Shown here piece after piece: positions 1 to 39,156 of a stretch of 39,156 bases of DNA. Made by a program: the position numbers and the translations under genes. This DNA is from a virus, in the IMG/VR virus record IMGVR_UViG_3300021405_000032, positions 1 through 39,156 of that record. One strand, written 5' to 3'. Within the stretch, counting starts at the first letter, position 1; each line of letters begins with the position of its first letter. The notes beneath the pieces were generated by a model. That model worked only from the letters and a program-made list of their open reading frames with translations, had not been told where the DNA came from and searched no databases.

Positions 1-123
1 CCTCCTTTAGGGTGCGGTCTCGGTGGTCTCGATTGGGATGTTGTTTCTGAGGGGATTGAATACGGTCTCATAGATGTTCTTGGTCCTGATTATCTCTTAA
101 ACGTGAAGGTGTACTGTCCATGA
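1..123 (+). CDS. Macro-domain (ADP-ribose binding) protein, C-terminal part
   Basis: Only the last 40 codons are in the window; the frame is open from base 1 to the TGA at 121-123. The residues PPLGCGLGGLDWDVV near the window edge match the conserved glycine-rich loop of macro domains (Appr-1-p phosphatase or DarG-like), where a GCGxGGLDW motif lines the ADP-ribose pocket. Family knowledge suggests ADP-ribose binding or removal, possibly reversing host ADP-ribosylation; that role is inferred. The stop overlaps the next start (ATGA). Confidence 0.7.
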   Translation, partial: PPLGCGLGGLDWDVVSEGIEYGLIDVLGPDYLLNVKVYCP

Positions 124-557
124 CAGACTGGTTCGAAGGCCAAAAGATCGTTTGTGTCAATGCTCACGTACCTCCACAGTACGAAAAAGGGCTGTGGACT
201 GGTATCAGCTTCATCAAGAAATTGAACGAAGGCCAGATTTACACCATCGATAAGATTGCCATGATCCATTACGAGGGTCTGGCGAGCGGTGGTGCTGGCG
301 ATGATATTGGTTTCCTCCTGAAGGAGATTGATACTAATTATACGAAGAATTCCATGCCTCAGATCGATAAGTATGGAGAGGAATTTTACCACTTCTGGAA
401 CGGTCGCTTCCGCCCTCTTGACGAAATTGAGAAGGGTGAAAAAGTTGACATTTCGGTCTTCCAGACCTTGCTAAATGACGTGAATGATGGTAAGGTGAAA
501 TTTGACGATGAAGATGGCGGGTTGAAAGCCCCCTCAAAAGAACTGGAGAATGTCTAA
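120..557 (+). CDS. Small conserved phage protein, paralogue A
   Basis: 145 aa, start ATG overlapping the upstream stop. It begins with a WFEGQKIVCVNA motif, followed by a GQIYTIDKI stretch, and later FWNGRFRPLDE. The gene at 1621-2010 shares this order (WYVGQKIVCIN, GDVYAIRQI, FWSERFKPLEE) and the same acidic, charged C-terminal tail, so the two are paralogues flanking an RNA ligase. The short beta-rich core looks like an SH3-type barrel. I do not know its function. It ends one base into the ligase start. Confidence 0.75.
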   Translation: MTDWFEGQKIVCVNAHVPPQYEKGLWTGISFIKKLNEGQIYTIDKIAMIHYEGLASGGAGDDIGFLLKEIDTNYTKNSMPQIDKYGEEFYHFWNGRFRPLDEIEKGEKVDISVFQTLLNDVNDGKVKFDDEDGGLKAPSKELENV

Positions 558-1621
558 TGAGTGAGATTACCAGACAGCTTGTGACCGTTCAGACCGTTGA
601 TGCTCTCGATCCAATCGAGGGTGCGGATCGTATCGAAGTCGCTTCGGTTCTCGGCTGGAAGGTCGTGGTTCAGAAGGGACTCTACAAGGTCGGCCAGATG
701 GTTGCCTTCTTCGAAATCGACTCCTTCCTTCCCATCGAGCCGCAGTATGAGTTCCTTCGCAAGGGCTCATATCGCGTCACAAAAGACCTTGGAGAGGGCT
801 TTCGCCTGAAGACGGTGAAACTACGCGGGCAGATCAGTCAGGGGCTCCTTATGCCTCTGGAAGAGGTTGGCGTGCTCTATGCAGATCGTAGTCAGGTTGG
901 TCGAGACATGACCGACTTATTGCGTGTCCGCAAGTGGGAACCGAATGCTCAGGTGCTCCTATCAGGCGTTGCCGCTGGCAACTTCCCACACTTCGTTCCG
1001 AAGACCGACGAGCCTCGCGTGCAGAACCTTGTTCGCGAGAAGCAGGCTTGGGCTGACGATGACTTCGTTGCGACCATCAAGGAAGACGGATCGTCAATGA
1101 CCGTGTTCACGGAAATGGATGATATTAACGACGGTAACATATGGCGTGTCGGTGTTTGCTCCCGCAATTGGGAAGTCAAGGACGAAGACGACAACACCTA
1201 TTGGAAGTTGGCGAAGGACATTGGCCTTGTTGCAGCGTTGCAGCGTATGGGCATTAGTGTTGCTTTCCAGGGCGAGCTTGTTGGTCCTGGGGTTCAGAAG
1301 AACCCTGCGGGATATGACAAGTTGCACTTCAAGGTCTTCAACATCTGGATGATTGCCGAGAAGAGATATGCTACGCCGACTGAACGCCATGGCATGATCA
1401 AGGCGATCAACTACCTCTTCAAGATCGAAGTTGAGGAAGTCCAGACTTTGTTCGGTACGGTCAGGGGTATCGCCAACCAGCCTACCCTCGATAGTTACGT
1501 CAATGAGGCGAACAAATTGACTGGTCAAGAAGTCGAAGGTATCGTCTTCAAGTCAGTCCAGCATCCCGAGCGTTCGTATAAATATATCAATCCGAATTAT
1601 CTGCTGAAGGACAAGGATTGA
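557..1621 (+). CDS. RNA ligase, Deinococcus Rnl5 (DraRnl) type
   Basis: 354 aa. An N-terminal OB-like domain (about 1-130) precedes an adenylyltransferase domain. Motif I is KEDGSS with the nucleophile lysine at about residue 175. CSRNWEV (motif Ia region), FQGELVGPG (motif III), EGIVFKS (motif IV) and YKYINPNYL (motif V) follow in the usual order. This N-terminal-OB arrangement is that of the Dra-type RNA ligases, not T4 Rnl1 or Rnl2. It should join RNA ends with ATP and may repair tRNAs cut by host nucleases, which fits the tRNA genes downstream. That role is inferred. Bordered by two paralogous small proteins. Confidence 0.88.
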   Translation: MSEITRQLVTVQTVDALDPIEGADRIEVASVLGWKVVVQKGLYKVGQMVAFFEIDSFLPIEPQYEFLRKGSYRVTKDLGEGFRLKTVKLRGQISQGLLMPLEEVGVLYADRSQVGRDMTDLLRVRKWEPNAQVLLSGVAAGNFPHFVPKTDEPRVQNLVREKQAWADDDFVATIKEDGSSMTVFTEMDDINDGNIWRVGVCSRNWEVKDEDDNTYWKLAKDIGLVAALQRMGISVAFQGELVGPGVQKNPAGYDKLHFKVFNIWMIAEKRYATPTERHGMIKAINYLFKIEVEEVQTLFGTVRGIANQPTLDSYVNEANKLTGQEVEGIVFKSVQHPERSYKYINPNYLLKDKD

Positions 1622-2010
1622 TGGGTGACTGGTACGTTGGACAAAAGATCGTTTGTATAAATGTCGAACCACTCGATGGTGGTGTAGTAGAACCAGAAAT
1701 TCAAAGGCACCTAAAAGTAGGGGATGTCTACGCTATTAGACAAATAGTAGATTTCCCTTACCTTCATTTGAAGAAGAGAGATGTTCGCTTAGGTTTCCGC
1801 CTCGCAGGCATCAAGCCTGTGTCGAAGATCGTGGACGGCAAGCTCACTGAGTATGCTTTTTGGTCCGAGCGTTTCAAGCCTTTGGAGGAAGACGACACTT
1901 CAATCGACGCCTCTGTTCCTGAGCAGATGAAGGATTGGCTCAAGGACGTTGCCGAGGGCAAAGTCGTGTTCGAAGAAGAAAAAGAGAAGGTCAAGGAAGA
2001 GGTTGAATGA
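1621..2010 (+). CDS. Small conserved phage protein, paralogue B
   Basis: 129 aa. I chose the ATG at 1621 (TGATG overlap with the ligase stop) over the in-frame TTG three bases earlier. It shares WxxGQKIVCxN, a GDVYAI strand and FWSERFKPLEE with the gene at 120-557, and both end in a Lys/Glu-rich tail after a KDVAEGKVVF / NDVNDGKVKF segment. The first 150 bases are visibly more AT-rich in codon choice than the neighbours. Function unknown. Confidence 0.75.
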   Translation: MGDWYVGQKIVCINVEPLDGGVVEPEIQRHLKVGDVYAIRQIVDFPYLHLKKRDVRLGFRLAGIKPVSKIVDGKLTEYAFWSERFKPLEEDDTSIDASVPEQMKDWLKDVAEGKVVFEEEKEKVKEEVE

Positions 2011-2261
2011 TTACGATTTACACAAAGCCTGACTGTGCGTTCTGCGTAAGAGCAAAGAACATCCTTAAGTCAAGAGGAATTGCGTTCGAGGAACAGAAGC
2101 TTGGTGAGGATTTCACCATTGAGGAATTCAGAACTTGGTTCCAAGGCTTCAAGACCTTTCCTGCCATCATGGTAGACAACCGTTTGCTTGGCGGATATGA
2201 TGACCTCCGTGCTGCCATTGCTGAGAACGAGAACTTTGGAAAGACCTTATTGAACGAGTGA
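2007..2261 (+). CDS. Glutaredoxin
   Basis: 84 aa with a thioredoxin fold: beta strand MITIYTKPDC, the redox motif CAFC (residues 10-13), the cis-proline segment FKTFPAIMVD and the glutathione-site GGYDDL. Full length for a phage glutaredoxin. It would reduce disulphides, most likely serving a ribonucleotide reductase such as the one at 9762-11723. The start overlaps the previous stop (ATGA). Confidence 0.92.
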   Translation: MITIYTKPDCAFCVRAKNILKSRGIAFEEQKLGEDFTIEEFRTWFQGFKTFPAIMVDNRLLGGYDDLRAAIAENENFGKTLLNE

Positions 2262-2274
2262 AAGGAATTATATA

Positions 2275-2487
2275 ATGAAAACATTGTTTGTTCTAATGAT
2301 GTTATGGACTAATCCAGGCGGAACCGCTGGTCATCAGGTTTTGAAGGCAGATTATACCTCACATGATGCTTGCGTTATAGGTCTCAATCATGCACAGAAG
2401 CGTTCCGAGCTTCTTGATACGGTTCCCGACGACTTGAATTTCATCTGTCTCAATATAGCAGACGTTTCTCCCGAGTTGCTGCCATAA
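2275..2487 (+). CDS. Small protein with hydrophobic N-terminus
   Basis: 70 aa. Starts MKTLFVLMMLWTNPGG, which may be a weak signal or membrane segment. It carries two cysteines (in HDACVIG and NFICLN) that could form a disulphide if exported. RBS AAAGGA lies about 8 bases upstream. No family recognised. Confidence 0.6.
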   Translation: MKTLFVLMMLWTNPGGTAGHQVLKADYTSHDACVIGLNHAQKRSELLDTVPDDLNFICLNIADVSPELLP

Positions 2488-2493
2488 TCCTTC

Positions 2494-2530
2494 TCTCCTA
2501 ATAAATAAGCTGAAACAGTTTATTAGGAGA
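2494..2530 (+). promoter_or_regulatory. Late-promoter-like motif within an RBS-hiding inverted repeat
   Basis: TAATAAATAAG at 2499-2509. A perfect 12 bp inverted repeat pairs 2494-2505 with 2519-2530 (13-base loop). The right arm contains the AGGAGA ribosome-binding site (2525-2530) of the gene starting at 2536. If transcription starts about six bases after the motif (about 2513), the late RNA lacks the left arm and the site is free, whereas read-through RNA can fold and hide it. Confidence 0.7.
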
Positions 2531-2535
2531 CGGAC

Positions 2536-3738
2536 TTGACTGATTATACAAAGCCCAAGGAAAAGCAGACCATTGTTCTTGGGAAGAACAAGACTAAGGT
2601 CTCAATGTTTTCAGCCAAGAAGGATATCCACAAGGAACATATCCTTGGGAATGTCAAGCGTATTTTAGCAGAGACTAAAGCAGATCGTGTCGGCCAAGCT
2701 TATACGAAAGCGGACTATGACAAATGTTATAGTGCCCCCCGTTTTGTTCTGGCCGATCCGACTGCCCCTGCTTCATTAGCTGACCTAGCCTACCGTGTGA
2801 TCGTTGTCTCAACTGAAGCAGTTGACGAGAACGAAGACGCTATTCTTGAAGCTTCCAACCGTGGTGCCAATTACCGTGCCAAGGGTGCTTCTGCATCTGA
2901 CGTTGAGACCCACAAGAAGGACGTTCAAGGCGGTAAGGATTGGGTTGCTGCACGTCCTGCTCATCATCAGAACATCGTTGACCACTACAATCAGGCAACA
3001 CATGCCGAGAAGGAATTCGGTCACAACTGGTATGATGACGCCCATCACCTAACGAAGGCTGTTGCTCGCTATACCAACACAGGTATGCATGAAGCCGCAG
3101 GCCACGTTGCCAACTATTCCCCACAAACCGATTGGGCTCAGAACATCCACACAGCTTCACGCGTTATGCGTACCAAGGAAGCTCTAGGTGGTAAGGGCTC
3201 AGGTGTCTTCGCTTCAGGCAAGCAGAAGGAAGCGGCAACTCGAATGCTCAATGGCGAGAGCCATGAGAACATCCTAAAGGGCCATAAGATACGTGCATTT
3301 GCCCACCTGATCGAGCACGGTGGCAATGCGGACCCAGATAAGCCTCATGTCGTTATCGACCGCCACGCGGCTGCTGTGGCCCATGGTGACCGTATCACGG
3401 ATAATGCCTACAAGCATGGTCTCGGTGGTCTCAAGTCAAAGAACCTTTACCATTCATACGAGCAGCATTATCATGCTGCCGCTCACGCGATCAATGCTGC
3501 ACATGCTAACGACCCTAACCATAAGCCTGTCCAGGCTCATCAGGTCCAGGCCGTAACGTGGCTTGTTCGTCAGCGTAAGAACCAAGAGTCGGAAGCTGGC
3601 ACGTCAAAGAAGGGTGCTTCCAAGACAGCCAAGAGAACTGAGAAGTCAGCCGCAGCATGGGATACAGAACGCAAGACCCGCTTCCCTAACATTGACCACG
3701 ATATCCGCAAAATGTCTGGCTACAGCAACAAAGAGTAA
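2536..3738 (+). CDS. 400 aa phage protein with YSPQTDW and VIDRHA motifs
   Basis: Starts at TTG with AGGAGA six bases upstream. A charged N-terminus is followed by a His-rich helical core with YSPQTDWAQNIH (about 210), KIRAFAHLIEHGG and HVVIDRHAAAVAHG (about 275), and ends in a Lys/Ser-rich tail. The SPQ-x-W ... VDRHA combination recalls, from memory, a phage family with a helix-hairpin-helix-like fold (DUF7178-like), but I cannot confirm it. The late-type promoter immediately upstream suggests expression with virion or packaging genes. Confidence 0.75.
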   Translation: MTDYTKPKEKQTIVLGKNKTKVSMFSAKKDIHKEHILGNVKRILAETKADRVGQAYTKADYDKCYSAPRFVLADPTAPASLADLAYRVIVVSTEAVDENEDAILEASNRGANYRAKGASASDVETHKKDVQGGKDWVAARPAHHQNIVDHYNQATHAEKEFGHNWYDDAHHLTKAVARYTNTGMHEAAGHVANYSPQTDWAQNIHTASRVMRTKEALGGKGSGVFASGKQKEAATRMLNGESHENILKGHKIRAFAHLIEHGGNADPDKPHVVIDRHAAAVAHGDRITDNAYKHGLGGLKSKNLYHSYEQHYHAAAHAINAAHANDPNHKPVQAHQVQAVTWLVRQRKNQESEAGTSKKGASKTAKRTEKSAAAWDTERKTRFPNIDHDIRKMSGYSNKE

Positions 3739-3743
3739 GCTCA

Positions 3744-3754
3744 TAATAAATAAG
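3744..3754 (+). promoter_or_regulatory. Late-promoter-like motif
   Basis: TAATAAATAAG just after the stop of the 400 aa gene and 38 bases before the ATG at 3792. No RBS-hiding repeat is evident here. The RBS AAGGA lies at about 3778. Confidence 0.7.
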
Positions 3755-3791
3755 CCATAGAGACATTTAACGATAAGAAGGATAACAATCA

Positions 3792-4400
3792 ATGCTTTGG
3801 GGCTCAAACGGGGCAAGTTCTGCCAACTCACCTATGCACTCATCTGAATTGTTCAGAGCTAACACTGGCAACCAGACAAACATCTTCATGAACACTACCC
3901 CAAGTGCTCTCGTAAGTAAGCAGGTTCTTGGTGTATACGGCGTAACGAACACACAGGTTAAGGCTGCTGAGTCAAACAACTCACACAAGACACTTAATCT
4001 TGGTCCTGGCTGGTACACAGTTAAGCAGGGTATGGGTGCAGCAAAGCTTGCAACAATCACTGCAAACGGTTCGGGCTATTCAAACAACGACACGTTCGTT
4101 ATCACTTCAACTGGTACTGGTACGGTTAACGTTTCAACTTCAGTCAGTACAAATTCAACAGGTGGTGTTCTTGCTGTTGGTGCAAACAACGTAATTAACG
4201 CTGGTTTGTTCGTTAATTCAACAGCAACTACGGTTGCTATTGCAAACTCAACTGGTGGAGCACCAAACGGTACTGGCTTCACTGCTACAGTTACTTTGGG
4301 TGGTCGTGCTAATCGTATCCAGCGTGAGATGCTTGTTTCATTGGGATCAATGACTTCAAACTCAACATCAGCTAATACCCCACTATTCCCTAACATCTAA
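3792..4400 (+). CDS. Probable virion structural protein
   Basis: 202 aa, rich in Asn, Ser, Thr, Gly and Ala, with almost no charge in the middle. It contains an ITANGSGYSNNDTFVI-type beta repeat of the kind found in phage decoration, fibre and neck proteins. The C-terminus GGRANRIQREMLVSLGSM resembles a conserved tail of small T4-like structural proteins. Transcribed from a late-type motif and followed by strong hairpins. The exact virion role is unknown. Confidence 0.65.
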   Translation: MLWGSNGASSANSPMHSSELFRANTGNQTNIFMNTTPSALVSKQVLGVYGVTNTQVKAAESNNSHKTLNLGPGWYTVKQGMGAAKLATITANGSGYSNNDTFVITSTGTGTVNVSTSVSTNSTGGVLAVGANNVINAGLFVNSTATTVAIANSTGGAPNGTGFTATVTLGGRANRIQREMLVSLGSMTSNSTSANTPLFPNI

Positions 4401-4453
4401 GGGAATATACGCAAATTCGCATATTCGACTTATAGTCGTTTATGCGTATAAAG

Positions 4454-4495
4454 ACTGGACGATCTAGTTACTCCTATCGGAGTCGTCCAGTTTAA
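4454..4495 (+). terminator. Probable terminator hairpin
   Basis: ACTGGACG (4454-4461) pairs with CGTCCAGT (4484-4491), with an inner ACTCC/GGAGT stem (4470-4474 with 4479-4483). The following T-rich run is short. Smaller hairpins occupy 4403-4450. This closes the 3744-4400 transcription unit. Confidence 0.6.
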
Positions 4496-4533
4496 GTCTT
4501 ATCCGATAAGGGGTGTAAAATGGAGAACCTAAA

Positions 4534-4716
4534 ATGGTAAACCCACTAGAACTAGAAAACCTCGATACTGTTGACTTCGATGAAGCCAGCCAACTTACTG
4601 AACGTGAGAGATGGTTGATTGAAATCGCTGTGCGTAAAGCTGTGCGTAAAGCTGTGCGTAAGGTCAATAGATCAATGTCTCGTTATGGATATCCTGTTGA
4701 TGAGAATAACTCATGA
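4534..4716 (+). CDS. Small charged protein with an AVRK triplet
   Basis: 60 aa. Acidic first half, then a basic helix AVRKAVRKAVRK encoded by three tandem copies of a 12-base unit (about 4629-4664). RBS GGAGAA lies about 11 bases upstream. It overlaps the next start. Function unknown; the basic helix could bind nucleic acid. Confidence 0.65.
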   Translation: MVNPLELENLDTVDFDEASQLTERERWLIEIAVRKAVRKAVRKVNRSMSRYGYPVDENNS

Positions 4717-5078
4717 CAGTACTTGCCTTAGGCGATAGCATTGCCTTCGGCACAGGTCATGCCCTACACGCTGCTACAGTCGCTCGTGTAGGTGCATCCT
4801 CTTGTGCAATCTATGGCTTCATGCCGCCAGTTGAGAAGATCGACTTGATAGCTCTGTCTGCGGGTGTAAATGACCCTCCAGGCACGTGCATCGAGAAGAT
4901 CAGAGCCAGACTACACGGTAAAAGTGTGATCTGGATACTTCCGCCACCTGTGAATAGTGCTCGTGCCCATATTGCCGCAGTAGCAGCAAAAAATGGTGAT
5001 AGAACAATCAGTTATGTGCCTGGAAAGGACGGATTACATCCTCGTTCTTACGAAGAAGTCGCTCGTCAAATAAAGTGA
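4713..5078 (+). CDS. Minimal SGNH/GDSL hydrolase
   Basis: 121 aa, very short for the family. LALGDSIAFG gives the block I nucleophile (Ser9), GVND (51-54) matches block III, and DGLHP gives the catalytic Asp106 and His109. All the key blocks are present despite the small size. It probably removes acetyl groups or cleaves an ester on a cell-surface polymer; the substrate is unknown. The ATG overlaps the previous stop. Confidence 0.8.
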   Translation: MTVLALGDSIAFGTGHALHAATVARVGASSCAIYGFMPPVEKIDLIALSAGVNDPPGTCIEKIRARLHGKSVIWILPPPVNSARAHIAAVAAKNGDRTISYVPGKDGLHPRSYEEVARQIK

Positions 5079-5128
5079 TCCCCGTCTAAAGCCAACTTTA
5101 TTAAATAGGGCAACGAAAGGATAACGCC

Positions 5129-5365
5129 ATGCGAAAATTATATATCGCTGTGGCACTTGTAATTGGAATGGTTGTCACAAGTGCTCAGGCACAACAGGTA
5201 ATAGAACAGGGATACCACGTGCCAACGCAGTTTGAGCGTTCGAGTGCGTTGTGCAACCTTTTTGCTTTGAAACACCTTAACCTAAATGTGAGAGTCGATC
5301 CCTCTGTCAAGCGAGAGTTCGTTGAGAACTGCATGGTTGCACAGGGCTTTGCAAAGGACAAATAA
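5129..5365 (+). CDS. Exported small protein
   Basis: 78 aa with a clear signal peptide (MRKLYIAVALVIGMVV then cleavage after AQA). The mature part is about 57 aa with two cysteines (SALCNLF, ENCMVA), likely a periplasmic disulphide. RBS AAGGA upstream. Function unknown. Confidence 0.7.
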   Translation: MRKLYIAVALVIGMVVTSAQAQQVIEQGYHVPTQFERSSALCNLFALKHLNLNVRVDPSVKREFVENCMVAQGFAKDK

Positions 5366-5369
5366 GGAC

Positions 5370-5398
5370 TTGACAGGGAGATTTCCGTGTGGTAGCGT
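5370..5398 (+). promoter_or_regulatory. Sigma70-like promoter
   Basis: TTGACA (5370-5375), 17 bases, then TAGCGT (5393-5398). It directly precedes the small gene at 5432. Confidence 0.65.
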
Positions 5399-5431
5399 CT
5401 TCGTGTTCAACAAACATGAAGGATGATGAAC

Positions 5432-5674
5432 ATGGCACGGAAGCTTTTCGAAGTCTGCATGGAAATCCGCAAGGAATGGAAGCCCAAGGTTTCCCCCTAT
5501 GCGAAGCCCTACCTTGAGGCAATGGAGTGCCTCGACAACCTGAGCCAGCCATACATCTGCGACACTGGCGTCTCAATGGCTCTCTACTTCCTCGCCAACG
5601 CTCAGTCGTTCCGAGGCGAAGCGGCTCGCCGTATCAAGGCCGAATTGAACCAGATGGTCAAGGACGCCAAATAG
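5432..5674 (+). CDS. Small helical protein
   Basis: 80 aa from the ATG at 5432. ATGs at 5423 and 5426 are too close to the GAAGG ribosome-binding site (5418-5422). The protein is helical and basic (KEWKPKVSPYAKPYLEAM, AARRIKAELNQMV) with three cysteines. Its own early-type promoter suggests it acts early. No family recognised. Confidence 0.65.
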   Translation: MARKLFEVCMEIRKEWKPKVSPYAKPYLEAMECLDNLSQPYICDTGVSMALYFLANAQSFRGEAARRIKAELNQMVKDAK

Positions 5675-5711
5675 CAATAAATAAGCCCTATGGAAACAAC
5701 TTCATAGGGCT
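5675..5711 (+). promoter_or_regulatory. Late-promoter-like motif with overlapping inverted repeat
   Basis: CAATAAATAAG at 5675-5685. A perfect 9 bp stem pairs 5684-5692 with 5703-5711. Its right arm holds the only purine-rich RBS candidate (AGGG) for the TTG start at 5718. RNA starting near 5689 would lack half of the left arm. Confidence 0.65.
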
Positions 5712-5717
5712 CAACTT

Positions 5718-6137
5718 TTGACTGATGTAATAAGACGTGATAACTTGACCGAGGACAACTTCCTGCTCCAGGCGGCGAAGAACTATAAGAAGTCCTATAT
5801 CAGCACCAGTGACGAGTGGCTGTCGGATATCAAGAGAATTAAGTACATCAAAAAGCTCCTGACGAGGTTCAAATCCAGTGGGAGCTTGGATGAGCGTTTA
5901 GTGCTCAATCATATCATCGTTCTCAATAATATCTTTGGCCCTGACTTCCTCTCTAGGGTATTGTGGCTTAAACTTGGTAACTACTTCGAATACATCAAAC
6001 CCTTTCTCCTTTATTTACGCCTTCTCCCAGACACTATATACCTAGTTAATGGCGAGAATGTGGATACACTACCCATAAATATGAATGCCGTGATTATTGA
6101 AAGACTTAGAGCATTGAGTAAACGCGAAAATCAATAA
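5718..6137 (+). CDS. Conserved T4-like phage protein (DUF7207-like)
   Basis: 139 aa. TTG start seven bases after a hairpin. The stretch LNHIIVLNNIFGPDF and IKPFLLYLRLLPD resembles a small protein conserved in T4-like phages (family name from memory, not verified). Helical and basic at the N-terminus. Function unknown. The stop codon lies inside the next late-type motif. Confidence 0.65.
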   Translation: MTDVIRRDNLTEDNFLLQAAKNYKKSYISTSDEWLSDIKRIKYIKKLLTRFKSSGSLDERLVLNHIIVLNNIFGPDFLSRVLWLKLGNYFEYIKPFLLYLRLLPDTIYLVNGENVDTLPINMNAVIIERLRALSKRENQ

Positions 6138-6162
6138 ATACTCTCAGGAATTGACTTGAGAG
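6132..6162 (+). promoter_or_regulatory. Late-promoter-like motif with RBS-hiding hairpin
   Basis: CAATAAATAC at 6132-6141. CTCTCAGG (6141-6148) pairs with CTTGAGAG (6155-6162) using one G-U pair. The right arm covers the GAGAGG ribosome-binding site of the gene at 6169. A start near 6146 would remove most of the left arm. Confidence 0.65.
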
Positions 6163-6168
6163 GATGCT

Positions 6169-6462
6169 ATGGCCGAAGAACACGTTAAGATTGATGACAT
6201 AATCGCTTCTGTTATGAGGGAAAAGCTAAAGAGATATCTAGCTGGCAAGATTTCCAGCGAGATTGTTCGTCAACATCATAAACTTCCAAAGGCAGGCACA
6301 AAGCTTAAGGAAGATGAAGCCCCAACAAATGCTATGGGACACTCGTCTTCAGTTTCAGGCACGGGACCGATTGATACTTTCGACCCCCTGCTCCGAATGC
6401 AAATTGCTCGCCGTAAGGCAGTAGCTAACTGGTTGCCAGTGGCTAGAAAGAAGTCGGTGTAA
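6169..6462 (+). CDS. Hypothetical late protein
   Basis: 97 aa. A basic helical N-terminus (MREKLKRYLAGKISSEIV) is followed by a Ser/Thr/Gly linker and a C-terminal helix DPLLRMQIARRKAVANWL. Late-type motif and hairpin upstream. Stop and next start overlap (TAATG). No family recognised. Confidence 0.65.
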   Translation: MAEEHVKIDDIIASVMREKLKRYLAGKISSEIVRQHHKLPKAGTKLKEDEAPTNAMGHSSSVSGTGPIDTFDPLLRMQIARRKAVANWLPVARKKSV

Positions 6463-6959
6463 TGGCTGACGACGTTAATAATGAAAAGACGGACAGCACA
6501 AAGGCAGTAATCGCATTAATTGACTCAGCTATCTTTAAGATATTAGGTAAAATCATTTCGATAATTGTTGTTCCTGTTGGACTTTTCTTCCTCTATCATG
6601 CTTGGGATGCTCTTGAAGAACATGGCAAACTGCTATCTTCTCTTCAGGTAACTGTCAACGATATTAAGAGCGGCCAGGACGAACTCAAGACAAATCTTGG
6701 TGGTCAGGTTACTCAGATTGCCAAGGATGAGCACGACGACCAGACCGATATCGCGGTCTTGAAGTCGGAGGTTGAGAGGCCAAGCCCCCCTTTACAACTA
6801 GCTCCCCAAGCGGAGCCCCCACCCGTACCACTCCCTGATCATCGCTTCCGTAGACAGCAGTCTGACAACTCGCCACCTATCGTGAAGGCTATCGAGCACA
6901 CGTTTAAGCAGATTGGGAAGTCCCTTCCTAACCCTGCGAACGTTCACCAAGGCAGATAA
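6462..6959 (+). CDS. Membrane protein with coiled coil and proline-rich tail
   Basis: 165 aa. One transmembrane segment at about 26-48 (ILGKIISIIVVPVGLFFLY), then a coiled-coil region to about 105, then PSPPLQLAPQAEPPPVPLP and a basic end. This is an inner-membrane, N-in layout seen in some phage holin- or spanin-like proteins, but no motif proves it. Confidence 0.6.
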   Translation: MADDVNNEKTDSTKAVIALIDSAIFKILGKIISIIVVPVGLFFLYHAWDALEEHGKLLSSLQVTVNDIKSGQDELKTNLGGQVTQIAKDEHDDQTDIAVLKSEVERPSPPLQLAPQAEPPPVPLPDHRFRRQQSDNSPPIVKAIEHTFKQIGKSLPNPANVHQGR

Positions 6960-6964
6960 AATGA

Positions 6965-6993
6965 TTGACACGACCGTTATCTAGTGCTATCTT
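6965..6993 (+). promoter_or_regulatory. Sigma70-like promoter, leaderless geometry
   Basis: TTGACA (6965-6970), 17 bases, TATCTT (6988-6993). The primase ATG is at 7000, the expected transcription start, so RNA from here would have almost no leader. Confidence 0.7.
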
Positions 6994-6999
6994 AGACCG

Positions 7000-8016
7000 A
7001 TGTCTCACTATGTCGATCTAAAGTACATTCACACGTTGGGTACTCGCTTGCTTAAGTGGCACGAGACTGGTTTCAACGCGTGGGCATTTCGTTGTCCCTA
7101 CTGCGGTGACTCGAAAAAGAGTCAGAACAAGACCCGTGGTTATATATACGAAAAGGATGGGTACTTCAAGTTCAAGTGCTTCAACTGCGGTGAGGGCAAG
7201 ACCCTAAGCCAGTTCATTGAATTTCTCGATCCTGGCCTTTATGGCGAATATGAAATGGAACGCTTCTTCTCGTCGCCCAAGAAGGCACGAAATGACGTGT
7301 TGCCCTCTGTGCCGATCAAGAAGTTCAACCTCTATGACGTTGGCAGCTTGTCTGAGCTTGTCTGCATGGATGATCTGGATGACTTCACTTCCGTCAAACA
7401 ATATATAATCCAGAGACAGATACCTTCCGAGCACTTCCGTCACCTGTTTTACTGTGAGAATTTCAAGGCTTTCGTGAATAAGCTGATACCAGATAAGCTC
7501 AAGGAAGCTGTTAAGGAAGAACCGAGATTAGTTATACCTTTCTTTGACGAGAATAAGAAGATGTTCGCTTTCGCTGGACGTTCCTTCAAGCAGTTCACGT
7601 CTCTCCGATACATAAATATAGTGCTGGATGAAAGTAAACCCAAGCTCTTCGGAGTAGATCGATGGAACAAAGAGGAAGAAACGCTTGTTGTGGAAGGTCC
7701 GCTTGACTCTCTTTTTATGCCTAATTGTCTCGCTACTGCTGGCGGAGACCTTGTTTCTGCTATTCGTGGATACGTCAAGGGAAGCTTCATTATCGTTTAT
7801 GATAACGAACCTCGCAGCTTTACTACACGTCAGAAAATCCAGAAAGCAATTGATTATGGATATCGCGTCTGCATCTGGCCGAAGAGCAATCCTCATAAGG
7901 ATATCAACAAAATGGTCCAAGAGGGGATGAAGCCTCTTGACATCCACCGCCAAATATGCGATAACACATACTCTGGACCGCTCGCGTCCCTCCAATTAGA
8001 TATGGTGCGAAAATGA
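7000..8016 (+). CDS. 61: DNA primase, T4 gp61-like
   Basis: 338 aa. Zinc-ribbon CPYC (Cys32, Cys35) and CFNC (Cys60, Cys63). A TOPRIM catalytic domain follows with VVEGPLDSL (Glu232) and VYDNE (Asp268). It should make RNA primers for the lagging strand with the helicase at 15432-16841. The length matches T4 gp61 (about 342 aa). No ribosome-binding site is seen, and the start sits where transcription from the adjacent promoter should begin. The stop overlaps the next start. Confidence 0.9.
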   Translation: MSHYVDLKYIHTLGTRLLKWHETGFNAWAFRCPYCGDSKKSQNKTRGYIYEKDGYFKFKCFNCGEGKTLSQFIEFLDPGLYGEYEMERFFSSPKKARNDVLPSVPIKKFNLYDVGSLSELVCMDDLDDFTSVKQYIIQRQIPSEHFRHLFYCENFKAFVNKLIPDKLKEAVKEEPRLVIPFFDENKKMFAFAGRSFKQFTSLRYINIVLDESKPKLFGVDRWNKEEETLVVEGPLDSLFMPNCLATAGGDLVSAIRGYVKGSFIIVYDNEPRSFTTRQKIQKAIDYGYRVCIWPKSNPHKDINKMVQEGMKPLDIHRQICDNTYSGPLASLQLDMVRK

Positions 8017-8225
8017 CAGAATTTGACATTGCCAACATCTATGACGAAGTTCAGCTTCGACGCACAATCGATGGACTCAAGGATGAGCGGGATTTCTGGT
8101 TCGATATGGTCGAACGCTTTCCTGAGCACGACTGCAAGACGTATTATGGCGAGCAATATCGACGCTACAATGATCGTCTGCGATACCTCAGGAACCTCCT
8201 GAAGGAGAAGTTCGGTGCAGACTGA
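8013..8225 (+). CDS. Small coiled-coil protein
   Basis: 70 aa, ATGA overlap with the primase stop. Highly charged and helical (RRTIDGLKDERDFW, RYNDRLRYLRNLLKEKFG). Likely cotranslated with primase; no known family. Confidence 0.65.
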   Translation: MTEFDIANIYDEVQLRRTIDGLKDERDFWFDMVERFPEHDCKTYYGEQYRRYNDRLRYLRNLLKEKFGAD

Positions 8226-8445
8226 AGAGTGGGTATTCCCTCCAACCTTCAAGTTTGAAGAGGGGAATTTTGTTTCGACCAATGAGACATGGATTGGGGA
8301 ACCAATCTTTCGTGGCATGGTCACCAACCGTGGTCAGAGAACCACAAAGGACAAGAAGGGTAAGACAGTCTTTGACTGTAATTCCTACTATGTCATTGAT
8401 AATGAATACAAACTGCACTACTTCCTCGAAAGCGAGTTGAAGTAG
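8215..8445 (+). CDS. Small beta-rich protein
   Basis: 76 aa from a GTG start with AAGGAGAAG just upstream, overlapping the end of the previous gene. Beta-rich with several tryptophans and tyrosines. Function unknown. Bases 8446-8493 after it are AT-rich with no clear terminator. Confidence 0.6.
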   Translation: MQTEEWVFPPTFKFEEGNFVSTNETWIGEPIFRGMVTNRGQRTTKDKKGKTVFDCNSYYVIDNEYKLHYFLESELK

Positions 8446-8493
8446 GGAAATTTATTTTTTCATCATATCGTTAAGTTATTGATCTTGTTGGCT

Positions 8494-8537
8494 TTTCCGT
8501 TTATCTGCAAAGTCGCGGTCTAATAAATAAACGGAAA
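8494..8537 (+). promoter_or_regulatory. Late-promoter-like motif in the right arm of an inverted repeat
   Basis: TAATAAATAAA at 8521-8531 sits in the right arm of a perfect 11 bp repeat (8494-8504 with 8527-8537). Unlike the other sites, both arms lie upstream of or at the expected start, and the RBS AAGAAGG (8544) is outside the stem. Confidence 0.6.
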
Positions 8538-8556
8538 GCGAATAAGAAGGGTGATC

Positions 8557-9285
8557 ATGACTGTTGGTATTATTGCTGTTACGCAGCCGCTTATTGGAAC
8601 CGCCTATGATAGTCTAACATTCGATGGTGGTCCTTGGCATTATCTAACAGTCGAGGAATTCATCGCCTTCGTAGCACGTGTTTCCAATCCGTCTAATCAG
8701 AACAACAATCTGACCGCGACCAAGCTTCTCAAGTACCTTGCTAAGAACAAGCACTGGTCACCATTTGAGATGGTCAATGTCGTGATGGAAATTAACTCTA
8801 CCCGCGATATCGTTCGTCAAATTCTACGTCACCGTTCGTTCTCTTTCCAAGAGTTCTCACAGCGTTATGCCGATCCGACTCAGATGGCGTTCGTAACCCG
8901 CGAAGCCCGCAAGCAAGACCCTAAGAACCGCCAGAATTCGTTCATAGTGGATGACAAACCACTTCAGGATGAGTGGAACGTGGTTCAGGAAGGTGTCACT
9001 CAGCTTGCCAAGAAGGCTTACGATTGGGCAATATATAATGGCATCGCGAAGGAGCAGGCTCGCGTCGTGCTCCCCGAGGGTCTGACCCCAAGTCGCCTCT
9101 ATATGAATGGCACACTCCGCTCGTGGATACACTATTGCGATCTGCGTATGAAGGCAGCTACGCAGAAGGAGCATCGCGAGGTTGCTGAAGGATGCTGGCA
9201 CCTGATTACCGAGAAGTTTCCGTCACTGTCAGAGGTTCTGATGGGTGAACCAGAATGGGATGATAAAGGAAAGTTTATACGATGA
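8557..9285 (+). CDS. thyX: Flavin-dependent thymidylate synthase ThyX
   Basis: 242 aa from the ATG at 8557. The upstream in-frame GTG abuts the RBS AAGAAGG, so I rejected it. The ThyX signature RHRSFSFQEFSQRY is at 91-104, and LPEGLTPSRLYMNGTLRSW carries the dUMP-binding region. It makes dTMP from dUMP with FAD, NADPH and methylene-folate. Pairs functionally with the thymidylate kinase at 29101-29724. A late-type motif precedes it, which is unexpected for a nucleotide-metabolism gene. Confidence 0.93.
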   Translation: MTVGIIAVTQPLIGTAYDSLTFDGGPWHYLTVEEFIAFVARVSNPSNQNNNLTATKLLKYLAKNKHWSPFEMVNVVMEINSTRDIVRQILRHRSFSFQEFSQRYADPTQMAFVTREARKQDPKNRQNSFIVDDKPLQDEWNVVQEGVTQLAKKAYDWAIYNGIAKEQARVVLPEGLTPSRLYMNGTLRSWIHYCDLRMKAATQKEHREVAEGCWHLITEKFPSLSEVLMGEPEWDDKGKFIR

Positions 9286-9575
9286 ATGAAGCGATAATTA
9301 TCCGCGATCTTCACACAACGAGTGAACATAGCGAAGCTTACATGCGTTTTGAACGTATGGCCGACATGGTTCTCCATGATGTTGACGGCAAGAGCTACTT
9401 TTCTAATGGGAAGTATCTGGCTGACCCGCAGAATTACAAGGGTGAAGAGCTTCATAATGTCCGAATTGACGAGTCAGATGCAAGAACATCTTTCATTGAA
9501 GTCTGTTCTGACTATGATGTTGAGGTAACTCATATCTTTCTAAAGCTTCGTCATGAGCGAGTCATTCCTCGATGA
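9282..9575 (+). CDS. Hypothetical protein
   Basis: 97 aa, ATGA overlap with thyX. Mixed alpha/beta, rich in Asp, Glu and His, no motif recognised. Likely cotranslated with thyX. Confidence 0.6.
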   Translation: MNEAIIIRDLHTTSEHSEAYMRFERMADMVLHDVDGKSYFSNGKYLADPQNYKGEELHNVRIDESDARTSFIEVCSDYDVEVTHIFLKLRHERVIPR

Positions 9576-9727
9576 CGGAAGCGGAGATTTTGGAATACCT
9601 CGCTAAGCTTACAAGCGACGAGGATGAGGAAGAACGTATCCGTGCCTTAAATAAGGAAGCGTACTTCGATATCAAAAATAGCACAATGCCCTTGGTAGAC
9701 ACTACCACTTGGGTCGATCCTAAATAA
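9572..9727 (+). CDS. Small acidic protein
   Basis: 51 aa. ATG overlaps the previous stop (ATGA), continuing the translationally coupled chain. Begins MTEAEILEYLAKLTSDEDEE and ends TTTWVDPK. Function unknown. Confidence 0.55.
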   Translation: MTEAEILEYLAKLTSDEDEEERIRALNKEAYFDIKNSTMPLVDTTTWVDPK

Positions 9728-9761
9728 ATCAAAGAATAATAAGAAGGAGATTTTAACTCAC

Positions 9762-11723
9762 ATGTTTGAGAATACGTTGTTTTCGCAGTACATCTACAAG
9801 TCCAAGTATGCCCGTTACCTAGAGAAGGAAGGCAGACGTGAGGAATGGCCTGAGACTGTTGGTCGTTACCTACAGTTCATAAGCCAGTACCTTGTAGAGA
9901 ACCATAACTACACGATCCCGTCAAAGTTGATGGGTGAATTGAATGATGCGATTATAAATCACGAAGTTATGCCTTCAATGCGTGCTTTGATGACCGCAGG
10001 GAAGGCGGCAGAACGCAATCACATTTCGATGTACAATTGTGCTTATCTGCCAATGGACGACATGAAGTCCTTCGATGAGACCATCGCAATCTCCATGTCA
10101 GGTACGGGAGTTGGTTATTCGGTTGAGTCGAAGAACGTCAAGCAGATTAATGAATTGCCTGATGAGTTCTTTGACTCCGAGACGACTGTCATCTTCAACG
10201 ACAGTCGCACAGGATGGGCCAAGGGATATCGAGAATTCCTAAGTCTATTGCTCATTGGTCAGGTGCCTAAATACGACGTTTCTAAGCTCCGTCCAGCGGG
10301 TGCTCGCTTAAAGACCATGGGTGGTCGCTCAAGTGGCCCAGAGCCGCTGGTGGACCTCCTAGAGTTCACCAAACACCTATTCAAGTCTGCGGCTGGCAGA
10401 CGCCTAACGACCCTGGAGGTACACGATCTTGCATGTAAAATTGGAGACATTGTTGTCGTCGGTGGAGTTCGCCGTTCAGCTTTTATTTCTCTTTCTGATC
10501 TTCTCGATCAGCTTATGCGAGGGGCTAAGTCTGGTAATTGGTACGACACTCACCCATACCGCAGGTTAGCTAATAACTCAGCGGTCTATGAAGAGAAACC
10601 CCCAATCGGGGTTTTCATGACCGAGTGGTTGTCATTATATAATAGTCACTCAGGGGAACGTGGCATCATTTCACGCCCCGCACTGAAGAGGGTCATAGAG
10701 AATGCTAACGACTTTAGAACGCTTCATGGTACAGCTTGGCGTCTCCGTGATCTTGATCATGATTTTGGGTGCAACCCCTGTTCTGAAATCATTCTTCGAC
10801 CCTACGAATTCTGTAACCTTACTGAAGTCATCATCTACGCAGACGACACTCCAGAAACCATAAAGAGAAAGATTAGACTGGCTACTATCCTGGGAACTTT
10901 CCAATCTTGCTTCACTAAGTTCAAGTACATCAACAAGAAGTGGCAGCGTAACTGCGAGGATGAACGTCTCCTTGGTGTTTCTATGACTGGCATCATGGAC
11001 AACAAATACACCAATGGAACGAAGAGTGGTTATGACCCTTACGGTGAGTTTATTGCTAGACTTGAGGATTGGAAGCTTGAGGCGATCAAGACGAACGCAG
11101 AGTTCGCTGAAGCACTTGGTATCAATCAGTCGGTTGCTATCACTTGTGTCAAACCATCTGGTACGTCATCTTCATTGAATGGTACGGCTTCTGGCATTCA
11201 TGCTCGCAATTCTGAGTATTATATAAGATATGTACGCAATGACATCAAAGACCCGCTCACGGATTGCATGATCGATGGTGGTTTTCCATTTGAGAAGGAC
11301 GCTATGGACCCATCTCATGTGGTTTGTTTCAAGTTCCCGATCAAGTCTCCTTGGGGAGCTATAACCAAGGCTCAGACAACGGCTCTTGACCAATTGAATT
11401 TGTGGCTTATGTATCAGAAGCACTTCTGCGAACATAAACCCTCGATTACCGTTTCTGTGAAAGAAGACGAGTGGCTTGATGTTGGTGCATGGGTGTACCG
11501 TAACTTTGAATGGGCCTCAGGCATCTCGTTCTTGCCTGCGGATGAGGGCACAACTGTCTATAAACAGGCCCCATATACGACATGCACCGAGGAACAATAT
11601 AATGCCCTTCTGGCTCAAATGCCAAAGGATTTCGACTGGAATTCTCTAACAACATACGAGAATGAAGATATGACAACTGGCTCGCAAGAATTAGCTTGTG
11701 TTGCAGGAGGATGTGAGGCATAA
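9762..11723 (+). CDS. nrdJ: Class II (adenosylcobalamin) ribonucleotide reductase
   Basis: 653 aa, single chain. NPCSE (338-342) is the N-x-C-x-E active site with the thiyl Cys340. Cys93 (YNCAYLP) and Cys351 (EFCNLTE) fit the substrate-reducing disulphide pair, with the same 11-residue spacing to the thiyl cysteine as in Lactobacillus RTPR. VGGVRRSA and the C-terminal CVAGGC re-reduction cysteines are present. No effector cone of the NrdA type is seen. It converts ribonucleotides to deoxyribonucleotides without oxygen or iron and depends on host B12. RBS AAGGAG is about 12 bases upstream. Confidence 0.92.
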   Translation: MFENTLFSQYIYKSKYARYLEKEGRREEWPETVGRYLQFISQYLVENHNYTIPSKLMGELNDAIINHEVMPSMRALMTAGKAAERNHISMYNCAYLPMDDMKSFDETIAISMSGTGVGYSVESKNVKQINELPDEFFDSETTVIFNDSRTGWAKGYREFLSLLLIGQVPKYDVSKLRPAGARLKTMGGRSSGPEPLVDLLEFTKHLFKSAAGRRLTTLEVHDLACKIGDIVVVGGVRRSAFISLSDLLDQLMRGAKSGNWYDTHPYRRLANNSAVYEEKPPIGVFMTEWLSLYNSHSGERGIISRPALKRVIENANDFRTLHGTAWRLRDLDHDFGCNPCSEIILRPYEFCNLTEVIIYADDTPETIKRKIRLATILGTFQSCFTKFKYINKKWQRNCEDERLLGVSMTGIMDNKYTNGTKSGYDPYGEFIARLEDWKLEAIKTNAEFAEALGINQSVAITCVKPSGTSSSLNGTASGIHARNSEYYIRYVRNDIKDPLTDCMIDGGFPFEKDAMDPSHVVCFKFPIKSPWGAITKAQTTALDQLNLWLMYQKHFCEHKPSITVSVKEDEWLDVGAWVYRNFEWASGISFLPADEGTTVYKQAPYTTCTEEQYNALLAQMPKDFDWNSLTTYENEDMTTGSQELACVAGGCEA

Positions 11724-11724
11724 T

Positions 11725-12324
11725 ATGACGAAGCGAAAGAGATATACGGAGCCAACACCTGAGCATCCGATCATGGTATCGGAGTTGGTTGACTTGCCTG
11801 ATCCGCCGCTATGTCGTGGTGGTGAGATAGTACCAACAGAGGGTCGAGAGCCGATTTGGCCTGTTCCCGCTGATGAGATAATGCCAGAGATGATTTCTTA
11901 TAGAGACGCCAATGGTGCTCTTGTTTCTGGACCAATTCCTGATCCCGAAAAGGGAGTTCAGATTAGCGAGGACGGTTACCTCCTTTCAAAGGTAATTCCT
12001 GCCGATAAGATCACTCGCATCATCGACTGGAGGGCTCTAGGCATTACGCCTTTAACCATTCAGAAGTCAGCCAGTCTTCAGTTCGATTGGAATGCAGATA
12101 GGTCCATTAATAATGTGGATAATCGTGAACGTCCTGATCCAAACGATCTGGAAAGTATGGATAGGTTTTATATAACAGAGCTTTGTCATCCATATAACCC
12201 GAAGCCTGATAACCGAGACGTGTTCGTCTTCTATAGCGACATTGCGGCTTTGTCTGGCACCGCTGGCTATATACGTCTTCGTGATGGCTATGTCTGGGGT
12301 CAAAAGGTTGTCTGGCGTTCATGA
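11725..12324 (+). CDS. Hypothetical protein, proline-rich N-terminus
   Basis: 199 aa from the ATG at 11725, just after the reductase stop and preceded by GAGG. The in-frame GTG at 11698 lies inside the reductase. The N-terminal half is rich in Pro and Glu (VDLPDPPLCRGGEIVP). The C-terminal half is beta-rich, ending GYIRLRDGYVWGQKVVW. No family recognised. Confidence 0.65.
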   Translation: MTKRKRYTEPTPEHPIMVSELVDLPDPPLCRGGEIVPTEGREPIWPVPADEIMPEMISYRDANGALVSGPIPDPEKGVQISEDGYLLSKVIPADKITRIIDWRALGITPLTIQKSASLQFDWNADRSINNVDNRERPDPNDLESMDRFYITELCHPYNPKPDNRDVFVFYSDIAALSGTAGYIRLRDGYVWGQKVVWRS

Positions 12325-12602
12325 AGAAAGTCCATCTTACTGATAACGGTAGGACGGAAGATGGAAGGATCGTTGTCGGGAATGTTTTCCAGTTCATTGA
12401 TACTCTTGGCGTTCCTCTTGGTATTGTCTACGACGTATTGGTAGGCAAGAACATGCTCATTGATTGGGACGTGTTCGTCACTGAGGCTATGGATGCTGGC
12501 TGGAACCACAGCACCATCTATTCGAGAGTTTTGGATGCGATGTTGAAAAAAGAAGAGAAGGACAGGTTTCTTCATTATTGGAATGTGGGGTTGACACAAT
12601 GA
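12321..12602 (+). CDS. Hypothetical protein
   Basis: 93 aa, ATGA overlap upstream. An N-terminal beta stretch followed by helices (WDVFVTEAMDAGW, RVLDAMLKKEEKDRF). No family recognised. Confidence 0.6.
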   Translation: MKKVHLTDNGRTEDGRIVVGNVFQFIDTLGVPLGIVYDVLVGKNMLIDWDVFVTEAMDAGWNHSTIYSRVLDAMLKKEEKDRFLHYWNVGLTQ

Positions 12603-12985
12603 AAAGTATTGGTGAATTTATAGCCATTGTTGATAACGAACGTGTTATGGAAGATGGTTGCCGCAACCGTTGTGGCTTCATCGTTGCTGAAGGTGTACCT
12701 ATCGGTCATATTTCTTGGGTAACCCCGAAGCTAGAAGATTTCACACAGGAGAACCGCTTTTGTGTATGGAAGCAGAAGATCGTCATGCCTCAATTGACCT
12801 ATACCTGCAAAGACTATTATCATGGTCCGTCGAGGGTCCAGCTTGTATTCAAGACGGTGACCTTCCCCATGTACGGTGGGGCAGTCGATAATTACGCTAT
12901 GGATTTGGAGTTATCGGAGGAAAAAAAGAAGGAAGAGCAGATCGATTACGATATCTGCATTCTGGGCATAATAAATAAACCATAG
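12599..12985 (+). CDS. Hypothetical protein
   Basis: 128 aa from the ATG at 12599 (ATGA overlap). An in-frame TTG 21 bases earlier is less likely. Beta-rich with five cysteines and a basic/acidic tail. The last codons (IINKP) are encoded by the next late-type motif, so the promoter lies inside the coding sequence. Confidence 0.6.
   Translation: MKSIGEFIAIVDNERVMEDGCRNRCGFIVAEGVPIGHISWVTPKLEDFTQENRFCVWKQKIVMPQLTYTCKDYYHGPSRVQLVFKTVTFPMYGGAVDNYAMDLELSEEKKKEEQIDYDICILGIINKP
12969..12979 (+). promoter_or_regulatory. Late-promoter-like motif
   Basis: TAATAAATAAA, overlapping the 3' end of the upstream gene and 47 bases before the ATG at 13026. No convincing RBS-hiding hairpin; only a weak CGAG/CTCG repeat follows. 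Confidence 0.65.
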
Positions 12986-13025
12986 ACGAGTGCAGGAAAT
13001 AAGCCGCTCGCAGAAGGAGAGTAAG

Positions 13026-13901
13026 ATGAAGCACTATACAAGCTATGAATTTGACGTATGCATTGATGGCAGACCAGTCAAAGAGTATTATGGAAGAGAC
13101 GAAGGCGTCTACATTGAGGGCCGAAGAGGCTCAGAATTCACCCTAAAGTTCAGAAACAAGTCCTCCGAGAAGGTTCTGGTCGTTCTGTCTGTTGACGGTC
13201 TATCCGTTATGGATGGCGAGCCCGCTTCCGAGAAGTCAGGCGGTTACGTATGTGGTGCATTCGACTCGATTGACGTTCCTGGCTGGCGTATCAACGCCGA
13301 CAAGGTTGCTAAGTTCAAGTTCCAGCCTCAGGGTGACCGCGACAACAAGACCTACGTGGAAGAGCTTGCCTCTGAGGGCTTTAACGTTGATCCCGCCAAT
13401 CAAGGCGTAATCGGTATCATGGTCTACAGACAGATTGTGCCGCCACCGCCCGTCTATACGAATGTTCACCACTATCACCACTACAACCAGCCTAATTTTA
13501 ATGCGTTGTATAGCTCCAAGGGTCTCACACGTGGCGTAGGCATGGGAATTGGTGAGTCCGAGGTTTACACAAGCAGTGGTCTTGTACCAGCTTGCAGTGA
13601 TAGTTTCGCAAGTCTCAATAGCATGGGCGTGAATAACATCTCGAACGCTACACCGAAGAATTTCTGTGGTAATGTGAACGTATCGGCTTCTCTTGGTACT
13701 GGCTTTGGTGACGACGCCAAGTTTGCTACTTCAGAGGTAGAGTTTAAGCGTCAGATGACCGCCGCTTGGACTGGTTCGATCTTCTACGACACCAGAAGCA
13801 ATCTTCAAAAGAAAGGCATCGTGTTCGAAGAGGTATACGTAAGAACCCCAAACCCTTTTCCAGCTAAAACAGGATGTTACGTACCTAAATCCCGCCGATA
13901 A
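13026..13901 (+). CDS. Conserved beta-rich protein (EGRRGSEFTL ... VDGLSVMDG family)
   Basis: 291 aa from the ATG with AAGGAG seven bases upstream. Residues 25-120 contain VYIEGRRGSEFTLKFRN, VVLSVDGLSVMDGEPA, SGGYVCGAF and VPGWRI, a set I recognise from a widespread family of phage and bacterial proteins of unknown function. The middle has a Pro run and HHYHHYNQ, and the end is Gly/Ser-rich. Late-type motif upstream, so perhaps virion-associated. Confidence 0.7.
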   Translation: MKHYTSYEFDVCIDGRPVKEYYGRDEGVYIEGRRGSEFTLKFRNKSSEKVLVVLSVDGLSVMDGEPASEKSGGYVCGAFDSIDVPGWRINADKVAKFKFQPQGDRDNKTYVEELASEGFNVDPANQGVIGIMVYRQIVPPPPVYTNVHHYHHYNQPNFNALYSSKGLTRGVGMGIGESEVYTSSGLVPACSDSFASLNSMGVNNISNATPKNFCGNVNVSASLGTGFGDDAKFATSEVEFKRQMTAAWTGSIFYDTRSNLQKKGIVFEEVYVRTPNPFPAKTGCYVPKSRR

Positions 13902-13918
13902 ACAGGAAGGAATTTATA

Positions 13919-15028
13919 ATGAACATGCCCGACGAAGTAGAAGTTTGTGGCAAGGAAAATAAACCAACGATAAGAGCAGAGCATGGTCGTCTATGCGGTA
14001 TGCCCTACTCTTATCCAGCACTACAGGAAGGGGATTATCTCTCCCTCCACATGTTCGATAAGCATAAGTTCCATCATCGCATTTCGGCTTACAAGCACTT
14101 CTATGCCACGTGCTCATTGACGGAAATGATCAACATTCTTTCCAAGGAGCTTGATCAGAAACTCATCGACTATACCGCTTTCAACAACAATACGGTTTTT
14201 GTGTTCGAGGATTGTATTGTCAGCATCTTGATCCACGATAGTGAGCATGATGGAACTCCCTATACTGTCAATTCATTCTTCTATGCGAAGAAGGACAAGT
14301 TCGATAAGCTCTTTGACAAATATAATGTCATTGAGTGGACGCCTGAGGAAATCACTCAGCCATACGTGACTTGGGCCATGAAGACTCCGACAGGCATCAA
14401 GACTAACCGCCTGAAGGCTTCGAAGAACAAGATCGTTAAAGACGTGTTCTATCCATCAATCAAAGATGGTGTGAATAAGTTCTATGCCGATTATGACTCA
14501 TCCGAGTCTCCTATTCTTATCATTCTTGGTCCTCCAGGCATGGGTAAGACCTCCCTTATTCGTAATTATATCTATAAGTATAGTAAGGACGCCCTTATCA
14601 CTTATGACCAAGCCCTTATGGAGACCGATGAGTTCTTCCTCTTCTTCCTTGAGAATGCTCATGACGTTCTTCTCCTTGAGGACTTCGACATCTTCTTGAA
14701 GAGCCGCGACGATGACGACAACAAGATCATGGGCAAGTTCCTCAATCTGGCTGAAGGCATCGTGGATATCAGCGAGAAGAAGATCATCGTGACCGCGAAC
14801 CTCGACAAGCATCACATTGACTCAGCCTTGGTTCGTCCAGGCCGATGCTTCGAAGTTCTTGAGCTTGAGCGATATACCGAGCGTGAGGCAGAAGCGATTA
14901 TCGCGTCCGAGGGCTTGACATTTGAAGGCAAGCGTGATAACGTATCTCTGGCTGAACTCTTCTCCAACAAGAAACGTATGGAGGATCGAGGGTCAGTCGG
15001 CTTCACAACATTGAGGACAGAGAAATGA
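13919..15028 (+). CDS. AAA ATPase (BCS1/FtsH-like module)
   Basis: 369 aa. About 195 residues of unrecognised N-terminal domain, then Walker A GPPGMGKTS (204-212), Walker B LLLEDFD (251-257), sensor 1 VTANL (about 291-295) and the arginine finger region VRPGR (305-309). These are features of classical AAA ring ATPases that remodel or unfold proteins. RBS AGGAAGG upstream. Its stop overlaps the next gene. The target is unknown; proximity to the helicase suggests a replication or recombination job, by inference. Confidence 0.8.
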   Translation: MNMPDEVEVCGKENKPTIRAEHGRLCGMPYSYPALQEGDYLSLHMFDKHKFHHRISAYKHFYATCSLTEMINILSKELDQKLIDYTAFNNNTVFVFEDCIVSILIHDSEHDGTPYTVNSFFYAKKDKFDKLFDKYNVIEWTPEEITQPYVTWAMKTPTGIKTNRLKASKNKIVKDVFYPSIKDGVNKFYADYDSSESPILIILGPPGMGKTSLIRNYIYKYSKDALITYDQALMETDEFFLFFLENAHDVLLLEDFDIFLKSRDDDDNKIMGKFLNLAEGIVDISEKKIIVTANLDKHHIDSALVRPGRCFEVLELERYTEREAEAIIASEGLTFEGKRDNVSLAELFSNKKRMEDRGSVGFTTLRTEK

Positions 15029-15240
15029 AATCGTTCATCGATTGTGACCATAGGAATGCCGATGGAGACACATGCGAGTGCCCCGACTGCGGCTACAACG
15101 TCTGGACCACTCGCAATGAGTATCTGAATGACCTTCGTCGCAGGGCAGCAAAGTGGCCCGATCTAACGGAGGTTAGAAATCTCGAAAAACAACTCGGAAT
15201 TGGAGAAACGAATGAGGCTAACACTAGCAAGGTCGTCTGA
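15025..15240 (+). CDS. Small zinc-finger-like protein
   Basis: 71 aa, ATGA overlap. The N-terminus has Cys and His in CDHRNADGDTCECPDCG, a plausible zinc site, followed by a basic helix. Function unknown. Confidence 0.6.
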   Translation: MKSFIDCDHRNADGDTCECPDCGYNVWTTRNEYLNDLRRRAAKWPDLTEVRNLEKQLGIGETNEANTSKVV

Positions 15241-15430
15241 TTACGACGGTCTTTATATGGACGGTATCTTAGTGCGTCAATGTGCTCAGATCGACATTGA
15301 AGACCTATTCGTTTGGGCGAAAGGTTCCGTCTTCACATTGACCAAGAAGATCATGGATGAGGATTGGGTCAGACAAACTGGCTACAACCTTCCCCTGTTT
15401 GAAAAAGATATAGTAGAACTGGACTCGTAA
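15212..15430 (+). CDS. Hypothetical protein
   Basis: 72 aa from the ATG with GGAG about six bases upstream, overlapping the previous gene by 29 bases. No motif recognised. It ends one base before the helicase TTG. Confidence 0.55.
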   Translation: MRLTLARSSDYDGLYMDGILVRQCAQIDIEDLFVWAKGSVFTLTKKIMDEDWVRQTGYNLPLFEKDIVELDS

Positions 15431-15431
15431 T

Positions 15432-16841
15432 TTGATAGAAGAACTTATCCTAGCCCACTTACTAGACGATCAAACGTTTAGTAGGAAGGCTTCCCCGTAC
15501 ATTAAGCAAGCGTATTTCACTGAGCGTACCCACCAGATCATCTTTGAATTGATCGAGGGTTACATCCTCAAGTACAAGAAGACGCCCTCCAAGCAAGCAA
15601 TTGAGATTGAGCTTGGCAAGGTGGAGAAGCTCAATGACGAGGAATACCAGCAAGCAGAGCATATTCTGAAGTCTCTACATATCGATCCCAAGATGGATAC
15701 CGCTTATGTGCTGAATAGTGCAGAAGAGTGGTGTCGTACACGAGCGATGTACAATGCTCTAGTCGAGTCCTTCAACATCCAGAAGAAGAACGAACGCGAA
15801 GCTCTTGGGGTAATACCTAAGATTTTGCAAGATGCTCTTGGCGTCTGCTTCGATACCCATATCGGTCATGACTTCTTTGCTGACGCCGACAGTCGATACG
15901 ACTACTATCATCAGGTCGAGCACAAAGTTCCCTTTGATATTCAGCTACTTAACCACATAACTCGTGGTGGTGTCTCCAAGAAGTCCCTGACCATCCTCAT
16001 GGCAGGCGTCAATGTCGGTAAATCGGCAATGATGTGCCATATGGCAGCGGCGAACATCAAGGATGGCAAGAAAGTCCTTTATATAACGCTTGAAATGTCT
16101 GAGGAAATGATTTCTCAGCGTATCGATGCGAACTTGATGGACCTTACTATCGATGACGTTATGGCTCTCCCTGAGCAGTCATATAAGGCTAGGATCAAGG
16201 CATTACGAGCCCTATATGGTGGTGACCTAAAGGTTAAGGAATATCCTACCAAGCAGGGTGGCTCTGCTCACTTCCGTCGTCTTCTGGATGAACTGAAGCT
16301 CAAGGCTAACTACGTTCCCGACATTATATATGTCGATTACATGAACATCTGCATGGCTTCGACCATCAGTGGCAACAAGTCAGGTATGTATGAATACGTC
16401 AAGGCGGTCTCGGAAGAGCTTCGTGGCCTTGCTGTAGAGTTTGAGGTTCCTATCGTGACAGCGACTCAGTTTAACCGTGAAGGCTTCAAGTCGAGTGATC
16501 CAGGCATGGATGACGTAGCCGAGAGCTTTGGAACGACAGCTACAGCCGACTTCATTTTGGCCCTCGTGCGTAACGAACAGATGGATGCTATGGGAGAAAT
16601 CCTTGCCATCCAATTGAAGAACCGCTACTCAGATAAGGGCAAGTTTAGGCATTTCGGTATCGGAGTAAACATTGAGAAGATGCAGTTCTATGACCTTGAG
16701 AAGAAGGATCAGAACTACATGAACTCTCAAACAGACATGGGTGCATTGCCCGAGCAGCAGGATGCTCCACTGACGCCTGAACAGCAAAACGAGCTATTAT
16801 TTGGAAAGGATAGGGATTTTAATGACCTCTTTGCGTCGTAA
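15432..16841 (+). CDS. 41: Replicative DNA helicase, DnaB family (T4 gp41-like)
   Basis: 469 aa, close to T4 gp41 (475). An N-terminal helical domain (1-150) is joined to a RecA-like ATPase with Walker A AGVNVGKS (191-198), LYITLEMSEEMISQR (the DnaB H1a region), IIYVDYMN (Walker B) and ATQFNREGF (H3). It should unwind the fork 5' to 3' and recruit the primase at 7000-8016. The TTG start has no good RBS and probably depends on coupling to the upstream gene. Confidence 0.9.
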   Translation: MIEELILAHLLDDQTFSRKASPYIKQAYFTERTHQIIFELIEGYILKYKKTPSKQAIEIELGKVEKLNDEEYQQAEHILKSLHIDPKMDTAYVLNSAEEWCRTRAMYNALVESFNIQKKNEREALGVIPKILQDALGVCFDTHIGHDFFADADSRYDYYHQVEHKVPFDIQLLNHITRGGVSKKSLTILMAGVNVGKSAMMCHMAAANIKDGKKVLYITLEMSEEMISQRIDANLMDLTIDDVMALPEQSYKARIKALRALYGGDLKVKEYPTKQGGSAHFRRLLDELKLKANYVPDIIYVDYMNICMASTISGNKSGMYEYVKAVSEELRGLAVEFEVPIVTATQFNREGFKSSDPGMDDVAESFGTTATADFILALVRNEQMDAMGEILAIQLKNRYSDKGKFRHFGIGVNIEKMQFYDLEKKDQNYMNSQTDMGALPEQQDAPLTPEQQNELLFGKDRDFNDLFAS

Positions 16842-17232
16842 TTCGCCAGAATACAAGGAATGGGAAAAGAAGTTTGAGAATATACGAGATGACTTACTTG
16901 AAGTTTTCAAAATCATCTTCAAAAAGGAAGGTTGGTGCAAGAGAGCACTTTGCCGAGACGCCGAGGGGGAGCAACTATTCAATCCCAATGACGAAAAGGC
17001 TGTCCAGTGGTGTCTTCTCGGAGCGATCTATAAAAAGGAGGATTGGTCAGAAGAGACCTTGACATTCATAACCAATTATGCTAAAAGACGTGGCATCGAA
17101 GACCTCTCCCAATATAATGACCATTATGGTCACACCGCGATTGTCATGCTCCTTGTGGAAGCGTTGAACATCCTGGGGGTCTCGATGAAGTTTTACGATG
17201 ACAATATGAAGGAAGTGAAAGTGCCGAAATGA
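16822..17232 (+). CDS. DUF6197-like protein
   Basis: 136 aa from the ATG at 16822 with TAGGG six bases upstream, overlapping the helicase end by 20 bases. W-C-K near 38-40, AVQWCLLGAIY and SQYNDHYGHTAIVMLLVEAL match the pattern I remember for DUF6197. That assignment is from memory. Function unknown. Confidence 0.65.
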   Translation: MTSLRRNSPEYKEWEKKFENIRDDLLEVFKIIFKKEGWCKRALCRDAEGEQLFNPNDEKAVQWCLLGAIYKKEDWSEETLTFITNYAKRRGIEDLSQYNDHYGHTAIVMLLVEALNILGVSMKFYDDNMKEVKVPK

Positions 17233-17309
17233 CTTGCGTTCTCGCCGCATATGGGATATGGTTGGGTTTGGTCATTTGCTTCGGAAATGGAGGGACAGAA
17301 TTGCCATGA
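17229..17309 (+). CDS. 26-residue membrane micropeptide
   Basis: MTCVLAAYGIWLGLVICFG followed by NGGTELP. The ATG overlaps the upstream stop (ATGA at 17229-17232), and its own stop overlaps the ATG of the phosphoesterase (ATGA at 17306-17309). Coupling at both ends and a single hydrophobic helix argue that it is translated. Function unknown; it could simply relay ribosomes to the next gene. Confidence 0.5.
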   Translation: MTCVLAAYGIWLGLVICFGNGGTELP

Positions 17310-17839
17310 AAAGAAGAAAGTTAGCAATATCTGACCTGCATTTTGGTCATGCCAAGATCATAGAACTTGCTCGCCGCCCCTTCTCGTCCGTTGAAGAGAT
17401 GAACGAGCAGATGGTCCTGCGTTGGAACTCCGTTGTCGGTGGCGACGACGAAGTGTTCTTCGGTGGTGACTTCATGTTCAGCAAGAAGGACGAGTGGTTC
17501 GACCGTTTGAATGGCATAAAGCACCTGATCAAGGGCAACCATGATCACAAGGCAACGCTGGCTCTTGGCTGGTACTCAGTCCATGAGAGGCTGGAACTGG
17601 AGCACTTCGTTACCCTTGATGAAGGTGAAGCTTCTGTTCCGTACATGTTCGTGCTCGACCATTACCCTCTGGAGGACTGGAATAAGAAGATACGCCGCGA
17701 CTCAATACATCTGTTCGGACATGTTCATAACACTCCGACTATGGAGTTGCGTCATCGATTTAATATGTGTGCAGAGCACTTGAATTATACCCCTCGTGAT
17801 CTGGACGACTTCGTGAAGATGGCTCAGGTTCAACCCTGA
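17306..17839 (+). CDS. Metallophosphoesterase
   Basis: 177 aa from the ATG at 17306. Motifs in order: DLHFGH (10-15), FGGDF (52-56), KGNHD (76-80), LDHYPLEDW and LFGHVH. This is the full two-metal calcineurin-like set. It could act on a cyclic nucleotide, a phosphodiester or a protein phosphate; the substrate cannot be read from sequence. The start overlaps the micropeptide stop. Confidence 0.88.
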   Translation: MKRRKLAISDLHFGHAKIIELARRPFSSVEEMNEQMVLRWNSVVGGDDEVFFGGDFMFSKKDEWFDRLNGIKHLIKGNHDHKATLALGWYSVHERLELEHFVTLDEGEASVPYMFVLDHYPLEDWNKKIRRDSIHLFGHVHNTPTMELRHRFNMCAEHLNYTPRDLDDFVKMAQVQP

Positions 17840-17870
17840 GTCATCTCTTTTTGGAAAGGATGGTTATATA

Positions 17871-18308
17871 ATGAGTCGAGATATTACACAGTTGAAGCCT
17901 GAGGTTGCAGAACAATTGAACGATATGGTCCGTACAATCGGACACTTTAATATCAAGCAGGGCTGGCGTAACAAGTCCTCTGAAATTGTCAATACGCTCT
18001 TTGGTGCTGGTCGAGAAGACCTAGTTCCTGTCTTCCAAAACTACCTTGCAGCGGCAATGATTGCCTTGATCCACAGTGAGCTTTCAGAGGGCCTGGAAGG
18101 GCTTCGAAAGGGTCTGATGGATGATCACCTTCCGCACCGCAAGATGGTCACTGCCGAGATGGCTGACGTTCTCATTCGCGTGTTTGACTTCGCTGATGCG
18201 TTCGACCTGAACCTTGGTGACGTGGTGGTCGAAAAGGACGCCTACAACCATCACCGAGACGACCACAAGCTTGAGAACCGTGCCAAGGAAGGCGGCAAGA
18301 AGTTCTGA
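17871..18308 (+). CDS. MazG-like nucleotide pyrophosphohydrolase
   Basis: 145 aa. The all-alpha NTP-PPase metal site is visible as HSELSEGLEG (Glu70, Glu73) with EMADV (Glu96, Asp99), followed by the NLGDVVVEKDAYNHHR segment typical of MazG-like phage proteins. It should hydrolyse (d)NTPs, or related nucleotides, to the monophosphate, cleaning the pool or altering alarmone signalling. The latter is inference. RBS AAAGGA upstream; TGATG overlap with the next gene. Confidence 0.82.
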   Translation: MSRDITQLKPEVAEQLNDMVRTIGHFNIKQGWRNKSSEIVNTLFGAGREDLVPVFQNYLAAAMIALIHSELSEGLEGLRKGLMDDHLPHRKMVTAEMADVLIRVFDFADAFDLNLGDVVVEKDAYNHHRDDHKLENRAKEGGKKF

Positions 18309-18682
18309 TGGCTCACGTCTTAGATTATTACACTAACGAGCCCATTTATGTTAATGGTCGTCCTTGGAATGGCTTTGACCTTCCCGAGGACGATTGCTTT
18401 GGGACGAAGCCGAAGTATTTCTTTGATGAACCCCCCTATAAGGAGAAGAACATGTTTGCAAGTACCTATATGAAGACGAAGCCTATTGAGCCGCAATACA
18501 CGATGGCCCATACGAGTCCAGATGGTATGCAGTTTGCTGTAGTCAAGAGATACAGGCATGATGCGAAGTCGGATTATGTGGTTGCTATGTTCGAGTGGCG
18601 AGAACATGCTGAACAATTTATCAGGTCTTTTGGGGCTGTTGAAGCAAGTATTTCTTACGTTCTTGAGCAGATTATCCCTTGA
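18308..18682 (+). CDS. Hypothetical protein
   Basis: 124 aa. Aromatic and Pro-rich first half (LDYYTNEPIYVNGRPWNG), then a beta-alpha end (VVAMFEWREHAEQFIRSFG). No family recognised. Confidence 0.65.
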   Translation: MAHVLDYYTNEPIYVNGRPWNGFDLPEDDCFGTKPKYFFDEPPYKEKNMFASTYMKTKPIEPQYTMAHTSPDGMQFAVVKRYRHDAKSDYVVAMFEWREHAEQFIRSFGAVEASISYVLEQIIP

Positions 18683-18696
18683 TCGCTAATTTCCTG

Positions 18697-18707
18697 CAAT
18701 AAATAAG
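18697..18707 (+). promoter_or_regulatory. Late-promoter-like motif
   Basis: CAATAAATAAG. Its 3' half is also the start of the closing stem of the structured leader at 18703-18800, so a transcript starting near 18711 would lack that left arm. Confidence 0.65.
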
Positions 18708-18800
18708 CTGAGAGACCAAGGCGGTCTCAATCCCCACAACTGAATAGAATAGCGTTCCACGCAAAGGAACGCCCCTAAGGGGCTCAGTGTGTCAGCTTAT
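18703..18800 (+). promoter_or_regulatory. Cloverleaf-like structured leader
   Basis: A 9 bp closing stem (18703-18711 with 18792-18800) encloses three hairpins: GAGACC/GGTCTC (18712-18717 with 18723-18728), GCGTTCC/GGAACGC (18752-18758 with 18766-18772) and GCCCC/GGGGC (18771-18775 with 18779-18783, which shares two bases with the second stem). It lies just upstream of the RBS AAAGGA of the glycosyltransferase. It is not a tRNA: there is no T-arm or anticodon arm. Confidence 0.55.
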
Positions 18801-18816
18801 CATGAAAGGAAAATAG

Positions 18817-19878
18817 TTGGAAATCATTATATCGCGAGAGTACTTCCAGACGAAGAAGCTCTTTTTCAGCACACCTTGTTATGGTGGTCAAACGACAGGC
18901 GTATTTGCAAAGTGTGTAGCTGACCTGTCAAACATCTGTACGCAGCTTGGGACTCCGCTTCAGATTTATTTCCTCTTTAATGAGTCCCTTATCACGAGAG
19001 CCCGAAACTACGCAGTCGATGAGTTTATGCGTTCCGACTGCACTCACTTCCTCTTCGTTGACGCCGACGTTGGCTTCGATCCCCTATATGTAATCCAGCT
19101 TATGGCTCTTCAGACCGATGAGTCGCCCTACGATATCATTGGGGCGGTCTATCCTAAAAAGTGCATCTCCTGGGAGAAGATCGTCGCTGCGGTCAATAAG
19201 GGGCTCGCTGATCCCGTTCCCGCAGTCAACGAAAAGGGAGAGCCTATCCTCAACGATAAGGGCCAGCAAATGCTCGCTGGTGGTCCTGAAATGCTCAACA
19301 AGTACGTGGGCGATTATGTATTCAATCCAAAGGTTGGCACCGCTCAAATCCCGATTGGTGAGCCTTGCGAAGTGCTCGAAATCGGCACTGGCTTCATGAT
19401 GGTCAAGAAGTCAGCCTTCAAGACGTTCGCTGACGCTCACCCAGAATTCCTCTATCGTCCTGATCACGTTCGAACACCTATGTTCGACGGTCACCGTCAG
19501 ATCACGCAATTCTTCCAGGCTGAGATTGATCAGATCGACTTCCGCAAGTTCTATGAAGCGGAAATGATGAAGTTCGCTGAGTCTGGCGAAGCAACGAAGG
19601 AAGACCTTCTTGGTATTATTCAGGCAGCTAATGAATTGAATTCTAAGAAGTCAAACAGATACCTATCAGAAGACTACTGGTTCTGCCAGAGAGTTGCTGA
19701 GTTGGGTCTGAAGACATGGATTTGTCCTTGGATGGCTTTGAACCATACAGGCACAATGACCTATGGGGGCTCGCTCGCAGACATTGCACAATTGGGTGTA
19801 TCGCCTACGGCTGACGTGGGAGAACTCAATAAGTACAAGGCACAAGGAAACGCAGGCGAAGTTGGAGGAAAGAAATGA
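18817..19878 (+). CDS. GT-A fold glycosyltransferase
   Basis: 353 aa, TTG start with AAAGGA six bases upstream. STPCYGG near the N-terminus, NESLITRARN and the DxD-type VDADVGFD (81-88, Asp82 and Asp84) are typical of nucleotide-sugar transferases. EIGTGFMMVKKSAF and a WFCQRVAELGLKTW segment follow. It may glycosylate phage DNA or a surface polymer; the acceptor is unknown. A long structured leader and a late-type motif precede it. Confidence 0.78.
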   Translation: MEIIISREYFQTKKLFFSTPCYGGQTTGVFAKCVADLSNICTQLGTPLQIYFLFNESLITRARNYAVDEFMRSDCTHFLFVDADVGFDPLYVIQLMALQTDESPYDIIGAVYPKKCISWEKIVAAVNKGLADPVPAVNEKGEPILNDKGQQMLAGGPEMLNKYVGDYVFNPKVGTAQIPIGEPCEVLEIGTGFMMVKKSAFKTFADAHPEFLYRPDHVRTPMFDGHRQITQFFQAEIDQIDFRKFYEAEMMKFAESGEATKEDLLGIIQAANELNSKKSNRYLSEDYWFCQRVAELGLKTWICPWMALNHTGTMTYGGSLADIAQLGVSPTADVGELNKYKAQGNAGEVGGKK

Positions 19879-20222
19879 GTTCTAAGCCATTGCAAGATAA
19901 GGAAGAACTAGAGAAGATCGAGAAGTCGTTTTACGACTCGATGCCAGACTACACGAAGTTCGCCAATGGAGGCGATCTTCTAAACGCTCTCGGAGATGAG
20001 GGAATGAAGTGGGCCGCAGCTTTTTGTCAAGTAACTGAGAAAAGATTTGACATTAAGCTCGATTTGATGTATGTTGTAGGATGGTTTGCTAATGCCATTG
20101 AGCATTCGAACGACGTTCGTAGGTGGGCACGAGAGAAAGCCGCCGCAAACCCAACCCCTGAGTCAGATGCACCTTGGGTCAAGCTTGACGTAGAGCAGAA
20201 AGTCGAGCCAGCTACTTTCTAA
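19875..20222 (+). CDS. Hypothetical protein
   Basis: 115 aa, ATGA overlap with the glycosyltransferase. Helical, with KWAAAFCQVTEKRFDIKL and YVVGWFANAIEHSNDV. No family recognised. Confidence 0.65.
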   Translation: MSSKPLQDKEELEKIEKSFYDSMPDYTKFANGGDLLNALGDEGMKWAAAFCQVTEKRFDIKLDLMYVVGWFANAIEHSNDVRRWAREKAAANPTPESDAPWVKLDVEQKVEPATF

Positions 20223-20253
20223 CCATTTCTGCTTTTATTATGAAAGGGTTATC

Positions 20254-20931
20254 ATGAAGTTTACCAAGTCGTTTGTAGATACGTTGAAAGTATTCTCTGG
20301 CCTTAATCAGAACATGTTCTTCCGCGAGGGGAATATCCAAACCTCTGTCATTGCCAGCAAAGCTGGTGCGTTGAGCTTCTTCATTCGAGCGAAGACTGAC
20401 GTTGAGATTGAGAAGAGCTTTGGAATTGGTAGTCTAAGCAAATTCATCAATGCCTTGAGCCTCTTCAGTGATCCTGAAATCACATTGACCGACAACGGTG
20501 CATTGATGATTGCTCAAGAGGGTCAGCAAGTGACCTTCCGCTTGACCAATCCCGAATTCCTTAACTATAACAAGAACCCTGAGAAGGTTCAGTTGAGTGT
20601 CGGTATCGATGCTGAACTCACCGAGCCACAGACAATTACCATCTTTCAGATGTATGGCATCTTTGATGCGAAGTACATTTCCTTTGAAGGAAAAGATGGC
20701 GACTTCATTGTGAGTGTACACTCAGGCGAGAACGAGAACTTCTCTAATAGCGGCAAGATGGTCATTGGTAAAACGGATGAGACGTTCAATGCAACCATCA
20801 AGGCTGAACTCTTTAATCTCCCCAAGTCTGCGTATAAGGTAGTCGTATCTCGCAAGGGATGGGTCTTCTTTGGCAATGATACTTATGAGATTTTCATTCC
20901 GTCAGACGCTAACCATAGCACATTGAGGTAA
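20254..20931 (+). CDS. 45: Sliding clamp, T4 gp45-like
   Basis: 225 aa against 228 in T4. Its position directly before the clamp-loader genes, the length and the repeated beta-alpha-beta pattern support a PCNA-type clamp. It should encircle DNA and tether the polymerase. In T4, gp45 also activates late transcription through gp33 and gp55, which is relevant to the late-promoter-like motifs here. RBS GAAAGGG upstream. Confidence 0.88.
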   Translation: MKFTKSFVDTLKVFSGLNQNMFFREGNIQTSVIASKAGALSFFIRAKTDVEIEKSFGIGSLSKFINALSLFSDPEITLTDNGALMIAQEGQQVTFRLTNPEFLNYNKNPEKVQLSVGIDAELTEPQTITIFQMYGIFDAKYISFEGKDGDFIVSVHSGENENFSNSGKMVIGKTDETFNATIKAELFNLPKSAYKVVVSRKGWVFFGNDTYEIFIPSDANHSTLR

Positions 20932-20934
20932 ATT

Positions 20935-21879
20935 ATGATGGAACATTTTGGATGGACTGAGAAATATCGCCCACACACTGTCGCAGAGTGCGTGCTGCCT
21001 GCACCGATCAAGGACAAGTTTCAGGCGTTTGTGAACGTCAAGAACATGCCAAACCTGATCCTGACTGGACCATCTGGTCTAGGCAAGACCAGTGTTGCAC
21101 TCGCTGCCCTCGATGAGATTGGCTGCGATTATATAAAGATCAATGCGAAGCTGAAGCGTGGTATCGACACGATCCGCGACGAGATGATGATGTTCGCGAC
21201 AACCATGTCCTTCACCGAAGGTCGCAAATTCATCGTCCTCGATGAGGCGGACGGTATGTTGGCAGATGCTCAGGGTGCTCTCAATGCATTCATTGAGGAA
21301 TACGAAGCAAACTGCGGCTTCATCTTCACTTGCAACAACATCAACAAGATGATCAGTGCGATTAGGTCGCGTTGCGACACCATCGACTTCAAGTTGACCA
21401 AGTACGACTTCAATGATCTGGCACCGCAGTTCTATAAGAGCCTGCGTGCCCTCTTGGATAAGGAAGGCATACCTTACGATAAGCCTGTCTTGGCGGACGT
21501 GATTAAGCGTCATTACCCTGACTGGCGTCATACTTTGGTCTTCCTTCAGTCGTATGCTGTCAAGGCCAAGAGGATCGACACTGGCATCCTTGCTCAGCGT
21601 GACGTGAATATCCTTCTCGATCTTGTTCCTCTTATGCGTGGCAAGAAGTGGACCGATATGCGTAAGTGGATTGGCGAGAACTTCGCCTCACTACCTGAGG
21701 TTACCACAGTTGCTCGCGACCTGTTGAAGGAAATCGAGCCCGAGCTTGAGGGCAAGTCGATTGCGATCTATGTTGACTTAGCTAATGAGTATGATTACCG
21801 TGGTCAGATCGTCATCGATAAGGAAATCAATATGGTAGCCTTCTTGACGAAGGTCATGAGTGAGATGATCTGGAAGTGA
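20935..21879 (+). CDS. 44: Clamp loader large subunit, T4 gp44-like
   Basis: 314 aa against 319 in T4. WTEKYRPHTVAECVLP at the N-terminus, Walker A TGPSGLGKTS (44-53), Walker B VLDEAD (101-106) and the SRC motif (145-147) are the classic RFC/gp44 set. It opens and loads the clamp with gp62. A gap of three bases follows the clamp stop. Confidence 0.93.
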   Translation: MMEHFGWTEKYRPHTVAECVLPAPIKDKFQAFVNVKNMPNLILTGPSGLGKTSVALAALDEIGCDYIKINAKLKRGIDTIRDEMMMFATTMSFTEGRKFIVLDEADGMLADAQGALNAFIEEYEANCGFIFTCNNINKMISAIRSRCDTIDFKLTKYDFNDLAPQFYKSLRALLDKEGIPYDKPVLADVIKRHYPDWRHTLVFLQSYAVKAKRIDTGILAQRDVNILLDLVPLMRGKKWTDMRKWIGENFASLPEVTTVARDLLKEIEPELEGKSIAIYVDLANEYDYRGQIVIDKEINMVAFLTKVMSEMIWK

Positions 21880-21882
21880 TCC

Positions 21883-22251
21883 ATGGAAAAGAACACACCG
21901 TTCACGTTCGTTAATGCTGTCAATGACGGCAAAGATGTAGAGATTACGAACGAGTACAGTCAGTACTTGATGAACCGTAACTTCTCTATGTTTCAGGATA
22001 CGATCCTCATTGCTAATCATGCTAATGGCATGAGCAATGTAAACAATGAACTCCACTTCAAATACTACCGAAACCTTGTCAGTCGTCGCAAGAGATTTGC
22101 ACGCTGGCCGAAAGGTCATAGTACGGAAGTGATAAATATGATCAGTGCCTATTTTGATTTCTCCATGGAAAAGACCTTGGAAGAATTGAGCATTTTGACT
22201 GATGAACAGATCGAAAAGATCAAAGAGTGGTACGCGGAAAGGACTGAATAA
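21883..22251 (+). CDS. 62: Clamp loader small subunit, T4 gp62-like (short)
   Basis: 122 aa, clearly shorter than T4 gp62 (187). Identified by operon position and by DTILIANHANGMSNV, LVSRRKRFARWPKG and LSILTDEQIEKIKEWY, which fit the gp62 pattern. No catalytic motif is expected. The short form may lack a C-terminal portion of the T4 protein. Confidence 0.78.
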   Translation: MEKNTPFTFVNAVNDGKDVEITNEYSQYLMNRNFSMFQDTILIANHANGMSNVNNELHFKYYRNLVSRRKRFARWPKGHSTEVINMISAYFDFSMEKTLEELSILTDEQIEKIKEWYAERTE

Positions 22252-22252
22252 A

Positions 22253-22687
22253 ATGACGCCAGAACAAGAAGAGGCAGAGCTAATCTCCCATTTCATCGAA
22301 GTAGAACTTGAGACAGACCCCGTTACAGGTAATTCAAACGCAGCCTTCCTCAAGGTGAAAGAAACTCTCGGTCGAATTGGCATCGCTTCCAAGAAAGAAA
22401 AAAGACTATTCCAGACATGCCATATTTTACACAAGAAGGGCCGTTACTACATCGTTCACTTTCTTGAAATGTTCATGCTCGACGGCAAGGATACCAACTT
22501 TTCCGAGGATGACCTTGCGAGACGCAACACGATTGCTGACTTGCTCGACCAGTGGGGCCTATTGACAATCATCGACAAGCGTGCTATCCAAGAGCCACGA
22601 GCACCGATCCGCAAGATCAAGATCGTGCCGTTTAAGGAGAAGAGCCAGTGGATAATGGAAGCGAAGTACAACATAGGGGGCAAGTAG
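22253..22687 (+). CDS. regA: RegA translational repressor
   Basis: 144 aa from the ATG two bases after the gp62 stop. FLKVKETLGRIGIASKKEKR, CHILHKKGRYYIVHFLEM and ADLLDQWGLLTIID align closely with T4 RegA. About 24 residues at the N-terminus (EQEEAELISHFIEVELE) are extra compared with T4 RegA (122 aa). RegA binds the start region of early phage mRNAs and blocks ribosome loading; in T4 it also represses 44, 45 and 62. The gene order 45-44-62-regA is the T4 order, but no polymerase (43) follows. Confidence 0.93.
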   Translation: MTPEQEEAELISHFIEVELETDPVTGNSNAAFLKVKETLGRIGIASKKEKRLFQTCHILHKKGRYYIVHFLEMFMLDGKDTNFSEDDLARRNTIADLLDQWGLLTIIDKRAIQEPRAPIRKIKIVPFKEKSQWIMEAKYNIGGK

Positions 22688-22959
22688 ACCCCGTTCATTA
22701 TCACGAGTCTGGTGCATTACCTAATCACGAGCATCACCAGTGGGAACGCACTGGCTGGTACTTTTGGGATGAGACATGGGCTGACAGAATTGGCCCTTAC
22801 TACACTGAGGAAGCCTGCCGCTTAGCCCTCGCTGGATATGGCATGTGGTTAGATAATGGGATGGTTGACCCGCTATGGCCGCAGCCTGTTCCGAATGAAG
22901 ACAAGTCGTGGAAACTCTTAGTCGAAGCAGTGGAGAAAGTCTATGCTACAGATAGGTGA
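22648..22959 (+). CDS. Small protein with GWYFWDETWADRIGPY motif
   Basis: 103 aa from a GTG with AAGGAG eight bases upstream, starting inside the regA 3' end. HEHHQWERTGWYFWDETWAD and ACRLALAGYGMWLDNG are familiar from short phage proteins of unknown function. Confidence 0.6.
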   Translation: MDNGSEVQHRGQVDPVHYHESGALPNHEHHQWERTGWYFWDETWADRIGPYYTEEACRLALAGYGMWLDNGMVDPLWPQPVPNEDKSWKLLVEAVEKVYATDR

Positions 22960-23161
22960 CAGTCTTGAAATGTGGGGCTATGTTCTCGTAGCCGTCGAAC
23001 TTCGCATCCTTGAGCTTAAGAAGCTCCCAAGCGTGACTGGTCGAGTGTCGTCATTATGCATTGACCAGCTTGAAGCTCTTGAGAAATTTTCTACCCAATT
23101 GAGAAGGGAATTCGCTGATTATGAAGCACAGTTTAACGCAAAAGGTCGAAACGACCAGTAA
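22943..23161 (+). CDS. Hypothetical helical protein
   Basis: 72 aa, ATG with GGAGAAAG upstream, overlapping the previous gene by 17 bases. Helical and leucine-rich (ELRILELKKLPSV, LEALEKFSTQLRREF). Function unknown. Confidence 0.55.
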   Translation: MLQIGDSLEMWGYVLVAVELRILELKKLPSVTGRVSSLCIDQLEALEKFSTQLRREFADYEAQFNAKGRNDQ

Positions 23162-23429
23162 GTTGGTCGAAGAGTTCACCTTCACTAAGGCGGAACTTCA
23201 GCATATCGTTGACATTTATTTCGAAGTCATCATGGCGTCGTTGACGAACATGCTTGATCATAAGGTCACGAAGGAAGAGTTCTATAAGAACAGTGGCATG
23301 GGAGAGGATGGACTTAGAAATAAGTACATGATCACTGCCGCTCGCCACCTTCGTGATTGTTGCGGCATTCATACTGAGCCACAAGGTCAGTCCTGGGGCG
23401 TGATCAGGAGCGTTGATAATGTCAAGTAA
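23121..23429 (+). CDS. Hypothetical protein
   Basis: 102 aa, overlapping the previous gene by 41 bases, with GAAGGGAA as RBS. Helical, with a C-terminal ITAARHLRDCCGIHTEPQ segment. No family recognised. Confidence 0.55.
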   Translation: MKHSLTQKVETTSKLVEEFTFTKAELQHIVDIYFEVIMASLTNMLDHKVTKEEFYKNSGMGEDGLRNKYMITAARHLRDCCGIHTEPQGQSWGVIRSVDNVK

Positions 23430-24330
23430 GCCAATCACTTGGATCATCGATGAGCTTCTGCTTGAGAAGCATGATGACGTGGGCTTTCCAACGCTCGCTG
23501 ATGCTGCTCGTGAGCAGGATGATATCGTTTTCACGACCAAATACGTGCCCTTCAGCCAGGAGCTTGTGCTGCCCGAGGATGCAGTGTCCCACTTATTCAA
23601 TTCGACCCACAGAGTGCCTACAGTGGCCTATGGGACGGTTGGCTTCGTTCGTCAGTTCCAACGCACGACATGGCTCAAGAGCCACTGTCCAGGCTGCTAT
23701 TTGCGTCCTGAAGAGCTTCGCTTCTCAAAGGCTGCGGCCATGTGGGGCGGTCTCATGTTCAATGACAAATTTGTGATGCTTCCCTATGGGGAACTGAAGC
23801 GTCGTATTCTTCAGGATATCGAGGACGGTCTTCGACCTCCCAATTATTACGACCACAAAATGTTCGTTCGCCCTGACGTGGTGACGAAGACATTTGCTGG
23901 TCGAGTGTTCGATTTCGACTCGCCAGAAGATGACGTATGGGCTCTTGATAAGTATGAGAAGATTGATCCGTCTGAGCTTGTGATCATTGCTGATCCTTAC
24001 GAGGATATCATTGCCGAATATCGACACTTTGTGGTCAATGGAGAAGTTGTGGCAGAGTCACAATATCGCCGTAATGAAGTGTTAGACATTCGAGTTGACG
24101 TGTCGGATGATAATACCAACTTCGCTCGCTATGTCGCTGCCAAAAACAACGACTATGATTGGGAACCTGACACGGTTTATGTGGTCGATACGGTCGAGAC
24201 CGTTGATGGACCAAGGATTATAGAATTCAATTCCGCTTCGTGTTCAGGGCTTTATGCCTGCGACACTCGTGCAATTGTCAAGGCTGTCAATAAGCAGGCT
24301 TGGAAAGAACTTAATGGAGACTTAGATTGA
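23419..24330 (+). CDS. ATP-grasp domain protein
   Basis: 303 aa from the ATG at 23419 with AGGAG eight bases upstream. The C-terminal half has EYRHFVVNGEVVAESQYR, YVVDTVETVDG and IIEFNSASCSGLYACD, the substrate loop and metal-binding Glu/Asn of a compact ATP-grasp fold (DUF4343-like). It would ligate a carboxylate to an amine or thiol. The substrate is unknown. Confidence 0.72.
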   Translation: MSSKPITWIIDELLLEKHDDVGFPTLADAAREQDDIVFTTKYVPFSQELVLPEDAVSHLFNSTHRVPTVAYGTVGFVRQFQRTTWLKSHCPGCYLRPEELRFSKAAAMWGGLMFNDKFVMLPYGELKRRILQDIEDGLRPPNYYDHKMFVRPDVVTKTFAGRVFDFDSPEDDVWALDKYEKIDPSELVIIADPYEDIIAEYRHFVVNGEVVAESQYRRNEVLDIRVDVSDDNTNFARYVAAKNNDYDWEPDTVYVVDTVETVDGPRIIEFNSASCSGLYACDTRAIVKAVNKQAWKELNGDLD

Positions 24331-24728
24331 GCACGATCAAGTATACCGTCAATACCTTCTGGACACAGAGGGAAGCCCTTGATCTTGTGAAGAAGATTGA
24401 AGGCTTTGCACCGAATTATGGATACCATGTCGGCCTGACTGGTGGCGTCCTCTATAAGGATGGTGACCGTAAGGACATTGACGTGATCTTCTATCCCCAC
24501 AATGATCCCAAGAACGTTCCAGATGAGCAGGGTCTAATCGATGCTCTATTGTGCAACATGGGCATTGTGGTCAATGAAGAGAAGTACTATGGCTGGCTTA
24601 GAAAGGCTAGATACTTCATGAAAGACCTCGACTTATTCTTTATGACTCGCATCAAGGGTGAGAACAAGGGTAGAGAGTACCCCGCTAAGGACAATGTTCA
24701 TACAATCGAAGTGGATTGGAATGATTAA
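24327..24728 (+). CDS. Minimal nucleotidyltransferase-like protein
   Basis: 133 aa, TTG start overlapping the ATP-grasp stop. LTGGVLYKDGDRKDIDVIF matches the GG ... G ... DxD signature of pol-beta-type nucleotidyltransferases, although the Ser after the second Gly is Asp here. Function unknown. Confidence 0.65.
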   Translation: MSTIKYTVNTFWTQREALDLVKKIEGFAPNYGYHVGLTGGVLYKDGDRKDIDVIFYPHNDPKNVPDEQGLIDALLCNMGIVVNEEKYYGWLRKARYFMKDLDLFFMTRIKGENKGREYPAKDNVHTIEVDWND

Positions 24729-24948
24729 GTGGGGAACAGCACACTCTCTCTTCCATAGAGAATTGTTCAACAAGTGCATTTGGCACTTTGCTCACCAGAT
24801 TGAGTTTGCTAATCCCCATGAGTGGGACGACGATGGCTTGATGTTTTCGCTTATCCATAGTCCTCATCTTTCCGATGACTACCATGGTCAAATGGATATT
24901 ATAATCGAGGGTAAAAGACTATGGTTCAAGAGGGATTGTGATGTTTAA
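24721..24948 (+). CDS. Hypothetical protein
   Basis: 75 aa from the ATG at 24721, overlapping the previous gene by eight bases. His- and Trp-rich (MIKWGTAHSLFHRELF, HFAHQIEFANPHEW). No family recognised. Confidence 0.55.
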   Translation: MIKWGTAHSLFHRELFNKCIWHFAHQIEFANPHEWDDDGLMFSLIHSPHLSDDYHGQMDIIIEGKRLWFKRDCDV

Positions 24949-25033
24949 GATTTTTGGATTTGAATTCAATATCTATGAGTCTTGGAATGACATTCGTAAT
25001 TGGATCAAAGACATAAAAGAAAAAGGATGGTAA
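24941..25033 (+). CDS. 30-residue small protein
   Basis: MFKIFGFEFNIYESW then NDIRNWIKDIKEKGW. AGAGGG lies six bases before the ATG. The start overlaps the upstream stop region, and its stop overlaps the next ATG (TAATG). Amphipathic and aromatic; perhaps membrane-associated. Confidence 0.45.
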   Translation: MFKIFGFEFNIYESWNDIRNWIKDIKEKGW

Positions 25034-25560
25034 TGTCTAATTGGTGGTATAGATGGGCTAGAGATAACGCCTTCCCTATTCTTTATTGGATTGGGACGTG
25101 GAGCATCTTCGATTGGATACAATCCTTTCATGGCTGGCTCGACAACACTTTGCCTTGGCGTCTTCGTGCTCGCGTCAAAGCTATGCATGAAGAGAACCGT
25201 GACCTCTGCACGCAGTTGCAGCAAGCGAATTGGGAAATCCTCATGCTGAAGCTCAGCTTGAAGGAAGCCCTGCGAAAGATGCATATGCCAATCCGTGGTG
25301 GTTACAATCCCCGCATAGCTTTCAATTCCATCGAGAATGACGCCCCATTCCCTGCGACCACGATTTATTGCGACTTCGAACGTTTCCGTGTGTCGATTAT
25401 GCTTGACAAATCTGCATGGCCGCGTTATAGTCCTTACCTTCTCGACTACATGTCGGAGCATACGGCTGAAATCCTTATTGATCATACGAAGAACCATATC
25501 TATAAGGAAGTCAAGAAGTTCTACGACAAGGAATTCCAAGGAGAAATCGATGGATCATAA
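25033..25560 (+). CDS. Hypothetical protein, hydrophobic N-terminus and coiled coil
   Basis: 175 aa from the ATG at 25033 (TAATG overlap, AAGGA upstream). A Trp-rich hydrophobic N-terminus (about 8-45) may sit at the membrane, followed by a coiled-coil helix (about 50-90) and an alpha/beta tail. A promoter-like TTGACA-N17-TATAGT lies inside the gene at 25403-25431. No family recognised. Confidence 0.6.
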   Translation: MSNWWYRWARDNAFPILYWIGTWSIFDWIQSFHGWLDNTLPWRLRARVKAMHEENRDLCTQLQQANWEILMLKLSLKEALRKMHMPIRGGYNPRIAFNSIENDAPFPATTIYCDFERFRVSIMLDKSAWPRYSPYLLDYMSEHTAEILIDHTKNHIYKEVKKFYDKEFQGEIDGS

Positions 25561-26548
25561 CATCATTTTTCGCACCCGCTTTGGGTCGCATCTTTATGGC
25601 ACGAACACTCCCGCCTCTGACGAGGATTGGAAGTCAGTTCGTATGCCTACAGCACGTGAAATCCTCCTTGGGAACGCGAAGGAAACCCTTGCGATCAGGG
25701 ATCGATATAACAAGGCTGAGAAGGAAAAGAACCTCCCAGGAGAGTACGAGGAAGAGAGCTTCACGCTGAAGCAGTACCTCAAGCTGGTCTCCGAGGGTCA
25801 AACCGTTTCCCTCGACATGCTCTTTGCTCCAGGCTACATGTGGGACAAACACTCCGTCCTTGACTTCACGATCTGGGCCGATATCAGAGCCAATCGCAAC
25901 CGACTTATCTCAAAGAAGTCAGGGGCTTTCGTTGGCTATTGCCGACAGCAGGCCAAGAAATATGGGATCAAGGGGTCTCGTGTTGCCGCTGCTCGCGAAG
26001 TCTTGAACTTCCTTTTGACTCTGCACCCAAACATGAAACTTGGGGAATATATGGTCAATATCGACCAAATGCATAATCTTTCCCCCAATAAGGAACATAT
26101 TAGGATCATTCCCATCCAACAGACTTCTGGTGTGATAATTTATTACCTTGAGGTTTGCGACCGCAAGCTTCAATATACATCAAAGGTTTCTGAGTGCATC
26201 AAGGTTGTTGATCACCTTGTGGCTGAGTATGGTTCGCGTGCCCTCCAAGCCGAGCAGAATGAAGGGCTCGACTGGAAAGCTTTGTCCCATGCTGTTCGCA
26301 TTGGAGAGCAGGCCATCGAGCTATTCGATACGGGATTTGTGACATTCCCGCGTCCAAACGCCGACTTTCTAAAAGTCATCAAGAAGGGTGAGGTTCCTTA
26401 CAAGCAGGTTGCTGGCCTGATCGAGATGAATTTTGATGCGGTTGAGGCCGCTTCGAAGGCGTCGAGCCTTCCCGAAGATGTTGACCACGAGTGGATTAAC
26501 CAATTCGTTGTTGACCAATATAGACGTGTTGTTAACAAAGGAGATTGA
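25550..26548 (+). CDS. Nucleotidyltransferase (RlaP-like)
   Basis: 332 aa from the ATG with AAGGAG about seven bases upstream. RFGSHLYGTNTPASDEDWKS is the signature of predicted nucleotidyltransferases (G-S-x-L-Y-G ... S-D-x-D), with the metal-binding acids in SDEDW. A helical body follows. Members of the group occur in many large phages; the substrate is unknown. Confidence 0.78.
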   Translation: MDHNIIFRTRFGSHLYGTNTPASDEDWKSVRMPTAREILLGNAKETLAIRDRYNKAEKEKNLPGEYEEESFTLKQYLKLVSEGQTVSLDMLFAPGYMWDKHSVLDFTIWADIRANRNRLISKKSGAFVGYCRQQAKKYGIKGSRVAAAREVLNFLLTLHPNMKLGEYMVNIDQMHNLSPNKEHIRIIPIQQTSGVIIYYLEVCDRKLQYTSKVSECIKVVDHLVAEYGSRALQAEQNEGLDWKALSHAVRIGEQAIELFDTGFVTFPRPNADFLKVIKKGEVPYKQVAGLIEMNFDAVEAASKASSLPEDVDHEWINQFVVDQYRRVVNKGD

Positions 26549-26549
26549 T

Positions 26550-26798
26550 ATGCTAGTTAGAATAGTTTGGACAGTCGTGACGCTTATTGCGGCTTCGATT
26601 GCCCATGCCATGTGGGGAACGACCCACACAATACTGAGTGCCGAGTCGGCAGGAACTCAGTTCGCCAACAGTGACATTGCCGCAGTCGCGAATGCAGGGT
26701 TTCAGGATGCTCTGTTGTTCGTAAACGGAGGTATCACGATTGCTGTTATCATGATCCTCTATTTCATTTGGCAGGGCTATTTCAAGACCGCCAAGTAA
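26550..26798 (+). CDS. Two-helix membrane protein
   Basis: 82 aa. AAAGGAG six bases upstream. Transmembrane segments at about 3-22 and 56-74 flank a short polar loop. It directly precedes an exported SPFH-like protein and may anchor it, or be a holin; both are guesses. Confidence 0.65.
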   Translation: MLVRIVWTVVTLIAASIAHAMWGTTHTILSAESAGTQFANSDIAAVANAGFQDALLFVNGGITIAVIMILYFIWQGYFKTAK

Positions 26799-26811
26799 CA
26801 AGGAGTTTGTT

Positions 26812-27831
26812 ATGAATAAGTTAATCGCAGGTATTCTTGCGGCTTCGATGCTCGTTTCGAGTCCGTCGTTCGCTTACTATGCGGGTTCGGACAATCCCGA
26901 ATTCGTTGCCATTGAGCCGAATGAGTCGGCTTTCTGGGTTCCCAATCAGGGAGCAAACGTTGACAGCCAGACCAAGTTCGAGTCGGAAGACTACTTCAAC
27001 AAGAACAAGATCGCTGCCAAGCTATTCCAAGTGCCGCACATTCAGCTTCCGAAGAACCAGTACAGTCTCTCATGGGGCGGCAACTACGTTCCTTCAGGCC
27101 GAATGATCATTCAGCCTCGCACCCCTTACAATCGTGAGTGGACTGCCGCTGGACGTGGAACGGACAAGGCAAACAACGAGGGTCTCGAATGCCAGACCAA
27201 CGAGGGTCTGAATGTCGGGATCGAAATTGCCATTGGTGCTTCGATTGCGGAAGAGAACGCAGCCAAGTACCTCTTCAATTTCGGCATCGAACGTCCTCGT
27301 GATCCTGCTGACCCGACCAAGTTTGGCAATCGCGAAGACCCACAGATCATCTTCACGTCGATCTATTTCGGCTACGATCTGGCACACGCGATGGACCTGA
27401 AGGTGCATGGACAGGTTTCGACCTTGCTCTGCAACGAGGTTTCCAAGCTCTCCCTCAATGAGGCGAACAAGCAGGCTGCGGCTATCTTGGAACGCACAAA
27501 GACGGTTCTTGAGCCATGGATGAAGGAACGAGGCATCACGCTCGATTATATCGGCTATGCTGGCACGTGGCACTTCGATGACACGGTTCAGAAGGCTATC
27601 AACCGTGCGTTCGAGTCCAGCCAGGATCAGGTTGTCGCGAAGGCTCTTGAGCCTTACAAGGACACGCTGACGCAGTTGGCGTACACTCAGGCCATTCGCA
27701 CCATTGCGGACAAGTGGGACGGTAAGCTGCCAACCTCACTCTCAGGCTTGATCCTCGTGCCTGCGGACTTCCTATCGTCTTTCAGGACGGTCGTTCAGGG
27801 TGTGACGAATACCCTCCTTCCGACCAAGTAA
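26812..27831 (+). CDS. Exported SPFH/band-7-like protein
   Basis: 339 aa. Signal peptide (MNKLIAGILAASMLVSSPSF, cleaved after A). The core has the prohibitin/HflC pattern: NEGLNVGIEIAIGASI strand, AAKYLFNFG, a helix NEANKQAAAILERTKTVLEP and RGITLDYIGYAGTWHFDD, then a helical region to the end. SPFH proteins form large membrane-linked rings. A signal-peptide version without its own membrane anchor is unusual; the small membrane protein just upstream could supply one. Confidence 0.65.
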   Translation: MNKLIAGILAASMLVSSPSFAYYAGSDNPEFVAIEPNESAFWVPNQGANVDSQTKFESEDYFNKNKIAAKLFQVPHIQLPKNQYSLSWGGNYVPSGRMIIQPRTPYNREWTAAGRGTDKANNEGLECQTNEGLNVGIEIAIGASIAEENAAKYLFNFGIERPRDPADPTKFGNREDPQIIFTSIYFGYDLAHAMDLKVHGQVSTLLCNEVSKLSLNEANKQAAAILERTKTVLEPWMKERGITLDYIGYAGTWHFDDTVQKAINRAFESSQDQVVAKALEPYKDTLTQLAYTQAIRTIADKWDGKLPTSLSGLILVPADFLSSFRTVVQGVTNTLLPTK

Positions 27832-27841
27832 GTCGGTCCCT

Positions 27842-27879
27842 TAATAAATAAGTGCATCTCTCATTGAGGATGCACTTAT
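27842..27879 (+). promoter_or_regulatory. Late-promoter-like motif with start-codon-hiding hairpin
   Basis: TAATAAATAAG at 27842-27852. A perfect 11 bp stem pairs 27848-27858 with 27869-27879. The right arm runs into the ATG at 27878, and the RBS GAGGA (27866-27870) straddles the loop and the stem. A late transcript starting near 27856 would keep only the last three bases of the left arm. Confidence 0.72.
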
Positions 27880-28258
27880 GCCTTTCTTAGGAATTATCGT
27901 CTCGTTGTTTACAGGTCCGTTCGGTAAGATTTTCTCTTACGGAGCGATCATCCTTACAGTCGTGGCGGGTGCTTGGGGTTATCTAAAGTACGAAGAGCAC
28001 GAAGCTGCCGTAGAAGCCCTAGCGAAGTTCAACGCAGCCCAAGCCGCTCAGACAGCTAAGGACAACGCTGCCAACGCCGCTGCCCTCCAGCAAGCCCTAC
28101 AAGACGAAGAAGCCCTACAGAAGCAGGTTGACGCTGACAACGCGAAGCTCGCTACTCAGGTAGGCAATACGAACACGTGGATTGTTAAGCAGAAGCCTTC
28201 TGACACTGTGGTCGATCCCATTTTCAACCAAGTGCTAACGAAGATGAGAGGATATTAG
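27878..28258 (+). CDS. Probable inner-membrane spanin (Rz-like)
   Basis: 126 aa. N-terminal membrane segment (about 17-37), then a long Ala/Gln/Lys coiled coil (about 40-105), the layout of i-spanins. The next gene is a small lipoprotein, as expected for the o-spanin. The pair would fuse inner and outer membranes at lysis. Confidence 0.7.
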   Translation: MPFLGIIVSLFTGPFGKIFSYGAIILTVVAGAWGYLKYEEHEAAVEALAKFNAAQAAQTAKDNAANAAALQQALQDEEALQKQVDADNAKLATQVGNTNTWIVKQKPSDTVVDPIFNQVLTKMRGY

Positions 28259-28261
28259 ATA

Positions 28262-28549
28262 ATGAAAATCGGTATGAAGCCTGTGCTTATTGCAATCGGC
28301 CTATCTGTCCTTTTGGCTGGTTGCGGCGGTGACCTCGATCCTACCCTTGTATCTCATAAGAATGTGGTGTATGTTCCTCCTGCGGCTCTCTTCAATTGCC
28401 CCGTGGCACCCCTTCCTCAGACGTTCACAACGAACGCTCAGGTTGCTCAAACATTAAATACGACGTATGGCAACAACGTGACGTGCCGCAACAACATGAA
28501 CGCACTTCGAAATGATTTGAACAATCAGAAGAAAGTGTTTGGTAAATAA
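28262..28549 (+). CDS. Probable outer-membrane spanin lipoprotein (Rz1-like)
   Basis: 95 aa with a clear lipobox LLAGC (lipidated Cys21) after a hydrophobic signal, then VVYVPPAALFNCPVAPLP, a proline-rich stretch as in Rz1 proteins. Starts three bases after the i-spanin candidate. Confidence 0.75.
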   Translation: MKIGMKPVLIAIGLSVLLAGCGGDLDPTLVSHKNVVYVPPAALFNCPVAPLPQTFTTNAQVAQTLNTTYGNNVTCRNNMNALRNDLNNQKKVFGK

Positions 28550-28560
28550 CTGGAGGAACG

Positions 28561-29082
28561 ATGACATTAGGAACTGAAGTAAACTCTGCCGTAACGACAG
28601 TTGAGAATGACGTAAGAGTCATCTTCAAGGATGTCGAAGGGGCATTACAGACACCAATCGGGGCTGTTACAAGCTCAACGACCAGTGGTGTGAAGAGTCT
28701 GTTGACCAAGAGAGTTAATCTTGGGGCGACTGTACCTTTGAACAAGAAGTTTGCCAAGACGTTTGCTGAGTTGGCTTGTGTAGCCGCACTCGCAATTGGC
28801 TTAATTGGCACGCAGCTTTACGTCTACATGGACCACAAGAAGGCTATCGAGCTTAATCAAGGACGTACATCTACGCTTGAGGCAGTAACCAAGCAGTATG
28901 ATACTGACTTCGTGACCGTCAACTCTGCAATCATTGCTACGAACAAGATTGTTGGTTCTGTGCAGACAGCAGAGCAGGCAGATGCAGCTAAGATTGCACA
29001 AATCCAGGCTCAGCTTAATTCAAGACTGTCACCTGTTCACGCAACATCTGCTGTAACCCGAAAGTATTTCCGCAAAAAGTAA
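28561..29082 (+). CDS. Membrane protein of the lysis region
   Basis: 173 aa. One transmembrane segment in the middle (about 69-88, FAELACVAALAIGLIGTQLY) with a polar N-terminal half and an Ala/Gln coiled-coil C-terminal half. RBS GGAGG upstream. Could be a holin-type or accessory spanin protein; no motif decides it. Confidence 0.6.
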   Translation: MTLGTEVNSAVTTVENDVRVIFKDVEGALQTPIGAVTSSTTSGVKSLLTKRVNLGATVPLNKKFAKTFAELACVAALAIGLIGTQLYVYMDHKKAIELNQGRTSTLEAVTKQYDTDFVTVNSAIIATNKIVGSVQTAEQADAAKIAQIQAQLNSRLSPVHATSAVTRKYFRKK

Positions 29083-29100
29083 AGTGACGAAAGGTTTATT

Positions 29101-29724
29101 ATGTTCATTACGTTCGAAGGAATTGATGGCGTAGGGAAGTCTACGCAAGCAAGGATGCTTACTGCACGCCTTAACCTCCATGGGCACCACAGCATCCTTA
29201 CACATGAGCCAGGAGGAACGGACTTTGGTATGAAGGTCCGCCAATTGATCAAGTCTGAGAAGAACTTGAGCACCTACTCACAGTATCACCTGATCGAGTC
29301 ACAACGTGATCATCACGTAACTAATGTGATCCTCCCTGCTATTGCCGATAACACACATGTGATCTGCGACCGCTTCATCGATACGTCCTTCGTATATCAG
29401 AACTCATATATGTACTTTGATGACTGGCTAGACTACCTTGAAAGCTATCGAGTAGTGCCAGACCTAACGTTTCTCATGTATACCGACGACGTTTCATCTA
29501 TCAAGAAGCGTATGGTTGACAGAGCAGGCGTCGAGATGGATCACTTCGATAATGCATCCATTGAGAAACTAATTCAAATGCAAGACCTTTTCTTCGATCT
29601 TGTTGGGCAGTTTTCTCGCATTGTGCCGATAAATACTGATGGGTCCATTGAGACCATATCAGAAATTATCTATACACGTGTGAGGTTTGCTATTGAAGAC
29701 GCTATTCATCCTGAAGAGACGTGA
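29101..29724 (+). CDS. tmk: Thymidylate kinase
   Basis: 207 aa. P-loop GIDGVGKSTQ (7-16), THEPGGTDFG and the DR motif ICDRFIDTS (90-91). Full length. It makes dTDP from dTMP, downstream of ThyX (8557-9285). RBS AAAGG upstream. Confidence 0.92.
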   Translation: MFITFEGIDGVGKSTQARMLTARLNLHGHHSILTHEPGGTDFGMKVRQLIKSEKNLSTYSQYHLIESQRDHHVTNVILPAIADNTHVICDRFIDTSFVYQNSYMYFDDWLDYLESYRVVPDLTFLMYTDDVSSIKKRMVDRAGVEMDHFDNASIEKLIQMQDLFFDLVGQFSRIVPINTDGSIETISEIIYTRVRFAIEDAIHPEET

Positions 29725-30742
29725 AGACTTTGATCCTGAGACTCACACAAACATAAGACTTTCAACAGGATTATATAATAGTGCCGAGTTCGTCCACAAG
29801 ATGCTGGTCGAGAACGGTATCGAGTCAAAGCTAACCGTGGTTGTTGACAACAACGGCATTGACAAGGAAGTTCATGACTTCCGTCCTGACATTGTGTTTA
29901 TCGAAGCCCTCTGGGTGGTTCCCGAGAAATTCGAAATCCTCCGTTCCCTGCATCCTACCGTGACTTGGGTGGTTCGTATCCACTCAGATATTCCATTCAT
30001 GGCCCAGGAAGGCACTGCCATGCAGTGGATATTCGATTACGTAAGTCAGCCTAAGATGATTGTTGCTCCTAACTCTCCCAAGATGACGAGCGACATTCAG
30101 AGGGTATCTGACGTAATTCATGGTGCAGGGAAGAAGAAAATTGCTTATTTGCCTAATTATTACCCTGTTGATGTTATTGCCAGCCCTAAGAAGATCAATC
30201 CCAAGAACGATACGATCAATATTAGCTCGTTCGGAGCGATTAGACCACTGAAGAACCAGCTTATTCAGGCTATTGCAGCAATTGACTTTGCTGCCGAGAA
30301 GGGACTAAAGCTTAACTTCCACTTGAACTCTGGTCGCATAGAGGGGTTTGGTGATCCATGTGACGCCAATCTGCACAGCCTATTCGAGCACCTAGACCAA
30401 ACACGCTACCAAGTTACCTTCCATAGGTGGCTGACTCATGAGAAATTCATTAACCTGACCAAGGAAATGGATATCGGAATGCAAATTAGCTTCTCCGAGA
30501 CGTTTAACATAGTAGGGGCCGATCATGTGGTTAATGGTATCCCATTCCTGGGAAGTAATGAGATACCTTGGTGGGGTCCAATGCCAGTTTCCACGACGGA
30601 TAGAACGAAGCTGACACAGCTTCTCAACGGTGTATATGATAGTTCAGAAGCGAACGTCCTTCTTAACCAGATCAATTTGATTAAATACGCAGGGATGAGC
30701 CAAACCAAATGGTTGGAGTTCCTGAAAGGAGTAGAGGGATGA
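29693..30742 (+). CDS. GT-B type glycosyltransferase
   Basis: 349 aa. I prefer the TTG at 29693 (MKTLFILKRRED) with TGAGG seven bases upstream, inside the kinase 3' end. Two Rossmann-like halves are suggested by HDFRPDIVFIEALW and by ISSFGAIRPLKNQLIQAIAA, the family 1/4 donor-domain start. GMQISFSETFNIVGADHVVNG holds the usual E-x-F-x-x-x-x-x-D/E region. The acceptor is unknown. Confidence 0.75.
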   Translation: MKTLFILKRREDFDPETHTNIRLSTGLYNSAEFVHKMLVENGIESKLTVVVDNNGIDKEVHDFRPDIVFIEALWVVPEKFEILRSLHPTVTWVVRIHSDIPFMAQEGTAMQWIFDYVSQPKMIVAPNSPKMTSDIQRVSDVIHGAGKKKIAYLPNYYPVDVIASPKKINPKNDTINISSFGAIRPLKNQLIQAIAAIDFAAEKGLKLNFHLNSGRIEGFGDPCDANLHSLFEHLDQTRYQVTFHRWLTHEKFINLTKEMDIGMQISFSETFNIVGADHVVNGIPFLGSNEIPWWGPMPVSTTDRTKLTQLLNGVYDSSEANVLLNQINLIKYAGMSQTKWLEFLKGVEG

Positions 30743-30954
30743 TTTATAGACTAACATTGTTCAAGTGGATCACAACGGAAGAAAAGGAAGTACTTAACAT
30801 TGTTGAGCATCCTTTCGACACGCTTGACGAAGCTACTAAGTTCCTTGATCAGCTTGCTGAAGAGGAATATGAAATTGCTAAGGTGTTCTATGGCGACAGC
30901 CTTGCTCACTCACGCGACCGCAAGCACAAGAAGCACGACCAAAATTTCTCTTGA
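30739..30954 (+). CDS. Hypothetical protein
   Basis: 71 aa, ATGA overlap upstream. FDTLDEATKFLDQLAEEEYE is helical, and the tail is basic (RDRKHKKHDQ). It ends in the -35 box of the next promoter. Function unknown. Confidence 0.6.
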   Translation: MIYRLTLFKWITTEEKEVLNIVEHPFDTLDEATKFLDQLAEEEYEIAKVFYGDSLAHSRDRKHKKHDQNFS

Positions 30955-30979
30955 CAGCCTGATGCGGTTCTGATAGGGT
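30951..30979 (+). promoter_or_regulatory. Sigma70-like promoter for a small RNA
   Basis: TTGACA (30951-30956), 17 bases, TAGGGT (30974-30979). No coding frame follows before a terminator about 130 bases downstream. Confidence 0.65.
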
Positions 30980-30985
30980 AACCAA

Positions 30986-31111
30986 ATCGAAGGAACGACG
31001 CCGAAAGCTAGTACGCTAGTACCCTTCGCTAGTCGGTGATGAACCGACGCCTCTGGCCCTAATGATTGGGCTAGTCTTGGTGGGTGGCAATGACCGCGAC
31101 CAAGCTTTTTT
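30986..31111 (+). ncRNA. Candidate small RNA with its own promoter and terminator
   Basis: Between the promoter at 30951-30979 and the terminator at 31076-31111 there is no gene but several hairpins: CGAAGG/CCTTCG, GTCGGT/ACCGAC with a five-base loop, and GCCC/GGGC. It contains a tandem GCTAGTAC repeat. About 125 nt. No known family recognised. Confidence 0.5.
31076..31111 (+). terminator. Rho-independent terminator
   Basis: CTTGGT (31076-31081) pairs with ACCAAG (31099-31104), followed by six T at 31106-31111. It ends the candidate small RNA just before the tRNA cluster. Confidence 0.65.
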
Positions 31112-31112
31112 G

Positions 31113-31123
31113 CAATAAATAAA
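31113..31123 (+). promoter_or_regulatory. Late-promoter-like motif
   Basis: CAATAAATAAA, 13 bases before tRNA-Ser(TGA) and immediately after a terminator. It suggests the tRNA cluster can be transcribed late. Confidence 0.6.
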
Positions 31124-31135
31124 AGTTCAACCAAT

Positions 31136-31230
31136 GGAAGAGTGGCCGAGTGGTTGATGGCGGCGGTCTTGAAAACCGTTAAGGGCCTTAAACAAGTCCT
31201 TCGTGGGTTCAAATCCTACCTCTTCCTCCA
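31136..31230 (+). tRNA. tRNA-Ser (anticodon TGA)
   Basis: 95 nt with encoded CCA. Acceptor GGAAGAG pairs with CTCTTCC. D-arm GCC/GGC, anticodon stem GCGGT/ACCGT, loop CTTGAAA, long variable arm (class II), T-arm GTGGG-TTCAAAT-CCTAC. The discriminator is T, not the usual G. Reads UCA. Confidence 0.93.
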
Positions 31231-31441
31231 ATTCAATGGACCTTGCGGGCACGTCCTTTATAAACTACCCACTCTAATTTAGGGAGCACCGTAAACTCGG
31301 TGCAAAGTGTTCATCCGCTTCTGGTTTCAGGGTGAACGCTAGCAAGAAACCAGCGGGCGAGGTTTACCTAATAAGGTGCTGAGAGCCCGAGAATTCGTAT
31401 GCGGGACTGTAAGGTTTCCGTTGCCCTCGCAAGAGGGAGAT
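31231..31441 (+). ncRNA. Structured spacer with an H-type pseudoknot
   Basis: No gene. GCACCG/CGGTGC hairpin (31286-31291 with 31298-31303). An H-type pseudoknot: stem 1 31309-31316 with 31330-31337 (8 bp, one G-U), stem 2 31321-31328 with 31346-31353 (8 bp perfect), loops of 4, 1 and 8 bases. Then a CCCG/CGGG hairpin and CCCTC-GCAA-GAGGG with a GNRA tetraloop (31424-31437), ending just before tRNA-Asp. No family recognised. Confidence 0.55.
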
Positions 31442-31515
31442 GGTCCATTAGCTCAATGGTAGAGCATTCGGTTGTCAGCCGAATTACATGGGTTCGATCC
31501 CCTTATGGGCCGCCA
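31442..31515 (+). tRNA. tRNA-Asp (anticodon GTC)
   Basis: 74 nt with encoded CCA and discriminator G. Acceptor GGTCCAT with ATGGGCC (one G-U), anticodon stem TTCGG/CCGAA, loop TTGTCAG, T-loop TTCGATC. Confidence 0.95.
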
Positions 31516-31922
31516 TATCTTCGCTGCTAACCTTTGATGGTAAACTAAGAGACTTCTATGAATGTGCAGTGTAAACCTTAGGTGTGTTAAGTCACTAATC
31601 CTCCTAGGGACTTTTTTGAGTAGACACATGCCGTGAGGCACCGTATCGTGGATAGCAACCTGCGGGTTGTGACATAAATATGGGTGAATGGACGGTCCCT
31701 GTTGGGATTGGTTTTCAGACATACCCCTACTCAAATCGTTATAGGTCATGTTCCCTCGTCGCCCCTAGGCAAGGCTGTTCGGATAGAGAAAGGGAATGTC
31801 AATCTGCTCCTTCCACGTCGAAAGAGCTTGTTAAGGGTAAGAGTTTCCATGGTGGAAAGAAGCCCGCTTAACCAGTGCCAGTGGTGCATCAGGTACGCCG
31901 AAGCAGAAGACCTATTTAGCTT
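31516..31922 (+). ncRNA. Gene-free, hairpin-rich stretch (possible large structured RNA)
   Basis: About 400 bases without a supportable gene. Hairpins include TGCC-GTGA-GGCA with a GNRA loop (31629-31640), CAACC-TGCG-GGTTG (31656-31669), TTCCCT/AGGGAA (31751-31756 with 31791-31796) and TTTCC/GGAAA (31844-31858). A weak terminator-like AAGTC/GACTT plus T-run lies at 31589-31617. It leads into the rRNA-like element at 31923-32039. Position next to tRNAs and length recall the large phage RNAs GOLLD and ROOL, but I cannot confirm either. Confidence 0.4.
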
Positions 31923-32039
31923 GTGGAACTAGGATGTCGGCTTAGAAGCAGCCATCGTCTAAGGAGTTGTGAAGCCACCCTGTGTGGTGGTGGGCCTGAA
32001 GCTACGGCCCCATTTGGCGTAATAGCACACTTTTTCCAC
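31923..32039 (+). ncRNA. 23S rRNA GTPase-associated-centre mimic
   Basis: Bases 31931-31956 match the universally conserved L11-binding helix of 23S rRNA (E. coli about 1054-1079) at 25 of 26 positions, as I recall that sequence. Bases 32017-32031 match the partner strand GCGTAATAGCTCACT at 14 of 15. GTGGAA (31923-31928) and TTCCAC (32034-32039) form a closing stem like helix 42. About 50 extra bases sit in what would be the helix 44 loop and fold as CCACC/GGTGG and GGGCC/GGCCC hairpins. In the ribosome this fold binds L11, EF-G, EF-Tu and RelA-linked signals. A decoy or scaffold role is inference. Confidence 0.75.
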
Positions 32040-32068
32040 TTGACACGACCTCTGTATGGTGATATGGA
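32040..32068 (+). promoter_or_regulatory. Sigma70-like promoter
   Basis: TTGACA (32040-32045), 17 bases, TATGGA (32063-32068). It begins exactly where the rRNA-like fold ends and precedes the gene at 32166. It overlaps the tRNA-like element at 32061, so both cannot act from the same transcript start. Confidence 0.6.
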
Positions 32069-32130
32069 GAAGCATGGTGACTTCCTGTCCCGCAAGGGCG
32101 AGATGCAAGGTTCGAGTCCTTGTCGTATCA
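32061..32130 (+). ncRNA. tRNA-like element (possibly degenerate tRNA)
   Basis: 70 nt. Acceptor GATATGG pairs with TCGTATC (two G-U pairs), perfect T-arm CAAGG-TTCGAGT-CCTTG, short D-arm AAG/CTT. The anticodon arm is poor (CTGTC/GGCGA around CCGCAAG, with C instead of the invariant T33) or is replaced by a GCAA hairpin. No CCA is encoded. Confidence 0.4.
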
Positions 32131-32165
32131 GAAACGACGGTTTCAACCATCAGAGTGTTCGTGTT

Positions 32166-32399
32166 ATGAAAATCTACTCTCAAGATGAAGCAGTAAGAGA
32201 AACCGTTAAGCTCCTGAAATCAATAGGGTTTCAGTTCGTAAGTCGTAGTGACAACAGTTTCTATCTCATACGCCACAACCGAAAGGTTCGAGTGAGCAAT
32301 CATGCTCGTAGGAATATCGCAGACTGCGATAGGGATATCGTATATCTTGCTCCTACCATCCTTCCAGATATTCAGTATAGGACAGCACTATGTCATTGA
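32166..32399 (+). CDS. Small protein with RVSNHARR motif
   Basis: 77 aa from the ATG at 32166; the longer upstream frame runs through structured RNA and is not credible. GFQFVSRSDNSFYLIRHNRK then RVSNHARR looks like a compact dsRNA-binding or HicA-like fold, but that is only a pattern impression. RBS weak. Confidence 0.55.
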   Translation: MKIYSQDEAVRETVKLLKSIGFQFVSRSDNSFYLIRHNRKVRVSNHARRNIADCDRDIVYLAPTILPDIQYRTALCH

Positions 32400-32575
32400 G
32401 AAGCAAATTCGAAGTAACTTACGAGTGGGCTGGTTCGACTGGTGCTCAGTACATGTCCACTGACATTATCATTGCGACCGATGAGGTTGACGCTCGCCAC
32501 AAGTTTGGTCAGCGTCATGACGGAATTCGTCACAAGATCATCGAAGTTCGCAAGATGGCTGAAATCAACGATTGA
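32390..32575 (+). CDS. Hypothetical protein
   Basis: 61 aa, overlapping the previous gene by ten bases. Beta strand start (KFEVTYEWAG), helix DEVDARHKFGQ and strand HKIIEVRKM form a small alpha/beta unit. Function unknown. Confidence 0.55.
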   Translation: MSLRSKFEVTYEWAGSTGAQYMSTDIIIATDEVDARHKFGQRHDGIRHKIIEVRKMAEIND

Positions 32576-32598
32576 CAAGCCAGAAATAGGAGAGTACC

Positions 32599-32784
32599 GT
32601 GCTTTTCATAGGCTCCTTAAAGTCCCTCTTTTATACCGCCATCGTGTGCTTTATCGTTGGCATTCTGATTGGGACGTATTTGGATGTAGGTCGAAGACCG
32701 CCTGTGCTTCATTCTGATCAACGCCTTCAAAGGTGGTGTGACGAATTCAAATGTGACTTCGATGGTAAAAACTTCAAGAAGTGA
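32599..32784 (+). CDS. Small membrane protein
   Basis: 61 aa from a GTG with AGGAG upstream. One transmembrane helix at about 9-28 (SLFYTAIVCFIVGILIGTYL) and a short Cys-containing tail. A promoter-like TTGACA-N17-TACCGT lies at 32572-32600, but its -10 overlaps the start codon. Confidence 0.55.
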   Translation: MLFIGSLKSLFYTAIVCFIVGILIGTYLDVGRRPPVLHSDQRLQRWCDEFKCDFDGKNFKK

Positions 32785-32796
32785 AAGGTAACGACA

Positions 32797-33063
32797 ATGG
32801 CACTCGTCAATTCTCCTTCCCGCAAACTCATTCGCCGCAAGGCCGCTCTCGCTCGCCTGCCAAAGGTGGCAACCCCTCTCGCCAAGGACACGCGTCCCAA
32901 GAAGGGTACACGACGTACCCAGGACGCTCTCGACGCTGAGCGTGCTCAGTTGGTCGCTCTGACCACTCAATACGGTGGCAGTGTCTCAGGGTCAGGCTAC
33001 AAGCCTCCCAAGAAGAGGGCGAAGGCTAAGTTCGATCCCAACTACATGAACAAGCGAGGCTGA
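32797..33063 (+). CDS. Small basic protein
   Basis: 88 aa with very high Arg/Lys content (SRKLIRRKAALARLPK, KPPKKRAKAKFDPNY). Probably binds nucleic acid. RBS AAAGG upstream. No family recognised. Confidence 0.6.
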   Translation: MALVNSPSRKLIRRKAALARLPKVATPLAKDTRPKKGTRRTQDALDAERAQLVALTTQYGGSVSGSGYKPPKKRAKAKFDPNYMNKRG

Positions 33064-33064
33064 C

Positions 33065-33274
33065 ATGCAATTCGATTGTCTCCTAGACGGTATGATTATC
33101 CTGAAGGCTTATATGGATGATCCTTCAGCTTACCATACCTCTGCCGAGCACGATGAATTCTTCGTGCAGGTTGATCGTGTTCCCACCGCCGAAGACCAGA
33201 AGCGTCTTGAAGTCCTTGGGTGGATGGATGATGATTTCGGAACCGAGGGTCTTGGTTGGAAAGCATTCACATGA
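33065..33274 (+). CDS. Small acidic protein
   Basis: 69 aa, starts two bases after the previous stop. Acidic, ending LGWMDDDFGTEGLGWKAF. Function unknown. Confidence 0.55.
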   Translation: MQFDCLLDGMIILKAYMDDPSAYHTSAEHDEFFVQVDRVPTAEDQKRLEVLGWMDDDFGTEGLGWKAFT

Positions 33275-33429
33275 ATATCGAACCTGTGATTAATGGTCAG
33301 TCACTCGATATCATTCTCGAACGCCTCAAGTGGTTCGAGCAACGCCTCGAAAAAGAGGGTCAATACGTTGACTCGAACATCGTTTGGCTGGCCCAGGAAG
33401 CTATCAGACAGATCAGGATTATGAAATGA
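33271..33429 (+). CDS. 52-residue helical protein
   Basis: ATGA overlaps at both ends tie it to its neighbours. MNIEPVINGQSLDII and LKWFEQRLEKEGQYV, then a C-terminal helix AQEAIRQIRIMK. Function unknown. Confidence 0.5.
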   Translation: MNIEPVINGQSLDIILERLKWFEQRLEKEGQYVDSNIVWLAQEAIRQIRIMK

Positions 33430-33620
33430 AAAATCAGAACCATGACTATTGGGTCCAACATCTGAAGGCTCTTGCAGAGTATCTTGATAAGCAGCAAAAC
33501 TTTGCCGATGCGAATGTTTGCAAGGCTGCGGTCGATCTTCTTGAGTCCTATGTAAAGGAAGATGACCGTCGTCAAGTCTTGGTTTCTGACTTCGTGACCA
33601 AGTACAATATCAATAAATAA
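33426..33620 (+). CDS. Small helical protein
   Basis: 64 aa from the ATG at 33426, overlapping the previous stop. Helical (WVQHLKALAEYLDKQQNF, NVCKAAVDLLESYV). The final codons and stop lie within the late-type motif at 33611. Confidence 0.55.
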   Translation: MKNQNHDYWVQHLKALAEYLDKQQNFADANVCKAAVDLLESYVKEDDRRQVLVSDFVTKYNINK

Positions 33621-33621
33621 C
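33611..33621 (+). promoter_or_regulatory. Late-promoter-like motif
   Basis: CAATAAATAAC, overlapping the upstream stop and 14 bases before tRNA-Ser(ACT). Confidence 0.6.
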
Positions 33622-33634
33622 TCTACAGTTTAAC

Positions 33635-33731
33635 GGAAGTATGGCTGAGTCTGGCTTAAGGCGGCGGTTTACTAAACCGCAGAGGGCGTTAACCGCGTCC
33701 TCCGTGGGTTCAAATCCTACTGCTTCCTCCA
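33635..33731 (+). tRNA. tRNA-Ser (anticodon ACT)
   Basis: 97 nt with encoded CCA. Acceptor GGAAGTA with TGCTTCC (one G-U), D-stem GCT/GGC, anticodon stem GCGGT/ACCGC, loop TTACTAA, long class II variable arm, T-arm GTGGG-TTCAAAT-CCTAC. The discriminator is T. A34 in a Ser AGY tRNA is rare; GCT is usual. Confidence 0.88.
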
Positions 33732-33751
33732 ATTTATAAGGATAGGGATGG

Positions 33752-33964
33752 TTGACCAAGGTAAAGTTTGCGTTTAGCCTTTGGCCTATCTATGGATTAT
33801 TTTTCCTATTCTGTTGCGTAGCTACTGGTCTCTGGCATGAGGGAGAGATTGCTCTTGCTGAAGACATTTCTGACATAAGGCAAGACAGTTCGGTGGTTAA
33901 GGTGGCTTCAGGATGCGTCAATCAAGTTCTGCCTGTTATCAAAGTTTCAGAAATCAAGAAATGA
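33752..33964 (+). CDS. Small membrane or exported protein
   Basis: 70 aa from a TTG with AGGATAGGG upstream. Hydrophobic N-terminus (SLWPIYGLFFLFCCVATGLW). Polar remainder with one further cysteine. Function unknown. Confidence 0.5.
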   Translation: MTKVKFAFSLWPIYGLFFLFCCVATGLWHEGEIALAEDISDIRQDSSVVKVASGCVNQVLPVIKVSEIKK

Positions 33965-33983
33965 AGATTTCTGAAAATAATAA

Positions 33984-34012
33984 TTGACTTCCACATGGAC
34001 TTGGATTATATA
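33984..34012 (+). promoter_or_regulatory. Sigma70-like promoter
   Basis: TTGACT (33984-33989), 17 bases, TATATA (34007-34012). It drives the small basic gene at 34040, which has its own terminator. Confidence 0.65.
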
Positions 34013-34039
34013 TGGAGCATGGAAACGACGGAGATGACG

Positions 34040-34174
34040 ATGACCGAAAGTCAGAGAATGCTCCTTCGATACGTTCTCATCGAACGTCCCACCAAAGACC
34101 TTGAGCTTCGTAAAAAGAAGCGTAAGGACTTGAGGAAACTGGCCTTTTCCAGTAAACGTAAGAAAGATAAGTAA
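34040..34174 (+). CDS. 44-residue very basic protein
   Basis: Start ATG at 34040 with CGGAG six bases upstream; in-frame ATGs at 34034 and 34019 are alternatives. MTESQRMLLRYVLIERPTKD, then a Lys/Arg-rich second half. Monocistronic between a promoter and a terminator, suggesting a short early effector that binds nucleic acid or an acidic host target. Confidence 0.55.
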   Translation: MTESQRMLLRYVLIERPTKDLELRKKKRKDLRKLAFSSKRKKDK

Positions 34175-34186
34175 ACAATATGGTTT

Positions 34187-34217
34187 GGGCTGAACCATTC
34201 AAAAGAGCCCCTTTTTT
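34187..34217 (+). terminator. Rho-independent terminator
   Basis: GGGCT (34187-34191) pairs with AGCCC (34206-34210), followed by six T (34212-34217). An alternative ATGGTT/AACCAT hairpin overlaps it. It ends the small basic gene. Confidence 0.65.
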
Positions 34218-34340
34218 ACTAACGAGCGAGGACAAGGCGTCATCGCATATGAAAACGATAGGTGCCAGTGATGTACGAACTGGCGGAAGCTGTTTGAGGC
34301 TGAAGGCACGTGCAAATCCACCTATCGCTCGTTAGTAAAA
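34214..34340 (+). ncRNA. Structured RNA with a 15 bp closing stem
   Basis: A perfect 15 bp stem pairs 34214-34228 with 34326-34340. An inner perfect 9 bp stem pairs 34256-34264 with 34319-34327 (sharing two bases), and a GCCAGT/ACTGGC hairpin pairs 34264-34269 with 34279-34284. No coding frame. The left arm overlaps the T-run of the preceding terminator. Family unknown. Confidence 0.5.
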
Positions 34341-34348
34341 GAGTTTAT

Positions 34349-34536
34349 GCTTGTGTCGGTACTCAGGATTGACCAATTGAAACGACGTAACGCTAATTAC
34401 GCACGTGCTTCGGCAGTTCTCGTCCCATGCTTTAGCGGGCTCAATGGAGTATGCCTTGCCACGTAGAATGATAGGGTGTGCGGTACTCCTAGTGACGATA
34501 AAATGATTGGGGTTCGACTCCCCTTACAGGCTACCA
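34349..34536 (+). ncRNA. Oversized tRNA-like RNA
   Basis: GCTTGTG (34349-34355) pairs with TACAGGC (34525-34531) as an acceptor, followed by TACCA. A D-arm-like GGT/ACC and a T-arm GGGG-TTCGACT-CCCC are present. About 110 extra bases sit between them, with helices ATTGA/TCAAT, CGTAA/TTACG and GGAGTA/TACTCC. The layout resembles tmRNA, but it is short and has no convincing tag frame. Confidence 0.4.
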
Positions 34537-34638
34537 TTTACCAGAACGTTGACGCCCACCAATGCGTTCGGGTGACTTAGAGTGGATCGGGATGCGTCGA
34601 GTACTCCGCATAATGTCTTTAACATGAAAGGGAAACCT

Positions 34639-35043
34639 ATGCGAAAACTGATGCTTACCGTGGCGGCTGCTGCCGTCCTCCTTACCGCTCCTGCTTACGC
34701 TGAGAGCGTCAAGGTTCTGACCCGCCTGTCCCACCTGTCGGGCACTCAGTGGGTTGTTGTGGTCTCCACGATTAACGCCGAGATTACGTCCGTCACTTGC
34801 GACAAGTGGACGATGCTTGGCACTGGCTCGTGGAAGCAGCACAACGAATTCACGATCCCTGCGGCTCCTAAGGGTGGTGCATCCATCGCTGTGATGGACG
34901 CTTCCAAGTTCGACGGCTACTGCTCTGCTCCTGGCTCGATTATCGGTCATACCGATGATGGTGACTACACTGGTCATCTCGACAAGGGCGACGGCAACTG
35001 GTCAGCTTCGACCAAGCTCACCTTCTCTCCAAAGGCCGAGTAA
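34639..35043 (+). CDS. Exported protein of unknown function
   Basis: 134 aa from the ATG at 34639 with AAGGG upstream. Signal peptide (MRKLMLTVAAAAVLLTAPAY, cleaved after A). The mature beta-rich domain has two cysteines (SVTCDKW, DGYCSAP) likely bridged in the periplasm. Codon use is noticeably more GC-rich than in neighbours. Confidence 0.65.
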   Translation: MRKLMLTVAAAAVLLTAPAYAESVKVLTRLSHLSGTQWVVVVSTINAEITSVTCDKWTMLGTGSWKQHNEFTIPAAPKGGASIAVMDASKFDGYCSAPGSIIGHTDDGDYTGHLDKGDGNWSASTKLTFSPKAE

Positions 35044-35046
35044 CCC

Positions 35047-35286
35047 ATGACGGGTTCGGCCAAACTCCAGGCGGCGGAAACATCCCTCGCCATGGCCTTC
35101 TTCCGCTTCATGGGTGTCAGTGGGTGGCTTGTCCTCCTTCTGGTCATCGTCAGCGGAGTGGCCTTCATGCCCTCACAGTACGGCGGACACGATATCCTTT
35201 GGCTCGAATGGGCTTTGGCACTCGCGATCTGGCTGTTTTCTCGTTGGGGCACGCACTTCCGAGAGAGGTTCCAAAAGAAGGTCTGA
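35047..35286 (+). CDS. Two-helix membrane protein
   Basis: 79 aa. Hydrophobic segments at about 25-42 (SGWLVLLLVIVSGVAFMP) and 51-66 (LWLEWALALAIWLFSR), basic end. Starts four bases after the exported protein. Function unknown. Confidence 0.6.
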   Translation: MTGSAKLQAAETSLAMAFFRFMGVSGWLVLLLVIVSGVAFMPSQYGGHDILWLEWALALAIWLFSRWGTHFRERFQKKV

Positions 35287-35289
35287 GCT

Positions 35290-35559
35290 ATGAAGCTTCA
35301 TGAACTAAGGATCATTCAAGAAAGTGTGGAGGAACTGGAAGGCATAATCGCCGCCCGAAAGTTCTTCACATATGATGCCGACAAGATGAAGCTGGCTTAC
35401 CCCTTCGACTTCGACTTCACTTCCGATATCACAGTTCATGACGTGAAGTTGAAGATATCAACAAGGCTCGTGGCGAAGTTTCTTCACGAGGCCGAAGAGT
35501 ACTACAGAGCCAAGCTCACGGCTATGGGCGTCGAGGACTTGCAATATAAGACAGAATAG
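35290..35559 (+). CDS. Hypothetical protein
   Basis: 89 aa. An N-terminal helix (HELRIIQESVEELEGIIAAR), a central beta part and a C-terminal helix (LVAKFLHEAEEYYRAKL). Function unknown. Confidence 0.55.
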   Translation: MKLHELRIIQESVEELEGIIAARKFFTYDADKMKLAYPFDFDFTSDITVHDVKLKISTRLVAKFLHEAEEYYRAKLTAMGVEDLQYKTE

Positions 35560-35566
35560 TGAACAT

Positions 35567-35686
35567 GGATGGTACGTGGCGTAGGCTGTACACCTAAAGG
35601 CGGTTCGAGTCCGCACAAAGAGGCCCACTGTGATGGTGGGAGTGGTCGTGGGACTAAAAAAGGGGTTCGTATCCCCTCGCCATCCA
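35567..35686 (+). ncRNA. Composite tRNA-like element
   Basis: GGATGGT (35567-35573) pairs with GCCATCC (35679-35685) as an acceptor with discriminator A, and AGGGG-TTCGTAT-CCCCT is a perfect T-arm. A second T-arm-like hairpin GCGG-TTCGAGT-CCGC sits inside, preceded by TAGG-CTGTACA-CCTA, which looks like a Val (TAC) anticodon arm. It may be a degenerate tRNA nested in another. No CCA is encoded. Confidence 0.4.
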
Positions 35687-35766
35687 TACGGAAGAGGTTC
35701 GGTTTGTCTGTTTCCCTTGCCAGTGATCAAGTGTGAAACCTTCATCGTCAACCATAGGAGACTGAA

Positions 35767-35994
35767 ATGGCTACATATTATGCAAAGATCGAGACCGCTA
35801 TCGGAGACGTTGCGGTTGCTGTTGACTTGAGAACTGCGAAGACGCTCGCTCAGGTTGCTGTTGACAACTATCGCACTCGCGATCTTCACAAGGCTCAAAT
35901 CCCGCTCGAATGGGAACGAGGCCACTCAGATCGCGTCATCTATTGGACAGGCTTCATTGGTGAAGAGCCAGTGATCCAGTTCGAGAGCCTTTGA
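35767..35994 (+). CDS. Hypothetical protein
   Basis: 75 aa, RBS TAGGAG about eight bases upstream. Alternating beta strands and a helix (LRTAKTLAQVAVDNYRTR). Function unknown. Confidence 0.55.
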   Translation: MATYYAKIETAIGDVAVAVDLRTAKTLAQVAVDNYRTRDLHKAQIPLEWERGHSDRVIYWTGFIGEEPVIQFESL

Positions 35995-36004
35995 TACCAA
36001 AGTT

Positions 36005-36106
36005 ATTTTAGATTGTAACTGTACAGTGTAACCTCATGGGGTTAGGACCAAACATGCGTTAGCATGGGATGTCCACTATTGAAACACTTCGTGAGCAGCG
36101 TGCGTT
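36005..36106 (+). other. Gene-free stretch before a terminator
   Basis: No gene. A ten-base palindrome ACTGTACAGT (36018-36027) and a CATGC/GCATG hairpin (36053-36066). It may be the 3' untranslated part of the upstream gene or a small RNA ending at the terminator. Confidence 0.35.
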
Positions 36107-36145
36107 GGGCCAGTGGAACAATTATTTCACTGGCCCTAGTTTTTT
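36107..36145 (+). terminator. Strong rho-independent terminator
   Basis: GGGCCAGTG (36107-36115) pairs with CACTGGCCC (36128-36136), 9 bp perfect, then six T at 36140-36145. The next promoter starts two bases later. Confidence 0.85.
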
Positions 36146-36146
36146 C

Positions 36147-36175
36147 TTGACATACTGTTCCCTCAGTGCTATCTT
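36147..36175 (+). promoter_or_regulatory. Sigma70-like promoter
   Basis: TTGACA (36147-36152), 17 bases, TATCTT (36170-36175), the same boxes as the primase promoter. Drives the gene at 36196. Confidence 0.7.
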
Positions 36176-36195
36176 GGCGGGAATGGAGAACGGAC

Positions 36196-36525
36196 ATGAA
36201 AAACTTCGATCCCGAGAATTCCCGTGAAGCCGATTATCTATTGGAAATCTTAGATAATCCGATGATGCATATTGACCTGTTCACTCAGGTCGAGCACATG
36301 GGAGAGACTGCGGTCGAAAGGAAGTGGAGACGTTCTTCGTGTCCATATTTCGAGGATACGGTCTTGGAGAACAAGTTTCGCAGAACGTGGAACGAGGCTA
36401 CCTCAAAGATCGATGATCGCGAGACGTTCAAGCCAGCCGATGTTTGGCTGTATGGTTACGACGCACGTAAGGAAGCCACCATGCAGACATGGGCGGCAGA
36501 TCAGAAGTTAGGATGGAAGTCATGA
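36196..36525 (+). CDS. Hypothetical protein
   Basis: 109 aa from the ATG with GGAGA six bases upstream; an earlier in-frame start would lie in the promoter. Charged, with Trp-rich end (DVWLYGYDARKEATMQTW). Function unknown, probably early. Confidence 0.65.
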   Translation: MKNFDPENSREADYLLEILDNPMMHIDLFTQVEHMGETAVERKWRRSSCPYFEDTVLENKFRRTWNEATSKIDDRETFKPADVWLYGYDARKEATMQTWAADQKLGWKS

Positions 36526-36761
36526 TGTATTCTGATAAGGAGCGTAAGCTTCTGAATTGGTTTGACATTCCCGATGCAGTGATCGATTGTTCATCGTGTG
36601 CTGCACCGACGCTTTATCGTATGGCGGTCGAGAATGCCTTTATCTTTGCGTATCCTGAAGACTGCAAGACAAAAAGTCTTCGTCGTTGTGCGTTAGCAAT
36701 GCTAAATTGCAGTGTCTATCGCCTCACTCCCGAGTGGGAAGCGATGATCAATCTGGACTAA
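36522..36761 (+). CDS. Small cysteine-containing protein
   Basis: 79 aa, ATGA overlap. Five cysteines (VIDCSSCAAP, PEDCKTK, RRCALAMLNCSV). The spacing is not a classic zinc finger. The stop codon TAA is part of the late-type motif at 36759. Function unknown. Confidence 0.6.
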   Translation: MMYSDKERKLLNWFDIPDAVIDCSSCAAPTLYRMAVENAFIFAYPEDCKTKSLRRCALAMLNCSVYRLTPEWEAMINLD

Positions 36762-36769
36762 TAAATAAG
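36759..36769 (+). promoter_or_regulatory. Late-promoter-like motif
   Basis: TAATAAATAAG overlapping the upstream stop. ATAAAT/ATTTAT (36762-36767 with 36777-36782) forms a short repeat, and a structured RNA begins at 36780. Confidence 0.6.
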
Positions 36770-36779
36770 AGGACTGATT

Positions 36780-36902
36780 TATACAATCTCCGTTCATCCT
36801 GATAGTTCGTGTTTAGCATTGAGTTGGGATGTCCGCCACAATTTTGTATTGGACGCGTGACGTGTTATCGTGTGGCCACACGCCGTCAGCGGAGATTGTA
36901 TA
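36780..36902 (+). ncRNA. Cloverleaf-like structured RNA
   Basis: A perfect 13 bp closing stem (36780-36792 with 36890-36902) encloses three helices: CATCC/GGATG, GTCC/GGAC with an inner ACAA/TTGT, and TGACG/CGTCA enclosing the palindrome GTGTGGCCACAC. It has four-way-junction topology but no T-loop or anticodon arm. Sits between a late-type motif and tRNA-Trp. Family unknown. Confidence 0.55.
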
Positions 36903-36912
36903 GATCAGATAT

Positions 36913-36998
36913 AGGAGTCTGGCAGATTGGGAATGCGGCGGTCTCCAAAACCGCTTGTCGGAAGACTAGAGTGGGTTCAATTCCTACGGCTCCTGCCA
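36913..36998 (+). tRNA. tRNA-Trp (anticodon CCA) with long variable arm
   Basis: 86 nt with encoded CCA. Acceptor AGGAGTC with GGCTCCT (one T-G pair), D-stem GCA/TGC, anticodon stem GCGGT/ACCGC, loop CTCCAAA, T-arm GTGGG-TTCAATT-CCTAC, discriminator G. A1-T72, G73 and the anticodon fit TrpRS identity. The variable region is 16 nt with a GTC/GAC stem, class II-like; normal tRNA-Trp has about five. Confidence 0.85.
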
Positions 36999-37017
36999 TT
37001 TTATAATGGAGAGTGAC

Positions 37018-37203
37018 ATGTCATTGAAGATCAAAGAGTGGGAAGAGTATAAGGCTGCTCATCCCAAGAAGCTCAATGTTGAAGTCGAACCAGAGCCGAC
37101 ATACTACGTCAAGATCAAGCTTGGTTACTTCACTATCCCGTTCAACATCATAATCCTATTGGGGATTTGGAAGTTGATCGAATTGATCATTTGGGTGATA
37201 TAG
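37018..37203 (+). CDS. Small C-terminally anchored membrane protein
   Basis: 61 aa from the ATG with GGAGAG about four bases upstream. A charged N-terminal half and a C-terminal hydrophobic helix (FNIIILLGIWKLIELIIWVI). A tail-anchor layout. Function unknown. Confidence 0.55.
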   Translation: MSLKIKEWEEYKAAHPKKLNVEVEPEPTYYVKIKLGYFTIPFNIIILLGIWKLIELIIWVI

Positions 37204-37254
37204 AGAGTGTGCTGTATAATCCACCGTCTTTGACGAGTGCCGTTATTTCCGCCT

Positions 37255-37265
37255 CAATAAATAAT
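37255..37265 (+). promoter_or_regulatory. Late-promoter-like motif
   Basis: CAATAAATAAT, 17 bases before tRNA-Val, flanked by GCCT/AGGC. Confidence 0.6.
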
Positions 37266-37281
37266 AGGCTCAGCGTATTTT

Positions 37282-37357
37282 GCCCGACGAGCCAGATGGG
37301 AAGGCAGTAGGTTTACACCCTTCAATTGACCGTGTTCGATCCACGGGTTGGGCACCA
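37282..37357 (+). tRNA. tRNA-Val (anticodon TAC)
   Basis: 76 nt with encoded CCA, discriminator A. Acceptor GCCCGAC with GTTGGGC (one G-U), D-stem GCC/GGC, anticodon stem GTAGG/CCTTC with one T-T mismatch, loop TTTACAC, T-arm CCGTG-TTCGATC-CACGG. Position 8 is G instead of the conserved T. Confidence 0.87.
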
Positions 37358-37377
37358 ATTTCGTCCGAAAGGACCAA

Positions 37378-37452
37378 CGGCCACTAGCTGAGATAGATTA
37401 GCGGCGGTCTGAAAAGCCGCAAAGATTGGTGCGATACCAATGAGGCCGACCA
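37378..37452 (+). tRNA. tRNA-Phe (anticodon GAA)
   Basis: 75 nt with encoded CCA, discriminator A. Acceptor CGGCCAC with GAGGCCG (one A-A mismatch), D-stem GCT/AGC with no GG in the loop, anticodon stem GCGGT/GCCGC, loop CTGAAAA, T-stem ATTGG/CCAAT with the atypical loop TGCGATA (no TTC). Clearly divergent. Confidence 0.78.
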
Positions 37453-37467
37453 TTTATGATACCGTAT

Positions 37468-37541
37468 ACGCTGATCGTCCAACGGTAGGGCAGGCACTTG
37501 ATAGGTGTCTAATCTAGGTTCGACCCCTAGTCGGCGTACCA
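37468..37541 (+). tRNA. tRNA-Ile (anticodon GAT)
   Basis: 74 nt with encoded CCA, discriminator A. Acceptor ACGCTGA with TCGGCGT (one T-G), D-stem GTCC/GGGC, anticodon stem GGCAC/GTGTC, loop TTGATAG, T-arm CTAGG-TTCGACC-CCTAG. Confidence 0.92.
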
Positions 37542-37631
37542 ATTTGGAGAGGTTCCAGAATAATCATCTGGATTAAATGGCGGTTTTGTCCTCCAGCCCT
37601 TCGCTGTGAATTGGGGTTTCCCTTATGCTAG
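37542..37631 (+). other. Structured spacer after the tRNAs
   Basis: No gene. TCCAGA/TCTGGA hairpin and an outer TTGGAG/CTCCAG pairing follow tRNA-Ile. Possibly processed RNA or a degenerate tRNA. Confidence 0.35.
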
Positions 37632-37673
37632 GGGATGTCAACGTCCGATGGAGTAGGACACCCTGATTTTTTT
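37632..37673 (+). terminator. Terminator of the tRNA cluster
   Basis: GGG and TGTC (about 37632-37639) pair with GACA and CCC (about 37657-37663) with a small bulge, with an inner GTCC/GGAC, then a run of seven T at 37667-37673. The next promoter begins at 37675. Confidence 0.55.
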
Positions 37674-37674
37674 C

Positions 37675-37703
37675 TTGACAGCCTATTAGAAAAAGGCTAA
37701 GGT
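37675..37703 (+). promoter_or_regulatory. Sigma70-like promoter
   Basis: TTGACA (37675-37680), 17 bases, TAAGGT (37698-37703). Drives the gene at 37726 (RBS AAAGGAG). Confidence 0.7.
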
Positions 37704-37725
37704 CACTCCATAAAGGAGATTTGCT

Positions 37726-38289
37726 ATGACATGGACCCAAATTTCGGAATACCTCGCCTCTGGTGCTCTCGACGTGCCCGATGACGAGCTTGATATCTAC
37801 AAGCATCTCAAGGCACTCCCCCTCCCTCCCGATGCTCCCGTCGAAGACGACGAAGACGAAATCCCCGACCTTCCTACTGTGCCAGTTGGCACTCCCCTGA
37901 ATTTCAAGGCGACTGAAATCCTCCAGGCTGCGGTCAAGGCCAAGGCTGAGCCCGTTGGTTTGACGAAAGACGAGGCTATCGCGATTGTGGACGAAACGAA
38001 GGCCGCAGTTGTGGCTCAGGTTTCAACCATTAAGCCTGCGACCATCGAAGAGCTTGTTGTGGCTCTCAAGGTTCCTTCCTTACAGACTGTGATGCCCCAG
38101 AAGAGCCTTGGTCGTCCCGACAAGCACGACGTGTCGAACCTCAATATCGATGAGTATGTCGTCTATCAGGGCACGCTGCTTTCGTCCGCTCGCGTCATGG
38201 CTTCCCTGAAGGGCAAGTCCTATGAGGGCGAGAGGAAGTTTAAGGCAGTTGAAGAGAACGGCGAAATCCGCATCGTTCGCATCAAGTAG
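37726..38289 (+). CDS. Acidic hypothetical protein
   Basis: 187 aa. N-terminal helix (TWTQISEYLASG), an acidic Pro-rich linker (PDAPVEDDEDEIPDLP), an Ala/L/V helical middle and a basic beta C-terminus (GERKFKAVEENGEIRIVRIK). Own early-type promoter and RBS. Function unknown. Faces the minus-strand gene with one base between stop codons. Confidence 0.65.
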   Translation: MTWTQISEYLASGALDVPDDELDIYKHLKALPLPPDAPVEDDEDEIPDLPTVPVGTPLNFKATEILQAAVKAKAEPVGLTKDEAIAIVDETKAAVVAQVSTIKPATIEELVVALKVPSLQTVMPQKSLGRPDKHDVSNLNIDEYVVYQGTLLSSARVMASLKGKSYEGERKFKAVEENGEIRIVRIK

Positions 38290-38290
38290 C

Positions 38291-39156
38291 TTACTGAGCC
38301 CCTATGCCACCTTGGCCTAGGGGCGTTCCAATGGTCACTGTGCCAGTGACACTTTCTCCTGTGACAGTGTTAGTTAATGTCCCGAGGATGCTGTCAGAAG
38401 CACTCTGTGTCACTCCTGGCACTGAAGTCGCTGGTGGCGTTACCACTGGACTTGACGTAGCCTGAATAGCCAGTTCTTTTTTGCCGTTCGTTGGAGCTTT
38501 CAAAAATGCTTGGTTCATCGCAAACTTCTGAAGAGCCTTCGTTATTAAGTCCGTATTCAGAACAGACTGAGGCAAGTGACCATTTAGAGTTGACTCAATG
38601 GCTCCTGCAATCTGGGGTATCAGGCTTGTCAGGTTTTGAAGGATATTACCTTGGTTTGCTCCAACAGTTGACTGCTGAGCGTTCTGCTGTACCTGAGGGA
38701 AAAATTCAGCGATCAGGGCGTTCAGGGTCGTGGCGTTCAGGTTATTTGTTTGGATCAGAACCTCCAGGGCTGCAACGAAGGCGGGAAGAGACTGACCGAT
38801 AATCGCCTGGACGGTCTCGGAAAGGCTCTCGATCCCTGTGTTCGATCCCAACTGCTGAATGGCGACAAGGAGAGCCTGCGTGGCCCCTGTTGAGAGTTGT
38901 CCAGGCTGAAGGTTCTGGCCTAGTTGGTTAAGGGCTCCTGCGGCTCCTACTTGGCTCATGGCTGCACCGAGGATGTTACCTAATACGCCATTGATCCCTG
39001 CCGTTGAGCTTGCCATGTTCAGGTCTTTGATCTTCATATAAGCCTGTAGGGCGTTCGGTAGCACCGCATTGAGGTTCTTGGGGTCAACGTTCAGGATTTG
39101 CTGTAGGATGCTGCCCACAGGGCTCGCTATTGATCCTACGGTAGGAAGTGAGCCAA
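38291..39156 (-). CDS. Ala/Gln/Asn-rich protein, 5' end outside the window
   Basis: At least 288 codons; the frame is open to the window edge, so the GTG at 39118 need not be the start. Low-complexity helical sequence rich in Ala, Leu, Gln, Asn (ILGAAMSQVGAAGALNQLG, QTNNLNATTLNALIAEFFPQ) and a Thr/Val/Gly tail. Such composition is common in phage virion proteins, but none is recognised. It is the only minus-strand gene here, converging on the gene at 37726. A GCCCCTA/TAGGGGC hairpin (38298-38304 with 38318-38324) lies in its 3' end. Confidence 0.65.
   Translation of the reverse strand, partial: GSLPTVGSIASPVGSILQQILNVDPKNLNAVLPNALQAYMKIKDLNMASSTAGINGVLGNILGAAMSQVGAAGALNQLGQNLQPGQLSTGATQALLVAIQQLGSNTGIESLSETVQAIIGQSLPAFVAALEVLIQTNNLNATTLNALIAEFFPQVQQNAQQSTVGANQGNILQNLTSLIPQIAGAIESTLNGHLPQSVLNTDLITKALQKFAMNQAFLKAPTNGKKELAIQATSSPVVTPPATSVPGVTQSASDSILGTLTNTVTGESVTGTVTIGTPLGQGGIGAQ

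Follow-up and report, generated by a model that had tools for sequence, protein, structure and literature searches.

Textbooks assign long variable arms only to the tRNAs for Ser, Leu, bacterial Tyr and Sec. Bacterial tRNA-Trp(CCA) is a class I tRNA, with a variable region of 4 to 5 nt, and its bacterial determinants comprise the anticodon C34 C35 A36, the discriminator G73, A9, and the acceptor pairs A1-U72, G2-C71, G3-C70, G4-C69, and G5-C68 (PMC9976931). SerRS recognizes chiefly the long arm of its tRNA and does not read the anticodon. Tyr tRNAs of bacteria, which are class II, have a variable arm with a short stem and a long 3' linker, together with G1-C72 and A73. Long arms on unexpected isotypes have been described before. 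In certain nematode class II tRNAs, the long arm goes with the anticodon of an isotype that is normally class I; these are eukaryotic, carry Gly, Val, Pro, or Arg anticodons, and are reported to be apparently not functional in vivo (PMC4810241). The selC*/allo-tRNAs also join a long variable arm to an unexpected isotype, with lengthened acceptor and anticodon stems (PMC7609411). We found no description of a long-arm phage tRNA-Trp in the open-licence literature, and the word 'variable' is absent from the phiCbK/Colossus genome paper. Thus, as far as open-licence papers show, the class to which the present gene belongs is undescribed.

The gene lies in a 39-kb IMG/VR fragment (39,156 nucleotides, here called the window) from a large phage whose replication proteins are of the T4 type. 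It occupies positions 36913 to 36998 on the plus strand, and it is recognized as a tRNA-Trp(CCA) by ARAGORN, by Rfam RF00005 (46.7 bits), and by its fold. Direct reading gives the 5' strand of the acceptor stem, AGGAGTC (36913 to 36919; A1, G2, G3, A4, G5); the D arm, GCAGATTGGGAATGC, with a 3-bp stem (36922 to 36936); the anticodon arm, GCGGT-CTCCAAA-ACCGC; the T arm, GTGGG-TTCAATT-CCTAC (36971 to 36987); and the 3' acceptor strand GGCTCCT followed by G73 and an encoded CCA end (36988 to 36998). The anticodon loop spans 36943 to 36949, and both ARAGORN and direct reading place the CCA anticodon at 36945 to 36947. Between the anticodon and T arms, the 16-nt variable region TTGTCGGAAGACTAGA (36955 to 36970) contains a 3-bp hairpin, GTC-GGAA-GAC (36957 to 36966), and then a 4-nt 3' linker, TAGA. 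Folding by minimum free energy gives all five arms, this hairpin included; the fold energy alone is no better than that of shuffled sequences (z -0.89). A preliminary description of this DNA had listed the CCA anticodon, A1-T72, G73, and a 16-nt variable arm, all of which can be read directly in the window.

Like bacterial tRNA-Trp, the window tRNA has the CCA anticodon in a CTCCAAA loop, G73, A1-U72, G2-C71, G3-C70, and G5-C68. Unlike it, the window tRNA has a 3-bp D stem, A4-U69, G9, and a hairpin in a variable region of 16 nt, and because of this last feature it is classed as a class II variant rather than a canonical tRNA-Trp. An origin from tRNA-Sec was rejected on stem lengths, since the acceptor and T stems are 7 and 5 bp rather than the 8/5 or 9/3 of tRNA-Sec and allo-tRNAs. 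Other tRNA-like stretches in the window are degenerate, and one might suppose that this gene too is decaying, its variable region having drifted in a tRNA that no longer functions. This seems very improbable, given that all its stems are paired, its T and anticodon loops are intact, CCA is encoded, and the Trp acceptor determinants are present; in addition, R1-U72 and G73 are held across the long-arm Trp tRNAs among the matches listed.

Taken together, the sequence comparisons make it probable that the window tRNA reads UGG and is charged with Trp by the host TrpRS, as one member of a recurrent phage class of many origins, in which the acceptor end of tRNA-Trp and a CCA anticodon would be set on a class II body. 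TrpRS would read the anticodon and the acceptor end, where the major determinants are in place. Two minor ones known from B. subtilis and E. coli, G4-C69 and A9, are replaced by A4-U69 and G9. The minimal function would then be to provide Trp-tRNA for UGG codons in infected cells, with the phage tRNA adding to or replacing the host tRNA-Trp.

A different reading is that a Ser tRNA has had its anticodon remodeled and remains a substrate of SerRS, alone or alongside TrpRS; UGG would then be read partly as Ser. This reading, to which we give a low probability, draws on the statement of the preliminary description that SerRS reads the long arm rather than the anticodon, which agrees with published work (PMC9976931). 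The acceptor end points the other way. The window tRNA has A1-U72 where Ser tRNAs have G1-C72. G73 is a determinant for Ser as well as for Trp, and the window tRNA has it, but U73 is found in the Ser tRNAs of the phage itself. Among the matches listed, R1-U72 is present in 69 of 84 unique long-arm Trp tRNAs compared with 7 of 118 Ser tRNAs (p 1e-30), and in 47/61 compared with the same 7/118 after near-copies are collapsed; its frequency in short-arm Trp tRNAs is 71/102. A classifier tested by leave-one-out assigns the acceptor ends of these 84 listed tRNAs to Trp in 75 cases and to Ser in 7, and it places that of the window tRNA 6.2 nats closer to Trp than to Ser. There is no evident reason for a Ser-charged tRNA to retain U72.

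The phage's own genes bear on the same question. Eight UGG codons in the window genes for ThyX, RNA ligase, and clamp loader fall opposite Trp in alignments with distant solved proteins, and not one falls opposite Ser. These alignments indicate that UGG means Trp to the phage, although a low level of Ser insertion would still be compatible with them. Since the Trp acceptor end is kept and UGG faces Trp, a Trp-charged tRNA with a class II body fits best, and serine charging appears unlikely. For the reading of tRNA genes in general, a long arm by itself is no proof of serine charging.

The shape of the arm also separates this tRNA from those for Ser. The two Ser tRNAs of the window used for comparison, tRNA-Ser(TGA) (31136 to 31230, plus strand) and tRNA-Ser(ACT) (33635 to 33731, plus strand), both have G1-C72 and U73, and their variable arms have stems of 6 and 8 bp, respectively, each followed by a 1-nt linker; in the Trp arm, 3 bp are followed by 4 unpaired 3' nucleotides. 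Among phage tRNAs of the contigs analyzed, the proportion with a 3' linker of at least 3 nt is 1/115 for Ser, 4/91 for Leu, and 37/45 for Tyr tRNAs, 48/74 for long-arm Trp tRNAs among the matches listed, and 45/60 for long-arm tRNAs of other class I isotypes. The 4-nt linker thus lies beyond the 0 to 2 nt of Ser geometry, and a classifier prefers Tyr to Ser for the arm geometry by 2.3 nats. From the linker statistics and the 3-bp stem, the arm is therefore Tyr-shaped, not Ser-shaped; the window tRNA differs from bacterial tRNA-Tyr in its anticodon, in G73, and in A1-U72. An arm of this shape, with its short stem and long linker, should keep SerRS from using the tRNA.

What had been observed of the tRNA, its anticodon, its acceptor features, and the length of its variable region stands, but the arm had been called Ser-like, and this does not fit its 3 bp and 4-nt linker. 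It had also been noted that the anticodon and T stems equal those of the phage Ser tRNAs, a resemblance that counts for the Ser reading. The T stem GTGGG/CCTAC is indeed common to both Ser tRNAs, and the anticodon stem GCGGT/ACCGC is identical in tRNA-Ser(ACT) but not fully so in tRNA-Ser(TGA), which has ACCGT. However, the T arm also matches, at 17/17 positions, that of an ordinary short-arm tRNA-Trp from Serratia phage BF, so the stems shared with Ser are not diagnostic.

The combination is not peculiar to this phage, a point absent from the preliminary description. A pattern scan of viral contigs for CCA tRNAs, requiring CTCCAAANCC and GGTTCRANTCC, finds at least about 115 loci that have a tRNA-Trp(CCA) with a long variable region. 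ARAGORN calls nearly all of the listed matches tRNA-Trp(CCA), at least 84 of them unique with a variable region of at least 9 nt. When CCA tRNAs were collected without regard to arm length, only 2 of 119 had such a region. The long-arm class would accordingly be a minority of some 2%, an estimate that is tied to the search pattern and takes in prophage or host genes. When bacterial genomes were scanned, ARAGORN confirmed 24/114 matches, a few of these being artefacts, and the matches were mostly due to chance; many of the confirmed genes lie in phage-like tRNA arrays.

Close relatives sharing the tRNA region of the window phage were searched for and none was found; therefore, a series of Caulobacter and Brevundimonas phages was used in place of orthologs. 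In these phages tRNA-Trp heads a conserved Trp-Gly-Gly-Glu-Asp array. In this syntenic Trp slot phiCbK has a variable region of 5 nt and Kabachok one of 8 nt; CcrColossus and CcrPW both have 14 nt, and Bajun has 16. The long form thus sits in the tRNA-Trp slot, whether the arm grew there or another gene was substituted. In the cultured phages CcrColossus, CcrPW, and Brevundimonas phage Bajun, the long-arm genes are annotated as plain tRNA-Trp. Their tRNAs share with the window tRNA the CCA anticodon, U72, G73, and a hairpin arm (with a 3-nt linker), but their bodies differ from it. The tRNA-Trp of Vibrio phage VBP47 has a variable region of 12 to 13 nt with no clear stem. phiCbK itself, considered at first for its 84-nt annotation, was dropped as a long-arm case since ARAGORN gives an ordinary 76-nt tRNA-Trp with a 5-nt variable region.

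The source of the body was sought by comparing tRNAs from which the arm had been deleted and in which the anticodon was masked. Among the tRNAs compared, the nearest body is that of a phage long-arm tRNA-Cys(GCA) in L114 (90%, with BLAST support), followed by the two Ser tRNAs of the window (84 and 83%) and, at 82%, by the short-arm tRNA-Trp of Serratia phage BF. The L114 D arm, together with the next base (G), is identical to that of the window tRNA. Two other phage long-arm tRNA-Cys genes, L008 and L052, have arms GTCGTAAGACTAT and GTCGTTAGACTAT close to that of the window, with the shared hairpin GTC-NNNN-GAC-TA. All three Cys tRNAs differ from the window tRNA in having G34, U73, and G1-C72, and the change of G34 to C34 alone would convert the GCA anticodon to CCA. 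A 20-isotype classifier of the body gives Cys 0, Ser -1.0, and Trp -2.5 nats, which is no separation, and it assigns 33/104 bodies to Ser. A Ser body for the window tRNA had come out of a four-class classifier without Cys; this result vanished once all isotypes were included.

A phylogeny, which had been suggested as a check, joins the window tRNA to the L114 Cys gene and keeps it apart from the window Ser genes, in a poorly resolved tree of 51 columns with weak support. The same tree has 26 label changes for long-arm Trp tRNAs, of which supported branches require at least 5, and indicates many label changes rather than exact donors; the long-arm Trp class would thus have several origins, on Ser-, Tyr-, Trp-, and Cys-like bodies. 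A Cys donor for the window body is what these comparisons suggest, and descent from a Ser tRNA is not favored, even though the window Ser tRNAs rank second and third among the nearest bodies and CCA tRNAs on Ser bodies (G1-C72, G73) do exist in a few bacterial metagenome-assembled contigs (L313 and L352). The idea of anticodon remodeling remains plausible to the extent that a body of another isotype has acquired a Trp anticodon, but the proposed Ser donor is less favored than a Cys donor.

Lys and Asn tRNAs, like those for Trp, are normally class I, and long arms are found on phage tRNAs for Cys, His, Lys, Asn, Met, Arg, and Gln as well. The usual nucleotide 73 is kept in 5/5 of the long-arm Cys, 9/11 His, 8/8 Asn, and 9/12 Lys tRNAs. 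Long-arm tRNAs of class I isotypes number 50/570 in contigs that have a long-arm tRNA-Trp versus 13/667 in contigs not chosen by arm length. As further examples, CcrColossus has a long-arm tRNA-Lys(CTT) and tRNA-Asn(GTT) (L361, 7020-7109 and 14055-14143), and both tRNA-Lys genes of phiCbK are long-armed (L371, 25141-25227 and 25234-25324).

The arm may be present through tolerance, or it may protect against host enzymes that target tRNA. The second idea, that the long arm of tRNA-Trp and other phage isotypes is an adaptation against such attack, extends and is compatible with charging by TrpRS, and we put it forward tentatively. The range of isotypes affected, their retention of nucleotide 73, and their enrichment beside long-arm tRNA-Trp are in its favor, but drift in a tolerant region would yield similar data, and we know of no nuclease that reads the variable region of tRNA-Trp. 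Phage tRNAs have been proposed to evade tRNA-targeting defense by changes in the anticodon loop, and that paper does not mention the variable arm (PMC10264068). A still broader idea, that phages repeatedly recast tRNAs of several isotypes in a class II form with a Tyr-type arm to yield tRNAs charged by the host but unseen by tRNA-cleaving or -editing enzymes, is somewhat more doubtful. If phages do routinely give long arms to Trp, Cys, His, Lys, Asn, and Met tRNAs and the charging signals of each isotype are kept, tRNA class would be far more plastic than supposed, and the long arm must act, or be tolerated, in infection. The cultured phages CcrColossus and CcrPW make such tRNAs directly testable, and long-arm phage tRNAs are natural designs for orthogonal tRNA engineering.

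Some bacterial metagenome-assembled contigs (L313, L352, L321, L343) have CCA tRNAs on clear Ser (G1-C72, G73) or Leu (A73) bodies; these are better candidates for mis-sense or recoding than the window gene.

Other tRNA-like stretches occur in the window. A tRNA-Phe(GAA)-like gene (37378-37449, plus strand) scores 40.1 bits with Rfam but has an atypical T loop (GGTGCGATACC) and no ARAGORN call. Conversely, ARAGORN calls a tRNA-Cys(GCA) (32060-32131, plus strand) that Rfam does not support; its acceptor and anticodon stems are irregular, and it is probably degenerate or a false call. T-arm-like motifs (GGTTCGA..CC), with tRNA-like 3' halves but no tRNA call, are present at 34511, 35602, and 35664, and the segment 35638-35684 is mascRNA-like at 27 bits, under the cut-off. 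Two 19-nt inverted repeats, 95% complementary, lie at 36774-36908 and 34211-34343 and enclose 97 and 95 nt, respectively; the first stops 4 nt before the tRNA-Trp gene. They are possibly a repeated structured RNA or a tRNA-leader element.

Finally, a non-coding element at 31923-32039 (plus strand) copies the GTPase-associated center of 23S rRNA. It consists of GGATGTxGGCTTAGAAGCAGCCATCxTTTAAAGAGTG, an insert of about 50 to 230 nt, and GGCGTAAxAGCxCAC. The element has no Rfam family, with a weak match to LSU rRNA (20.8-25.9 bits) only in the window, and a literature search for it found nothing. It is also present in GAP32 (L375, 1494-1744), CBB (L376), XacN1 (L377), Aeromonas phage 4_4572 (L378), pf16 (L382), and UNO-G1W1 (L383), with partial sequence matches in BF, XbC2, XaC1, ME3, Astolliot, and Kaldavass, and it lies mostly in gene-free gaps. 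Possibly it is a decoy for L11 or translation factors. Its closing stem varies in sequence between phages while pairing is kept, as in pf16 (GTGCAGTGG/CCACTGCAC), XacN1 (CTGTGATGG/CCATCACAG), and UNO (TACAGAGG/CCTCTGTA).
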